Part shown: in pieces, positions 1 through 46,659 of the stretch
How positions within the stretch are numbered: the stretch's first letter is position 1
Layout: the number at the start of each line of letters is the position of its first letter
NCBI RefSeq assembly: GCF_015062935.1
Contig: NZ_SUTM01000022.1
Location: 1 to 46,659, forward strand
DNA from: Methanobrevibacter sp.
GTDB lineage: Archaea > Methanobacteriota > Methanobacteria > Methanobacteriales > Methanobacteriaceae
DNA: 46,659 bases
Reading direction: 5' to 3'
Made by a program: the position numbers and the translations under genes
The notes under the pieces: generated by a model
The model's input: only the letters and a program-made list of their open reading frames with translations
Told to the model about the DNA's origin: nothing
Database searches by the model: none

Positions 1-279
1 AATTTGATTTTTCCCCTATCTGAATTCATAAATAAATTAAAAAAGAAATTTGAATGGTACAAGCCAGAAGCTGAAGGAGTAGTGTTTGTTGATGCCAAAA
101 ATACCAGTAAAACATGCCACAAATGCGGCCATATAAATGAAAATTTAGATGTGAAAACACGAGATTGGATTTGCCCGAAATGCGGTGAAAAATTAGATAG
201 GGATGTCAATGCTGCTATTAACATACTTAACCGGTGGAACCCCGGGGGATTGCCTAGAAAGCACTCAATAAACGATTGA
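1..279 (+). mobile_element. tnpB: TnpB C-terminal part of an IS200/IS605-type element (5' end outside window)
   Basis: The frame is open from the first base, so the gene starts upstream of the window. The visible 92 residues hold the four-cysteine zinc finger of TnpB (CHKCG then CPKCG, 18 residues apart) followed by DRDVNAAINIL, the last RuvC-like motif with its catalytic Asp. TnpB is an RNA-guided DNA endonuclease of IS200/IS605 and IS607 elements, the ancestor of Cas12. The tail after RuvC is short and ordinary, so this end of the protein looks intact. The hairpin 26 bases downstream supports an IS200/IS605-type right end. Whether TnpA is present cannot be seen. Confidence 0.9.
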
Positions 280-304
280 GTAATAAAAACAAAACTCTAG
301 GAAT

Positions 305-326
305 CCTCGCCTTCTTCAAGGCGAGG
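305..326 (+). mobile_element. Right-end hairpin of the IS200/IS605-type element
   Basis: CCTCGCCTT and AAGGCGAGG form a perfect 9-bp stem around a CTTC loop, shortly after the tnpB stop. Subterminal hairpins of this kind are the ends recognised by the TnpA transposase, and in TnpB systems the 3' part of the element is also transcribed as the guide (omega) RNA scaffold. The element boundary is probably within about ten bases downstream, near TTCAAG (330-335), because plausible host coding sequence resumes there. The exact cleavage point cannot be fixed without the empty site. Confidence 0.75.
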
Positions 327-334
327 TTGTTCAA

Positions 335-976
335 GAGGAATTCCTATCCATCAAGAAGGAAGCCTATGTCAATCACAGGCAAAAGGGAAAATCCCATAAC
401 ATCTCCATGAGGGAATCACTGCTTAGCGAAGACGAATATGATGAATGCAAGGATGACCTGGATGAATTGCTTAGAAAAATAAGATTCAGAATAGTTCTCG
501 AATCAATATCAAACAATAAAACTTCAACTGTTGCTGCACGAAATGCCGGCGTTAGTCTTGAAGAGGTGTATGACTGGTACTTTAAGGGTCGTGATGGTGT
601 GGAGGAATATGTTGATTTCTATGAGGATTTCCACCACAGTTACGTAAGGCCAAGTGCCGTGCCGATTCAGGAAAAATTGGACAATGAAAATGCCTCCATC
701 GACAATCTCATCAGAAGCAACAAGCATCTCTTTACCAAAAGGGATTTTGATATATGGCTGAAAAACGGAATCGTTAATGTTGGAGTATTCCATTTGGAAA
801 AGGATGACACTGAAGAGAATGATGATGACACAGAAACCGATGATAATAATAATGAAGTAAAAGAAATAAACATCAACAAGTTCAGAAAAGCCAAAAAGTC
901 AAGGTCATCTTTAGGAAAAATCATAGAAGAAGACTATGACGTGGAAGAGCTTAAAAGGCAAATCCTTAAAAAATGA
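335..976 (+). pseudogene. Helix-turn-helix protein, C-terminal part cut off by the insertion element
   Basis: An ATG at 407 would give 189 residues, but the same frame is open and reads as ordinary acidic and basic coding sequence back to about 335, where the insertion element ends. The first ATG also lacks a Shine-Dalgarno site. I infer that the element split a longer gene and this is its 3' part. Residues 32-66 from the ATG (SISNNKTSTVAARNAGVS, then LEEVYDWYFKG) read like a helix-turn-helix. The remainder is strongly charged, with an Asp/Asn run and a lysine-rich C-terminus. Function is unknown. It could still be expressed from 407 as a shortened protein. Confidence 0.6.
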
Positions 977-988
977 TAGGTGATTAAC

Positions 989-1099
989 ATGACAAAAACA
1001 GCCATCACACATAAATTTAAAAGTATCCAGATATTGAGAATATTCAAAAATAGACCTAAAACTGGTTTAAGATTTCCTACATACGGATTTGGAGGCTAA
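989..1099 (+). CDS. Small basic peptide, 36 residues, function unknown
   Basis: The ATG at 989 follows AGGTGATTAAC, a good archaeal Shine-Dalgarno site, 12 bases after the preceding stop. The peptide is basic (many Lys and Arg, few acidic residues) and ends in YGFGG. It has no cysteine pair and no membrane segment. The last codons contain the GGAGG that serves the next gene, so the two are probably translationally linked. I see no family. It is supported by the start signal and position only, and could be a non-functional remnant. Confidence 0.4.
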   Translation: MTKTAITHKFKSIQILRIFKNRPKTGLRFPTYGFGG

Positions 1100-1103
1100 T
1101 ATT

Positions 1104-1346
1104 ATGGAAGGTTTTTTCAATATTCTTATAATAATCCTTTTTATATTCGGAATTATTTCACTATGCTCTTCCCTGTTTAATGACACTCCGCAGAATTATA
1201 CTAAAAAGAAATCATACAGCAGAAGGTCCACATATTCCCGAATTAATGATGAAGAGGAATATCATGACTATGATCCGAGCTGGGATGATGCATACTTTGA
1301 AAAGACCGGCATCGAGCCATGGTTTGATGACAACGGTAAAAGATAA
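1104..1346 (+). CDS. Small membrane-anchored acidic protein, 80 residues
   Basis: The ATG at 1104 lies 8 bases after GGAGG and is preferred over a TTG at 1089 that overlaps that site. Residues 4-24 (from FFNILIIILFIFGI) form one hydrophobic helix. It is followed by a basic stretch (KKKSYSRRSTYSR), which suggests the C-terminus lies in the cytoplasm, and then an Asp/Glu/Tyr-rich tail with WDDAYFEKTGIEPWFDD. The 3' end runs into another strong ribosome binding site. Function is unknown. It opens the run of small zinc-ribbon genes. Confidence 0.7.
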   Translation: MEGFFNILIIILFIFGIISLCSSLFNDTPQNYTKKKSYSRRSTYSRINDEEEYHDYDPSWDDAYFEKTGIEPWFDDNGKR

Positions 1347-1365
1347 GGAGGTTTTAATGTGTTAA
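1345..1365 (+). promoter_or_regulatory. Strong Shine-Dalgarno followed by a two-codon reading frame
   Basis: AAGGAGG at 1345-1351 is among the strongest ribosome binding sites in the window, but the ATG placed correctly behind it (1357) is followed by TGT and then TAA. An overlapping GTG at 1359 would give only 17 residues. The next real gene has its own site (GGGGG before 1399). It is either the relic of a gene whose body was deleted or a minimal leader. Confidence 0.4.
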
Positions 1366-1398
1366 CAGGGTTAAAATATTCAAATTGGGGGTTTTACA

Positions 1399-1869
1399 AT
1401 GATCTGTCCTAGATGCGACGGAAATTTCCGCAACAACAAGCCATGCGACACCTGCGGGATTACATATGAAGAGCTTATAAAATCAATACGCCATGACGAG
1501 ATGAAAAAACTTTTCGTCAAAATAGGCGACATGATTGAACACCATGAAGATTTCACTGTTGAAGAGTCTCTTCTTGCCGTTGAGCTTAAAAATTCTTCAC
1601 TGCTGATACCTGCAAAGATTGTTGACGGCGCTTTAGGCGCAATGACGGTTGAGGATGAAAAAAACAGAAGATTCATCACACTGTATACTGACATTGAGGA
1701 ATATGAAAATGCGAAAACTGGCATAGAACCTCTTACCAATCCATTCAGTGAAATGGTTCATCTTTTGGATGATCGATTGGAGGGTTTTGTGATAAACAAG
1801 GATAGTGTAGCATGTGAAATTCCGAAAAATTTTCTAAAGAAATATTTTGCAGATGATTTAAGAACTTAA
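1399..1869 (+). CDS. Zinc-ribbon protein with one SseB-like domain
   Basis: The protein has 156 residues. It starts with a zinc ribbon (CPRC at residues 3-6, CDTC at 16-19). Residues 50-145 match the SseB-type pattern (Pfam SseB N-terminal domain): a helix ending in NSSLLIPAKI, a strand pair with RFITLYTDIEEYE, and a GFVINKDS segment before the last helix. The two larger SseB proteins downstream (9162 and 10128) carry the domain twice; here only one copy is intact, and a piece of a second copy lies just after the stop. The molecular role of SseB-like domains is poorly known. A small-ligand or protein-binding scaffold is a guess. Confidence 0.7.
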   Translation: MICPRCDGNFRNNKPCDTCGITYEELIKSIRHDEMKKLFVKIGDMIEHHEDFTVEESLLAVELKNSSLLIPAKIVDGALGAMTVEDEKNRRFITLYTDIEEYENAKTGIEPLTNPFSEMVHLLDDRLEGFVINKDSVACEIPKNFLKKYFADDLRT

Positions 1870-1880
1870 ACCTGTAAGAG

Positions 1881-1979
1881 CTCGATGATAATATGGACGG
1901 AATAGTTATAAATCCCCAAAGCGATAATATACTACTAACAAAACTTGGCAATATTTCAAATGTTTTCAGTGGAAGGTGA
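1881..1979 (+). pseudogene. Remnant of the C-terminal end of an SseB-like domain
   Basis: Between an in-frame TAA (1875) and TGA (1977-1979) the sequence reads DDNMDGIVINPQSDNILL and then about 12 further residues. This matches the end of the second SseB-like domain in the gene at 10128, which has EDMEGIILNPGSDNVLIS. There is no start codon or ribosome binding site for it. It follows 11 bases after the stop of a single-domain SseB gene in another frame, so the simplest reading is a former two-domain gene that lost most of its second domain. Confidence 0.65.
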
Positions 1980-1985
1980 GGCATA

Positions 1986-2276
1986 ATGGATTCAGAAATA
2001 CAACTAAGCATACAGGAGATAGTCCTCGATTACGAGGCACTGGTGAGATTTGAAGAGAGAATAATCACATTGGAGGAGATAGACAGGCTTGATGAGGAGG
2101 ACTCAGAGGAATTTCTCGAAGACGTTGAAAGAATGGCATCCAAATACATTCCGAACTATCTTGAAATTCTCCCCGACAGGTTCTACTCCCCCAATTCATC
2201 AACAAAACAGAAAGCAATGATACTGAGCAATATGCTTCAGAAAAACTTCAAGGAAATATTCTATAAACTTGTATGA
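1986..2276 (+). CDS. Acidic helical protein of 96 residues, unknown function
   Basis: The ATG at 1986 follows GGTGAGGCATA, a good ribosome binding site that overlaps the stop of the SseB remnant. The protein is rich in Glu, Asp and hydrophobic residues in heptad-like spacing (residues 15-50, for example RFEERIITLEEIDRLDEED), suggesting helical bundles. There are no cysteines or membrane segments. The stop overlaps the GAGGTG of the next gene, so it belongs to the same transcript as the zinc-ribbon genes. No family recognised. Confidence 0.65.
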   Translation: MDSEIQLSIQEIVLDYEALVRFEERIITLEEIDRLDEEDSEEFLEDVERMASKYIPNYLEILPDRFYSPNSSTKQKAMILSNMLQKNFKEIFYKLV

Positions 2277-2286
2277 GGTGAACAAT

Positions 2287-2457
2287 ATGATTACATGCGA
2301 CGTTTGCGGAAGACTGAATGATTCATCAAATGCGATATGCGCATACTGCGGCTCTGATTTGTCAGACAGTCCCGACTGGGACACATACGATGACGACATG
2401 CTCAACTTTGATGAGGCAGATGAAATGGGATACGCTGATTCTGACTTTTATGAATAA
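2287..2457 (+). CDS. Small zinc-ribbon protein, 56 residues
   Basis: The ATG at 2287 is chosen because GAGGTG lies 8-13 bases upstream; an upstream TTG in frame would overlap the previous gene. Two cysteine pairs (CDVCG and CAYCG, 11 residues between them) make a compact zinc ribbon. The last 30 residues are almost all acidic or aromatic. Small ribbons with acidic tails often act as protein-protein adaptors, which is an inference only. It sits between an acidic helical gene and a larger zinc-ribbon gene, all with short spacers. Confidence 0.7.
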   Translation: MITCDVCGRLNDSSNAICAYCGSDLSDSPDWDTYDDDMLNFDEADEMGYADSDFYE

Positions 2458-2466
2458 AGTGATTAG

Positions 2467-3117
2467 ATGCCAACATGTCCTGGCTGCGGATCTCTAATAA
2501 TGGAAGGCGACCCATACTGTTCCCACTGCGGAGCACATCTTTCATGGAATAATAATGACAGTAAACACGACCAGATTGACGGCGGATTCAACAATTATGT
2601 AAGAAGGCCTACAGGCGGCAACAGCGATTCCGAAAAGATTGATGAAGTTTTAAACAGCATGCATCTTTTTGATGCAAAAAAGAGACTTGGACTTAAAAGA
2701 AAGCTTTTGGAGTTTTACTCTGCCAGGGACTGCATCAACCTTAACTGCGTTGTCAACAACGGCGACTGCATATTTGCATTTACACGCAGTAACGGGTATG
2801 TTAAAACCGTTGACGAGTTTCACTACTACATGGACGATCCATTTCGAAAATCAATATTCGAGGATGCCTATTCACGCAACAGCTATGACGGGCTGTATAA
2901 AAATCCCAAGTTCAAAAGCTCTGTCGAGTCCAAGGGTATGGAATTTTTAGGATGTTACGGCGGATACAAGATTGAATACGATATGGCAAAGGATGAATTC
3001 AGGATGATTGATGAGGTTGAAGTCCAGGCATATTTCAGAGTCAACGGAAAACGAAGAATATTTGATTTGGATTTAAACACATTGACACTTTCAGACACAT
3101 TCAGTGAGATTGACTGA
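2467..3117 (+). CDS. Zinc-ribbon protein with an unrecognised C-terminal domain
   Basis: The protein has 216 residues. Residues 4-22 form a zinc ribbon (CPGCG, CSHCG). After a polar linker there is a globular domain of about 150 residues containing further cysteines (CINLNC, CYGGY) and many aromatic residues. It has no membrane segment and no catalytic motif that I can name. The stop lies 9 bases before the next small zinc-ribbon gene, whose ribosome binding site GAGGTGG overlaps this stop. Function is unknown; the domain is plainly coding and not low-complexity. Confidence 0.7.
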   Translation: MPTCPGCGSLIMEGDPYCSHCGAHLSWNNNDSKHDQIDGGFNNYVRRPTGGNSDSEKIDEVLNSMHLFDAKKRLGLKRKLLEFYSARDCINLNCVVNNGDCIFAFTRSNGYVKTVDEFHYYMDDPFRKSIFEDAYSRNSYDGLYKNPKFKSSVESKGMEFLGCYGGYKIEYDMAKDEFRMIDEVEVQAYFRVNGKRRIFDLDLNTLTLSDTFSEID

Positions 3118-3126
3118 GGTGGGCAA

Positions 3127-3234
3127 ATGGCAAAGAAATGTTATTACTGCTCATATCCAAACAGTGACGATGCAGTTAAATGCGTCAGCTGCGGAGTGGA
3201 GCTTAAAAAGTACTGGGTAAATGAAACTTGTTGA
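3127..3234 (+). CDS. Minimal zinc-ribbon peptide, 35 residues
   Basis: The ATG at 3127 follows GAGGTGGGCAA. The peptide consists of little more than one zinc ribbon: CYYC at residues 5-8 and CVSC at 19-22, then a lysine-containing end and a terminal cysteine. The size is that of an isolated treble-clef or ribbon unit. The good ribbosome-site spacing and the two intact cysteine pairs make it a likely real gene. It lies in the zinc-ribbon series just before the first TPR-HIRAN gene. Confidence 0.6.
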   Translation: MAKKCYYCSYPNSDDAVKCVSCGVELKKYWVNETC

Positions 3235-3261
3235 TGAAAGGTAATTTAAGGAGGAAATACG

Positions 3262-4176
3262 ATGGGTGATGAATACGAACCGTACCAGTGGCAGGTGGGA
3301 GATCCCGCAGACTGGGGTGACAGCGTAGGCGTTCCGGACATTCCATATATGGGATATCTAAATAATGGCAATGACGATGATGAGTGTGAAAGGCCAGCTA
3401 ATAAAAGCAGGGTCCGGCAGTTGTCTGATGAGGCATGGGATTATGTATGTGAGGAGAATTATGATGCTGCACTTTTAAAGATAAACAGTGCTCTTGATAT
3501 TGATGACCGCCATCACAATGACTGGAACCGGAAGGCAATAATATTGGAAGGCCTTAACAGATACGAGGATGCATTTAGATGTTATGACGAGTCACTTAAA
3601 CGTGGCGGGTCCAGTGTTGTTCGCTCCAACAAGGCATTCTGCATTAAATCCTATCTTTCAATCAAACTTATGAAAAACGAGATAACCCAGGATGAGCTGA
3701 ACCTTATAAACGAGGCTTTAAAGATTCTTCCGGACAGTGAAAACAGCCATGACTTTTTATACTGCAAGGGTGAAATTCTCGAAAAACTGGCAAAACCGGT
3801 TGATGCCCATATATGCTTTCTTCTGGCGGCAAAGATGTATGATGATGTTGAAAAAGTGGAAAATCAGCGCAAAATCATTAAAAACTCCAGAAGCACACTG
3901 ATTTGTGTTACCGGAACACAGCACTATAAGGGTTCAATGCCTTTAAAACCGGGCGTTATACTGGATTTGATTAAGGAGCCTGAAAACAGATATGACAAGG
4001 ATGCAATCAGGGTTGAAATCAACGGTGAAACTGTGGGTTATGTTGCTAACTCAGATGCCACAACCGTTGAGGGAACCGTTAAGGCGTCAATGTTGGATAT
4101 GCCTGAAAAATCTGCAATGGCGAAAGTGATGTTCATGTTCGCTTCAAGGTTCATCATTGCAGAAATTATTCAGTGA
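3262..4176 (+). CDS. TPR-like protein with C-terminal HIRAN domain
   Basis: The protein has 304 residues and starts 9 bases after AAGGAGG. Residues 1-45 are acidic, aromatic and probably disordered. Residues 50-205 are helical with TPR spacing (AWDYVCEENYDAALLKINSA, then NRYEDAFRCYDESLKRG). Residues 212-300 match HIRAN: TGTQHYKG, a NRYDKDAIRVE segment, and VGYVAN. HIRAN domains bind single-stranded 3' DNA ends in HLTF/Rad5 helicases and occur alone in many prokaryotes. A paralogue with the same architecture is at 7870. The TPR part suggests a partner protein. A T-rich promoter region follows, so this gene probably ends the first transcript of the cluster. Confidence 0.75.
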   Translation: MGDEYEPYQWQVGDPADWGDSVGVPDIPYMGYLNNGNDDDECERPANKSRVRQLSDEAWDYVCEENYDAALLKINSALDIDDRHHNDWNRKAIILEGLNRYEDAFRCYDESLKRGGSSVVRSNKAFCIKSYLSIKLMKNEITQDELNLINEALKILPDSENSHDFLYCKGEILEKLAKPVDAHICFLLAAKMYDDVEKVENQRKIIKNSRSTLICVTGTQHYKGSMPLKPGVILDLIKEPENRYDKDAIRVEINGETVGYVANSDATTVEGTVKASMLDMPEKSAMAKVMFMFASRFIIAEIIQ

Positions 4177-4228
4177 ATAATTTCCAGGTTTTTTCCAAAC
4201 ATGCTGATATTTTCATGAACAAATAAAA

Positions 4229-4239
4229 ATATTTATATC
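4229..4239 (+). promoter_or_regulatory. TATA box for the CPBP protease gene
   Basis: ATATTTATATC is centred about 28 bases before the ATG at 4263, which is where transcription would begin. The T-rich spacer contains no Shine-Dalgarno site. This suggests a leaderless or near-leaderless transcript and a new transcription unit starting at the protease gene. Confidence 0.55.
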
Positions 4240-4262
4240 TTTTTTTTAATTAATTTATAATT

Positions 4263-4982
4263 ATGACAGACTTTTTTAAATTCGAAACTGTAAAGGAAGA
4301 CTTGCCGTTCTATAATGGTGTCCCGGAAATTCCGGCGTGGAGTTGGATTCTGTTGCTTGCAGGCCTAGTTGCATATGTCATGCTTGTCAAGCACATTCCA
4401 GTTGAACTTAACTACAAAATTTTCCCTATTGCCCTGATGCTTTCAACAACATTACCTATCCTGATTGTTGCAAGGGGAAACTACGGATACTTTTTTAAAA
4501 AAATAAGCATGGGAGATGTCAAATACATCATCCTGACAGTTATTTTAAGCTTTATATATTCAATAGTTTTTGGTGCCATTTTCTATATGGCAGAAGGTAT
4601 GCCTCAGAGTATGCTTCAGTTAATGGGATACGAAATATCAATCAGCTATACTATTGAAGTTATTCTCCCTTTATTTATCCAGCTGATGGGTGAAGAGCTT
4701 TTCAAGGTCATCATAATCCTTATAATGATGCTTATACTGTATAAATTTTCAAAAAACCGTAAGGCATCCCTGGCCGTTTCAGTATTTGTTGCACTTGTGC
4801 TTTTCGGGCTCATGCATGCAGGTGAATACGGCTCATTCCTTCGTGTTATTGTAGTTCAGGGAATCGGATCAATATTTGATGTGCTTTTATATCTTAAAAC
4901 CAAAAACGTATTTGCATCATACCTGTCACATCTTTTGTTTGACATTATTTCACTGAGCATAACCGGCCAATTATTATTTTAA
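4263..4982 (+). CDS. CPBP-family intramembrane metalloprotease (CAAX protease type)
   Basis: The protein has 239 residues with about seven hydrophobic segments. The family's three motifs are present: Glu-Glu at residues 144-145 (GEELFK), His at 185 in FGLMHAGEYG, and His at 223 with Asp at 227 in SHLLFD. These residues form the active site in Rce1-type glutamate proteases. The usual arginine of EExxxR is replaced by LFK, a conservative change. Prokaryotic members process membrane peptides, confer bacteriocin immunity or remain unassigned. Here it precedes the AAA+ ATPase gene by 25 bases, probably on one transcript, which suggests it acts on a component of this cluster. Confidence 0.8.
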   Translation: MTDFFKFETVKEDLPFYNGVPEIPAWSWILLLAGLVAYVMLVKHIPVELNYKIFPIALMLSTTLPILIVARGNYGYFFKKISMGDVKYIILTVILSFIYSIVFGAIFYMAEGMPQSMLQLMGYEISISYTIEVILPLFIQLMGEELFKVIIILIMMLILYKFSKNRKASLAVSVFVALVLFGLMHAGEYGSFLRVIVVQGIGSIFDVLLYLKTKNVFASYLSHLLFDIISLSITGQLLF

Positions 4983-5007
4983 ATATGATTAATTATAAAA
5001 TGTTAAT

Positions 5008-6474
5008 ATGATGTTGGAGTGGACAATTTGTAATAAATGCGGTAAAATCCTTGACAACTCACAGACTGCATGTCCGTCATGCGGAAGTGAAGTCGAAAAG
5101 GTGGGAATGGATTATCTGAGAGATTATCTGAACAATTTCAGGTTTCTGGTCAATACTGTAAATGTATTCTATGACTTTTCACCGTCAATGGAAAGAATGG
5201 AGAAGACCAACCTGGTAAGCGTTGTTCTGGATGATTTTTTCAAATGGTTCAGCTATCTCGGACTGGGTGATGATGTAATAACAGACAACGAACTTGAGTT
5301 TATAAACTCACTTCTTAACGTTAACTACACCAAGGATGATATTTTAAGCCTTACTGATTTAAAGGCGGGTGATGAAATCCCGTTGTCATTTGTTGCGTTG
5401 CATGAAATCGACCTTTTCGGGGCGAAGTATGACATGACTAACATAAACTCATGCGCCCAGCTTTATGAATGCTACAAGTTTCTTGGAAAGTTTTTCATAA
5501 CAGTTGATGACGAGCTCAACGATGAAGTCCTTGAGCTTTATACATCATACATCCGAAAGCTTGAGGAATATATGGCTGAAAATGAAATAGACACAAATCC
5601 TGAAATACAGCCGATTGACATTCCCCAAAGCATTGAGGAAACCGAACCCGAAAAAACACTTGACGAATACATTGAAGAGCTAAACCGCCTTGTAGGTCTT
5701 GAAAAGGTTAAAAAGGATGTCAATTCACTGATTAATCTTGTAAGAATCAGGAAGCTCAGGTCAGACCGTGGCATAAAACAGCCTTCCATGAGTCTCCATC
5801 TGGTGTTTTCAGGTAATCCCGGAACCGGAAAGACAACTGTTGCAAGACTCTTATCCAAAATATATCATGCAATGGGACTTCTCTCAAAAGGCCATCTCAT
5901 CGAAACCGACCGCTCAGGACTTGTGGGAGGATATGTGGGCCAGACCGCAATCAAGACTCAGGAGGTTATACAGTCTGCTCTCGGCGGAATACTTTTCATC
6001 GATGAGGCATACTCACTTAACCAGTCAAGCGAAAACGACTACGGAAAAGAGGCAATAGACACACTCCTAAAGGCAATGGAGGACAACCGTGATGATTTCA
6101 TCGTTATTGTTGCGGGATACCCCGGTCTTATGGACAACTTTTTAAACTCAAATCCGGGTCTTGAATCAAGGTTCAACAAATTCATCTACTTTGACGATTA
6201 CGATGCAGAGGAGCTCTACAACATATTCATGCTCATGGCAGGTGACGCAAACCTGAAACTTGACGAGGCGGCTGATGAATACATCAGACAGTACTGTGAG
6301 AAGATGTATGAAAACCGCTCAAAGAACTTTGCAAATGCAAGAGCTGTAAGGAATCTTTTCGAAGAGGTTCTCACCGCTCAGGCAAACAGGCTTGCGCCTA
6401 AAACAGACATTAGTGATGATGAACTTAACACTTTAACTTATGAGGATTTTTTGGTGGATGACAATGACATCTAA
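5008..6474 (+). CDS. Zinc-ribbon AAA+ ATPase of the CbxX/CfqX-SpoVK type
   Basis: The protein has 488 residues. An N-terminal zinc ribbon (CNKCG, CPSCG; residues 8-26) is followed by an unassigned helical domain with DELNDEVLELYTSYI and an acidic linker. The AAA+ module spans about residues 215-480. Walker A is GNPGTGKTT near residue 269, Walker B is ILFIDEA near 328, and NPGLESRF carries the expected arginine finger. CbxX, SpoVK and EccA of type VII secretion have this module; they remodel protein partners as hexameric rings. The zinc ribbon presumably docks a substrate. The next gene begins inside its last codons, indicating coupled translation. ATG-ATG at 5008/5011 leaves the first residue ambiguous. 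Confidence 0.85.
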   Translation: MMLEWTICNKCGKILDNSQTACPSCGSEVEKVGMDYLRDYLNNFRFLVNTVNVFYDFSPSMERMEKTNLVSVVLDDFFKWFSYLGLGDDVITDNELEFINSLLNVNYTKDDILSLTDLKAGDEIPLSFVALHEIDLFGAKYDMTNINSCAQLYECYKFLGKFFITVDDELNDEVLELYTSYIRKLEEYMAENEIDTNPEIQPIDIPQSIEETEPEKTLDEYIEELNRLVGLEKVKKDVNSLINLVRIRKLRSDRGIKQPSMSLHLVFSGNPGTGKTTVARLLSKIYHAMGLLSKGHLIETDRSGLVGGYVGQTAIKTQEVIQSALGGILFIDEAYSLNQSSENDYGKEAIDTLLKAMEDNRDDFIVIVAGYPGLMDNFLNSNPGLESRFNKFIYFDDYDAEELYNIFMLMAGDANLKLDEAADEYIRQYCEKMYENRSKNFANARAVRNLFEEVLTAQANRLAPKTDISDDELNTLTYEDFLVDDNDI

Positions 6475-7537
6475 GATATGCAACAACTGCGGAAGCGAAG
6501 TGGATGAAAGCTCAAACTTCTGTCCCAACTGCAAGTCACAGTCCTTCAGAAAAAAGGCGGAAATCATTGAAGCAGATGACAGTGTAGTGCACAGGCTGTT
6601 TTACTGGAACTTCAACAACCGGTATATACTGGCAAAATCAAAGGTGCTCGGCGCATTTGTGGCAGTTACATTCATTATAGGGTGTTTTGCAACACCATTT
6701 CCTCTTGTTGTAGCTGCAATAGGTCTTGTAATAGCTTTGGCATTTTATGCCGGAGGATATCTTATCAGAAGAACAATTCTGAAACCTTCAGATGCACAGC
6801 TCGGATACAATGATTTCGGATTTGGAAGAGATGTTATAAACACTCTTTTTTACTGGCAGGACAAGAGGTCCGGTGAGTTCATCCTCTCAAAAACCAAAAT
6901 CATTACTGTGGTAATATTCATTTTATGTGCTATATGGGCAACTACCGCTTCCATAAGTCTGGCATTTATGGTGGTTTTTGCATCAATATTCACAATTCCC
7001 GCATTTGCTGTAGGTTTTGTAATTCACAAGTTAACATACAAGCCTTCAACAAATCCTAGAATGATTAAAACCGCAAAAAAACCTAAAAGGGAAATCCCTA
7101 AAAAGGAACCTGAAGTCATTGAGGATGCATCCCGGGACGTTACAGATTCAGAGCTTTTAAGATACAAAAGGGAAATCGAAAACTTAAAAGAGAAATACGA
7201 TGCAAAGGACGAGGCCGCAAGAAAGCTTATCGAAAAGCGTTTCGCACCGCCGCAGCTTACCTATACAAGGTTCATCACATCTGTGGACAATGCAAGGGAT
7301 CTTTTCAAAAGTCAGGCTGCATCCGCACTGAACATCATTAACCTTTCAAGCGACTTTTCACCAAGAATAAAAAGCGAGCTTGACTCAAAAATAGAAATTC
7401 TCAATACAATCATTGCAAAGCTGGACGATTTGACAAACGAGCTTGTTGTAAGCATGGACGAGTCAAAAGAGGAGGATGTCCATAACCTTATTGATGATAT
7501 GGATGATTTGATAAATTCCGTGGATACCTATAAATAA
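6464..7537 (+). CDS. Zinc-ribbon membrane protein with duplicated membrane hairpin and C-terminal coiled coil
   Basis: I place the start at the ATG 6464, whose GGTGG (6453-6457) has normal spacing; ATGs at 6440 and 6458 are alternatives. It overlaps the AAA+ gene by 11 bases. A zinc ribbon (CNNCG, CPNC) is followed by two similar units, each made of a tryptophan motif (LFYWNF, then LFYWQD), a polar YILAKSK or FILSKTK stretch, and two membrane helices ending in a basic KPS segment. The last 140 residues are charged and helical (coiled coil). This looks like an internal duplication. The overlap suggests it is the membrane partner of the ATPase. No family name recognised. Confidence 0.75.
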   Translation: MTSKICNNCGSEVDESSNFCPNCKSQSFRKKAEIIEADDSVVHRLFYWNFNNRYILAKSKVLGAFVAVTFIIGCFATPFPLVVAAIGLVIALAFYAGGYLIRRTILKPSDAQLGYNDFGFGRDVINTLFYWQDKRSGEFILSKTKIITVVIFILCAIWATTASISLAFMVVFASIFTIPAFAVGFVIHKLTYKPSTNPRMIKTAKKPKREIPKKEPEVIEDASRDVTDSELLRYKREIENLKEKYDAKDEAARKLIEKRFAPPQLTYTRFITSVDNARDLFKSQAASALNIINLSSDFSPRIKSELDSKIEILNTIIAKLDDLTNELVVSMDESKEEDVHNLIDDMDDLINSVDTYK

Positions 7538-7550
7538 CATTGTAGATAAG

Positions 7551-7578
7551 TATATATAATTTGGACTTAACAAGTTAA
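7551..7578 (+). promoter_or_regulatory. TATA box and inverted-repeat operator candidate
   Basis: TATATATAAT (7551-7560) is followed by TTAAC-AA-GTTAA (7567-7578), a short inverted repeat between the TATA box and the start of the winged-helix gene. Its position over or just upstream of the expected transcription start fits a repressor site, possibly for autoregulation. The repeat is only 5 bp per arm in AT-rich DNA, so chance is possible. Confidence 0.4.
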
Positions 7579-7594
7579 TAATGTGGTCGATAAT

Positions 7595-7861
7595 ATGGAT
7601 GATGAAACATTGAAGAAATTCGCATACGTAAACATATCAACCTACCGGGTAAGGGCTGTAAAGGCCCTTAAGGACGAGGACAAGACTCCAAGCCAGATTG
7701 CTCAGGATGCAGGAATCAGGATGAACCACATTTCCAATGTCCTAAGGCAGCTTAAAAATTATGAGGTTGCCGAATGCATAAATGAGGAAAGCAAAAGAAA
7801 CAGAATCTATCGCCTTACAAGTGCAGGAAAGGAAATAGTGGACTATCTTGACAACGAGTAG
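7595..7861 (+). CDS. Winged-helix transcriptional regulator
   Basis: From the ATG at 7595 the protein has 88 residues; a GTG at 7583 in frame is an alternative. It is a single winged helix: a helix with RVRAVKALKDEDKTPSQIA, then the recognition region AGIRMNHISNVLRQLKNYEV, then a wing with RNRIYRLTSAGKEIVDYL. This is ArsR/MarR-like in fold and probably binds DNA as a dimer. No metal or effector site is visible. A related regulator is encoded on the other strand at 8695-8985. The two enclose the second TPR-HIRAN gene. The stop shares bases with a GTG just before the next gene, so the two are cotranscribed. Confidence 0.8.
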   Translation: MDDETLKKFAYVNISTYRVRAVKALKDEDKTPSQIAQDAGIRMNHISNVLRQLKNYEVAECINEESKRNRIYRLTSAGKEIVDYLDNE

Positions 7862-7869
7862 TGATTCAG

Positions 7870-8703
7870 ATGACATCCCAGAAAGACATTTCAAAGGAAA
7901 CTCTTGACGGATGGACTAAAAAACAAGAAAAAAAGCAGGATAATATTTCAGAAATTTTAAGCCAGGAAGCGCTAAGGCTCAAATCAAAAAGAAGATACAA
8001 CGAGGCACTGACCCTCATAAACCTGGCCATAGAACATGATGAGCTCAACAGTGAATACTACAATTTAAAAGGACTTATTTTACAGGATTTGCATAAGTTT
8101 CGCCAGTCTCTTGAAGCATTCGACAAATCCCTGGAAATTCAGGAAAGCGAAGAGGTAATGCTCAATAAGGTAAATGCTCAATACGGCTGGGCAAACTCAC
8201 TTAACGACAAAAATCAGGCTTTGGAATTAATAACCGAAGCAATTGAAAACGCAGCATATCTGACCATGGATATCGACATGGAAAAGTTCTGGTATCTTAA
8301 GGGAAGCATACTGGACTGTCTTGGTGATAAAATTGCATCCAGAAAATGCTACATGATAGCTGAAAACATGACTGATGAGATATCTCAGCTTGACAAACAT
8401 ACCGATTACATTAACACAACTGATGATGCTCTCATATGCATTACTGGAACACAGTTCTATCAGGGACTTGAGCCTTTCAGTGAAGGTCTTGTGGTTGATC
8501 TGGTAAGGGACAGTGAAAACGAGCACGACCCCGATGCGGTGCGTGTTGAAGTCGGCGGGATGGCATTGGGCTATGTTGCAAACAGTCCTCATACGATGAT
8601 TGAAGGTGTTAAAAGCGCCAGTGAAATAAAGGATATGAAATTTAAAAAAGCAGAGGTGAAGTTCCTCTATCTGTATGAGTATGTCATTGCAAAACTAATC
8701 TAG
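7870..8703 (+). CDS. TPR-like protein with C-terminal HIRAN domain (paralogue of 3262-4176)
   Basis: The ATG at 7870 follows GTGATTCAG; a GTG at 7861 overlapping the previous stop is less likely. The protein has 277 residues. The first 30 are charged. Residues 35-180 are TPR-like (RRYNEALTLINLAIEHDE, then FRQSLEAFDKSLEIQ). Residues 188-275 form the HIRAN domain, with TGTQFYQG, DSENEHDPDAVRVEV and LGYVAN at the same spacing as in the paralogue. It lacks the acidic leader of the other copy. Its 3' end overlaps the convergent regulator gene by 9 bases. Two copies with separate promoters suggest partners with different specificities. Confidence 0.75.
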   Translation: MTSQKDISKETLDGWTKKQEKKQDNISEILSQEALRLKSKRRYNEALTLINLAIEHDELNSEYYNLKGLILQDLHKFRQSLEAFDKSLEIQESEEVMLNKVNAQYGWANSLNDKNQALELITEAIENAAYLTMDIDMEKFWYLKGSILDCLGDKIASRKCYMIAENMTDEISQLDKHTDYINTTDDALICITGTQFYQGLEPFSEGLVVDLVRDSENEHDPDAVRVEVGGMALGYVANSPHTMIEGVKSASEIKDMKFKKAEVKFLYLYEYVIAKLI

Positions 8704-8985
8704 CTTCTGGTTGTCGATTCGATTAAGCACTTCAAGTGCCAGTGGTGTGTTTTGATATATTCTTCCCTTGCTTGCATTTTCATTTACGCAAACAACAAGA
8801 TTTTTTTCTTTCAAATCATGAAGGGCATTGGATACCTGGGTGGTTCCAAGTCCTGTGGAGCGTGCTATTTCTGAAGGCATCAGAAAACTGCTTTCAAGAG
8901 TCTTCAGAGTTTTGTATCTTGTAGAGGATATTTTAATGAAACCTACCATATTCCATATTTCTTCTTCATCATATTGTTGTGACAT
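8695..8985 (-). CDS. Winged-helix transcriptional regulator
   Basis: The start at 8985 gives 96 residues (MSQQYDEEEIW onward); an earlier in-frame codon at 9015 lies within the promoter. The fold is a winged helix: STRYKTLKTLESSFLMPSEI, the recognition region TGLGTTQVSNALHDLKEK, and a wing with ASKGRIYQNTPLALEVL. It is a distant paralogue of the 7595 regulator. A TATA box (TTATAAATA on the minus strand, about 9018-9027) places the transcription start close to the ATG. The phased TTGTA repeats just upstream, shared with the divergent SseB gene, are its likely operator. Confidence 0.8.
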   Translation of the reverse strand: MSQQYDEEEIWNMVGFIKISSTRYKTLKTLESSFLMPSEIARSTGLGTTQVSNALHDLKEKNLVVCVNENASKGRIYQNTPLALEVLNRIDNQKLD

Positions 8986-9016
8986 GGTTAATTTTATGTT
9001 TGGGGTTAAATACAAC

Positions 9017-9075
9017 CTTATTTATAAGATTGTATATGTCTTGTAATATGGTTGTTACTTCCTTGTACATTTGTA
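9017..9075. promoter_or_regulatory. Phased TTGTA repeats in the divergent regulator/SseB promoter region
   Basis: TTGTA or TTGTT occurs at 9030, 9041, 9052 and 9063, exactly 11 bases apart, and again at 9071. Equal spacing of one helical turn puts all copies on the same DNA face, as in arrays bound by cooperating proteins. The array abuts the minus-strand TATA box of the regulator gene and lies about 40 bases upstream of the TATA box of the SseB gene at 9162. Confidence 0.5.
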
Positions 9076-9108
9076 TACCGCTTTAACAACAATCAATATA
9101 CATTTACG

Positions 9109-9118
9109 TTTATAATAT
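9109..9118 (+). promoter_or_regulatory. TATA box for the SseB-like gene at 9162
   Basis: TTTATAATAT is 44-53 bases before the ATG. Transcription would start near 9140, leaving a short leader that contains the ribosome binding site AGGTGATG (9148-9155). Confidence 0.55.
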
Positions 9119-9161
9119 ATTAGTAACATATATACTAAACATATAACAGGTGATGTAATTT

Positions 9162-10094
9162 ATGGACAATTCACAGATTAAAAACAAACATTTAGGATAT
9201 CTTTTGGAACATGTTAAACTGTATTTGGATGACAATGAAAAAATCCCGCTGGATTTGCTTCTGCATCTTTTCGGAGAGCTCAGGGTTTCCAACCTGCTGC
9301 TTCCGCTGTATTATGAGGACGGAGACGTTGTCTTTGAAAACATCACTTCAGATGACGGAAACACATACCTCCCTATTTTCACAACTCAGGAAGAGTTTGA
9401 AAAGCATACAGATGAGGAAAGCCCTTATGAAGCATGGGACCATGATTTTGACATGTATCTTGACATTGTAGAGCACAGCAATCTTGACGGTGTTGTTATT
9501 GACATTGAAAGCCTTGCCGTGAAACTGGACAACGAGTTTCTCTCACAGATTCCAACAGGAACTCCGGTAAAGTTCGGTGATGGCGAAGCCCTCAGCGATA
9601 AAGAATACAAGGAAATCTTTGAAAGCGTTACAAACGATGAGCTAATTGAATTTTTAAAATCAGACTTTAGCCGTAAAGATCTTGAACCGTTAATGGTTGA
9701 GCTTTCAAATGCACGTCTTTTAAATGCAGTGTTCAGTGATGAGCCTCTTGACGCATCAGCACGTGACGGAATCATAAGATGCAGTGACGTCGGCGGATTC
9801 GATTTGTTCTACATTGACGATGACCCGATTCATCTGGCTGTTCTTTTCACAAGCAAGAAGGAAATGCAGGAATCATTCGAAGGAACAGATTTAAACATAT
9901 ACGGTCAGGTAACAGTTCTCACAGACCTTTTCGATTTTGTTCTCAAAAACGACATGGACGGAATCATAATCAATCCGAATTCACTTGACTTCTATATACT
10001 GCGTGAGGAAATCATCTCACAGGCAAGGGGATTCGAACTCATAGCCGAAGACGACAGGTTTAAGGAAAGCCTTGAATACGCATTCCTAATCTAA
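9162..10094 (+). CDS. Protein with two SseB-like domains
   Basis: The protein has 310 residues, with AGGTGATG about 6 bases before the ATG. Two copies of an SseB-like domain are visible: residues about 25-130 (SNLLLPLYYEDG, YLPIFTTQEEFEKH, DGVVIDIESLAV) and about 165-290 (NARLLNAVFSDEP, HLAVLFTSKKEMQ, DGIIINPNSLDFY). Each has the strand, FT-x-x-x-E and GI-x-I-x-P/E-x-S pattern. There is no signal peptide or membrane helix, so it is cytosolic and acidic. The next gene has the same layout, so they are tandem duplicates. The family is named after E. coli SseB; its biochemical activity is not established. Confidence 0.7.
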   Translation: MDNSQIKNKHLGYLLEHVKLYLDDNEKIPLDLLLHLFGELRVSNLLLPLYYEDGDVVFENITSDDGNTYLPIFTTQEEFEKHTDEESPYEAWDHDFDMYLDIVEHSNLDGVVIDIESLAVKLDNEFLSQIPTGTPVKFGDGEALSDKEYKEIFESVTNDELIEFLKSDFSRKDLEPLMVELSNARLLNAVFSDEPLDASARDGIIRCSDVGGFDLFYIDDDPIHLAVLFTSKKEMQESFEGTDLNIYGQVTVLTDLFDFVLKNDMDGIIINPNSLDFYILREEIISQARGFELIAEDDRFKESLEYAFLI

Positions 10095-10127
10095 AAGATT
10101 TTTAATCATCCGATACATAATACTTTA

Positions 10128-11036
10128 ATGATGATAACACACAAACACCTAAGGAATGTAATTGAAGACATATATTCAAACGGAAACGAAGTGACTGAAA
10201 TCCTTCTCACACGTCTTATTAACGAATTCAGATATTCCAATCTATATATTCCCGCTAAAAGGGAAAACGGCAAGCTGAATTTCATTATATATGATGATGA
10301 GGATTTAAAAATCACTCCGCTTTTCACTGACCTTGATGAATTCCGCAAGTTCTACAAAAGCGCAGACATTGAGGTTCTAAACAACTCCTTCGAGCTTTAT
10401 CAAAACATACTGAAAACTTCAGATATCGAAGGATACATCCTCAATCCCGCTTCAGAGAAATATCTATTCAAAAAGGAATTCATTCTTGGCATCAAGAACA
10501 TACCAAAGACTAATTTTTACTCAACCAATGCCTACAGCGAAGACGAACTTAAATCAATTATGGAAAGTGTCAACAATGATGATCTTGAAGGATTCATATC
10601 AAATCCACAAAACATCGGAGACTACGAGGCGCTTTTCGAAAGGCTTTCAAACTCAAGACTATTAGCACTTATGATATCAGACACTGACCTTGCACCATAC
10701 ATGAAGGACGGCGTCATAAACCAGCAGAATACAGGCCCTCTTGCCACCATGTATATGGACAATGTAGGGGGAAGCTATGCCGCTCTTTTTACCTCTGAAA
10801 GCAAGATAAATGACGTTAATGTCAGGGGATATAAATATTCACAGCTTGTAAATCTTGCAACCCTTGTGAACTTTGTTCTGTGCGAGGATATGGAAGGAAT
10901 AATTCTCAATCCCGGAAGCGACAATGTGCTTATATCAAGGCTTAATCTTCTCATGTATTCACTGGGCTTTGAAAGGTTTGCTAATGACGAGAGACTGTGC
11001 GAGTCAATGTACTACTTATTTGACATTAAAATTTAA
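10128..11036 (+). CDS. Protein with two SseB-like domains (tandem paralogue)
   Basis: The protein has 302 residues, 33 bases after its paralogue. Domain 1 (residues about 20-120) shows SNLYIPAKREN, KITPLFTDLDEFRKF and EGYILNPASEKYL; domain 2 (about 160-295) shows SRLLALMISDTD, YAALFTSESKIND and EGIILNPGSDNVLIS. The last motif is the one preserved in the orphan fragment at 1881-1979, so that fragment probably derives from a third gene of this kind. No Shine-Dalgarno site is obvious, which may mean translation is coupled to the upstream gene. Confidence 0.7.
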   Translation: MMITHKHLRNVIEDIYSNGNEVTEILLTRLINEFRYSNLYIPAKRENGKLNFIIYDDEDLKITPLFTDLDEFRKFYKSADIEVLNNSFELYQNILKTSDIEGYILNPASEKYLFKKEFILGIKNIPKTNFYSTNAYSEDELKSIMESVNNDDLEGFISNPQNIGDYEALFERLSNSRLLALMISDTDLAPYMKDGVINQQNTGPLATMYMDNVGGSYAALFTSESKINDVNVRGYKYSQLVNLATLVNFVLCEDMEGIILNPGSDNVLISRLNLLMYSLGFERFANDERLCESMYYLFDIKI

Positions 11037-11062
11037 AACGATAGAAAACAATAGGTAATATT

Positions 11063-11692
11063 ATGTCCGAGTTATCTGAACTGATTAAAATCAACAAGAA
11101 TATTGAAGCTCAAAATGAGGAAATCATCCGACTTTTAAAAAAAATAGCCGGTGAGGACGGCAATGTCTCCGCACCGGCAGTCAATGTGATGAAACCCTAT
11201 CCCGAACATCCCTTTGACTTTGACACTCTGGGATATGATGATCTTATTGATGAGGAGGAAGCTGAAGAGGAAGAGGAGATTACAGAACCTCATTTTGACG
11301 TGCCCCTTGATGTGGGTGAAGTCTATCTGATGGAAGACAAAAACCCCTACAAGATATCCATCAAAAATAATGAAACTATCATCGATAATTTAAACACTTT
11401 GGCAGGACCTAAGGATTATTATTTAGCAGAACTTGTAGCAAATGAATTGATGAAAAATAATTCAAGTTTTGAAGTATCTACAGTTATACTTCCAGAGTCA
11501 GTTATTGGAAACTTGCCAAAAACACTGGAACGCTGCATAGGTGAAGGAGCCAAAAAGGTCTACGGACCATGGAAGGCAATGATGGAACTTCTCAACGCAC
11601 CTGACTATCTCCAGCACGAACTCCAGCTTGATTTCTACAAATCCGAAGAACACCTCATTGAAAGGGTATTCAAAGAAATTGGAAGTGAATAG
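11063..11692 (+). CDS. Coiled-coil/acidic-linker protein, unknown function
   Basis: The protein has 209 residues, with TAGGTAATATT before the ATG. Residues 1-30 form an amphipathic helix of coiled-coil type (SELIKINKNIEAQNEEIIRL). A linker contains nine acidic residues in a row (DEEEAEEEEE). The C-terminal 110 residues are a mixed domain with KDYYLAELVANELMKN and a tryptophan-containing VYGPWKAMMELL. No cysteines or membrane segments are present. The stop TAG overlaps by one base the spacer before the next gene, so it belongs to the SseB transcript. I do not recognise a family. Confidence 0.65.
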   Translation: MSELSELIKINKNIEAQNEEIIRLLKKIAGEDGNVSAPAVNVMKPYPEHPFDFDTLGYDDLIDEEEAEEEEEITEPHFDVPLDVGEVYLMEDKNPYKISIKNNETIIDNLNTLAGPKDYYLAELVANELMKNNSSFEVSTVILPESVIGNLPKTLERCIGEGAKKVYGPWKAMMELLNAPDYLQHELQLDFYKSEEHLIERVFKEIGSE

Positions 11693-11693
11693 C

Positions 11694-12005
11694 ATGACAA
11701 AATTCTGTCCGTTCTGCGGTGAAGAGCTTGTTGATGATGCAAAGTTCTGCAAAAACTGCGGAAAGGATGTCTCATCATACACTGCACAGGGCACCGGTAA
11801 TTTCACACCTGTACAGACAAGTGAAAAGAGCCATACACTGGCAATCGTTGCAGGATATATTTTAGCCCTGCTCATACCTCTTGGAGGAATAATAATCGGG
11901 ATATATCTTATTACACGTGATGAAAGCCAAGCAAAATTTCATGCAAAACTAATCATTGCCCTGGCGGTAGTGGTATGGTTTATCAGCTTCATGATAATGT
12001 GGTGA
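11694..12005 (+). CDS. Zinc-ribbon protein with two membrane helices
   Basis: The ATG at 11694 starts one base after the previous stop, and the upstream frame is not used. The protein has 103 residues: a canonical zinc ribbon (CPFCGEELVDDAKFCKNCG), a polar linker, then two hydrophobic helices (from HTLAIVAGYILALLIPL and from LIIALAVVVWFISFMIM) joined by YLITRDESQAKFHAK. The linker between helices is typical of small DUF4870/TM2-like membrane proteins. The ribbon would face the cytoplasm. Its last bases include GGTGATC, the ribosome binding site of the following peptidase gene. Confidence 0.75.
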   Translation: MTKFCPFCGEELVDDAKFCKNCGKDVSSYTAQGTGNFTPVQTSEKSHTLAIVAGYILALLIPLGGIIIGIYLITRDESQAKFHAKLIIALAVVVWFISFMIMW

Positions 12006-12009
12006 TCAA

Positions 12010-13128
12010 TTGAACCTTAAAAACCTCTCCAGATATACACGAGTCGACATTGAAAAGACAAGGCTTGTTCAGGCGGCCCTTGAAAAAGAGGATATTGTAG
12101 AGCTTAGAAGCTATCTTATAAAAGCTGATGTGTGTTTTGACGCCGCATTCAGTGAACCTCTGGTCAAGTTCTGCCCCAAATGCAGGAAAAAATATCCCGA
12201 AAGCGAAAACTTCTGCCTTGAGTGTGCAGAAACTCTAAAAGAAATCAGGGACGTTAATGTAAAAGACATTGAAATAAAACCGAAATTCATCTGCAGGGGT
12301 TCAAGAACACTCAATGACTTTGGCCAAATTCTAAGCGACGAAAACCTTGAGATGATTGCATCAGCTGATTTCGACATCGAAAAGATTGCTCTTAAAATCA
12401 AAAGATCCGCACTTAGAAGACTTGATAAAACCATTAAAGAGAATGACATTCTTTTATCAGAGCTCGGCATTCTCGACAAGATTATTCTTTTTGCAAAATC
12501 ATTCGTTGAGATGGAATACAAGTCATACGGACCCGAGCTTGGAATATACCAGTTCAACAAAATATTCATAGACGACAGACAGCTTGATGTTTTACAGATT
12601 ACTACTTTGATTCATGAGCTTACACACTTTCTTGTAAAGGAAATTCTCACACAGATATTGTGCGTGATGCTTGACTCTAAAAAAACAACCGAACTGGAAT
12701 CAGTAGTAACATTCATCATGTCCTATTCGCCGTTAAACCAGCTGGTTGATGAATATGCGGCACATACCGTTGAGGGAAGATTCACATTATACGGATATCA
12801 GGACTACTCATCATTTTTAAGCATTGAAAAGACAATTGATATTGCCAGAGAAGATATAGAAATGCTCAAGACTATCGGAAACAGCTTTGCAAACGTCATT
12901 AAAAACATTCTCGAATCATTCATCAACGATAAGCTTTTAGGTGAAATCAAAGACAAGTTCAGAGCTGAAATCATGGACCAACCGGACTATAACAATCTCA
13001 GACTTGAAAACTGCACACTCTTAAATAATGAAGGATTTAAACAGGCCATAATCCTTATCCTTGCTGAAGGATTTGCAGTTGCAATGGACAATGTCGAAAC
13101 CCTTGAAAGCTACAACAGGATGTGGTGA
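12010..13128 (+). CDS. Zinc-ribbon zinc metallopeptidase of gluzincin type (predicted)
   Basis: The start is a TTG at 12010, set by a perfect GGTGATC at 12001-12007. The protein has 372 residues. Residues 55-76 form a zinc ribbon (CPKCRKKYPESENFCLECA). HELTH at 202-206 is a zinc-binding HExxH, and VDEYAAH with Glu near 248 is a suitable third ligand, as in gluzincins. No signal peptide or membrane helix is present, so the enzyme acts in the cytosol. The ribbon may recruit a substrate from the other ribbon proteins of this cluster, which is inference. The next gene starts 2 bases after its stop. Confidence 0.75.
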   Translation: MNLKNLSRYTRVDIEKTRLVQAALEKEDIVELRSYLIKADVCFDAAFSEPLVKFCPKCRKKYPESENFCLECAETLKEIRDVNVKDIEIKPKFICRGSRTLNDFGQILSDENLEMIASADFDIEKIALKIKRSALRRLDKTIKENDILLSELGILDKIILFAKSFVEMEYKSYGPELGIYQFNKIFIDDRQLDVLQITTLIHELTHFLVKEILTQILCVMLDSKKTTELESVVTFIMSYSPLNQLVDEYAAHTVEGRFTLYGYQDYSSFLSIEKTIDIAREDIEMLKTIGNSFANVIKNILESFINDKLLGEIKDKFRAEIMDQPDYNNLRLENCTLLNNEGFKQAIILILAEGFAVAMDNVETLESYNRMW

Positions 13129-13130
13129 TT

Positions 13131-13583
13131 ATGAAGGCAATGCTGAAGACATTTGATGAGCTTTCAAACCTGGAGCTCTATGATATATTAAGATTAAGGT
13201 CCGAGATATTTGTCGTGGAGCAGCAGTCAATCTACAATGACCCTGACGGATACGACATCGACGCATATCATTTAATAATTGAAGATAACGCTTCAGTTGT
13301 TGCAGCGCTCAGAATTCTTCCTGAAAAAACAAGGTTTGAGGATATATCAATCGGAAGACTTGTGGTCAAAAAACAGTACAGAGGCAAGGGTCTTGCAAGA
13401 AAGATAATGCAAATAGCCATAAAATTTATTATTAATGATTTAAAAAAAGATACAATTAGATTATCAGGTCAGACATACCTGAGCGAATTCTACACATCTC
13501 TGGGTTTTTCGAAAGTTTCAGCCGAATACCTTGAAGACGGAATTCTTCACAATGAATTTCTATATGAAAACGTGATATCATGA
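13131..13583 (+). CDS. ElaA-type GNAT acetyltransferase
   Basis: The ATG at 13131 follows GGTGATT within the preceding stop region; an upstream GTG at 13122 would destroy that site. The protein has 150 residues and follows the ElaA pattern: LRLRSEIFVVEQQ near the N-terminus, DGYDIDAYHL, then the acetyl-CoA site with IGRLVVKKQYRGKGLARKIM (R/Q-x-x-G-x-G/A signature) and a final FYTSLGF segment. Members transfer acetyl groups to unknown amines or proteins. The end overlaps the next gene by 4 bases (ATGA). Confidence 0.85.
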   Translation: MKAMLKTFDELSNLELYDILRLRSEIFVVEQQSIYNDPDGYDIDAYHLIIEDNASVVAALRILPEKTRFEDISIGRLVVKKQYRGKGLARKIMQIAIKFIINDLKKDTIRLSGQTYLSEFYTSLGFSKVSAEYLEDGILHNEFLYENVIS

Positions 13584-13873
13584 ATGTAAAACAAAAGATT
13601 CTTGACTTGAACATGCAGCACACAGATAACGAAACAGCGATTGAAGATTTGCTGATTACCATTGTAACCAACTTTCAGCTTTTCGAGCCATGCAAATATC
13701 TGGCCGAAGATGAGGAATGGCTCAATATTGCAATGATTTCAGTGGAGGATGAAAGCCTCTCACAGGCAATGTCTATCAAGAAAAGCGAAATTGTAATGCT
13801 TGGAATATTCAACCCTGCCGAAATAGAAATGGCAAAACAGATAAAAACCGAACCTGAGGACTTTTACCAATGA
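13580..13873 (+). CDS. Acidic protein of 97 residues, unknown function
   Basis: It starts in an ATGA overlap with the acetyltransferase stop and ends in a second ATGA overlap with the following gene, so all three are translated together. The sequence is acidic and helical, with a central LFEPCKYLAEDEEWLNIAMI and a terminal NPAEIEMAKQIKTEPEDFYQ. No metal ligands, catalytic motif or membrane segment are seen. The length equals that of its downstream neighbour, though the sequences are not alike. Confidence 0.65.
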   Translation: MNVKQKILDLNMQHTDNETAIEDLLITIVTNFQLFEPCKYLAEDEEWLNIAMISVEDESLSQAMSIKKSEIVMLGIFNPAEIEMAKQIKTEPEDFYQ

Positions 13874-14163
13874 AAGAACTGCTTTTTTACCCGGACTTTG
13901 ACGTTGATGAAACAACCAGACAGATTACTGAAATAATGTCAAAATGGTCAATCCAGCTTCTTGACATAAACGGCCCCACATGGGTGGTCTATGACTATGA
14001 CATGGATATTAAATACATAATAAGGTTTCTCATCAATTTCGATGATCTTGAAACAAGGATAAAGCTGGAAGACTTGAAGCTTAATGTCATACATCACATT
14101 GAGAGCCTGAGGGATGAAACCACATACAGGGACAATCTTGTAAATTCTGTATTTCTGGATTAA
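13870..14163 (+). CDS. Small protein of 97 residues, unknown function
   Basis: It is the last gene of the long plus-strand cluster and starts with a 4-base overlap. Its sequence alternates short strands and helices (WSIQLLDINGPTWVVYDYD, then IKYIIRFLINFDDLE), like a compact alpha/beta domain of about 80 residues. There is no signal peptide. A shared stem-loop lies between it and the convergent gene. Family not recognised. Confidence 0.65.
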   Translation: MKELLFYPDFDVDETTRQITEIMSKWSIQLLDINGPTWVVYDYDMDIKYIIRFLINFDDLETRIKLEDLKLNVIHHIESLRDETTYRDNLVNSVFLD

Positions 14164-14176
14164 AAAAAAGAAAAGA

Positions 14177-14200
14177 AAGAATTAAATTTAATTAATTCTT
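14177..14200. terminator. Stem-loop between convergent genes
   Basis: AAGAATTAA and TTAATTCTT form a 9-bp stem around a 6-base loop, overlapping the stop codon of the minus-strand gene and following an A-rich (minus-strand T-rich) tract. It sits exactly where two converging transcripts end. Archaeal termination depends mainly on T-tracts, so the stem may instead protect 3' ends. Confidence 0.4.
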
Positions 14201-14541
14201 GTGTTATAATATCTTACACCATCACTGTCATAAGTGTACCATCTGTTAACCTCATCATCGTATTTTTCACCAATAACAGGAACATAGGAGTCACTTTGAG
14301 GATTGTATACTTTATAGGTTGCGTTTGTGTTGTTTGTTCCATTTAATTTTGAATTATCACCGACGACAGTGGTATTGTTACCTGCCTTGTCAACGTCAAT
14401 GACTGTCTTGTTGGTATTGTTTGTGGCATTTTTAGTAATGTCCACATTTGATGAATCTGAAACATAAACAAAAGCTGCAACAGCTATAAGTGCTATAACA
14501 AGAACTGCAATAGCAATTAAAATTATATTTTTGGTTTCCAT
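14188..14541 (-). CDS. Small membrane-anchored extracytoplasmic protein
   Basis: The protein has 117 residues. The start is supported by AGGTGAATTTTA before the ATG and a TATA box (TTTAAATATAAATATT on the minus strand, 14559-14573). Residues 6-28 form a hydrophobic N-terminal anchor. The rest is Asn/Thr-rich with several N-x-T/S sites (for example NATNNTNKT), typical of archaeal surface proteins that are N-glycosylated. The C-terminus has YNPQSDSYVPVIGEKYDDE and a tyrosine-rich end. Function is unknown; it is probably exposed on the cell surface. Confidence 0.7.
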   Translation of the reverse strand: METKNIILIAIAVLVIALIAVAAFVYVSDSSNVDITKNATNNTNKTVIDVDKAGNNTTVVGDNSKLNGTNNTNATYKVYNPQSDSYVPVIGEKYDDEVNRWYTYDSDGVRYYNTRIN

Positions 14542-14580
14542 TAAAATTCACCTACTTAATATTTATATTTAAACTAGTAT

Positions 14581-15675
14581 TTAATCTGTAATGTCGTAAT
14601 CATCAATTATGACATAATTATAGTTAGGATGTCTTGATTTTATTTCATCAAGTACCTTCTGCTTTATGGCGGCCCTGTCGGCATCAAAATCAACAATCAA
14701 ATCAAAGGACACTGTATTGTCCTCTTCATATACTATAAAACCGTGGGTTTCGATAATCTCATCATACTGGGAGATGATGTCATCTAAATCGTCACGGATG
14801 TCCTTGTACTTGTCGTTTTTGGCATATACGCCCACAGCAACCAGAGGTATTGAGAACTCCTGATATATCTTGTACTGGAGCTTTGTTGTAAGTCTCTGAA
14901 TATCCACGGTTGTAAGTGAATCGTCAATTTCAACATGCACTGAAGCCTGAATGTTTTCAGGTCCGTAATTGTGTATGAATAGATCATATGCGCCGTATAC
15001 TTCTGGAACTTCACACAGTGATTCCTTGATTTTCACTGACAGCTCATGGTCTGCTCTTGCACCGAGCATGCTGTCCAATGTTTCTTTAAGCATGTCATAA
15101 CCGGCTTTGAGAATCACGAATGAGATGAGCACACCCAGGATTCCTTCAAGTGATATGTGGAAAAACAGGGATATGATTGCAGCAACAAGTGTTGAAAGTG
15201 AAAGTATTGAATCGAAAAACGCATCGCTTCCTGAAGCTACAAGAGCCTGGGAGTTAATCTCTTCACCGACACTTTTAACGTATCTTCCAAGCATGAACTT
15301 GACGGCAACAGCAACCGCAATGATTACAAGAGAAACGGTAGTATAGTTTGTAACGTCAGGATTGAATATCTTTGGCCATGACTCCATAAGGGATGTGAAT
15401 CCTGCCCAGAGAACAATAGCCACAATGATAACTGATGAGAAATACTCGATTCTTCCGTAACCGTATGGATGGTCCTTGTCAGGTGCCTTTCCGGAAAGCT
15501 TGGCTCCGATTATAGTAATTATTGATGACAATGCATCGGTAAGATTGTTGACCGCATCCAATGTAATCGCAATGGAATTGGTTAAAATACCGATTGTGGC
15601 CTTGAAGGCAACTAGAATAAGGTTTACTACAATTCCGATTATACTAGTTCTTACGATTTTAGCTTGTCTTGTCAT
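14581..15675 (-). CDS. Cation diffusion facilitator transporter
   Basis: The ATG at 15675 gives 364 residues. An in-frame ATG at 15747 is rejected because the TATA box lies inside that extension. About six membrane helices are followed by a cytoplasmic domain of CDF type (residues about 205-290). The metal-site motifs are NNLTD in helix 2 and DAFFD in helix 5, that is NxxxD/DxxxD instead of the HxxxD/HxxxD of zinc exporters. NDDD-type sites are linked to manganese or iron export, so Mn2+ is my tentative substrate. A further C-terminal extension of about 75 residues resembles a second small alpha/beta domain. Confidence 0.85.
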   Translation of the reverse strand: MTRQAKIVRTSIIGIVVNLILVAFKATIGILTNSIAITLDAVNNLTDALSSIITIIGAKLSGKAPDKDHPYGYGRIEYFSSVIIVAIVLWAGFTSLMESWPKIFNPDVTNYTTVSLVIIAVAVAVKFMLGRYVKSVGEEINSQALVASGSDAFFDSILSLSTLVAAIISLFFHISLEGILGVLISFVILKAGYDMLKETLDSMLGARADHELSVKIKESLCEVPEVYGAYDLFIHNYGPENIQASVHVEIDDSLTTVDIQRLTTKLQYKIYQEFSIPLVAVGVYAKNDKYKDIRDDLDDIISQYDEIIETHGFIVYEEDNTVSFDLIVDFDADRAAIKQKVLDEIKSRHPNYNYVIIDDYDITD

Positions 15676-15721
15676 GAAATTATATTTGAATTTAATTATA
15701 ATTAAATCATTTGAAAAAGTA

Positions 15722-15741
15722 CTATAAAAAAATTTAAATAT
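15722..15741. promoter_or_regulatory. Divergent promoter, CDF transporter and GPx-like gene
   Basis: An A/T block with TTTAAATA lies 45 bases before the GPx ATG, and on the minus strand the same block (TATTTAAA then TTTATAG) lies about 50-60 bases before the CDF ATG. The leader of the GPx gene holds a clear GGAGG at 15771-15775. One A/T block can serve both directions, so the two genes may share control. Confidence 0.4.
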
Positions 15742-15782
15742 GTTCATTCTACAATATATTTTTAAATCGTGGAGGAATAGCC

Positions 15783-16322
15783 ATGAGCATATATGATTTT
15801 GAAGTGAAAGACGGTGAAGGAAACCCGGTTTCCCTAAGCCAATACAAGGATAAGGTACTATTGATAGTCAACTCAGCAACCAAATGTGGTTTCACACCAC
15901 AGTACACAGAACTCAACGAAATTTACAATGAATTTAACGAACAGGGCTTTGAGATTCTGGATTTCCCATGCAACCAGTTTGGAAAACAGGCTCCGGGAAC
16001 AACCGAGGAAATCACAGAAGTATGCCGATCAAAATGGCTTGTTCCATACACAATCTTCGACAAGATAGATGTAAACGGCGAAAACGCATCACCATTATTT
16101 GAATATCTCAAAAACGAACAGCCATTTACAGGTTTTACAGGCAGCGGTGCAGGCAAACTCAAGCTTGTCGTCAAGATGATAGACAGACATTACAAGGACA
16201 ACAATAACATCAAATGGAATTTCACCAAGTTCCTTGTTGACCGCCAGGGTAATGTCGTTCGCAGATTCGAACCTACAGAAGACTTGAATGATGTAAAAGA
16301 AGCTATCCAAGCTCTTTTATAA
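15783..16322 (+). CDS. Glutathione-peroxidase-family (thioredoxin-fold) peroxidase
   Basis: The protein has 179 residues, 7 bases after GGAGG. It has the family catalytic site: Cys35 in NSATKCGFTPQY (cysteine in place of selenocysteine), FPCNQFGKQ with a possible resolving or structural Cys63, and IKWNFTKFLVDRQG with the conserved Trp and Asn. Such cysteine enzymes usually take electrons from thioredoxin and reduce H2O2 or lipid hydroperoxides. It is cytosolic, as no signal peptide is present. It is next to a probable Mn/Fe transporter and a UspA gene, a small stress-response neighbourhood. Confidence 0.9.
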   Translation: MSIYDFEVKDGEGNPVSLSQYKDKVLLIVNSATKCGFTPQYTELNEIYNEFNEQGFEILDFPCNQFGKQAPGTTEEITEVCRSKWLVPYTIFDKIDVNGENASPLFEYLKNEQPFTGFTGSGAGKLKLVVKMIDRHYKDNNNIKWNFTKFLVDRQGNVVRRFEPTEDLNDVKEAIQALL

Positions 16323-16410
16323 TCTACTTTTTTTTGGAAACTTAACATCACAGTATTATTCAGACATTTGAATATGTTCTAATATAAAAAAACATTATTA
16401 ACTATTAAAG

Positions 16411-16421
16411 ACATATATATT
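16411..16421 (+). promoter_or_regulatory. TATA box for the UspA gene
   Basis: ACATATATATT lies 28-38 bases before the ATG at 16449, so transcription should start just before the GGGTG (16435-16439) that serves as ribosome binding site. Confidence 0.5.
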
Positions 16422-16448
16422 TTTACTTAAGATTGGGTGCAAGAATAT

Positions 16449-16874
16449 ATGTATAACAAGATTTTATTACCTACTGACGGTTCAGGCTATGCCGAAGAGG
16501 AAGTCGACAGAGTAACAAAACTGATTGCAGATGACGGTGAAATAATAGTCCTGTCCGTTGCTGGAAAAATTACCTCCGGTGCATTTCAGGGCAGAACAAA
16601 AGTCAAAAAAATCAACGCCAGAATGAAAAAGGAAGCCGAAGAGGCAGTAGCTAAAATGGAAGCCAAATTCGAAGATGGCCTAAATGTAAAAACCATGGTC
16701 AGGACTGGTTTTCCGGCAGAAACAATAAACAAGGTGGTTGAAGAGGAAGGAGTCGATTTAATCGTAATTTCAGCTTCCGGAAAAAGCGGACTTCAAAAAT
16801 TGGTAATAGGAAGCGTAGCGGAAAAGGTTCTTAAAACAGCTGACATTGACGTTTTACTGATACACAACAAATAG
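16449..16874 (+). CDS. Universal stress protein (UspA family)
   Basis: The ATG at 16449 follows GGGTGCAAG; a GTG at 16437 overlapping that site is unlikely. The protein has 141 residues with the Usp fold: MYNKILLPTDGSGYAEEEV at the start and, near the end, ISASGKSGLQKLVIGSVAEK, the G-x-x-G...GS nucleotide-binding motif of ATP-binding members. These small dimeric proteins bind ATP or AMP and are induced in stress. The next gene follows after 8 bases with its own AGGTGATG, so the two are cotranscribed. Confidence 0.9.
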   Translation: MYNKILLPTDGSGYAEEEVDRVTKLIADDGEIIVLSVAGKITSGAFQGRTKVKKINARMKKEAEEAVAKMEAKFEDGLNVKTMVRTGFPAETINKVVEEEGVDLIVISASGKSGLQKLVIGSVAEKVLKTADIDVLLIHNK

Positions 16875-16882
16875 GTGATGCA

Positions 16883-17269
16883 ATGGACACTAAACGATTG
16901 GCGATATATGTTATCATAATTATTTTAATAGCCGCCGTCGGTTCATTCCTATACATCTCAGGAAATTCACACAACACCAAAGTGGAGGTTACAAGCAACA
17001 AAACACTCCAGAACGGAAAGTTCGTTGAAATTCTTCTGACTGATGAATACAGGAATGTATATCCGGGCGAAGTTGTTGATATAAAGATTTTGGATGATTC
17101 CGGATGGGCAAACAAGTACCAGGTAACCACAGACGACAACGGTGAGGCAAACGTGGAACTTGTCACATTTGAAAACGGTAACTACACCATTCACTGTGAC
17201 TATAACGGAACAATGTTCAACAAGGAATCCCACACAGTTTATGATTTGGTTATTGATGACGGCTACTAG
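16883..17269 (+). CDS. Membrane-anchored protein with one Ig-like (big-like) domain
   Basis: The protein has 128 residues, with AGGTGATG 4 bases before the ATG. An N-terminal hydrophobic segment (residues 5-26) anchors it, with the rest outside. Residues 35-125 look like a beta-sandwich of bacterial Ig-like type: YPGEVVDIKILDDSGWA, TDDNGEANVELVTFENGNYT and a final YDLVIDDGY. Such domains are common building blocks of methanogen adhesin-like proteins; this one is single and short. Its function is unknown. It is probably on a transcript with UspA. Confidence 0.7.
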   Translation: MDTKRLAIYVIIIILIAAVGSFLYISGNSHNTKVEVTSNKTLQNGKFVEILLTDEYRNVYPGEVVDIKILDDSGWANKYQVTTDDNGEANVELVTFENGNYTIHCDYNGTMFNKESHTVYDLVIDDGY

Positions 17270-17278
17270 CTTTCATCA

Positions 17279-17298
17279 TTTTTTTAATTTATTTTTTT
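17279..17298 (+). terminator. T-tract terminator before the glycosyltransferase operon
   Basis: Two runs of seven T residues occur 10-30 bases after the preceding stop. T-tracts are sufficient for intrinsic termination in archaea. The glycosyltransferase operon starts right after, with GAGGA before the ATG at 17312. Confidence 0.45.
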
Positions 17299-17311
17299 AG
17301 AGGATTTTTTC

Positions 17312-18382
17312 ATGGTTAAGGTATCTGTTGTAATTCCTGTTTATAATGTTGAAGACTTTCTTGGCGAATGCCTGGACAGTATTGTGAACCAGACACTTGA
17401 GGATATAGAGATAATATGCGTCAATGACGGTTCACCGGACAATTCACTTGACATACTTAATGAATACGCTTCACGTGATAAAAGAATAACCGTAATAGAT
17501 CAGGAAAACGGAGGTCATGCAGTTGCAACAAACCGTGGAATCGACATGGCTCAGGGAGAATACCTTTTTTTAATGGACTCAGACGACATACTTGACCTTA
17601 AAGCATTGGAGCTTGCATACAATAGATGCATCCAAAAGAATGTTGACTTTGTTATCTTTCAGGCAATAAACTACTACATGGACAAGGACGAGCTGATTGA
17701 GGAGGAAAACTACAGCATGAACGCACTGGCCGATTACGTCGGTGAGTCAGTATTCAATTATAGGGACATCAGGGATTATGTCTTTGACATTACAGTAACA
17801 CCATGGTCAAAATTATACAATAGAAAATTCATCGAAAAAAACAATATCAGATTCCCCGAAGGACTGGTGTTCGATGACAACGTATTTTTCTATGACGTTC
17901 TTTTTGCAGCAGAGAGAATCACATTTTTAAGAAAGCATCTCTTTAAAAGAAGATGGTATCCCACATCATCAACAAGGGCAGGGGACCTGAGGTTTTTAAA
18001 CTACATCGACATATGCAACCTGATATGGGACGTATTTACAAGATACGGCGAGTTCGACTACTACAAAGACGAGCTTTTTGACAAAAAGGTGTCAACCGTA
18101 TACTACTGGTACAAAAACATAAAACCCGAATTCAAGGAGACATTTTTTAAGGAGATGAAAAAGGACTACCAAAAACTTGCAGATGATGAGAAGTTCTTAA
18201 AATACTTCCTTGAAAATCTTGATGAGAGAAAGACAAAGATATTTGAAAGTGTTCTTGAATCAGACATTCATGAGGAATTTGACCTTCATATGGAAAACTA
18301 TGAACTTGAAAAGGAAAACGCACACCTGAAGGATTTGATGGACTCATCAATTCCCAAACTGGTAAAATCAAAGCTAAGGTGA
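17312..18382 (+). CDS. GT2-family glycosyltransferase (type A of the cluster)
   Basis: The protein has 356 residues. The GT-A domain (residues 1-220) has VSVVIPVYNVEDFLGECLDS, the nucleotide-binding VNDGSPDNS, and FLMDSDDILD, whose DxD-like aspartates bind the metal and sugar nucleotide. The 100 residues after it are helical, and the last 40 are charged coiled coil ending in the basic PKLVKSKLR. It is very similar to the gene at 19493 (VTPWSKLYNR, FKRRWYPTSSTRAG are shared in form), so the two are duplicates. The enzyme transfers a sugar in surface-polysaccharide assembly at the cytoplasmic face; donor and acceptor are unknown. The next ATG is 5 bases after the stop. Confidence 0.9.
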   Translation: MVKVSVVIPVYNVEDFLGECLDSIVNQTLEDIEIICVNDGSPDNSLDILNEYASRDKRITVIDQENGGHAVATNRGIDMAQGEYLFLMDSDDILDLKALELAYNRCIQKNVDFVIFQAINYYMDKDELIEEENYSMNALADYVGESVFNYRDIRDYVFDITVTPWSKLYNRKFIEKNNIRFPEGLVFDDNVFFYDVLFAAERITFLRKHLFKRRWYPTSSTRAGDLRFLNYIDICNLIWDVFTRYGEFDYYKDELFDKKVSTVYYWYKNIKPEFKETFFKEMKKDYQKLADDEKFLKYFLENLDERKTKIFESVLESDIHEEFDLHMENYELEKENAHLKDLMDSSIPKLVKSKLR

Positions 18383-18386
18383 TTAA

Positions 18387-19448
18387 ATGTCAAAGATATC
18401 TGTTGTAATGCCCGTATACAATGCAAGCGAATATTTGAAAGCGTCAATAGACTGCATACTCAACCAGACATATCAGGACATTGAACTCGTATGTGTGGAT
18501 GACGGTTCAACAGACTCATCACTGGAGATACTGAAAAGCATTGCCGATGCAGACTCAAGGGTAAAAGTCTTTTCCCAGACCAACCAGGGAGGAGGCGCTG
18601 CACGTAATTTCGCCCTGAAACATGTGACAGGCAAATATCTCTACTTCATGGATGCCGATGATATTCTTGATTTGAATGCATTTGAAGAGCTTGTTGCAAT
18701 CGCAGATGAAAAGTCACTTGATTTTATAATATTTAAAGCAACAAACTACGACTCAGACACAGACACATACTATGACACCGATTACTATTCAATGCCTAAA
18801 CTTAAAGCCTTTGTAAATGATAAAGTATTCGGCTTTGATGATTTGCATGAGCACATTTTCGATATAAGCGTTACCCCTTGGTGCAAGTTCTACAATCTGG
18901 AATTTGTAAACAAGTCACAAGCCAAGTTTCTTGAGGGATCCATTTTCCATGACAACCAGTTTTTCTGGGAAGTCTTATTCAACGCCAAAAGGATGTATTT
19001 CAAGGACAAGGCATACTACACAAGAAGGCGACACTCCGCATCATCCACCGGAGCGGGAGACGAGAGATACGTCAACATTATCAATGTGGTGAACAATATT
19101 ATCAAGTTATTTGTAAAATACGGACATCTGGATACATATAAGAACATACTGTACAACAAAAAGGTCCAGTGGATATATGCAAGATACGTTGATATCCATG
19201 AGGAGTACAGGCAGATGTTTTATGATGAGATGAAAAGGGATTTCACCTCAATCGAAGACAATGCATTTGAAGGATGTCTAACAGGCGATAACAGATTTAT
19301 TTTTGAAAGTGTAATAAACTCCAAAACTAAAAATCATTTCGATTTGCTTTTGAAAAATCATGAGCTTAAAAAAATCAACGCTCAACTTAAAAATAGCAAA
19401 AAATTACCTAATTTTATTAAATACCGTCTAAAAAAGATAATCAAATAA
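18387..19448 (+). CDS. GT2-family glycosyltransferase (type B of the cluster)
   Basis: The protein has 353 residues, with AAGGTGATT at the preceding stop. Motifs are ISVVMPVYNASEYLKASIDC, VDDGSTDSS and YFMDADDILD. The middle region shows VTPWCKFYN, FHDNQFFW and RRRHSASSTGAGD, the last shared with the gene at 22816, its closest relative here. The C-terminus is lysine-rich (NFIKYRLKKIIK), consistent with attachment to the membrane surface. Three active-site aspartates are present, so it should be functional. Sugar specificity cannot be read from sequence. Confidence 0.9.
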   Translation: MSKISVVMPVYNASEYLKASIDCILNQTYQDIELVCVDDGSTDSSLEILKSIADADSRVKVFSQTNQGGGAARNFALKHVTGKYLYFMDADDILDLNAFEELVAIADEKSLDFIIFKATNYDSDTDTYYDTDYYSMPKLKAFVNDKVFGFDDLHEHIFDISVTPWCKFYNLEFVNKSQAKFLEGSIFHDNQFFWEVLFNAKRMYFKDKAYYTRRRHSASSTGAGDERYVNIINVVNNIIKLFVKYGHLDTYKNILYNKKVQWIYARYVDIHEEYRQMFYDEMKRDFTSIEDNAFEGCLTGDNRFIFESVINSKTKNHFDLLLKNHELKKINAQLKNSKKLPNFIKYRLKKIIK

Positions 19449-19462
19449 GTATTTAAATACTT
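19447..19462. repeat. Perfect 16-bp palindrome with a TATA-like core
   Basis: AAGTATTTAAATACTT overlaps the stop codon of the preceding gene. The core TTTAAATA matches an archaeal TATA box, about 30 bases before the ribosome binding site and ATG of the next gene (19493). It could be an internal promoter or, as RNA, a stem. Either fits the widest gap among the first six genes of the operon. Confidence 0.4.
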
Positions 19463-19492
19463 GTAAGGATAAAAATTAAAGTGAGGTTTTTT

Positions 19493-20596
19493 ATGGTTAA
19501 AGTATCTGTTGTTATTCCCGTTTATAACGTAGAGGATTTTTTAGGTGAATGTCTTGACAGCATCACCAACCAGACATTGACCGATATAGAAATCATATGT
19601 GTCAATGACGGTTCGGCCGACAGGTCACTGGATATACTGAATGAATACGCTTCCCGTGACGAGAGAATAACTGTTCTCGACCAGGAAAACGGAGGACATG
19701 CCGTTGCAACCAACCGTGGAATGAAACTGGCAACAGGCAAATACATATTCTTCATGGACTCCGACGATATTCTCGAGCTTACAGCACTTGAAGACACATA
19801 CAAGATTGCCGAAGAAAGACAGGTCGACTTTGTAATATTTCAGGCAATCAACTACTACATGGATACAGGAGAGCTTGTTGAGGCCGAAAACTACAGCATG
19901 AACGCCCTAGCGGATTTTGTGGGCGACAGGGTATTTAACCATAAAGACATTAAGGACTATGTTTTTGACATTACAGTAACACCATGGTCCAAGCTCTACA
20001 ACAGGGAATTCGTGATGAAAAACAACATAACCTACCCTGAAGGACTGGTATTTGACGATAATGTATTTTTCTATGACACACTCTTTGCAGCAGAGAGAAT
20101 CACTTTTCTAAGAAAGCACCTCTTCAAGAGAAGATGGTATTCATCATCATCTACAACATCCGGTGCAAAGCACTTCATAAACTACGTTGACATCTGCGAT
20201 TTGATATGGCAGGTATTTTTTAAATATGATGTATTCGATGATTTTAAAGAAAAGCTGCTTGCCAAGAAATTTCACACAAATTTCCACTGGTACCAGCTGA
20301 TCAAACCTGAATTCAAGCAGCTATATCTTGACAAGCTGCGTGAAGACTACAAGAGAATTGCAAGCGACAGTCAGTTTAAGGAATATATCATGAAGGATCT
20401 GGAGCCTTATGACCAGAAGCTGTTTGAATATGTGCTTAAATATGAGGACTGCGATACATTCGATGTTGCATTTGAAAACTACCGCCTCAGAAGAAAGAAC
20501 GCAAAGCTTAAAAACAGATATGATGAAGTAAGAAAGATACATGATGATTTGATTAATTCCAACAGCTGGCAGAAGACACAGCGCCTGAGAAAGTGA
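19493..20596 (+). CDS. GT2-family glycosyltransferase (type A, second copy)
   Basis: The ATG at 19493 follows GTGAGG; the in-frame GTG at 19481 is that ribosome site. The protein has 367 residues and nearly repeats the N-terminal 220 residues of the 17312 product (VSVVIPVYNVEDFLGECLDS, VNDGSADRS, FFMDSDDILE, FKRRWYSSSSTTSG), while the C-terminal half has diverged. It ends with a charged helix and NSNSWQKTQRLRK, a form of the S-x-SW-K tail seen in several genes here. The catalytic aspartates are intact. It probably acts on the same donor as its twin but a different acceptor. Confidence 0.9.
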   Translation: MVKVSVVIPVYNVEDFLGECLDSITNQTLTDIEIICVNDGSADRSLDILNEYASRDERITVLDQENGGHAVATNRGMKLATGKYIFFMDSDDILELTALEDTYKIAEERQVDFVIFQAINYYMDTGELVEAENYSMNALADFVGDRVFNHKDIKDYVFDITVTPWSKLYNREFVMKNNITYPEGLVFDDNVFFYDTLFAAERITFLRKHLFKRRWYSSSSTTSGAKHFINYVDICDLIWQVFFKYDVFDDFKEKLLAKKFHTNFHWYQLIKPEFKQLYLDKLREDYKRIASDSQFKEYIMKDLEPYDQKLFEYVLKYEDCDTFDVAFENYRLRRKNAKLKNRYDEVRKIHDDLINSNSWQKTQRLRK

Positions 20597-20601
20597 TGAT
20601 T

Positions 20602-21546
20602 ATGGTTAATTTATCCGTTATAGTTTCTACAAATAATGAAGATATTGCCTCTTCAATGGATATCATCCGCAGCCAGAGCCTGGATGACATTGAAGTGATA
20701 TGCATTGATGAAGACGTTAATGCAGACGGAGTCCGGACAGTGAAAGGCATAGATGAAATCGCCGGAAAATACGTATATTTCATGAATGCACCAAATGGTC
20801 TCGACAAGAATACATTCAAAGAAGCATTCGACATGTGTGAAGATAAAAACCTTGACTTTCTCCAGCTTACAGATGAATTCGAAAGTGAAGTTTGCTTTTT
20901 CAATGAATTTAAAGCACGCACATTTAAGATGGACATTTCAAGGGACACCAAATTCATAAGCACAAGGCTTTTAAAAAGAATAGGTGAAATCAGCCCTGAC
21001 GATTACCTGTTATTCTGGGACTGCATATTCAACTGCCAGAGATTCTCATTTTACGGAAAAAACATCAATATAAAAAGACCCGAATTAAGTTATGATGACA
21101 AGGTGAATCTCATAAACTCATCAAACATGGTGTTTACCAAATTCACAGACCATAACTTTATCGGAAAGTACAAGTTCAAACTCTTTGACTGGAGAATTGA
21201 ACTTCTCTACTCCGCCTGGAAAAGCCTTGATGATGATTTGAGGCAAAGTTATTATGAAGCTTTAAAAGAAGATTTCACCCAGATGATCTATCACTGGAGA
21301 TTCACCGATTTTGCCGAATATGTAAATCCGATAAACAAGCTTTTCTTTGACGATATAGTATATTCAAAGACCTATGAAGATTTTGAAAAGCTGATGGTAC
21401 AGTATGATATACAGCTTGACAGCGAAGAGTTTAAAAAGGAAAATCAAATACTTGAAAAGAACATTAAAATACTCAAAAAGGAAAACGAAAGCATATTCAA
21501 CTCCACCAGCTGGAAGATAACCAAGCCATTAAGAGGATTAAAATAA
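20602..21546 (+). CDS. GT2-like protein with degenerate active site
   Basis: The ATG at 20602 follows GTGATGATT; GTG 20593 and ATG 20596 are less likely. The protein has 314 residues and keeps the GT-A beginning (NLSVIVSTNNEDIASS, DDIEVICIDED), but the expected D-D-G-S loop is reduced to DEDVNADG and the metal-binding DxDD is replaced by FMNAPNGLD. The region usually between these motifs is shortened. The C-terminal helix and the tail NSTSWKITKPLRGLK are well preserved. The frame is undamaged, so it is under selection without catalysis, probably as a partner or scaffold of the other transferases. Confidence 0.75.
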   Translation: MVNLSVIVSTNNEDIASSMDIIRSQSLDDIEVICIDEDVNADGVRTVKGIDEIAGKYVYFMNAPNGLDKNTFKEAFDMCEDKNLDFLQLTDEFESEVCFFNEFKARTFKMDISRDTKFISTRLLKRIGEISPDDYLLFWDCIFNCQRFSFYGKNINIKRPELSYDDKVNLINSSNMVFTKFTDHNFIGKYKFKLFDWRIELLYSAWKSLDDDLRQSYYEALKEDFTQMIYHWRFTDFAEYVNPINKLFFDDIVYSKTYEDFEKLMVQYDIQLDSEEFKKENQILEKNIKILKKENESIFNSTSWKITKPLRGLK

Positions 21547-21560
21547 TTTTAAGTGATAAA

Positions 21561-22802
21561 ATGCCGAAGATATCAATTATAATGCCCGTTTATAATGGTG
21601 CCAAATACCTGGAAAAGTCACTGGAAAGCGTTTCCAGGCAAACATTCAATGATTTGGAAGTAATCTGCGTTGACGACGGCTCAACAGATAACTCCCTAGA
21701 AGTGTTAGATGAGCTTAAAGCAAAATATGATTTCATAAAAGTCATATCACAGGAAAACCAGGGCTCAGGAAAGGCACGTAACACAGGCCTTCAAAATGCC
21801 GGAGGAGAATATATTGCATTTCTTGATGCCGATGACATCTATGTTGACGCAAATGCCCTTAATGAGATGTATGGCATTGCAGAGAAAAACGATGCGGATG
21901 TTGTATCAGCAAATATAGCTTTCATAAAAAAGGATTATTCACTTTATAAAAATCGCCATTACGAACGTGGGGATTACATGTACTTTAAAGAGTCCGGTGC
22001 AATCAATCCCGATGATTACGGCATACCATATGCATTTTATAAAAACATCTTCAAGAGGCAGTTTTTAGAAAAGCACAATATTGTATTTCCAGACCTTCTA
22101 AGAGGTCAGGACCCGGTATTTCTCTCCGAAGTCTTTGCAAATGCAGATGAGATTTATGTATGTCCTTTAGACTTTTACGGCTATAACTATTCCGTAGGGG
22201 GCGGTGTAAATCATAAGATGAACAATTACCTTAAAAAGAAAAGCTATGTACAGCACTTCAGGGATGCATGCGATATTCTGGCTGGGGCGGATTTGAAAAA
22301 GACCTCAGAGGAGTACAAGCTGCACCTTACAAAATACCTCAACTGGAAGAAAAACAACAGGAACGAGGATTTATTCAAAATATACGGTGAAATATTTCCT
22401 GACAACATTGATTATTTTGACAAAAGCGATGAAAATTACATAATATTCAATGTTGCGGCTCAGTCTTATCTTTTATATCACTCAGACGATGAGGAGAACT
22501 TTAAAAATGTCAGAAAGTCCATGCTTGATATTGATGAAGACATTCTTCCAGGCCATGTTAAAGAGAAATATGACCTCATCGTCTCATCAGATTCACTTGC
22601 AGATTATAAAAAGTCATATCATGATGTGAGAATGGAAAAGCTGGAGACACAAAACAGGAAACTTAAAGACAGGATTGATGAATTAACTGAAGAAAACGAA
22701 AAGCTTGAAGGAAAGCTAGAATCACTTAAGGATGATGTGAAAACTGTAAGGTCTTCATCCACTTTCAAACTGGCTAAAAAGGTCAAGGATATTTTAAAAT
22801 AA
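21561..22802 (+). CDS. GT2-family glycosyltransferase (type C)
   Basis: The protein has 413 residues. Motifs are ISIIMPVYNGAKYLEKSLES, VDDGSTDNS and FLDADDIYVD. A distinctive middle region follows (GIPYAFYKNIFKRQFLE, GQDPVFLSEVF), as in transferases of capsule and teichoic-acid-like glycans with an R/G-Q/E-D-x-x-F motif. The C-terminal 60 residues are an uninterrupted coiled coil (RMEKLETQNRKLKDRIDEL) ending in RSSSTFKLAKKVKDILK, a weaker relative of the S-x-SW-K tail. It is complete and probably active; its sugar is unknown. Confidence 0.9.
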   Translation: MPKISIIMPVYNGAKYLEKSLESVSRQTFNDLEVICVDDGSTDNSLEVLDELKAKYDFIKVISQENQGSGKARNTGLQNAGGEYIAFLDADDIYVDANALNEMYGIAEKNDADVVSANIAFIKKDYSLYKNRHYERGDYMYFKESGAINPDDYGIPYAFYKNIFKRQFLEKHNIVFPDLLRGQDPVFLSEVFANADEIYVCPLDFYGYNYSVGGGVNHKMNNYLKKKSYVQHFRDACDILAGADLKKTSEEYKLHLTKYLNWKKNNRNEDLFKIYGEIFPDNIDYFDKSDENYIIFNVAAQSYLLYHSDDEENFKNVRKSMLDIDEDILPGHVKEKYDLIVSSDSLADYKKSYHDVRMEKLETQNRKLKDRIDELTEENEKLEGKLESLKDDVKTVRSSSTFKLAKKVKDILK

Positions 22803-22815
22803 TGAGGTTATCAAA

Positions 22816-23928
22816 ATGGTTGACGTTTCTGTAATTATTCCCGTTTACAATGCAAGCGATTATCTTGAAGAAGCAATCGGCACAATACTGAACCAGTCCA
22901 TGGAGGACATTGAAGTAATATGTGTAGATGACGGATCTGAGGACAATTCACTTGAAATTCTCAAAAAAATTGCCGAAAAGGATTCAAGGGTTCAATATTA
23001 TCATCAGGAAAACCGTGGAGGAGGCGCTGCAAGAAATGTGGCACTGCCTCATGCAACCGGAAAATACATCTATTTCATGGATGCTGACGATATAGTTGAT
23101 TCAAATGCCCTTAAGGAATGCTATGACATTTGCGAAGAGAAAAATCTGGACTTTGTTCTTTTCAGGGCAATGAACTACGCCGAAGATACAGGGGAATACT
23201 TCAAGACAGATGACTACAGCATGGATGAACTCTATGACTTTGTAGGTGACAGGATTTTCAACTTCCATGACTTGGGAGATTTGATGTTCAAGGTATCAGT
23301 GACACCATGGTGCAAGCTCTACAACAGGGAGTTTGTCATGAGCACAGGAGCCCAGTTTGCCGAAGGACTTATTTTCCACGACAACATATTCTTCTGGGAC
23401 GTCTTCCTTTCAGCTGAAAGAATCTTTTTCTATGACAAATATCTCTATACAAGAAGAAGGCATTCCGCTTCATCAACAGGTGCCGGTGACAAGCGTTACA
23501 TAAGCACAATTACAATCAACAATATGATTATACAGAAGTTCATTAACCACGGACTGTTTGAAAAGTACAAGAAATACCTCTATGACCACAAGATTTATCT
23601 CATTTTCCACAGGTACAATACAATCCAGGAGCAGTTCCGTCCGTACTTCTATGAGCATCTTAAAGAGGACTTTTCAAAGATGCTTGATGATGAAAGATAT
23701 GAGGAGTTCATAAGCATAATAGTGCCGAACAACAAGAAAAGGTTTGAGATGGTCGTGAATTCAGAGGAGTTCAGGGAATTTGACCTTTCACTGCAGAACC
23801 TTCAGTTATCCATCAGGAAAAACGATCTTGCACGTAAAAACAAAAAGCTGAAAAAAGAGGTTAAGCGCCAGGAAAATCTCCTGTCCAGAAAGCCGGTTTC
23901 ACTATTCTTAAAACTTAAAGGTAAATAA
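22816..23928 (+). CDS. GT2-family glycosyltransferase (type B, second copy)
   Basis: The protein has 370 residues, with GAGGTTAT before the ATG. It follows the 18387 product closely: VSVIIPVYNASDYLEEAIGT, VDDGSEDNS, YFMDADDIVD, VTPWCKLYNREFV, FHDNIFFW and RRRHSASSTGAGD. Thus the A and B types alternate in the operon. The C-terminus is very basic and helical (RKNKKLKKEVKRQE), ending in a short hydrophobic-basic segment (LFLKLKGK). The catalytic residues are intact. Confidence 0.9.
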   Translation: MVDVSVIIPVYNASDYLEEAIGTILNQSMEDIEVICVDDGSEDNSLEILKKIAEKDSRVQYYHQENRGGGAARNVALPHATGKYIYFMDADDIVDSNALKECYDICEEKNLDFVLFRAMNYAEDTGEYFKTDDYSMDELYDFVGDRIFNFHDLGDLMFKVSVTPWCKLYNREFVMSTGAQFAEGLIFHDNIFFWDVFLSAERIFFYDKYLYTRRRHSASSTGAGDKRYISTITINNMIIQKFINHGLFEKYKKYLYDHKIYLIFHRYNTIQEQFRPYFYEHLKEDFSKMLDDERYEEFISIIVPNNKKRFEMVVNSEEFREFDLSLQNLQLSIRKNDLARKNKKLKKEVKRQENLLSRKPVSLFLKLKGK

Positions 23929-23929
23929 C

Positions 23930-25027
23930 ATGTCTTTTAAACCTAAAGTATCAGTAATAATGCCTTCACTTAATGTGGGCGAATATATAGAACAATGTAT
24001 AGAAAGTGTCGCAAATCAGACTCTGGAAGATATTGAAATCATCTGTATCGATGCAGGCTCAACAGACGGCACACTTGAAATCCTTAAGGAATATGAAAAA
24101 AAGGATTCAAGGATAAAGCTTTTGGATTCGGATAAAAAGAGCTATGGATATCAGATGAACATGGCAATTTCACATGCTGAAGGAGAATATATCGGAATTG
24201 TTGAAACCGATGACTATATATCAAAGGACATGTTTGAAAAGCTCTATGATCTTTCAAAAGGCGAAATTGATGTGGTAAAGAGTAATTTCTATCACGTTGA
24301 GGAGTCAGGAAAAATAAGAAAGGATACCGGTAAAAGGAATCATGTGGCTGAAAAAAAGACATTCACCATTGAGGATTTCCCGGCAATCATCAAGGCTCAT
24401 CCGTCAATATGGGCCGGAATATACAGAAGGGAATTTCTTTTAAATAATGATATCAGATTCATTGAGGAACCCGGCGGAGGATGGGTTGACAATCCGTTTT
24501 TTTATGAAACCGCATTCGGCGCCGAATCAATCATATACACGGATGAGGCTTATTATTATTACAGGGAGTTCAATCCCGCATCATCATCAAACAATCTCTC
24601 AGATTATACAATACCTATTAAAAGAATGCTTGACAACCTTGATGTCGTCAATCGCTACAGCAAAAAATCAGACGGCATTCTCAAGATGGTGTATATGAGG
24701 GCCTTCGCATATCTCCGAAACATCCAGAGAAGAGAGTTTTTCACAGAAAACCTTGAAGAGGTCAGGCCTCTTTTACATGAAATGATGCTTAGGATGGACG
24801 GGGATTACATAAATGCACACTCAGACATTGCAGATAAGATGGAGTACTACAGGTACCTTTCACCTTTACGACTTTCAAGTGAATTTTCAGACAGTGAATA
24901 TGAAAATTTATTAAAAGAGAATGATTTTTTATATGAACGTATAGCAAAACTTGAAAAAGCCAATAAAAAACTTAAAGATGGAAATAAACAGCCATCTATT
25001 AAAAACAAATTAAAAAAGTTATTTTAG
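23930..25027 (+). CDS. GT2-family glycosyltransferase (type D)
   Basis: The protein has 365 residues and starts one base after the previous stop. The N-terminus VSVIMPSLNVGEYIEQCIES and the loop IDAGSTDGT (Ala in place of the second Asp) are followed by IVETDDYIS, a variant with Thr-Asp-Asp at the metal site. The middle has SIWAGIYRREFL and GGGWVDNPFFYETAF, then YYREFNPASSSN. These features recur in transferases of polymeric surface glycans. It ends KNKLKKLF. The motif changes are conservative enough that activity is likely. Confidence 0.88.
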   Translation: MSFKPKVSVIMPSLNVGEYIEQCIESVANQTLEDIEIICIDAGSTDGTLEILKEYEKKDSRIKLLDSDKKSYGYQMNMAISHAEGEYIGIVETDDYISKDMFEKLYDLSKGEIDVVKSNFYHVEESGKIRKDTGKRNHVAEKKTFTIEDFPAIIKAHPSIWAGIYRREFLLNNDIRFIEEPGGGWVDNPFFYETAFGAESIIYTDEAYYYYREFNPASSSNNLSDYTIPIKRMLDNLDVVNRYSKKSDGILKMVYMRAFAYLRNIQRREFFTENLEEVRPLLHEMMLRMDGDYINAHSDIADKMEYYRYLSPLRLSSEFSDSEYENLLKENDFLYERIAKLEKANKKLKDGNKQPSIKNKLKKLF

Positions 25028-25088
25028 TTAAACTTTTTAATTAAAAAAAACATAATTTAATTATTAAATTAAAAATTTTTGGGATATT

Positions 25089-26411
25089 ATGAATATTACT
25101 GTTATCGGAACCGGTTATGTAGGACTTGTTACAGGTGCCTGCTTTTCCAAGATGGGAAACAAGGTATACTGTGTGGATATTGTTGAAGAGAAAATTGAAG
25201 GTTTGAAAAACAACATCATGCCTATTTTTGAACCTAATCTGGAGACACTTGTTAAAACCAGTCAGGAAAAGGGTGATTTGATATTCACCACCAACATCAA
25301 AGAAGCATTGGATGACACCAACATGATTTTCATTGCAGTTGGAACTCCAATGGCTGAAGACGGAAGTGCAAACCTGGATTATATTTTCTCTGCAGCTTCA
25401 GATATTGCAAACAATATTACAAAGGATTCAATTGTGGTCATAAAGTCAACAGTTCCTGTGGGAACAGGTTTCCAGGTAAGAGACCATATCAACAGTATTT
25501 TATCTCAAAAGGGTTCTGATGTTGAAATAAAAATTGCTTCCAATCCGGAGTTTTTAAAGGAAGGTCATGCAATCGAGGACTGCCTGCATCCTGACCGTAT
25601 CGTTATCGGTGCAGAAGAAGATGAAGTCTTTGAAACCATGAGAGATTTATACTCACCGTTTGTTTTAAACCATGACCGGTTTGTTATGATGGACATCAAA
25701 TCATCTGAAATGACCAAATACGTTGCAAACGCAATGCTTGCAACAAAGATATCATTCATGAACGAGATAGCAAACATCTGTGAGGTTACCGGTGCAAATG
25801 TCCAGAACGTGCGTAAAGGAATCGGATCAGATAAAAGAATTGGTTATGACTTCATATATGCAGGATGCGGATATGGGGGAAGCTGTTTTCCTAAAGACGT
25901 TCAGGCACTTATCAATACTGCACAGGTTCACGGATACGAACCTAAAATACTCTCCACAGTAGAGGGAGTAAACAAAAAACAGAAAACAGTTCTCTTTAAA
26001 AAGGTCATTGACAGGTTCGGAGAAGACCTCACAGGAAAGACATTCGCAATATGGGGACTTGCATTCAAGCCTGGAACCGATGACGTAAGGGAAGCCACAT
26101 CACTTGTGGTTGCATCACACCTCATAGACCACGGAGCAAAAATCAGGGCATACGATTCACAGGCAACAGAAGAGTTCAAAAAGGCAATCGATGACAAGTA
26201 CCTTGATTCAATTGAATTTGCAGACCTCAGATATGACGCACTTGATTCATGTGATGCACTTATACTGATTACAGAATGGAAGGAATTCAGAAACCCTGAC
26301 TTTGATATTCTCGCAGAAAAGCTCAATCATAAGGTAATATTCGACGGAAGAAATATCTACGACAAAAAGATACAGAATTTAGGATTTGAATTATATCAGA
26401 TAGGATGTTAA
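25089..26411 (+). CDS. UDP-glucose/nucleotide-sugar 6-dehydrogenase
   Basis: The protein has 440 residues, with GGGAT before the ATG. The N-terminal Rossmann site is ITVIGTGYVGLVTGACFS; then AVGTPMAEDGSANLDY, STVPVGTG and SNPEFLKEG; the catalytic cysteine is in CGYGGSCFPKD (Cys266); the C-terminal domain has WGLAFKPGTDDVREA. It oxidises C6 of a UDP-hexose to the uronic acid with 2 NAD+ in the cytosol. A uronate in the polymer made by the neighbouring transferases is therefore likely. UDP-glucose is the usual substrate, but UDP-GlcNAc- and UDP-ManNAc-type relatives have similar motifs. An AT-rich 61-base gap with a T-tract before it may hold its own promoter. Confidence 0.92.
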   Translation: MNITVIGTGYVGLVTGACFSKMGNKVYCVDIVEEKIEGLKNNIMPIFEPNLETLVKTSQEKGDLIFTTNIKEALDDTNMIFIAVGTPMAEDGSANLDYIFSAASDIANNITKDSIVVIKSTVPVGTGFQVRDHINSILSQKGSDVEIKIASNPEFLKEGHAIEDCLHPDRIVIGAEEDEVFETMRDLYSPFVLNHDRFVMMDIKSSEMTKYVANAMLATKISFMNEIANICEVTGANVQNVRKGIGSDKRIGYDFIYAGCGYGGSCFPKDVQALINTAQVHGYEPKILSTVEGVNKKQKTVLFKKVIDRFGEDLTGKTFAIWGLAFKPGTDDVREATSLVVASHLIDHGAKIRAYDSQATEEFKKAIDDKYLDSIEFADLRYDALDSCDALILITEWKEFRNPDFDILAEKLNHKVIFDGRNIYDKKIQNLGFELYQIGC

Positions 26412-26412
26412 T

Positions 26413-27702
26413 ATGGCTCTAGTATCAGTAATTATCCCTACATACAATGTGGAAGACTATATAGGCGAATGTTTGGACAGCATATGTAATCAGACCTTGA
26501 ACGATATTGAAATCATCTGCATTGATGACGGATCTGACGATTCCACTTTAGATAAGTTAAATGAATATGCATCTAAAGATGACAGAATCAAAGTGATATC
26601 ACAGGAAAATAAGGGTCCTTCTTCTGCACGTAATGCAGGTTTGGACAATGCTTTAGGGAAATATATCTATTTCATGGATTCAGACGATTATCTTGAACTG
26701 AATGCTCTTGAAAAGTTAACTGATATTGCTGAAGAAAATTCACTGGACCTAATTATATTCAAACTGATCAATTTTGATGATGGCAGCGAAGAAAAGTATG
26801 AGACAAGATACTATAATATAGAAGCATTAAGCGATTTGAAAAATACTGTATTTTCATATAAGGACATTCCTGATAAAATATTTCATATCGCAGTATCACC
26901 GCCGGGCAAATTATTTAAAAGGGATCTCATTAAGGATATACGCTTTATTGAAGGTGTGATATTTGAAGACAATATCTTCTTCATTGAAGCACTGTTCAAT
27001 TCCACAAGATTATATTTCTATGATGAATATCTCTACAACAGACGTGTCAGGCCGGGGTCTCTTATGACCTCCAAAAAGAATTTTGCAGACTACATTTTTG
27101 TTTCAAACAGGCTTATAGACATAACCAAGGAAAATGGCATGTTTGATGCATGCAAGGCTTCACTTTTTGACAAGATTATCATCAACAACTATTCAAGATT
27201 CAGCCAAAGTCAGGGTGAAAGCAAACTTGAATACTTTGACAAGCTCAAAAAGGATTTCCTTGCCAAAAAAGAGGAATATGCAGATGACAATGTATTTGAA
27301 ATAATCCCGTCAAGACCTAGGGAAATATTTAACAGCTGCATAGAGTCTGAAAATGCAAGGGAGTTTGACCTGTCAGTTAAACTTATAGATAGTGAAATCC
27401 TACTCCAAAGAACAGAAGATGCACTTGAGACTAAAAAAGATCAGTTCAGAAATTACAAAGAGGTAACAAAAGCCCAACTCAGGTCTCTCAGACATGATAA
27501 AAACCAGCTTATCAACAATTCTAAAAGACTGTCAGCCAAAGTCAATGAGCTGTCCTATGAACAAAAGCTTCTTGTTAAGGAGAACAAAACCTACAAGCAG
27601 GAAAATAGGCATCTCACAAAGGTCAACAAGGAACTTATGAGTTCAACAAGCTGGAAAGTTACAAAACCGTTGAGGCTTGCCGGAAGGGTAGCCAAAAAAT
27701 AG
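26413..27702 (+). CDS. GT2-family glycosyltransferase with long coiled-coil tail
   Basis: The protein has 429 residues and starts one base after the dehydrogenase stop. Motifs are VSVIIPTYNVEDYIGECLDS, IDDGSDDST and YFMDSDDYLE. After the GT-A domain, residues 310-410 form a long coiled coil, followed by SSTSWKVTKPLRLAGRVAKK, the clearest copy of the S-x-SW-K-x-TK-P-L-R tail. It is the last gene of the operon; a T-tract follows (27711-27717). The coiled coil may tether it to other transferases with the same tail. Confidence 0.9.
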   Translation: MALVSVIIPTYNVEDYIGECLDSICNQTLNDIEIICIDDGSDDSTLDKLNEYASKDDRIKVISQENKGPSSARNAGLDNALGKYIYFMDSDDYLELNALEKLTDIAEENSLDLIIFKLINFDDGSEEKYETRYYNIEALSDLKNTVFSYKDIPDKIFHIAVSPPGKLFKRDLIKDIRFIEGVIFEDNIFFIEALFNSTRLYFYDEYLYNRRVRPGSLMTSKKNFADYIFVSNRLIDITKENGMFDACKASLFDKIIINNYSRFSQSQGESKLEYFDKLKKDFLAKKEEYADDNVFEIIPSRPREIFNSCIESENAREFDLSVKLIDSEILLQRTEDALETKKDQFRNYKEVTKAQLRSLRHDKNQLINNSKRLSAKVNELSYEQKLLVKENKTYKQENRHLTKVNKELMSSTSWKVTKPLRLAGRVAKK

Positions 27703-27814
27703 CTTAACTTTTTTTATCCATTTACCTTCCGCACCTGATTAAATTTTATATATTTACTATTTTTTTTACATTAATTATTACTTTTGTTTATATTTCCAAA
27801 GACATATGATTAAA

Positions 27815-27873
27815 TTAATATATGTAAAAATAAAAAATAAATATTGTAGAAAAATTCTACATTGTTATAACAA
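27815..27873 (+). promoter_or_regulatory. TATA box and two adjacent palindromes upstream of the ABC transporter operon
   Basis: A TATA-like TTAATATATG (27815-27824) is followed by TGTAGAA-AAA-TTCTACA (27845-27861) and, directly adjoining, the perfect palindrome TTGTTATAACAA (27862-27873). They occupy the expected transcription start and leader, 16-44 bases before the ATG. This is the place for operators of an amino-acid-responsive repressor; alternatively the first could be an RNA stem. Confidence 0.5.
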
Positions 27874-27888
27874 TTTTGGTGTTTAAAA

Positions 27889-28713
27889 ATGAATAAAAAG
27901 ATAGGTTTTATTTTAGCTTTAGTCCTCGTATCTTTAATGATGCTAGGTTCTGTAAGCGCTGGTTTATTTGATTTTATGGGTGGAAATTCAAATCAGACCG
28001 CTAACGATGAGAATACCTTCATTGTAGGTTTTGACGCAGAATTCCCTCCATACGGATATAAAGACGATAATGGAAGCTATGTTGGTTTCGATTTAGATTT
28101 AGCAAAAGAAGTTTGTGAAAGAAACAACTGGACATTTAAAGCACAACCAATCGATTGGGATGCAAAAGATGCTGAATTAGAATCAGGATCTATCGACTGT
28201 ATCTGGAACGGTTTCACCATTGACGGCAGGGAAAACGATTACCTCTGGTCCAACCCATACTTTGACAACAAACAAATATTTGTTGTAAAATCAGACTCAG
28301 GAATCAAATCCATTGCTGATTTAAAAGGTAAAACTGTAGAAACACAAAAAGATTCATCTGCATTAGCAGCTCTCCAGGGCGACAATAAAACTATTGCAGA
28401 CACTTTCGCTACATTAACTGAAGTTGCTGACTATAACACCGCATTCATGGACCTCGAATCAGGTGCATGTGACGCAGTTGCTATGGATATTGGTGTAGCA
28501 GAATATGATATCGACCAAAAAAATAATACCGATGCATTTTCCATCCTGGATGAATCCATCACTACCGAAAAATACGGTATTGGATTCAAAAAAGGTAACA
28601 CCGATTTAAAAGACACAGTACAAAAAACTTTAGATGAAATGTTTAAAGACGGTACTGTTTTAAAAATCGCAGAAAAATACGGTATTTCCGAAGATGCTTT
28701 AATCCAAGGTTAA
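27889..28713 (+). CDS. Amino-acid ABC transporter, substrate-binding protein
   Basis: The protein has 274 residues. Residues 1-25 are a signal peptide or anchor (KKIGFILALVLVSLMMLG, then SVSAG). The mature part is a family-3 solute-binding protein: FIVGFDAEFPPYGYKDDNG, YVGFDLDLAKEVCERN, IDCIWNGFTI, then SIADLKGKTVETQKDS and AVAMDIGVAEYD. Asp and Arg residues in these motifs bind the alpha-amino and carboxyl groups of polar or cationic amino acids. It captures the ligand outside the membrane and hands it to the permease encoded next. Its exact ligand is unclear. Confidence 0.92.
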   Translation: MNKKIGFILALVLVSLMMLGSVSAGLFDFMGGNSNQTANDENTFIVGFDAEFPPYGYKDDNGSYVGFDLDLAKEVCERNNWTFKAQPIDWDAKDAELESGSIDCIWNGFTIDGRENDYLWSNPYFDNKQIFVVKSDSGIKSIADLKGKTVETQKDSSALAALQGDNKTIADTFATLTEVADYNTAFMDLESGACDAVAMDIGVAEYDIDQKNNTDAFSILDESITTEKYGIGFKKGNTDLKDTVQKTLDEMFKDGTVLKIAEKYGISEDALIQG

Positions 28714-28744
28714 ATAAATTAGTTTAGAGGGGAGAATTAGTTAT

Positions 28745-29395
28745 ATGATATTAAGTACAGTAATTGAACAATTACTAGGAGGTATGGTTACCTCAATTGA
28801 GATATTTCTATTAACTCTCTTATTCTCTCTTCCTTTAGGTTTGGTTATTGCCGGAGGAAGAATGAGTAAGTTTGCGCCGCTCAGGTGGCTCATGAAGATA
28901 TATATTTCAATCATGAGAGGTACTCCATTGATGTTGCAGTTAATTGTAGTATTTTTCGCACCGTACTATGTATTCGGAATCAATCTTTCAGCGGATTACA
29001 GGTTCATAGCCGTAATCATAGCATTTACAATCAACTATGCTGCATATTTCGCTGAAATCTACAGAGGAGGAATTGAATCAATTAACAGCGGACAGTATGA
29101 AGCGGCTCAGGTATTGGGTTACAGTAAAATAGAAACATTCTTCATAATAATCATGCCACAGGTATTTAAGGTCATTCTTCCTTCAGTAACTAATGAAGTG
29201 ATTACTCTTGTAAAAGATACTTCCTTATCATTTGTAATTGCAATTCCGGAAATGTTTACAGTTGCTAAACAGATTGCAGCTGCAGACGCATCTATATCTG
29301 CACTTCTCGTAGCAGGTATTTTCTACTACATATTCAACATTGTCGTTGCATTTGTAATGGAACATCTAGAAAACAGAATGAATTATTATGAATAG
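28745..29395 (+). CDS. Amino-acid ABC transporter, permease
   Basis: The protein has 216 residues with about five membrane helices and GAGGGGAGAA before the ATG. It has the polar amino-acid permease features MRGTPLMLQLIVVFF and, near residue 120, the EAA loop that contacts the ATPase (GQYEAAQVLGYSKIETFFII, with the following MPQVFKVILPS). Homodimers of such HisM/GlnP-type proteins form the channel. The gene is 32 bases after the binding-protein gene and 12 before the ATPase gene, all in one operon. Confidence 0.92.
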   Translation: MILSTVIEQLLGGMVTSIEIFLLTLLFSLPLGLVIAGGRMSKFAPLRWLMKIYISIMRGTPLMLQLIVVFFAPYYVFGINLSADYRFIAVIIAFTINYAAYFAEIYRGGIESINSGQYEAAQVLGYSKIETFFIIIMPQVFKVILPSVTNEVITLVKDTSLSFVIAIPEMFTVAKQIAAADASISALLVAGIFYYIFNIVVAFVMEHLENRMNYYE

Positions 29396-29407
29396 GGGGA
29401 GTATTAA

Positions 29408-30091
29408 ATGAGTTTACTTGAAATCAAAAATCTTAAAAAAAGCTTTGGTGACAATGTGGTTTTAAAGGATATTTCCCTAAGTGTTGATAAAGGGGAAGTA
29501 TTGGCCATTATCGGACCTTCCGGTTCAGGTAAATCCACACTGCTTCGATGCATTACCGATTTAGAAGAGGAAGACAGCGGAGAAATAAACTTTGAGGGAA
29601 CTTTCGGACTTGTATTCCAGAATTTCAATCTGTTCCCGCACCATTCCGTAATGAAAAACATTACCAATGCACCTATACGTGTACAGAAAAGAGACAAGAA
29701 AGAAGTGTTTGAGCATGCGCGCAAACTGTTATCTCAAATGGGTCTTGAAGACAAGGAAGACGCTTATCCTTGTGAGCTTTCAGGAGGTCAGCAGCAGAGG
29801 GTTTCAATTGCAAGGGCTCTTGCGATGAATCCGGACATACTGTTTTTTGACGAACCTACCTCAGCACTGGATCCTGAACTGACAGGTGAGATTTTAAATG
29901 TAATTAAGGATTTGGCTGCTCAGAACATGACAATGGTCATTGTAACTCACGAAATGGCCTTTGCACGTAATGTTGCAGATACAATCATCTTCATGGACGG
30001 TGGAGTGATTGTTGAAGAAGGAACTCCAGAAGAGGTATTTTCATCCGACAACCCGAGGATGAAGGATTTCCTTGGAAAATTCTACGATTAA
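29408..30091 (+). CDS. Amino-acid ABC transporter, ATP-binding protein
   Basis: The protein has 227 residues, with GGGGGAG before the ATG. Walker [11 protein letters not shown]-loop FQNFNLFPH, signature [14 protein letters not shown], Walker [13 protein letters not shown] and the H-loop VTHEM are all present. It is about 15-20 residues shorter than usual for GlnQ/HisP because the loop between Walker A and the Q-loop ([13 protein letters not shown]) lacks the common extra segment. It hydrolyses ATP to drive uptake by the two proteins encoded upstream. It ends the operon; T-tracts follow. Confidence 0.93.
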
Positions 30092-30357
30092 ATTTTTACA
30101 ATTTAATCAACTATTTTTTTATTTATTTTAATTGCATCAATGACTGATTATTTTAATAGTGTTTTACCCAAATTATAAAATAATCATTTGTTCTTTTTAT
30201 ATTTTTGATTTTTATCACATAGCTTAAAAATGTTTTTTCTCTCACCTACATTTCACTGACAATTTTTATCATTTTCGATAATTTTTCATAAAATATATAA
30301 AATATTGTTACTATAATAGTATTAATTAAAGATTAAAATGCTAATAGGTGTTGATAT
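30092..30357 (+). promoter_or_regulatory. Intergenic region with T-tracts and promoter for the zinc-ribbon gene
   Basis: T-runs just after the ATPase gene (30112-30120) can terminate its transcript. AAAATATATAAAATA (30290-30304) is a good TATA box about 55-65 bases before the ATG at 30358, giving a leader of about 30 bases with AGGTGTTG near its end. I see no gene or structured RNA in the remainder, which is very AT-rich. Confidence 0.45.
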
Positions 30358-31029
30358 ATGAAATGTCCAAATTGTGAAAGTGAAAATTCAGATACTGCAA
30401 AATTCTGCAAAAAATGCGGTACTGCATTGAATGCGGAAACAGGTCCCAACAGTCATGAGACCCTGGTAAAGTCCATGAACGAACAGAAATCATCCAACAA
30501 CAATACTAAAATAATAATTATAGCATTGGCCATTGTTGCAGTTGTTCTGGCAGGTGCATTCGTATACATGTTTACAGCCGGAGACTCAGCAAGCAATTCA
30601 GCCAACAATGTCAACTCAGCATCAAATAACGCATCACAGGTTGATACTGACGATGCCAACAGTGACAAAGCTGTCTCTGCATCCAAACCGGCGCAGTCTG
30701 CGAAATCTTCCATGAAGATACAGGGAGGTAGTTTCTCCACAGGAAGTGCGGATGCGGACAAGACTTATGCGCAGATATATGTAGGTACAGAACATTCAGG
30801 TGAAAGCGTTATCGTTCAGATATTCTATTCAAGAGACGGAAACAGCTTAAACAATGGTAATATGGTGCCTGCTAATGTACATTCAGACGGTTATCTCTAC
30901 ATTACCAGTGCTGATGCATATCTGTACTATCCGGATTATGCTACAATCAAATTATATGATTCAAACAGTAATCTTTTAGATACCCAAAGTGTTTCACTCA
31001 CACCAACAAGTGGAACCCAGTACTTCTAA
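30358..31029 (+). CDS. Zinc-ribbon protein with one membrane helix and a secreted C-terminal domain
   Basis: The protein has 223 residues. Residues 3-21 are a zinc ribbon (CPNCESENSDTAKFCKKCG) on the cytoplasmic side. Residues 50-72 form one membrane helix (KIIIIALAIVAVVLAGAFVY). A Ser/Asn/Ala/Asp-rich spacer follows, then a beta-rich domain of about 100 residues with QIYVGTEHSGESVIVQIFY, DGYLYITSADAYLYYPDY and a terminal VSLTPTSGTQYF. The layout (cytosolic ribbon, helix, extracytoplasmic domain) recurs in Methanobrevibacter and may sense or anchor surface structures. Function is not known. Confidence 0.8.
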   Translation: MKCPNCESENSDTAKFCKKCGTALNAETGPNSHETLVKSMNEQKSSNNNTKIIIIALAIVAVVLAGAFVYMFTAGDSASNSANNVNSASNNASQVDTDDANSDKAVSASKPAQSAKSSMKIQGGSFSTGSADADKTYAQIYVGTEHSGESVIVQIFYSRDGNSLNNGNMVPANVHSDGYLYITSADAYLYYPDYATIKLYDSNSNLLDTQSVSLTPTSGTQYF

Positions 31030-31039
31030 AATCATATAA

Positions 31040-31078
31040 TTTTCTTTTTCTTTTTTTAAACTCAAAAGTTTATATAAT
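31040..31078 (+). promoter_or_regulatory. T-tract terminator and TATA box before the GT2 gene
   Basis: TTTTCTTTTTCTTTTTTT (31040-31057) is a strong archaeal termination signal. It is followed by TTTATATAAT (31069-31078), a TATA box about 50 bases before the ATG at 31127, so the transferase gene is a separate unit. Confidence 0.6.
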
Positions 31079-31126
31079 AATAACAAAATAAAATAATCAT
31101 GTTTTTAATATTTAAAAGGAATTAAT

Positions 31127-32095
31127 ATGAAAGTTTCTGTAATAATGCCTGTTTTCAATGAGGAGAAATATGTCAGAAAAGCCATTGAAAGCGTTCTGGG
31201 TCAAACTCTTGATGATTTTGAACTGATTGTTGTAAATGACGGGTCATGCGACAGCACCCTGGACATCATCAGACAGTTCACCGATTCAAGAATCAAGTTG
31301 ATCAACCAGGACAATCAGGGTCCCGGCGCTTCCAGAAACAATGCATTGAGACATGCCCGTGGAGAATATATCATGTTTCTGGATGGTGATGACTGGTACT
31401 GTCCCGATGCCATCGAAACGGCATACAGTGAAGCCAAAAGCAGAGATACCGACATTTCAATCTTTCAGATTATCAAGTATGACGGCAAGTATTCCAAAAA
31501 TGACTGGTTCAACCTTGACAATTTCGACGAAACCTTTGAAGATAGGGTTTTCAATCCCCATGACAGCGGAGATTTCCTATTTGATATATCTGTAAGTGCT
31601 TCTCAAAAGATATTTCGAAGGGACTTTTTAGAAAGGATAGATGCAAGATTTCCTGAGGGCATATTTTTTGAGGACATGCCGTTCTTCTTTTATACCTATC
31701 TTAAAGCGGAAAGGGTTTCCATTATCAAAAAGCATCTTTATGTGAGACGAAAGCATGAGGGGTCAACTACCGAACATGTCGGCGGGAAGTTTCTTGATAC
31801 AGTTCCGGCAGGCCAAATTCTGATGGACATTTTCATTGAAAACGGATGGTATGATATGTATAAGTTTGACCTTATTGCATTCAAGATAAACGGTCCCCGC
31901 TATGCCCTGATGGCAATCGATGAAGAATATAAAAAGCCCCTCTACACTCTGATTAAGGAAGACTATGAAAAAATAAAAGCCACACCATATTATGGGGACT
32001 ATCTTGAAAATCTGGGTCCTGTAAAAAGGAAGTTTTTCACAGACATCATAGCTTCAGGGAACTATGATGACTTTTTAAGACTGTCTAAAAAATAA
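31127..32095 (+). CDS. GT2-family glycosyltransferase, without C-terminal tail
   Basis: The protein has 322 residues, with AAAAGGAATTA before the ATG. Motifs are VSVIMPVFNEEKYVRKAIES, VNDGSCDST and FLDGDDWYCPD (the last Asp-Gly-Asp-Asp being the metal site). The middle has FFEDMPFFFYTYLKAE and VRRKHEGSTTEH. Unlike the operon enzymes it stops soon after the helical domain, without a coiled coil or basic tail. The 3' end overlaps the convergent membrane-protein gene by 11 bases. It is probably another surface-glycan enzyme under separate control. Confidence 0.9.
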   Translation: MKVSVIMPVFNEEKYVRKAIESVLGQTLDDFELIVVNDGSCDSTLDIIRQFTDSRIKLINQDNQGPGASRNNALRHARGEYIMFLDGDDWYCPDAIETAYSEAKSRDTDISIFQIIKYDGKYSKNDWFNLDNFDETFEDRVFNPHDSGDFLFDISVSASQKIFRRDFLERIDARFPEGIFFEDMPFFFYTYLKAERVSIIKKHLYVRRKHEGSTTEHVGGKFLDTVPAGQILMDIFIENGWYDMYKFDLIAFKINGPRYALMAIDEEYKKPLYTLIKEDYEKIKATPYYGDYLENLGPVKRKFFTDIIASGNYDDFLRLSKK

Positions 32096-32957
32096 CTTCA
32101 TTCCAGATGAAATCTTTGCCGGCCAGACTGGTGATAAGTATTGATGCTGTGCTTATTAAAGCAAATATTGCTGTGACCTCTATTGGTGTGAATGAAATGA
32201 ATCCTAAAAGCAGTACTAATTCTGCAATATAAAACACTCTTTTTGAATGACTTACTTTAACATAGCTCAATATTCCTAAAAGCACCGGAGTCAATATTAT
32301 TGCTAAAATAAAGAGTATTGACATTTCAAGGCTTACCATTCCATATATCGGCTTATTTAACAATCCCATAAAGAGATACATTTCAAGGACTGTGAGGAAA
32401 AATCCCTGCACTCCTCCGCAGATTGCCTGGGACAGGGTATGTTTTTTCAAAAGCACCCTTGACCATATAACCATAGGATAAAGAATTCCAAAAAGTGAAC
32501 CGACTGGTCCGAGAAGCAGTATCAGTGCTGCAACAGGACCGCTCAGACCGGTTGTGTGGACACTTATTTTCCACTGTGTAGTAAACAGTAAAACAACACC
32601 GGTGTTTACTGAATAGCACAGAAGAAGCAGTGTTAGGAAATTGTCCAGATTTAAAAATATGCATATGAGAAATCCTATAAAATAGCTTACAATTCCTACA
32701 ATCAGAGGCATATAGCGGTCGCTTCTGTTTGATATGTCCCTGTCAGTGTTCAACTTTTTTGCCCAGAACAGTATGATGGCCAGAGGTAAAAGGGAAGAAA
32801 AAACAAGTGAAATCAATTCCAGGACAATGAATTTTGAAACATCAAAGCTTCCGTTTTCAAATGACAGAACTGCACATATGATTAAAAATAAAGGTATTGT
32901 TATAATCGGCGGATTTGTTATTGTTGAAATTGATTTAGCTATCTTTAACCTGTTCAT
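32085..32957 (-). CDS. Multi-pass membrane protein resembling the PAP2 phosphatase superfamily
   Basis: The protein has 290 residues with about eight hydrophobic segments. Residues 137-146 (QWKISVHTTG) and 165-180 (WSRVLLKKHTLSQAIC) are spaced like PAP2 motifs 2 and 3 (PSGH and SRx5HxxxD), with Ser-Arg and both histidines kept but Gln instead of the last Asp. Motif 1 would be around DISNRSDRYMPL. PAP2 enzymes dephosphorylate lipid phosphates, including polyprenyl phosphates used in glycan assembly. The Asp-to-Gln change makes catalysis uncertain. Divergent start only 36 bases from the flavoredoxin-like gene. Confidence 0.6.
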   Translation of the reverse strand: MNRLKIAKSISTITNPPIITIPLFLIICAVLSFENGSFDVSKFIVLELISLVFSSLLPLAIILFWAKKLNTDRDISNRSDRYMPLIVGIVSYFIGFLICIFLNLDNFLTLLLLCYSVNTGVVLLFTTQWKISVHTTGLSGPVAALILLLGPVGSLFGILYPMVIWSRVLLKKHTLSQAICGGVQGFFLTVLEMYLFMGLLNKPIYGMVSLEMSILFILAIILTPVLLGILSYVKVSHSKRVFYIAELVLLLGFISFTPIEVTAIFALISTASILITSLAGKDFIWNEVIF

Positions 32958-32960
32958 ATA

Positions 32961-32970
32961 ATTATATATA
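32961..32970 (+). promoter_or_regulatory. TATA box in a 36-bp divergent spacer
   Basis: ATTATATATA lies 24-33 bases before the ATG at 32994 and fits a leaderless or very short-leader start of the flavoredoxin-like gene. The surrounding ATATAATTATAT is symmetrical, so it could also be bound in the other orientation. Confidence 0.45.
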
Positions 32971-32993
32971 CTATTTTTCAGTTAATAAGTATT

Positions 32994-33572
32994 ATGAAAG
33001 TTAATTTAAAACCACGTTCAATGATGTATCCTTCACCTGCCGTTGTTGCAACCGCCTATGACAGTGAAGGCAAAGCCGATGCATGCACACTGGCATTCGC
33101 TGCAATGTGCTCCCACAGGCCTCCGGCAGTGATGATAGCGATAAACTCCACTTTAAAAAGAAAAACATTGAAAAGCATTCTTGAGACAAAAGAGTTCTGC
33201 ATAGGTTTTCCAAGCGCCGAACATGCTGCACAAACAGATTATATGGGAATATTTTCAGGTTATGACACTGACAAGATTGATGATGTGGGATTCACCCATA
33301 AGAAAGCAGAAATGGTTAACGCTCCTGTTATAAATGAGTTTAAAGTTTCAGTTGAATGCAGGGTGATGCATGTTTCAGAAGTGGGAAGCCACACCCAGAT
33401 TACCGGTGAGGTAGTAAATATCCAGGCCGATGAGGATATTTTAAATAATAAAGGCAAGGTTGATTTTGAAAAACTTGATCCGTTGGCATATGATGATGTT
33501 GGATATGACTATTACCGGATGGGTGAAAAAATAGCTGATGCTTTTAAAATCGGATTAAAATATAAAAAATAG
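32994..33572 (+). CDS. Flavoredoxin-like FMN-binding protein (flavin-reductase domain)
   Basis: The protein has 192 residues of the DIM6/NTAB flavin-reductase-like family: MYPSPAVVATAYDSEGKADA at the start, ACTLAFAAMCSHRPPAVMIA and ETKEFCIGFPSAEHA, the parts that surround FMN, then VSVECRVMHVSEVGSHTQIT and GEVV. The closest functional reference is flavoredoxin of sulfate reducers and methanogens, an electron carrier or reductase. It is cytosolic. The family includes members with different electron donors, so only the FMN role is firm. Confidence 0.88.
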   Translation: MKVNLKPRSMMYPSPAVVATAYDSEGKADACTLAFAAMCSHRPPAVMIAINSTLKRKTLKSILETKEFCIGFPSAEHAAQTDYMGIFSGYDTDKIDDVGFTHKKAEMVNAPVINEFKVSVECRVMHVSEVGSHTQITGEVVNIQADEDILNNKGKVDFEKLDPLAYDDVGYDYYRMGEKIADAFKIGLKYKK

Positions 33573-33575
33573 GGT

Positions 33576-33866
33576 TTATGATGGGATTTGTTTGAAAATC
33601 AAATCATAAACTCCGTCTGTAAATTTATTTAGATATTTGGTTACAATATCTCTTGAAAGAATTATTGTAACAGCTAAAATGAGCAGTGTTATGCATATGC
33701 AGTATGCCTTCAGATGATGTTGGAAAATACTTTTAAAGGGACCTTCCAAAGATATCCTGAAGTAGCAGTGCAGCAGATGAATAATTTTGTTTAAATTAGT
33801 GTCAAGTATTATATTAATATAGCTTAAATTATTGTAAAGTGGCCGACAATATTGTTGCAACTGCAA
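33576..33866 (-). CDS. Possible small membrane protein, 96 residues
   Basis: The frame opens with TTG at 33866 and contains no internal ATG. A minus-strand TATA box (CATATATAAATG, 33883-33894) lies at the distance expected for a leaderless start at this codon. The protein has one clear membrane helix (KAYCICITLLILAVTIILS), then RDIVTKYLNKFTDGVYDLIF. Codon choice looks coding in its second half but weak in the first 30 residues. It could be the tail of a decayed longer gene. It converges with the flavoredoxin-like gene, ending 3 bases from it. Confidence 0.4.
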   Translation of the reverse strand: MQLQQYCRPLYNNLSYINIILDTNLNKIIHLLHCYFRISLEGPFKSIFQHHLKAYCICITLLILAVTIILSRDIVTKYLNKFTDGVYDLIFKQIPS

Positions 33867-33991
33867 TTGTTGTCAGTGCAACATTTATATATGATGACAA
33901 ATTAATAATAAGTTAGAAATCATTTTTTACACATTTATTCAAATTACGATAATGAAAATTTAATGATTTTATAATTTTAAGTAAAGATAAT

Positions 33992-34465
33992 ATGACACTT
34001 GAAGAATTTAAGAAAATCGATTCTTCAATGCTTCCGGTTGGAAAACTGATACCCATGATTGCAAGGAGTCAGACAATATACATCAACAACAACCTTGCAT
34101 CACTGGAAATTAACGCCACACAGCTTCATCTGATGTTTGAGATATCACACCAGAACCATATCAATCAGGAAAAAATATCACAAAGATGCAACATCAACAA
34201 GGGTTCAGTTGCAAGATCAATAAAGAAACTGGAAGATAAAGGATTGATTATAAGAGAGATAGATGAAAACAATCGTCGTCAAAACAAGATTTCACTGACA
34301 GAACACGGAGAAAAAACCCTAAAAAAAGCAATTGAGATTCTAGACAATTGGGAAGAGAAAGTATTTGACAGTGAATACATTGAAATGGACGTATTGCAGA
34401 AGGTATTGAAAAAGATGGCCATTAAAGCCATAGAGCTAAACAAAAAAGGGGAGAAAAATGAGTAA
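33992..34465 (+). CDS. MarR-family transcriptional regulator
   Basis: The protein has 157 residues with the MarR winged helix: INATQLHLMFEISHQNHINQ, the recognition helix around CNINKGSVARSIKKLEDKG, and the wing IIREIDENNRRQNKISLTEHG. A final helix makes the dimer. The TATA-like TTTATAATTTT (33967-33977) stands only about 20 bases before the ATG, so the mRNA is probably leaderless. It overlaps the following MATE gene by 8 bases and probably represses that operon in response to a MATE substrate, the common arrangement. Confidence 0.9.
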   Translation: MTLEEFKKIDSSMLPVGKLIPMIARSQTIYINNNLASLEINATQLHLMFEISHQNHINQEKISQRCNINKGSVARSIKKLEDKGLIIREIDENNRRQNKISLTEHGEKTLKKAIEILDNWEEKVFDSEYIEMDVLQKVLKKMAIKAIELNKKGEKNE

Positions 34466-35849
34466 AACTAAAAGCAAAAACATTGAAATGATTACAGGAG
34501 ACCCTAAAAAGGCAATCATCAAGCTTGCACTTCCTATGATGCTTTCGATGTTACTAATCATGATGTACAATATTGCAGACAGTATATGGGTAGCCGGTCT
34601 AGGTGCCGACGCACTTGCTGCAATAGGATTTATCACACCACTGTTTATGGTGCTTGTCGGACTTGGAAACGGAATAGGAGCAGGTGCAAACTCTCTCATT
34701 GCAAGGTCAATCGGTGCTAATAACTATGACGGAGCAAACAATGCGGCACTGCATGCAATCGTTTTGTCAGTAATCGTTTCAGTAATATTTACAATAATCA
34801 TTGAAGTGTTTATGGTTCCTATCCTTCAGTTCATGGGTGCCGGAAGCACAATTCAGTATGCGATGGCCTACAGCTACATCATATTCGGATTCCTGTTCAT
34901 ATTCGTATATTCAGGTGTGGCATCAGCAATATTCAGATCAGAAGGTGACATGAGACGTGCAACAATAGCTATTGCAGTTACAGCAGTACTCAACATTATA
35001 CTTGACCCTATTTTCATATATATTCTCAACCTCGGAATAGCAGGTGCTGCATGGGCAACAATCGTCTCAGCTGTAATGTCATGTCTTGTAATGAGCTACT
35101 GGATTTGGGGTAAAAAAGACCTGTACCTTGACTTATCCCCTAAAAATTTCTCATATTCATCAAAAATTATGATTGACACATTGCAGGTTGCAATTCCTTC
35201 AACACTGGAAAACATCGTATTTTCAGCTTTGGCAATTATCATCAATTCCATGCTTGTTATGGCCGCTGACACAACAGCGGTTGCAGTATATACTGCATCA
35301 ATGAGAATTGTACAGCTAGCTATGATTCCGCTTATAGGATTTGGAACAGCAGTGCTTACAGTTGCAGGAGTGGCATTCGGTGCGCACAACTACAAAAACC
35401 TTCAGACTGCACATTCCTATTCAATTAAAATAGGATTTGCAGTATCCATAATATTGGGAGCTATAATGTTTATATTCTCAACACAAATTGCTACAATGTT
35501 TTCATACACTGAAGCAAGCGCATCCCTTTCACCGCAGATTGCAACTGCAATATCAGTACTGAGCCTCTTTGTTCTTGCAATTCCTCACGGAATGATGTCA
35601 TCCATGATGTTTCAGGGTGTCGGAAAAGGAACATATTCACTGCTGATTACACTTTTAAGGTCCCTGATTTTAGAAAGTGTATTTGCATATCTGTTCTGTT
35701 TCATATTCGGATGGGGACTTACAGGAATCTATGCAGGTGTGGTATTCGGCTGTTTTGTAGGAGGAACCGTCGGATACATCTGGGCGAAATTCTTCATCAG
35801 AAAATTCAAACAGATTTCAATCAAAAAATATGCGCCACAGGCGGAATAA
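34458..35849 (+). CDS. MATE-family multidrug/metabolite efflux transporter
   Basis: The protein has 463 residues and about twelve membrane helices in two homologous halves. The first half has DSIWVAGLGADALAAIGFI and GLGNGIGAGANSLIARSIGA, the second MRIVQLAMIPLIGFGTAVLT; both are standard MATE signatures. Transport is an exchange of drug or metabolite for Na+ or H+. GGGGAGAAA before the ATG is inside the regulator gene. No damage is seen. A stem-loop follows the stop. Confidence 0.93.
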   Translation: MSKTKSKNIEMITGDPKKAIIKLALPMMLSMLLIMMYNIADSIWVAGLGADALAAIGFITPLFMVLVGLGNGIGAGANSLIARSIGANNYDGANNAALHAIVLSVIVSVIFTIIIEVFMVPILQFMGAGSTIQYAMAYSYIIFGFLFIFVYSGVASAIFRSEGDMRRATIAIAVTAVLNIILDPIFIYILNLGIAGAAWATIVSAVMSCLVMSYWIWGKKDLYLDLSPKNFSYSSKIMIDTLQVAIPSTLENIVFSALAIIINSMLVMAADTTAVAVYTASMRIVQLAMIPLIGFGTAVLTVAGVAFGAHNYKNLQTAHSYSIKIGFAVSIILGAIMFIFSTQIATMFSYTEASASLSPQIATAISVLSLFVLAIPHGMMSSMMFQGVGKGTYSLLITLLRSLILESVFAYLFCFIFGWGLTGIYAGVVFGCFVGGTVGYIWAKFFIRKFKQISIKKYAPQAE

Positions 35850-35852
35850 TAA

Positions 35853-35894
35853 TGCAAGAATGCCATGGCTTCTTTTAGTCATGGCCAAATTGCA
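35853..35894 (+). terminator. Stem-loop after the MATE gene
   Basis: GCCATGGCT (35862-35870) pairs with AGTCATGGC (35877-35885) with one G-U pair and a 6-base loop. An outer TGCAA/TTGCA pair extends it. T-rich DNA follows. The position directly behind the MATE stop suggests a transcript end or a 3'-protecting structure. Confidence 0.5.
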
Positions 35895-36048
35895 AATTTT
35901 TGATAAAACCATTTTTTAATTAAAAGCATACTTATTTTAAAAAGTTTTTTTTGGGTTTACAAATTCCTTTTATTATAACAAGAGTTTAATGGACAAAATT
36001 TATTAATTATTAAACATTAAACTATTAATAATGTTTTAGGTGCATTTT

Positions 36049-37500
36049 ATGAAGGAAAAATCCGTTGATGAATTAATCATTTCATACTTGTTTCCACCAT
36101 CCAAGGATATTGCAGGAATGATATTGGCAAAGAGATTTATGGTTGAAAAGAAGCCTTTTGATGTTATCCAGGCTAACATAAAAAGTGAAAATGATTTTGA
36201 ATTTAAAAAACTAGTTGATGAATACATCAATGAACAAATCCTAATTGACAGCAACTGCAATCCTAATTTTCCAAAATGCATCTTCCCATTTATTGATAAA
36301 TCTATGGAAATCCTGGATAAAAGAGATACCTATAAGAAAATAAATACAATAGTTTGGAAAATTGCCAACAATTTTTTGGCTCTGGAATACAAGCTCAAAC
36401 ATCCTGAAGTATACTGGGCCGCTGAATTTTCAGATCCACTATTATTCGGCATCTACAATCAGAGATTGGATAATGATAAAAATAAAAACATAAATGATAT
36501 GGAATATCTCAGTAAAATCAATGAGGCAATTAGTCAACTCAACAAAACTGAGAATACGGATTTTCCCATTATTGAAGACAATACCAATGTTCATTTTTTA
36601 GTTGAATACTTAACATATCTTTTTGCTGATGAAATAATTTTTACAAATAAAAATCAGATGGATATGATGTTAAATCAGTTTCCTGTTGATGTGAAATCTT
36701 TTGTTGAGGATAAATCCGTAATTAAACCTCACCCTACCCTTCCTGAGGAATATTATCATGTCATAAATTCTGATGATGATTTTGATTCATCCAAAATCAA
36801 TATCGGATATTTTGGAAATATCTACAGCAAAAGGCATTTTGAAATAGTTTATAATGCCTTTGAAATCTTAAATCATAAGCATAAAGATAAGCTGGAGTTT
36901 CACTTTTATGTATATGAAAAGGATTTCGTTTTACAGTTAACCGAAGGGCTTGAAATCTCAAATAATCTTCATATAAAAGATGCCGTTGATTTTCTCGAAT
37001 TTTTGAATTTGACTACAAAACTTGATGTGCTCATCGTCAATGATTTGATTACTTCTGACTGCTTTGATGCAAACCCGTATCTTCCTTCAAAAATTTCGGA
37101 TTATGCCGGTTCCGGAAGTGACATATGGGCAATCTGTGAGAAGGGAAGTACACTTAGCAGGTGTGACGTCAAATACAGGTCATACATTCACGATTTGAAA
37201 TCAAATGTTGATACGTTGGCTGAAATACTGAAAGACCACTCATATGATGATGATTTTTCGGTTTCTGACAGCTATGAATATTATATGCAGAAAAGACTGA
37301 CTCGATTAAATGTACTCATTGATACGGAACACAAAAAAGCAGAGAAAGCAAAGAATGATGTTAAAAAATTTAAAAAGGCAAATTCAAAATTAAAAAAGGA
37401 CAATTCCAACATTAAACAGGAAAATGAAGAAATATTGTCTTCAAATAGCTGGAAACTAACTAAATCATTTAGAAAAGTAGGCAGTATAATAAAAAAGTAA
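36049..37500 (+). CDS. GT-B-like glycosyltransferase with the S-x-SW-K tail
   Basis: The ATG at 36049 follows TTAGGTG; the GTG at 36040 is part of that site. The protein has 483 residues. It is not GT2: it has no DDGS or DxDD motif. The middle (KINIGYFGNIYSKRHFEIVY, VLIVNDL, NPYLPSKISDYAGSGSDIWA) reads like the donor half of a GT4/GT-B enzyme. Residues 415-465 are a lysine-rich coiled coil, ending in SSNSWKLTKSFRKVGSIIKK, the same tail as in the GT2 operon. It is probably another step in surface-glycan synthesis. The N-terminal 130 residues are of unknown fold. Confidence 0.65.
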   Translation: MKEKSVDELIISYLFPPSKDIAGMILAKRFMVEKKPFDVIQANIKSENDFEFKKLVDEYINEQILIDSNCNPNFPKCIFPFIDKSMEILDKRDTYKKINTIVWKIANNFLALEYKLKHPEVYWAAEFSDPLLFGIYNQRLDNDKNKNINDMEYLSKINEAISQLNKTENTDFPIIEDNTNVHFLVEYLTYLFADEIIFTNKNQMDMMLNQFPVDVKSFVEDKSVIKPHPTLPEEYYHVINSDDDFDSSKINIGYFGNIYSKRHFEIVYNAFEILNHKHKDKLEFHFYVYEKDFVLQLTEGLEISNNLHIKDAVDFLEFLNLTTKLDVLIVNDLITSDCFDANPYLPSKISDYAGSGSDIWAICEKGSTLSRCDVKYRSYIHDLKSNVDTLAEILKDHSYDDDFSVSDSYEYYMQKRLTRLNVLIDTEHKKAEKAKNDVKKFKKANSKLKKDNSNIKQENEEILSSNSWKLTKSFRKVGSIIKK

Positions 37501-37571
37501 TTTAATCGGATTGCTGTGATGAGAAAGATTAAGTCAATCATCTTTTATACTTTTTTTAACATAGTATATCT

Positions 37572-38024
37572 ATGGAATTCATACTTAACAACAAGAGATA
37601 TTCTATAATCAACCATGAGCTTTACATCAACTATCTGATGGTTGACAGCTATTTCAGGGACAATCATTCCAAATACGACTATGACATCAGCTTTGATTTC
37701 ATTACACCTATTCTTGAAAAGGACAAGGTTGAATTTGATGACATTCTTGAAGGTACTGCAGTTCTTGAGGAGCTGATTGAAAAAGAGGAAATCAATTTCA
37801 TAGCCAACGGCGTCAGTATTGATGAACATGTAAACGGTAATTTCAGGATAACTTATCAGGATTTGGAATTCGTTAATGTTAAGGTTGGGGAAGCCATCCC
37901 GTTGCTGATTGCACTTAACTCACTTCTCACATACAGGCCAATTGTCACACTGGCACAGATTAAAGAGGAGCTTGACTATTTTCTTGAAAAATTCAGAAGT
38001 TATGAAAATGATGATGGAATGTAA
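37572..38024 (+). CDS. Protein of 150 residues, unknown function
   Basis: The ATG at 37572 has no clear Shine-Dalgarno site, but a T-rich and TATA-like stretch (37541-37570) precedes it. The sequence is acidic, with alternating strands and helices (FILNNKRYSIINHELYINYL, VEFDDILEGTAVLEELIEKE), a final RPIVTLAQIKEELDYFLEKF helix and no cysteines. It stands alone between the GT-B-like gene and a LicD gene on the other strand. Not recognised. Confidence 0.6.
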   Translation: MEFILNNKRYSIINHELYINYLMVDSYFRDNHSKYDYDISFDFITPILEKDKVEFDDILEGTAVLEELIEKEEINFIANGVSIDEHVNGNFRITYQDLEFVNVKVGEAIPLLIALNSLLTYRPIVTLAQIKEELDYFLEKFRSYENDDGM

Positions 38025-38064
38025 TTATAATTTTAAAAAAATAAAATATTGAAGTTTAATGAAC

Positions 38065-39111
38065 TCAATATGTTTCATTTACTTCTTTTAGTCTTTTTAG
38101 AGACCTTTCGAAAATCTCGTCATTATTAATATTGTATCTGAGCTTGTTTACCCTGCTGTGTGCATGGACTGTTTTTGGAACTGACATGTAATCCCCGTAG
38201 ATTGTCTTTAAGTGATGGTCATAGTCATGAGGCACAGGAAATACCTTATCTCCGAATTTTGTCTCTTTCAATGGGAACAGCTTGTCGTCTTCTAAAAGCA
38301 TCAGGTCATATAGGTTATATGGGCCGCATGCCCCTTCAACTCCAGGCAATATATATTTCTGTCTGTCGAAGGTCAAATCAAGCTTGTCATAGACTATTTT
38401 AAGCCTTTTATCTTCATCCATTTCATCATAGATGTTTTGGAAGAGTTCCTTTTTGGTTAAAAAGTAATGGCGCTGATATTCCTCACTAGTTATATCAGGT
38501 TTTGTTTTTATGTAGTCATATGGGAAAACATCTATGCCTGCAAGGATAGGGTAATCTCCATTTGGAAGATAATCCCTTAAAAAAATCAAAAGAAAACTTC
38601 CGATTATTTCTCCTTTGAACTTGCGCTGCTTGTATTGGAGCTTGATGATGTCATCGATTTTGTGTTTTTTGACTTCTTCGTGGATAATCTTGTCAAACTT
38701 GAGGTAGTCTTCCCTCATCATTCCTATATCAGTATCATCATCCCATGGGATGAAGTAGTTATGGCGTATTCCTCCCAGAAGAGTTCCGTAGTCAAGCCAC
38801 CAGTTAAGGTCGTTTGCCTTGCAGATGTTGTTTACGAACTCAAGAAGTTCAGTGCAGAGAAGATGAATGTTTTTTAGAATTCCTATTGATTCATGCTTGT
38901 AGTCCAAAAAAAGCACGTTAAACAAATCGTTTGTGGAGTCCATGTACTTTTTTTGAAGTTCCATTTCATCACGCAGCTGCTGAATTTCTTTTTTTAAATC
39001 ATTGCTAACCTGGTTTTTATTGTTTTTGTTAGGTAAAATATATTTTTCATACTGTTCCTTGTAAAACCTGTAGCTGTTACTTTTATTTAAAAAATAATTT
39101 TTAATTCCCAT
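38065..39111 (-). CDS. LicD-family phosphotransferase
   Basis: The protein has 348 residues. A charged N-terminal helix (residues about 30-60) precedes the LicD domain: LNWWLDYGTLLGGIRHNYF, IPWDDDTDIGMMREDYLKF, and later IDVFPYDYIK. The DDDTDIG aspartates are the nucleotidyltransferase-fold metal ligands. LicD proteins move phosphocholine, or related phospho-alcohols, from a CDP ester to a sugar of a surface glycan. The second LicD gene at 42834 and the nucleotidyltransferase fusion at 41006 complete the set. It is the only gene of this set on the minus strand, downstream of a broken GT2 fragment. Confidence 0.88.
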   Translation of the reverse strand: MGIKNYFLNKSNSYRFYKEQYEKYILPNKNNKNQVSNDLKKEIQQLRDEMELQKKYMDSTNDLFNVLFLDYKHESIGILKNIHLLCTELLEFVNNICKANDLNWWLDYGTLLGGIRHNYFIPWDDDTDIGMMREDYLKFDKIIHEEVKKHKIDDIIKLQYKQRKFKGEIIGSFLLIFLRDYLPNGDYPILAGIDVFPYDYIKTKPDITSEEYQRHYFLTKKELFQNIYDEMDEDKRLKIVYDKLDLTFDRQKYILPGVEGACGPYNLYDLMLLEDDKLFPLKETKFGDKVFPVPHDYDHHLKTIYGDYMSVPKTVHAHSRVNKLRYNINNDEIFERSLKRLKEVNETY

Positions 39112-39189
39112 ATAATCACGAATAAAATATTTAAATATAGTATAATTTTTAAAAATAATAAAATAAATAGTTTTTGACAGAAAATAAGT

Positions 39190-39335
39190 TTATTCAATAA
39201 ATCTGTTAATCAATAACAGTGTATTTTCAGTTGAACCATCATCAGCTCAAAATCAGTAAATGATTGAGATAATACGCTTTAAATTGCTTCTTTGATATAA
39301 TTATCCTCATTGAAAACCGGAAAACAGATATTTTC
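39190..39335 (-). pseudogene. Fragment of a broken GT2 glycosyltransferase gene
   Basis: On the minus strand the 312-base gap between two genes reads FPVFNEDNYIKEAI, then a stop codon, then SVLSQSFTDFELM, and after a frame shift DDGSTENTLLLINRFIE. This is the first 55 or so residues of a GT2 enzyme (compare PVFNEEKYVRKAIES in the gene at 31127). It has an in-frame stop, a frameshift just before DDGS and no continuation, so it is dead. It lies upstream of the minus-strand LicD gene. The remainder of the gap, 39336-39423, holds the promoter of the next gene. Confidence 0.7.
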
Positions 39336-39391
39336 CTTATAACTACTAATTTTAATATTTATCTGAATTGAGGCATTGATTTTCAATTTAA

Positions 39392-39415
39392 ATATTTATA
39401 TTAGATAAATCTAAT
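39392..39415 (+). promoter_or_regulatory. TATA box and palindrome before the acetyltransferase operon
   Basis: ATATTTATAT (39392-39401) is followed by ATTAGAT-AA-ATCTAAT (39400-39415), a perfect 7-bp inverted repeat that ends 8 bases before the ATG at 39424. Transcription should start at about 39420, so the leader is almost absent. A protein bound to the palindrome would block the promoter. Confidence 0.5.
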
Positions 39416-39423
39416 TAATATTA

Positions 39424-40209
39424 ATGATTATTCAATGCAATAAAGATAATATAAGCCAAGTTTTCGAATATATCGGTGATGATTATGAGAAATGCTTATA
39501 CCTGTATATAGATCTTGTAAAATATGGAATTGAAAATGAAAACTTTAACATTTGGATACAGTATAGTGACAATGAAATAGTCTGTCTGGTTTCCCAATAT
39601 TATACAGGAATGCAGATATACAGTAAAGATTATGATTTGGATGCTTTGGAACTTATGGATTTTTTAACTGAAAAAGACCCTGATGTAATTTCCGGAATGG
39701 AAAAAAGCATGCTGAAGATAAAAGATGCGTTCAGCGAATATCATGAAACCATAGGTTTCGTTGGAAGATTGAAAAACTTAACTTATCCTCCAAATCCAAA
39801 TGCCTATTCCGCAGAAGATGATGAAATCGAAGAAATAGCACGATTGGTCAGTCAGGATGAAAACATAGGAAAACATTACGGATTTGAATCAATATATAAA
39901 CAGTTTTGCGATAGAAGAGAGGACGGTTTCGGACGCAATTTTCTTGACAGGGATGAAAACGGAGAAATAATATGTCATGTCGCCACATCTGCCGAACTTC
40001 CGGAATTGGCAGTAATCGGAAGCGTAATCACTTCACCCAAATATCGCTCAAAAGGTTATTCCAAGAAAAATTTATCTGCATTATGCAAACAATTGCTTTT
40101 AGAAGGTAAAAATGTTTTTTCATATTTTAATTACCCTCCATCAGTTAAAATGCATTTGGGTGTTGGATTTGAAAAAATAGGCCATTGGGTTAAATTTAAA
40201 AGACCGTAA
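39424..40209 (+). CDS. GNAT-family N-acetyltransferase
   Basis: The protein has 261 residues. The C-terminal GNAT domain (residues 130-260) shows AEDDEIEEIARLVSQDE, then VIGSVITSPKYRSKGYSKKN, the acetyl-CoA-binding R/Q-x-x-G-x-G/S signature, and NYPPSVKMHLGVGFEKIGHW. The N-terminal 130 residues are a separate, less conserved domain. It acts in the cytosol on an amine, perhaps an amino-sugar or the amino compound handled by its neighbours. It is 50 bases upstream of the racemase-family gene, probably in one transcript. Confidence 0.82.
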   Translation: MIIQCNKDNISQVFEYIGDDYEKCLYLYIDLVKYGIENENFNIWIQYSDNEIVCLVSQYYTGMQIYSKDYDLDALELMDFLTEKDPDVISGMEKSMLKIKDAFSEYHETIGFVGRLKNLTYPPNPNAYSAEDDEIEEIARLVSQDENIGKHYGFESIYKQFCDRREDGFGRNFLDRDENGEIICHVATSAELPELAVIGSVITSPKYRSKGYSKKNLSALCKQLLLEGKNVFSYFNYPPSVKMHLGVGFEKIGHWVKFKRP

Positions 40210-40259
40210 AAACATAAAATATAACATATTTTAAAAACAATAAAACAGAGGATTATTCT

Positions 40260-41000
40260 ATGAACTCCAATACTTGGGAAAACAGGAAAGAAAATGAAGT
40301 TATTGGAATTGTTGGCGGGTTTGGCTCTTATGCAACATTGAATTTTTTTAAACGGATTTTAGATTCTTATCCTGCTGAAAAAGAATGGGACAGACCAAGA
40401 ATATTAATAGACAATTACTGTACATTGCCCAGCAGAGTAAGAGGAATACTATATGGAGAAAATGTTGATAAAATAATAGATGGCCTCTCCCATTCCGTAA
40501 ACAGTTTAATCAATGCCGGTGCAACAAAGATTATCATTTCATGCAATACTGCACATTACTTTCTAGATGACGTATATCTCAAAGTCCCTAAATGCAAAGG
40601 AATAATCATAAACATTATAGAAGAGCTGGCTATTTATCTGAACAAACATGAAGTGTCTGAAATAAGTTTAATAGCTACAGAAGGAACCCTTGAATCAGAA
40701 TTATATCAGAAAACATTTGATGAATACAACATCAAAATCAATGCTCCCGACAGAAATGATTTTTCAAAAATGTCAGAACTAATAGAAGTGGTAAAGCAGA
40801 ATAAGCCTATAGATTCCCAGGTAAAATCCCAGTTCATTGATTTGCTTAAAAAACAAAAAAACAAATCAGTTATTTTGGGATGCACAGAGTTTCCGGTGAT
40901 CTATAATGAAGTTAAACAGGATTTGGAAAAACTGGACATTACCATATATGATCCTTTAGAGATTGCTATTTTAAAAATCAAAGATAAAAATCAATTGTGA
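40260..41000 (+). CDS. Aspartate/glutamate racemase-family protein
   Basis: The protein has 246 residues, with AGAGGATTATTC before the ATG. Both active-site cysteines of the family are present: ISCNTAHYF near residue 93 and LGCTEFPV near 200, with GIVGGFGSYATLNFFKRIL at the start. Members use two cysteines to remove and return the alpha proton of Asp, Glu or related acids. Its placement before a nucleotidyltransferase fusion and LicD suggests it supplies a D-amino acid or a related compound for surface decoration, which is inference. The stop overlaps the GTGAT ribosome site of the next gene. Confidence 0.85.
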   Translation: MNSNTWENRKENEVIGIVGGFGSYATLNFFKRILDSYPAEKEWDRPRILIDNYCTLPSRVRGILYGENVDKIIDGLSHSVNSLINAGATKIIISCNTAHYFLDDVYLKVPKCKGIIINIIEELAIYLNKHEVSEISLIATEGTLESELYQKTFDEYNIKINAPDRNDFSKMSELIEVVKQNKPIDSQVKSQFIDLLKKQKNKSVILGCTEFPVIYNEVKQDLEKLDITIYDPLEIAILKIKDKNQL

Positions 41001-41005
41001 TAATT

Positions 41006-42820
41006 ATGGATGCAGTAATATTGGCCGCCGGAATGGGCAGGCGTTTAAAAAGCTTAACTAAAGACAAAACTAAATGCATGTTAACAGTGAATGACGTTAC
41101 ATTAATTGAAAGAATGCTGAAACAATTGGACAGGCTCGGCCTGAATAAAATTATAATAATTGTAGGATATCAGTCCGATAAATTAATCGATTTCACATCT
41201 CATTTGAATATAAAAACCAAAATCGAATATGTCTTCAATGACATCTACGATAAGACAAATAACATCTATTCACTCTTTTTAGCAAAACATTATCTTGAAA
41301 ATTCAGACTGTCTGATATTGGAAGCGGACCTGATATTTGAAGACGGCATTCTGGAAGATTTAATCAATGATTCCAATCCAAATCTTGCATTGGTCGACAA
41401 GTTTGAATCATGGATGGACGGAACAGTCGTGACAATTGATGAAAATAACACTATCCTCAATTTCTATGCGAAAAATCAGTTTTCATTCAAAGACATAAAA
41501 GATTACTACAAGACAGTCAATATCTATAAATTTTCACAGGAATTTTCAAAACATTACTATGTTCCTTTCCTTGAAGCATATATCAAATCATTAGGTTACA
41601 ATGCATACTATGAACAAGTATTAAAAATCATCACTAATTTAAATGAAACCGACATGAAAATCAAAAAGCTCACAGGCGAAAAATGGTATGAAATAGATAA
41701 TGTACAGGATTTAGATATAGCAAGGTCAATATTTGCCAAGGAAGATGAAAAAGTTGATTTGATATCCAAAAGGCATGGAGGATACTGGAGATATTCTGCA
41801 TTAACAGATTATACAAACTTTTCCAATCCTTATTTTCCTCCAAAGACATTAATATCAGAAATGAAATTCAACTTTGAGGAATTGCTTAAAAGCCGTCCCT
41901 CACATATTGACGTGAATACATTGCTGGTTTGCAAATATTTCAATATAACTCCCGAAGAGATATGCATCGCAAACGGCATTCATGAAACAGTCAAATATCT
42001 AACAGAATATTATCTAAATGATGATTTTAAAATAGGGCTAATGGATGATGAATTTAACAGTTATGTGCCTGAAAAAAATCGTGTAATATATAATGGCTTT
42101 AAAGACGATTACAAATATGATTCAAATGACATCATAAGCTATTTCGGCAATGAAAATATAAGCATGCTCATATTAGCCAATCCCGATAATATTTCAGGAA
42201 ATTACATTTTCGAACGTGACATGAAAAAACTAATAAATTGGGCTGATGAAAACAATATTCTTCTGGTTATTGACGGGTCTTATATTGATTTTGTCGATGC
42301 CGAGCATAATTCCTCATTTTTGACTCAGGAAAATTTAGACAAATATGCCAACCTGATTATGATGGAAGACATATCCTGTTCCTACGGAATATCCGGTTTG
42401 AGCCTATGCGTTTTGGCATCTCAAAATGCAGACCTGATCAGGCATATTAAACAGAATCTGCCTAAAAACAATATTGATTCCTTCAGCGAATTCTATCTGC
42501 AGATATTTGAAAAGTATAACTTTGAATATGAAATGAGTCTTGTTAAGTTCAAGAATTCCAGAAAGCAATTCATTGAATCACTGAATAAACTTGAAAACAT
42601 TTCAGTTATCACTTCACAGTCATGCTTCATAATATGTGAAGTTTCAGGTAAATCAAATAGCAGGGAACTGTCAAAAATTCTTTTAAATGATTATAATATT
42701 CTTGTTAAAGACTTATCACTCAGTGAACCTTTCAAAGGTAAATCTTTAATGAAGATAATGATAGGAAATGATGATGAAAATAATGAACTCATTAATAAAT
42801 TAGCTAAAATCTTAAATTAA
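41006..42820 (+). CDS. Fusion of a LicC-like nucleotidyltransferase and a class I/II aminotransferase-fold domain lacking the PLP lysine
   Basis: The ATG at 41006 follows GTGATAATT. The protein has 604 residues. Residues 1-240 are a nucleotidyltransferase with AVILAAGMGRRLKSLTKDKT and LILEADLIF, as in CTP:phosphocholine cytidylyltransferase. Residues 260-600 have the aminotransferase fold (HisC/CobD-like): ANPDNISGN, VIDGSYIDF with pyridine-binding Asp423. The lysine segment reads DISCSYGISGLSL, so Cys458 stands where the Schiff-base Lys should be and Ser466 where the substrate-binding Arg should be. Linked nucleotidyltransferase and aminotransferase activities make CDP-aminoalcohols in some bacteria, but this copy of the second domain is probably inactive as a transaminase. 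Confidence 0.82.
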   Translation: MDAVILAAGMGRRLKSLTKDKTKCMLTVNDVTLIERMLKQLDRLGLNKIIIIVGYQSDKLIDFTSHLNIKTKIEYVFNDIYDKTNNIYSLFLAKHYLENSDCLILEADLIFEDGILEDLINDSNPNLALVDKFESWMDGTVVTIDENNTILNFYAKNQFSFKDIKDYYKTVNIYKFSQEFSKHYYVPFLEAYIKSLGYNAYYEQVLKIITNLNETDMKIKKLTGEKWYEIDNVQDLDIARSIFAKEDEKVDLISKRHGGYWRYSALTDYTNFSNPYFPPKTLISEMKFNFEELLKSRPSHIDVNTLLVCKYFNITPEEICIANGIHETVKYLTEYYLNDDFKIGLMDDEFNSYVPEKNRVIYNGFKDDYKYDSNDIISYFGNENISMLILANPDNISGNYIFERDMKKLINWADENNILLVIDGSYIDFVDAEHNSSFLTQENLDKYANLIMMEDISCSYGISGLSLCVLASQNADLIRHIKQNLPKNNIDSFSEFYLQIFEKYNFEYEMSLVKFKNSRKQFIESLNKLENISVITSQSCFIICEVSGKSNSRELSKILLNDYNILVKDLSLSEPFKGKSLMKIMIGNDDENNELINKLAKILN

Positions 42821-42833
42821 ATTAGGTGTACTT

Positions 42834-43841
42834 ATGTTCTTTAAAAGAGATTCACAAAAAGATGAATTGAAAAATGAAATAGAAGAGTTAAAAAAAGAAA
42901 TAGCAAGCTGTAAAAAAGAAATAAAAAGTTCCAAAAAGCAGATTTCCAGATTAAAATCAATGCGAAAAAATGACGAAAAAATTTTTGAAACTCATCATGA
43001 CTATTTCACAACATTATTTTTGGATTATGAATTAAAACCTAAAGGAATATTGAAAGATATGCAGGAATTATCTCAGGAAATTCTGGATTTTGAGGTAAAT
43101 GTATGCAATAAACACGACTTGACATACTGGATATCAGCAGGAACCCTTCTGGGTGCACATAGACATAAGGGTTTTATCCCCTGGGATGATGATATGGATA
43201 TGGGACTGATTAGAAAGGATTATATTAAATTATGTGAAGTTACACCTGATGAAATAAAAAATAACAATGCAGAGGATTTTTTCACATTCAGGGTTCATCC
43301 GATGGTAAGGGAAAACTTTGTATTCCCATTCACCAGATTGGAATGTGTAACTGAAAATAAAGACTTTTTAGCAGGAATTGATATTACTCCATATGAATAT
43401 TCCAAAACCAATGAATTTGAACTTAAGGAATTTAGAGATTTTAGAGATGAATTCTTTATAAGATTATCCGGTGGTGAAAACATAGAGACTATCGTGGATG
43501 ATATGTATGAAAGGTTTAATCTGGATTATGACAGCGGTGATTATATCATCAAAAATCCGACATATATCAGGCATGCGAGACATTATAATAAGGAAGTTGC
43601 CTGTTGGGATATTGATAGATTCCTACCCGTAGGAAAAATAGAATTCAACGGAAAAAAATATAATTGCCCTAGAGATCCGGGTTATTTTCTTGTAGCTGAT
43701 TATGATGATTTCATGCAAATCCCTAAAATTCTAATAGACCAGCATTATAGTGTAAATAAGTTAAGAAGAATTGAAAATATTGATGAGATTTATAAAGATG
43801 TGATTGAAAAAGTAAAAGAATGCAATGAAAACTTTGAATAA
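42834..43841 (+). CDS. LicD-family phosphotransferase (second gene)
   Basis: The protein has 335 residues, with TTAGGTGTACTT before the ATG. Residues 10-48 form a lysine/glutamate coiled coil. The LicD domain has LTYWISAGTLLGAHRHKGF, IPWDDDMDMGLIRKDYIKL and AGIDITPYEYSK. It is a paralogue of the 38065 protein, with the coiled-coil domain at the same place. It follows the nucleotidyltransferase fusion by 13 bases and is therefore the likely user of its product. Sugar acceptor unknown. Confidence 0.88.
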   Translation: MFFKRDSQKDELKNEIEELKKEIASCKKEIKSSKKQISRLKSMRKNDEKIFETHHDYFTTLFLDYELKPKGILKDMQELSQEILDFEVNVCNKHDLTYWISAGTLLGAHRHKGFIPWDDDMDMGLIRKDYIKLCEVTPDEIKNNNAEDFFTFRVHPMVRENFVFPFTRLECVTENKDFLAGIDITPYEYSKTNEFELKEFRDFRDEFFIRLSGGENIETIVDDMYERFNLDYDSGDYIIKNPTYIRHARHYNKEVACWDIDRFLPVGKIEFNGKKYNCPRDPGYFLVADYDDFMQIPKILIDQHYSVNKLRRIENIDEIYKDVIEKVKECNENFE

Positions 43842-43863
43842 TTAATCTTTTAACTTATTATAA

Positions 43864-43912
43864 GCAGTTTTCCCTATCGACCTGCGGATTATAGAATCCG
43901 GAGAATTCCTGC
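43864..43912. other. GC-rich island: structured RNA or coding remnant
   Basis: In a 260-base AT-rich gap these 49 bases are about half G+C. They can fold: CGGATT (43885-43890) and AATCCG (43895-43900) make a 6-bp stem, and GCAG/CTGC with TTTTCC/GGAGAA could close around it. On the minus strand the same bases read as about 25 codons (LCRNSPDSIIRRSIGKTAYN) ending in TAA, which looks like a protein C-terminus. I cannot decide between the two. The remainder of the gap (43913-44101) shows nothing but AT-rich DNA. Confidence 0.35.
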
Positions 43913-44101
43913 ACAGTAATGTTAAAATTTAGTAATTTCTTAAATTATTTAATACCAAATAAAATATAGGATTAATAATATTGTGAAAGAAATGTAGATG
44001 GAACATGATTAAAAATCATATTAAAATAAGATATTCATTTAAATTAAAGAAAAAGTAAATTAAAATAAAAGTTAATGTAAAAAGTATGATTTTACTTAAC
44101 A

Positions 44102-45130
44102 CTATTTTACATTTAATTTAGGTGTTCTGTATATGAAACAGGTAGCTGTTTTTTTCCAGTAACAGTTGTTGCATGTTCTGCACTTAACCTCACCGTCTCC
44201 CTCAATCTGCCAGTCAACAAGGAAACTCGGGTCAGCAACGAAAGGCCTTTGCATGGAAATGAAATCAACCTTGGTTTTGTTTAATATGTTATTAATCTGT
44301 CTTTGGGTCTTGACTCCACCACCCATAATGACTGGAATATCCACATTGTCAATAATTCTGCTTGAATCCATAGCCAGCAACTTTTTTTCATAATTCTCGC
44401 TTGAAAAATACTGTGGTGAACGTGGACGGGTAATCTGAAGTGAATCAGCACCATGCTTTTCGAGAAGTTTTGCAATCTCTATTGTTTCATCAAGTGTCAT
44501 TCCTCCCTTTTGAATATCAAAGGCGTTCAATCTGCAGTTGATATGCAGGCCAGTGTTCTGCTTGATGACCTTAATCATCTCAAGAACAATTCTCAAACGG
44601 TTTAATGTATTGCCCCCATACTTGTCGGTTCTCTTGTTGAAGTACGGATTGATGAATCTTGACAAAAAGTAATAGTTTCCCAAAGCTATTTGAATACCGT
44701 CAAAGCCGGCGTAATCCAATTTCTGAGCTGCAATAATATAATCGGTCTGGATCTTTCTTATATCATCAATGGAGATATCCTCGACACTCATATTCTGCTG
44801 TGCCTTTTTGTTGAACTGTACAAAACCGACCTGTGCAAAAATAGGAACGTCATATACATGGACCATGTCAGTCAGGTCCTTTGCTTCACGTACAAAACGT
44901 GTGTAGTTCATTGTCTGGGAATATTTGGAAAAAACATCACGGGGATAAAGTGAATAGAGCTCTGTTATGATTAAACCGACACCGCTTGCTGCAATATTTT
45001 CATAACGGTTGTATATTTCAGGAGTAAGGTTTCCCTGCTGTTCCCTTTCGGACTCCCACAGTCCTGTTCTTACAATTCTACTGTTTAACTTAAATTCACC
45101 GAAATCAACATTATCAAACAAATCTTTCAT
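44102..45130 (-). CDS. Old-Yellow-Enzyme-family NADH:flavin oxidoreductase
   Basis: The protein has 342 residues, an FMN-binding TIM barrel: KLNSRIVRTGLWESEREQQG at the start, AGFDGIQIALGNYYFLSRFI with NPYFNKRTDKYGG in the middle, the FMN-phosphate segment DIPVIMGGG, and FISMQRPFVADPSF. The C-terminus has CRTCNNCYWKKTATC, a cysteine-rich end like that of FeS-type members, but the family's second, NAD(P)-binding domain is absent. It reduces activated alkenes or other unknown substrates with a flavin. It stands alone, divergent from a small anchored-protein gene. Confidence 0.85.
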   Translation of the reverse strand: MKDLFDNVDFGEFKLNSRIVRTGLWESEREQQGNLTPEIYNRYENIAASGVGLIITELYSLYPRDVFSKYSQTMNYTRFVREAKDLTDMVHVYDVPIFAQVGFVQFNKKAQQNMSVEDISIDDIRKIQTDYIIAAQKLDYAGFDGIQIALGNYYFLSRFINPYFNKRTDKYGGNTLNRLRIVLEMIKVIKQNTGLHINCRLNAFDIQKGGMTLDETIEIAKLLEKHGADSLQITRPRSPQYFSSENYEKKLLAMDSSRIIDNVDIPVIMGGGVKTQRQINNILNKTKVDFISMQRPFVADPSFLVDWQIEGDGEVKCRTCNNCYWKKTATCFIYRTPKLNVK

Positions 45131-45164
45131 AATTAATATAATAGTTCTTTGAATATAAATAGCT

Positions 45165-45174
45165 TTTATATAAT
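45165..45174 (+). promoter_or_regulatory. TATA box of the small anchored-protein gene
   Basis: TTTTATATAA lies 40-49 bases before the ATG at 45214, giving a short leader with GGGGGTTAG as ribosome binding site. On the minus strand the neighbouring CTATTTATATTC could drive the divergent oxidoreductase gene. Confidence 0.45.
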
Positions 45175-45213
45175 GAATTATAAAATATCAAATAACAAAT
45201 GGGGGTTAGAGAA

Positions 45214-45648
45214 ATGAAGAAATATCTTGCGGTAATCCTGATTGCAATAATAGCTATCGTCGCCATTATAAGCGTATACTCACAGACAGAAACACAGCCT
45301 TCAAATGAAACAACACTGAGCGTATATATGGACTCATCAAATGTCAGCAACCTTGCAGATAACATCAAAACCCATTCCATATTTTCAGGCTATGACAATG
45401 AAACACTGACATGGCTTGAATCACTGAATCCGGATTATACGGTCCTATCTAACAATGACACATATGTCGTGATGAGCGAATCTGACGCTTCAAAAATTCC
45501 AATGGAATTTGCAACAGACGTGTCAATAACATGCACATTCAAGTGTAATGTTTTGGAAAAAAGGTCACTTGGAAACGGTCTGAAAGATATTCTATACGTT
45601 GACAATGTAGAATACCTTACACAAAATATAACATACTTTGATGTTTAA
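45214..45648 (+). CDS. Small membrane-anchored extracytoplasmic protein
   Basis: The ATG at 45214 is set by GGGGGTTAG; the ATG at 45199 would overlap that site. The protein has 144 residues: a hydrophobic N-terminus (KYLAVILIAIIAIVAIISVY) and a mainly beta external domain with several N-x-S/T sites (SNETTLSVYMDSSNVSN), a central LNPDYTVLSNNDTYVVMS and two cysteines (CTFKC). No lipobox is obvious. Function is unknown. It converges with the repeat-protein gene, with a shared stem-loop between them. Confidence 0.7.
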   Translation: MKKYLAVILIAIIAIVAIISVYSQTETQPSNETTLSVYMDSSNVSNLADNIKTHSIFSGYDNETLTWLESLNPDYTVLSNNDTYVVMSESDASKIPMEFATDVSITCTFKCNVLEKRSLGNGLKDILYVDNVEYLTQNITYFDV

Positions 45649-45663
45649 AAAAAAATAAAAAAA

Positions 45664-45688
45664 GGTTAGGAAAGTTAATTTCCTAATC
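45664..45688. terminator. Bidirectional stem-loop between convergent genes
   Basis: GGTTAGGAAA (45664-45673) pairs with TTTCCTAATC (45679-45688) over 10 bp with one G-U pair and a 5-base loop. It is in the 48-base gap between two stop codons, after A-runs on one side. It is suited to end both transcripts. Confidence 0.6.
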
Positions 45689-45696
45689 TAAACTTC

Positions 45697-46659
45697 TTAT
45701 AATATCATTAAGATACTAATGATTAAAACTGCAAACAAAGCAAGAAAGCTATTTTCTGAATTATTAGCCAATTCTATATTTTTATTTACATCCAATTTTC
45801 CATTAGTTTTACTGGTGTTTTGATCATCACCTGAACTTGGCAAATCGCTTAATGCATTTGCGTAATCAAAATCATCACTTAAAGGATTGTAGTTTTGATA
45901 TTGATTTCCTGATGCATCTTCCATCAATGGACAGTAATATGCTGCAGTAGCGATATATAAACCGTGTGAACAGGATGATATTTCCCCTTCAAAGTACTCT
46001 TCAGTTTCATTATCGTCTGTAAAGTTGTCTTCTGAGGAATATGTATCATTGGAATAATTGCCTGCACTGTTATATGCGGTTTCTTTAGCAGTAGTGTAAT
46101 AAATATGATATTTTATTGTATAATTTTTATAGAATGTATCATAGTAATCATGTAATACTTTCCAATCTTCTTTACTAATGCCGTATTGACCGCCTTCACC
46201 TGAGAAATCCTCACCTTCGTAGTCTTCCCAGTCTTCATCGTCCAGGTCATCTTCGTCGTCGTAGTCTTCCCAGTCTTCATCATCTAGGTCGTCCTCGTCG
46301 TCGTAGTCTTCCCAGTCTTCATCATCCAGGTCATCTTCGTCGTCGTAGTCTTCCCAGTCTTCATCATCCAGGTCATCTTCGTCGTCGTAGTCTTCCCAGT
46401 CTTCATCGTCCAGGTCATCTTCGTCGTCGTAGTCTTCCCAGTCTTCATCATCCAGGTCATCTTCGTCGTCGTAGTCTTCCCAGTCTTCATCGTCCAGGTC
46501 ATCTTCGTCGTCGTAGTCTTCCCAGTCTTCATCATCTAAGTCGTCCTCGTCGTCGTAGTCTTCCCAGTCTTCATCATCTAGGTCATCTTCGTCGTCGTAG
46601 TCTTCCCAGTCTTCATCATCTAAGTCGTCCTCGTCGTCGTAGTCTTCCCAGTCTTCATC
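45697..46659 (-). CDS. Large surface protein, C-terminal part: acidic 14-residue repeats and C-terminal membrane anchor
   Basis: The minus-strand frame is open from the window edge to the stop at 45697: 320 residues, N-terminus outside the window. The visible part starts with the acidic repeat unit YDDEDDLDDEDWED (at least ten copies, to about 46219), then a domain with QYGISKEDWKVLHDYYDTFY and TIKYHIYYTTAKETAYN, a Ser/Asn/Glu-rich part with CSHGLYIATAAYYCPLMEDA, and finally a C-terminal hydrophobic helix of about 17 residues (NSFLALFAVLIISILMIL). Such proteins are anchored to the membrane and extend through the cell wall, as methanogen adhesin-like proteins do. The acidic repeats could bind divalent cations. 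Confidence 0.8.
   Translation of the reverse strand, partial: DEDWEDYDDEDDLDDEDWEDYDDEDDLDDEDWEDYDDEDDLDDEDWEDYDDEDDLDDEDWEDYDDEDDLDDEDWEDYDDEDDLDDEDWEDYDDEDDLDDEDWEDYDDEDDLDDEDWEDYDDEDDLDDEDWEDYDDEDDLDDEDWEDYEGEDFSGEGGQYGISKEDWKVLHDYYDTFYKNYTIKYHIYYTTAKETAYNSAGNYSNDTYSSEDNFTDDNETEEYFEGEISSCSHGLYIATAAYYCPLMEDASGNQYQNYNPLSDDFDYANALSDLPSSGDDQNTSKTNGKLDVNKNIELANNSENSFLALFAVLIISILMIL
46219..46659 (-). repeat. Tandem 42-bp coding repeat (ten full copies and a half, continuing outside the window)
   Basis: Units begin at 46219, 46261, 46303, 46345, 46387, 46429, 46471, 46513, 46555, 46597 and 46639, all 42 bases apart, each encoding the same 14 residues. The differences between copies (for example GTC/ATC, CAG/TAG/TAA and TTC/CTC as read on the plus strand) are all synonymous. 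No insertions or spacers are seen. Confidence 0.95.

Follow-up and report, generated by a model that had tools for sequence, protein, structure and literature searches.

The window, i.e. the whole stretch of 46,659 nucleotides of Methanobrevibacter DNA that was analysed, contains a fusion gene in which a cytidylyltransferase domain is followed by a lineage-specific pseudo-aminotransferase domain; lysine-less proteins of fold type I as such are already known (ColD/E1/SpnQ, LCB1). Sequence comparison, a structural model and solved analogues together suggest that the C-terminal domain neither binds nor uses PLP, and that it is probably kept as a scaffold, most likely for dimerisation, on a working cytidylyltransferase.

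The fusion gene and its surroundings

The fusion protein is encoded on the plus strand by an open reading frame of 607 codons from a GTG at 40997, or 604 codons from an ATG at 41006, which extends to 42820. The ATG was chosen as start by alignment, as the relatives begin there, and GTG 40997 is the alternative start. All residue numbers (e.g. 458) are counted from the ATG. Pfam analysis revealed an NTP-transferase domain (PF00483/PF12804) followed by an Aminotran_1_2 domain (PF00155). The features of the region are listed below, with the basis of each assignment in brackets.

38065..39111, minus strand: second LicD-family gene, divergent (PF04991, 92 bits)
39424..40209, plus strand: GNAT-family acetyltransferase; the type also occurs in other LicD clusters (PF00583, homologues)
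40260..41000, plus strand: Asp/Glu-type amino-acid racemase; 5 bases separate its end from the fusion ATG (PF01177 and TIGR00035 above cut-offs)
41006..42820, plus strand: fusion gene of cytidylyltransferase and CobD/HisC-like pseudo-aminotransferase (ORF, Pfam, alignment)
41006..41737, plus strand: N-terminal LicC/PntC-like NTP transferase domain, with its conserved residues intact (Pfam, conservation count)
41774..42817, plus strand: C-terminal fold-type-I PLP domain, catalytically degenerate (Pfam, model, conservation count)
41894..41896, plus strand: Arg297 instead of the tyrosine that, as in fold type I generally, is expected to contact the PLP phosphate of the partner subunit (alignment)
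42188..42190, plus strand: Asn395, cofactor asparagine, retained (alignment)
42272..42274, plus strand: Asp423, pyridine-nitrogen aspartate, retained; the neighbouring Glu424 is Gly (alignment)
42368..42370, plus strand: phosphate-cup serine of S-x-S-K replaced by Asp455 (alignment)
42377..42379, plus strand: Schiff-base lysine replaced by Cys458 (TGT) (alignment)
42401..42403, plus strand: PLP-phosphate arginine replaced by Ser466 (alignment)
42464..42469, plus strand: conserved Ile-Trp of the IWNIN segment replaced by Lys487-Asn488 (alignment)
42752..42754, plus strand: substrate-carboxylate arginine replaced by Lys583 (alignment)
42834..43841, plus strand: LicD-family phosphotransferase, 13 bases downstream of the fusion (PF04991, 96 bits)

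An open reading frame on the minus strand at 45697–46659, which is open at the window end, encodes an acidic protein in which DEDWEDYDDEDDLD is repeated in tandem about ten times and whose C-terminus is hydrophobic.

Loss of the Schiff-base lysine and of the phosphate arginine

The motif DISCSYGISGLSL comprises residues 455–467 (458–470 if counted from the GTG; nucleotides 42368–42406). It could be aligned without gaps to structure 6oux (vkslskdfgiagvrlg; S-L-S-K-D-F-G-I-A-G-V-R-L-G) and to five congeners, which read KSISKSFGVPGLRLG. The Cys458 codon TGT differs from the AAA/AAG of the congeners by three base changes, and the Ser466 codon is AGC instead of AGA/AGG. A sequencing error was rejected as an explanation for Cys458, because three base changes would be needed and 26 further conserved sites are altered as well.

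To this sequence 137 full-length relatives were compared, which came from a GTDB genome scan, supplemented by searches in Lachnospiraceae and one other order. The Schiff-base column contained Lys in 134 relatives and Gln, Glu and Asp in one each, and Cys in none. The phosphate-arginine column was Arg in 137/137, Ser455 was invariant across the 137 relatives (Asp in the window copy), and the carboxylate-arginine column (R583) was Arg in 135/137 (Lys in the window copy). The nearly complete conservation of the first two columns shows that Cys and Ser in the window copy are not chance variation. Six congeners carry the gene, five of them in full length (53–60% identical) and one as a partial copy, and all six have kept both Lys and Arg. 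The Cys form is thus real and rare, and in this sample it is unique to this genome. Searches for relatives in phages and plasmids yielded distant fusions only.

An earlier note on this DNA, which numbered from the same ATG and spanned 42272–42404 (Asp423 to the Ser codon), had read a Cys at the position of the Schiff-base lysine in a gap-free alignment, and had proposed to check homologous fusions for Lys or Cys; both the alignment to 6oux and the five congeners and the Lys in 134/137 relatives bear this reading out. It had also described the Ser as a replacement of the carboxylate arginine. Ser does replace an arginine, but the Arg of G-x-R (R466) is, as we assume from fold type I in general, the PLP-phosphate arginine of the AAT Arg266 type, and the carboxylate arginine would be R583, which is now Lys. 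The statement that NPDNISGN and Asp423 remain holds for Asn395 and Asp423; Ile has replaced the near-invariant Pro396, and Gly has replaced Glu424. An alternative Schiff-base lysine had been named as a possible objection. In the sequence alignment Cys sits exactly in the Lys column, and K487 is the only Lys gained at conserved pocket positions besides R583K, but coordinates could still show another lysine.

Loss of conserved residues is confined largely to the C-terminal domain

Conserved positions were defined as those kept in at least 95% of the relatives. By this definition the window copy has changed 27/78 positions of the C-domain and 2/70 of the N-domain. When it was compared with congeners plus Fusobacterium, 42/115 C-domain and 3/91 N-domain positions were changed, and each of the other congeners had lost at most 7/80 C-domain positions. 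The altered residues include Y297R, P348D, E352S, P396I, E424G, F426Y, S455D, K458C, R466S, G468C, I487K, W488N, N491D, N540C and R583K, and the 27 changes are mostly at cofactor and substrate residues. We take Ser455, Arg466 and the partner-subunit Tyr297 to form the phosphate cup, and R583 to be the arginine that holds the substrate carboxylate, as is usual in fold type I. With an Asp in the cup and both the phosphate arginine and the partner-subunit tyrosine gone, PLP binding has probably been lost. The claim that ordinary transamination is impossible would therefore be even stronger than originally made, as most cofactor and substrate residues are missing, and the proposal of a PLP-binding regulatory part is disfavoured by the same three replacements (Ser455 to Asp, Arg466 to Ser, Tyr297 to Arg).

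In phylogenetic trees of both the C-domain and the N-domain the window copy was placed beside the congener L008, and a swap of the C-domain with another aminotransferase was rejected on this basis. The end branch of the window copy was 1.92 in the C-domain tree versus 0.36 in the N-domain tree, while the respective values for L008 were 0.087 and 0.10. The ratio of C- to N-domain branch lengths was tried as a detector of inactivity and discarded: it was higher in the Lys-less set (p 2e-4), but the Lys-bearing L185 and L150 outranked that set.

The N-domain scored 41.7 bits with PF12804 (cut-off 27), and the residues L6, G9, G11, R13, K23, E106, D108, E229 and D231 are invariant, including in the window copy. 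To judge from these residues, the domain should remain able to use CTP to activate a small phospho-compound.

The predicted fold and the open reading frame are retained

The predicted structure of the fusion had a mean pLDDT of 90, a pTM of 0.86 and no stretch below 50, with an alignment of intact relatives as input, which favours a good fold. The C-domain of the model reached target-normalised TM-scores of 0.78–0.84 to SMUL_1544 (6oux) and 0.82–0.83 to CobD, and the best full-length structural match was PntC-AEPT.

Neither stops nor frameshifts were found in the approximately 350 codons of the C-domain of the window copy. In simulations of neutral decay, in which all divergence was taken as neutral and L008 as the ancestor, an average of 4.3 stops had arisen once identity to the ancestor had fallen to 80%, and of 9.1 at 60%; at most 1% of the runs were free of stops. 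The differences between the window copy and L008 at codon positions 1, 2 and 3 were 0.41, 0.22 and 0.58 in the C-domain and 0.19, 0.10 and 0.53 in the N-domain. The C-domain protein thus changes faster, but the coding pattern is still present.

Ancestral chemistry and gene neighbourhood

The best model for the intact relatives was CobD (TIGR01140, 168–173 bits), ahead of HisC (TIGR01141, 148–153 bits). The window copy scored 58.9 and 99.3 bits, respectively; neither it nor the intact relatives reached the CobD cut-off of 290.55, and it also stayed below the HisC cut-off of 276.55. SMUL_1544 (6oux) is the solved structure nearest to the intact relatives, and it and the CobD threonine-phosphate decarboxylases (1lc5, 3fkd) are closest to the window C-domain in both sequence and fold. 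According to a published proposal, SMUL_1544 provides the ethanolamine phosphate of norpseudo-B12 (PMC4585668); this product would fit a cytidylyltransferase and LicD. These proteins differ from the fusion in being stand-alone enzymes of the cobamide pathway, with Lys in 6oux and 1lc5 and His in 3fkd. The latter (Porphyromonas gingivalis, named L-threonine-O-3-phosphate decarboxylase) reads SFSHAYGIPGLRIG with His in the Lys column and has DQSY where DESF is expected, and is thus a CobD-like protein without the lysine.

The N-domain shares fold, catalytic motifs and a LicD neighbour with the CTP:phosphocholine cytidylyltransferase LicC (1jyk), but LicC is stand-alone and choline-specific. Elsewhere, the genome of the window encodes LicC fused to choline kinase, together with LicD; at L200:3942-7307 (contig C10) an NTP-transferase/choline-ethanolamine kinase fusion is followed by an IspD-like gene and LicD, which is a separate phosphocholine-type pathway in an archaeon. 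A further cassette at L201:3194-7139 (contig C15) comprises a methyltransferase, a PhnW-like class V aminotransferase, a fusion of a TagD-like cytidylyltransferase with a GFO/IDH-type oxidoreductase, and LicD; it sits in a genome without PEP mutase. PEP mutase (PF13714) had no match in this genome, which is 99.6% complete. A phosphonate pathway for the fusion is thus unsupported, and a phosphate ester rather than a phosphonate is indicated.

LicD was a near same-strand neighbour at 25/89 loci of relatives. An octopine-type dehydrogenase was found near the fusion at 23 of the 89 loci and an ornithine-cyclodeaminase-family protein at 12, suggesting imine reduction as a further step acting on the phospho-amine. 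Methyltransferases are located immediately upstream of the fusion in two congeners. The racemase and the fusion did not recur as a shared cluster in the neighbourhoods of relatives that were examined.

The GNAT type at 39424–40209 and at L273-L280 recurs in LicD surface-modification clusters of Methanobacteriaceae, which often hold a PhnW-like class V aminotransferase, a TagD-like cytidylyltransferase and LicD. It was present near 3/5 of the most degenerate fusion loci versus 1/124 of the others (Fisher p 1e-4, post hoc test). It was nevertheless rejected as a marker of inactivity, since it also occurs in many fusion-free LicD clusters and beside L280, a partial copy that is intact; it marks LicD clusters rather than inactivity.

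Independent losses in other lineages

Including the window copy, the Schiff-base lysine has been lost in four lineages (C, Q, E, D) of 138 full-length sequences, always with an intact cytidylyltransferase, and the three relatives with Q, E and D are separate lineages. L076 (Blautia) has Gln in the Lys column and has lost 9 conserved C-domain positions. L106 (Lachnospiraceae) has Glu and only 4 C-domain losses; a 77%-identical relative has Lys, so that the loss is either recent or an assembly error. L167 (K458D) has lost 15/78 C-domain positions, including N395K and Y297Q, and 12 of these 15 are also lost in the window copy (expected 5.2, p 9e-5). L186 has kept Lys and lost N395 and R583, and the overlap of its lost positions with those of the window copy was not significant. 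In L167, L186, L076 and L106 the N-domain was kept (0–4 losses). These sequences come from MAGs or genomes that each represent one species, so that changes of a single base need confirmation. It is tempting to speculate, at somewhat less than even chances, that these fusions repeatedly shed PLP chemistry and that the C-domain has a second, non-catalytic job that is under selection.

A scaffold and its alternatives

The ancestral C-domain would most likely have been a CobD-like O-phospho-amino-acid decarboxylase that made a phospho-amine for the N-domain, for example ethanolamine phosphate from phosphoserine. The route would have led from the phospho-amino acid via the phospho-amine and the CDP-phospho-amine to transfer by LicD, which fits the CobD match, the SMUL_1544 product, LicD and the other neighbours. 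In the present lineage the C-domain, devoid of the lysine, the phosphate-binding residues and the substrate arginine, would no longer bind or use PLP and would persist as a folded module, probably as a dimerisation scaffold of the cytidylyltransferase. The N-domain would still use CTP to convert a small phospho-compound into its CDP-linked form, from which the adjacent LicD would transfer the phospho-group to a surface polymer. The substrate of the N-domain would now be supplied from another source; the LicC-choline kinase locus and the PhnW-like cassette elsewhere in the genome could provide a phospho-amine and so make the chemistry of the C-domain dispensable. In two solved fusions, PntC-AEPT and the MetRS of M. 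penetrans, dimers form through the aminotransferase domain, and the NTase domains lie at the periphery (PMC6697681, PMC13215547). A scaffold is therefore the simplest role for an inactive folded domain, with the limit that the aminotransferase domains of these analogues belong to class V and that of the window fusion to class I/II. PntC-AEPT (Tde1415 of Treponema denticola, PDB 6pd1/6pd2) likewise joins an N-terminal LicC-like cytidylyltransferase to a C-terminal PLP aminotransferase fold, but its domain is active and serves a phosphonate pathway, whereas that of the window is CobD-like (PF00155) and has lost its site. The exact Cys variant occurs in one genome only, so that selection within the lineage is not directly measurable.

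A regulatory module, in which the remodelled pocket binds a non-PLP metabolite and tunes the cytidylyltransferase, would explain why the losses cluster in the old active site of an otherwise retained fold, and some changes do introduce new polar or charged residues (S455D, I487K, P348D, Y297R), as if the site had been changed rather than blanked. However, the new residues are conserved in no related set and five congeners keep the old site, and we regard such a module as unlikely. Less likely again is early gene decay, i.e. a dispensable C-domain in which a stop has merely yet to arise. The restriction to a single genome, the 27 lost residues, the rapid turnover of surface-glycan genes and the partial losses in several relatives would be in line with decay; the frame, which is open where 4–9 stops are expected, the concentration of substitutions at third codon positions and the normal constraint on the N-domain are not.

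That the C-domain is still a B6 enzyme but catalyses another reaction, in the manner of ColD, E1 and SpnQ, which are PMP enzymes without the lysine, appears very improbable. Fold-type-I enzymes with His at the Lys position are known (PMC8987622), 3fkd also has His there, and Asn395 and Asp423 are retained. Yet these sugar 3-dehydratases have kept PMP and use a catalytic His, while the window copy has Cys, and its phosphate site is dismantled (Arg466, Ser455 and Tyr297 gone), as is the carboxylate arginine. Hardly credible is a pairing with an intact cellular PLP protein, in which the domain would be a structural part of a shared active site, as with LCB1-LCB2 of serine palmitoyltransferase. 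Human LCB1 (SPTLC1) is a PLP-fold subunit that lacks the PLP lysine and is nevertheless needed, being kept for structure (PMC3794620), and the genome has 12 other Aminotran_1_2 matches. LCB1, however, forms a heterodimer with an active paralogue, whereas the window domain is fused, the genome has no second full-length copy of the fusion, and Tyr297, the residue of the second subunit, has been lost as well.

Implications

The gene cautions against naming such genes aminotransferase or histidinol-phosphate transaminase from a profile match alone, as the window copy is still above the Pfam cut-off. With the chemistry lost, the fold kept and five intact congeners at 53–60% identity, the gene is a natural experiment on the non-catalytic role of the aminotransferase domain in a cytidylyltransferase fusion. 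Since such losses have arisen independently in gut Firmicutes, a scaffold or regulatory role can be tested by comparing paired intact and inactive members. For the biology of this rumen-type methanogen, the fusion represents a two-domain type of enzyme for decorating cell-surface molecules.
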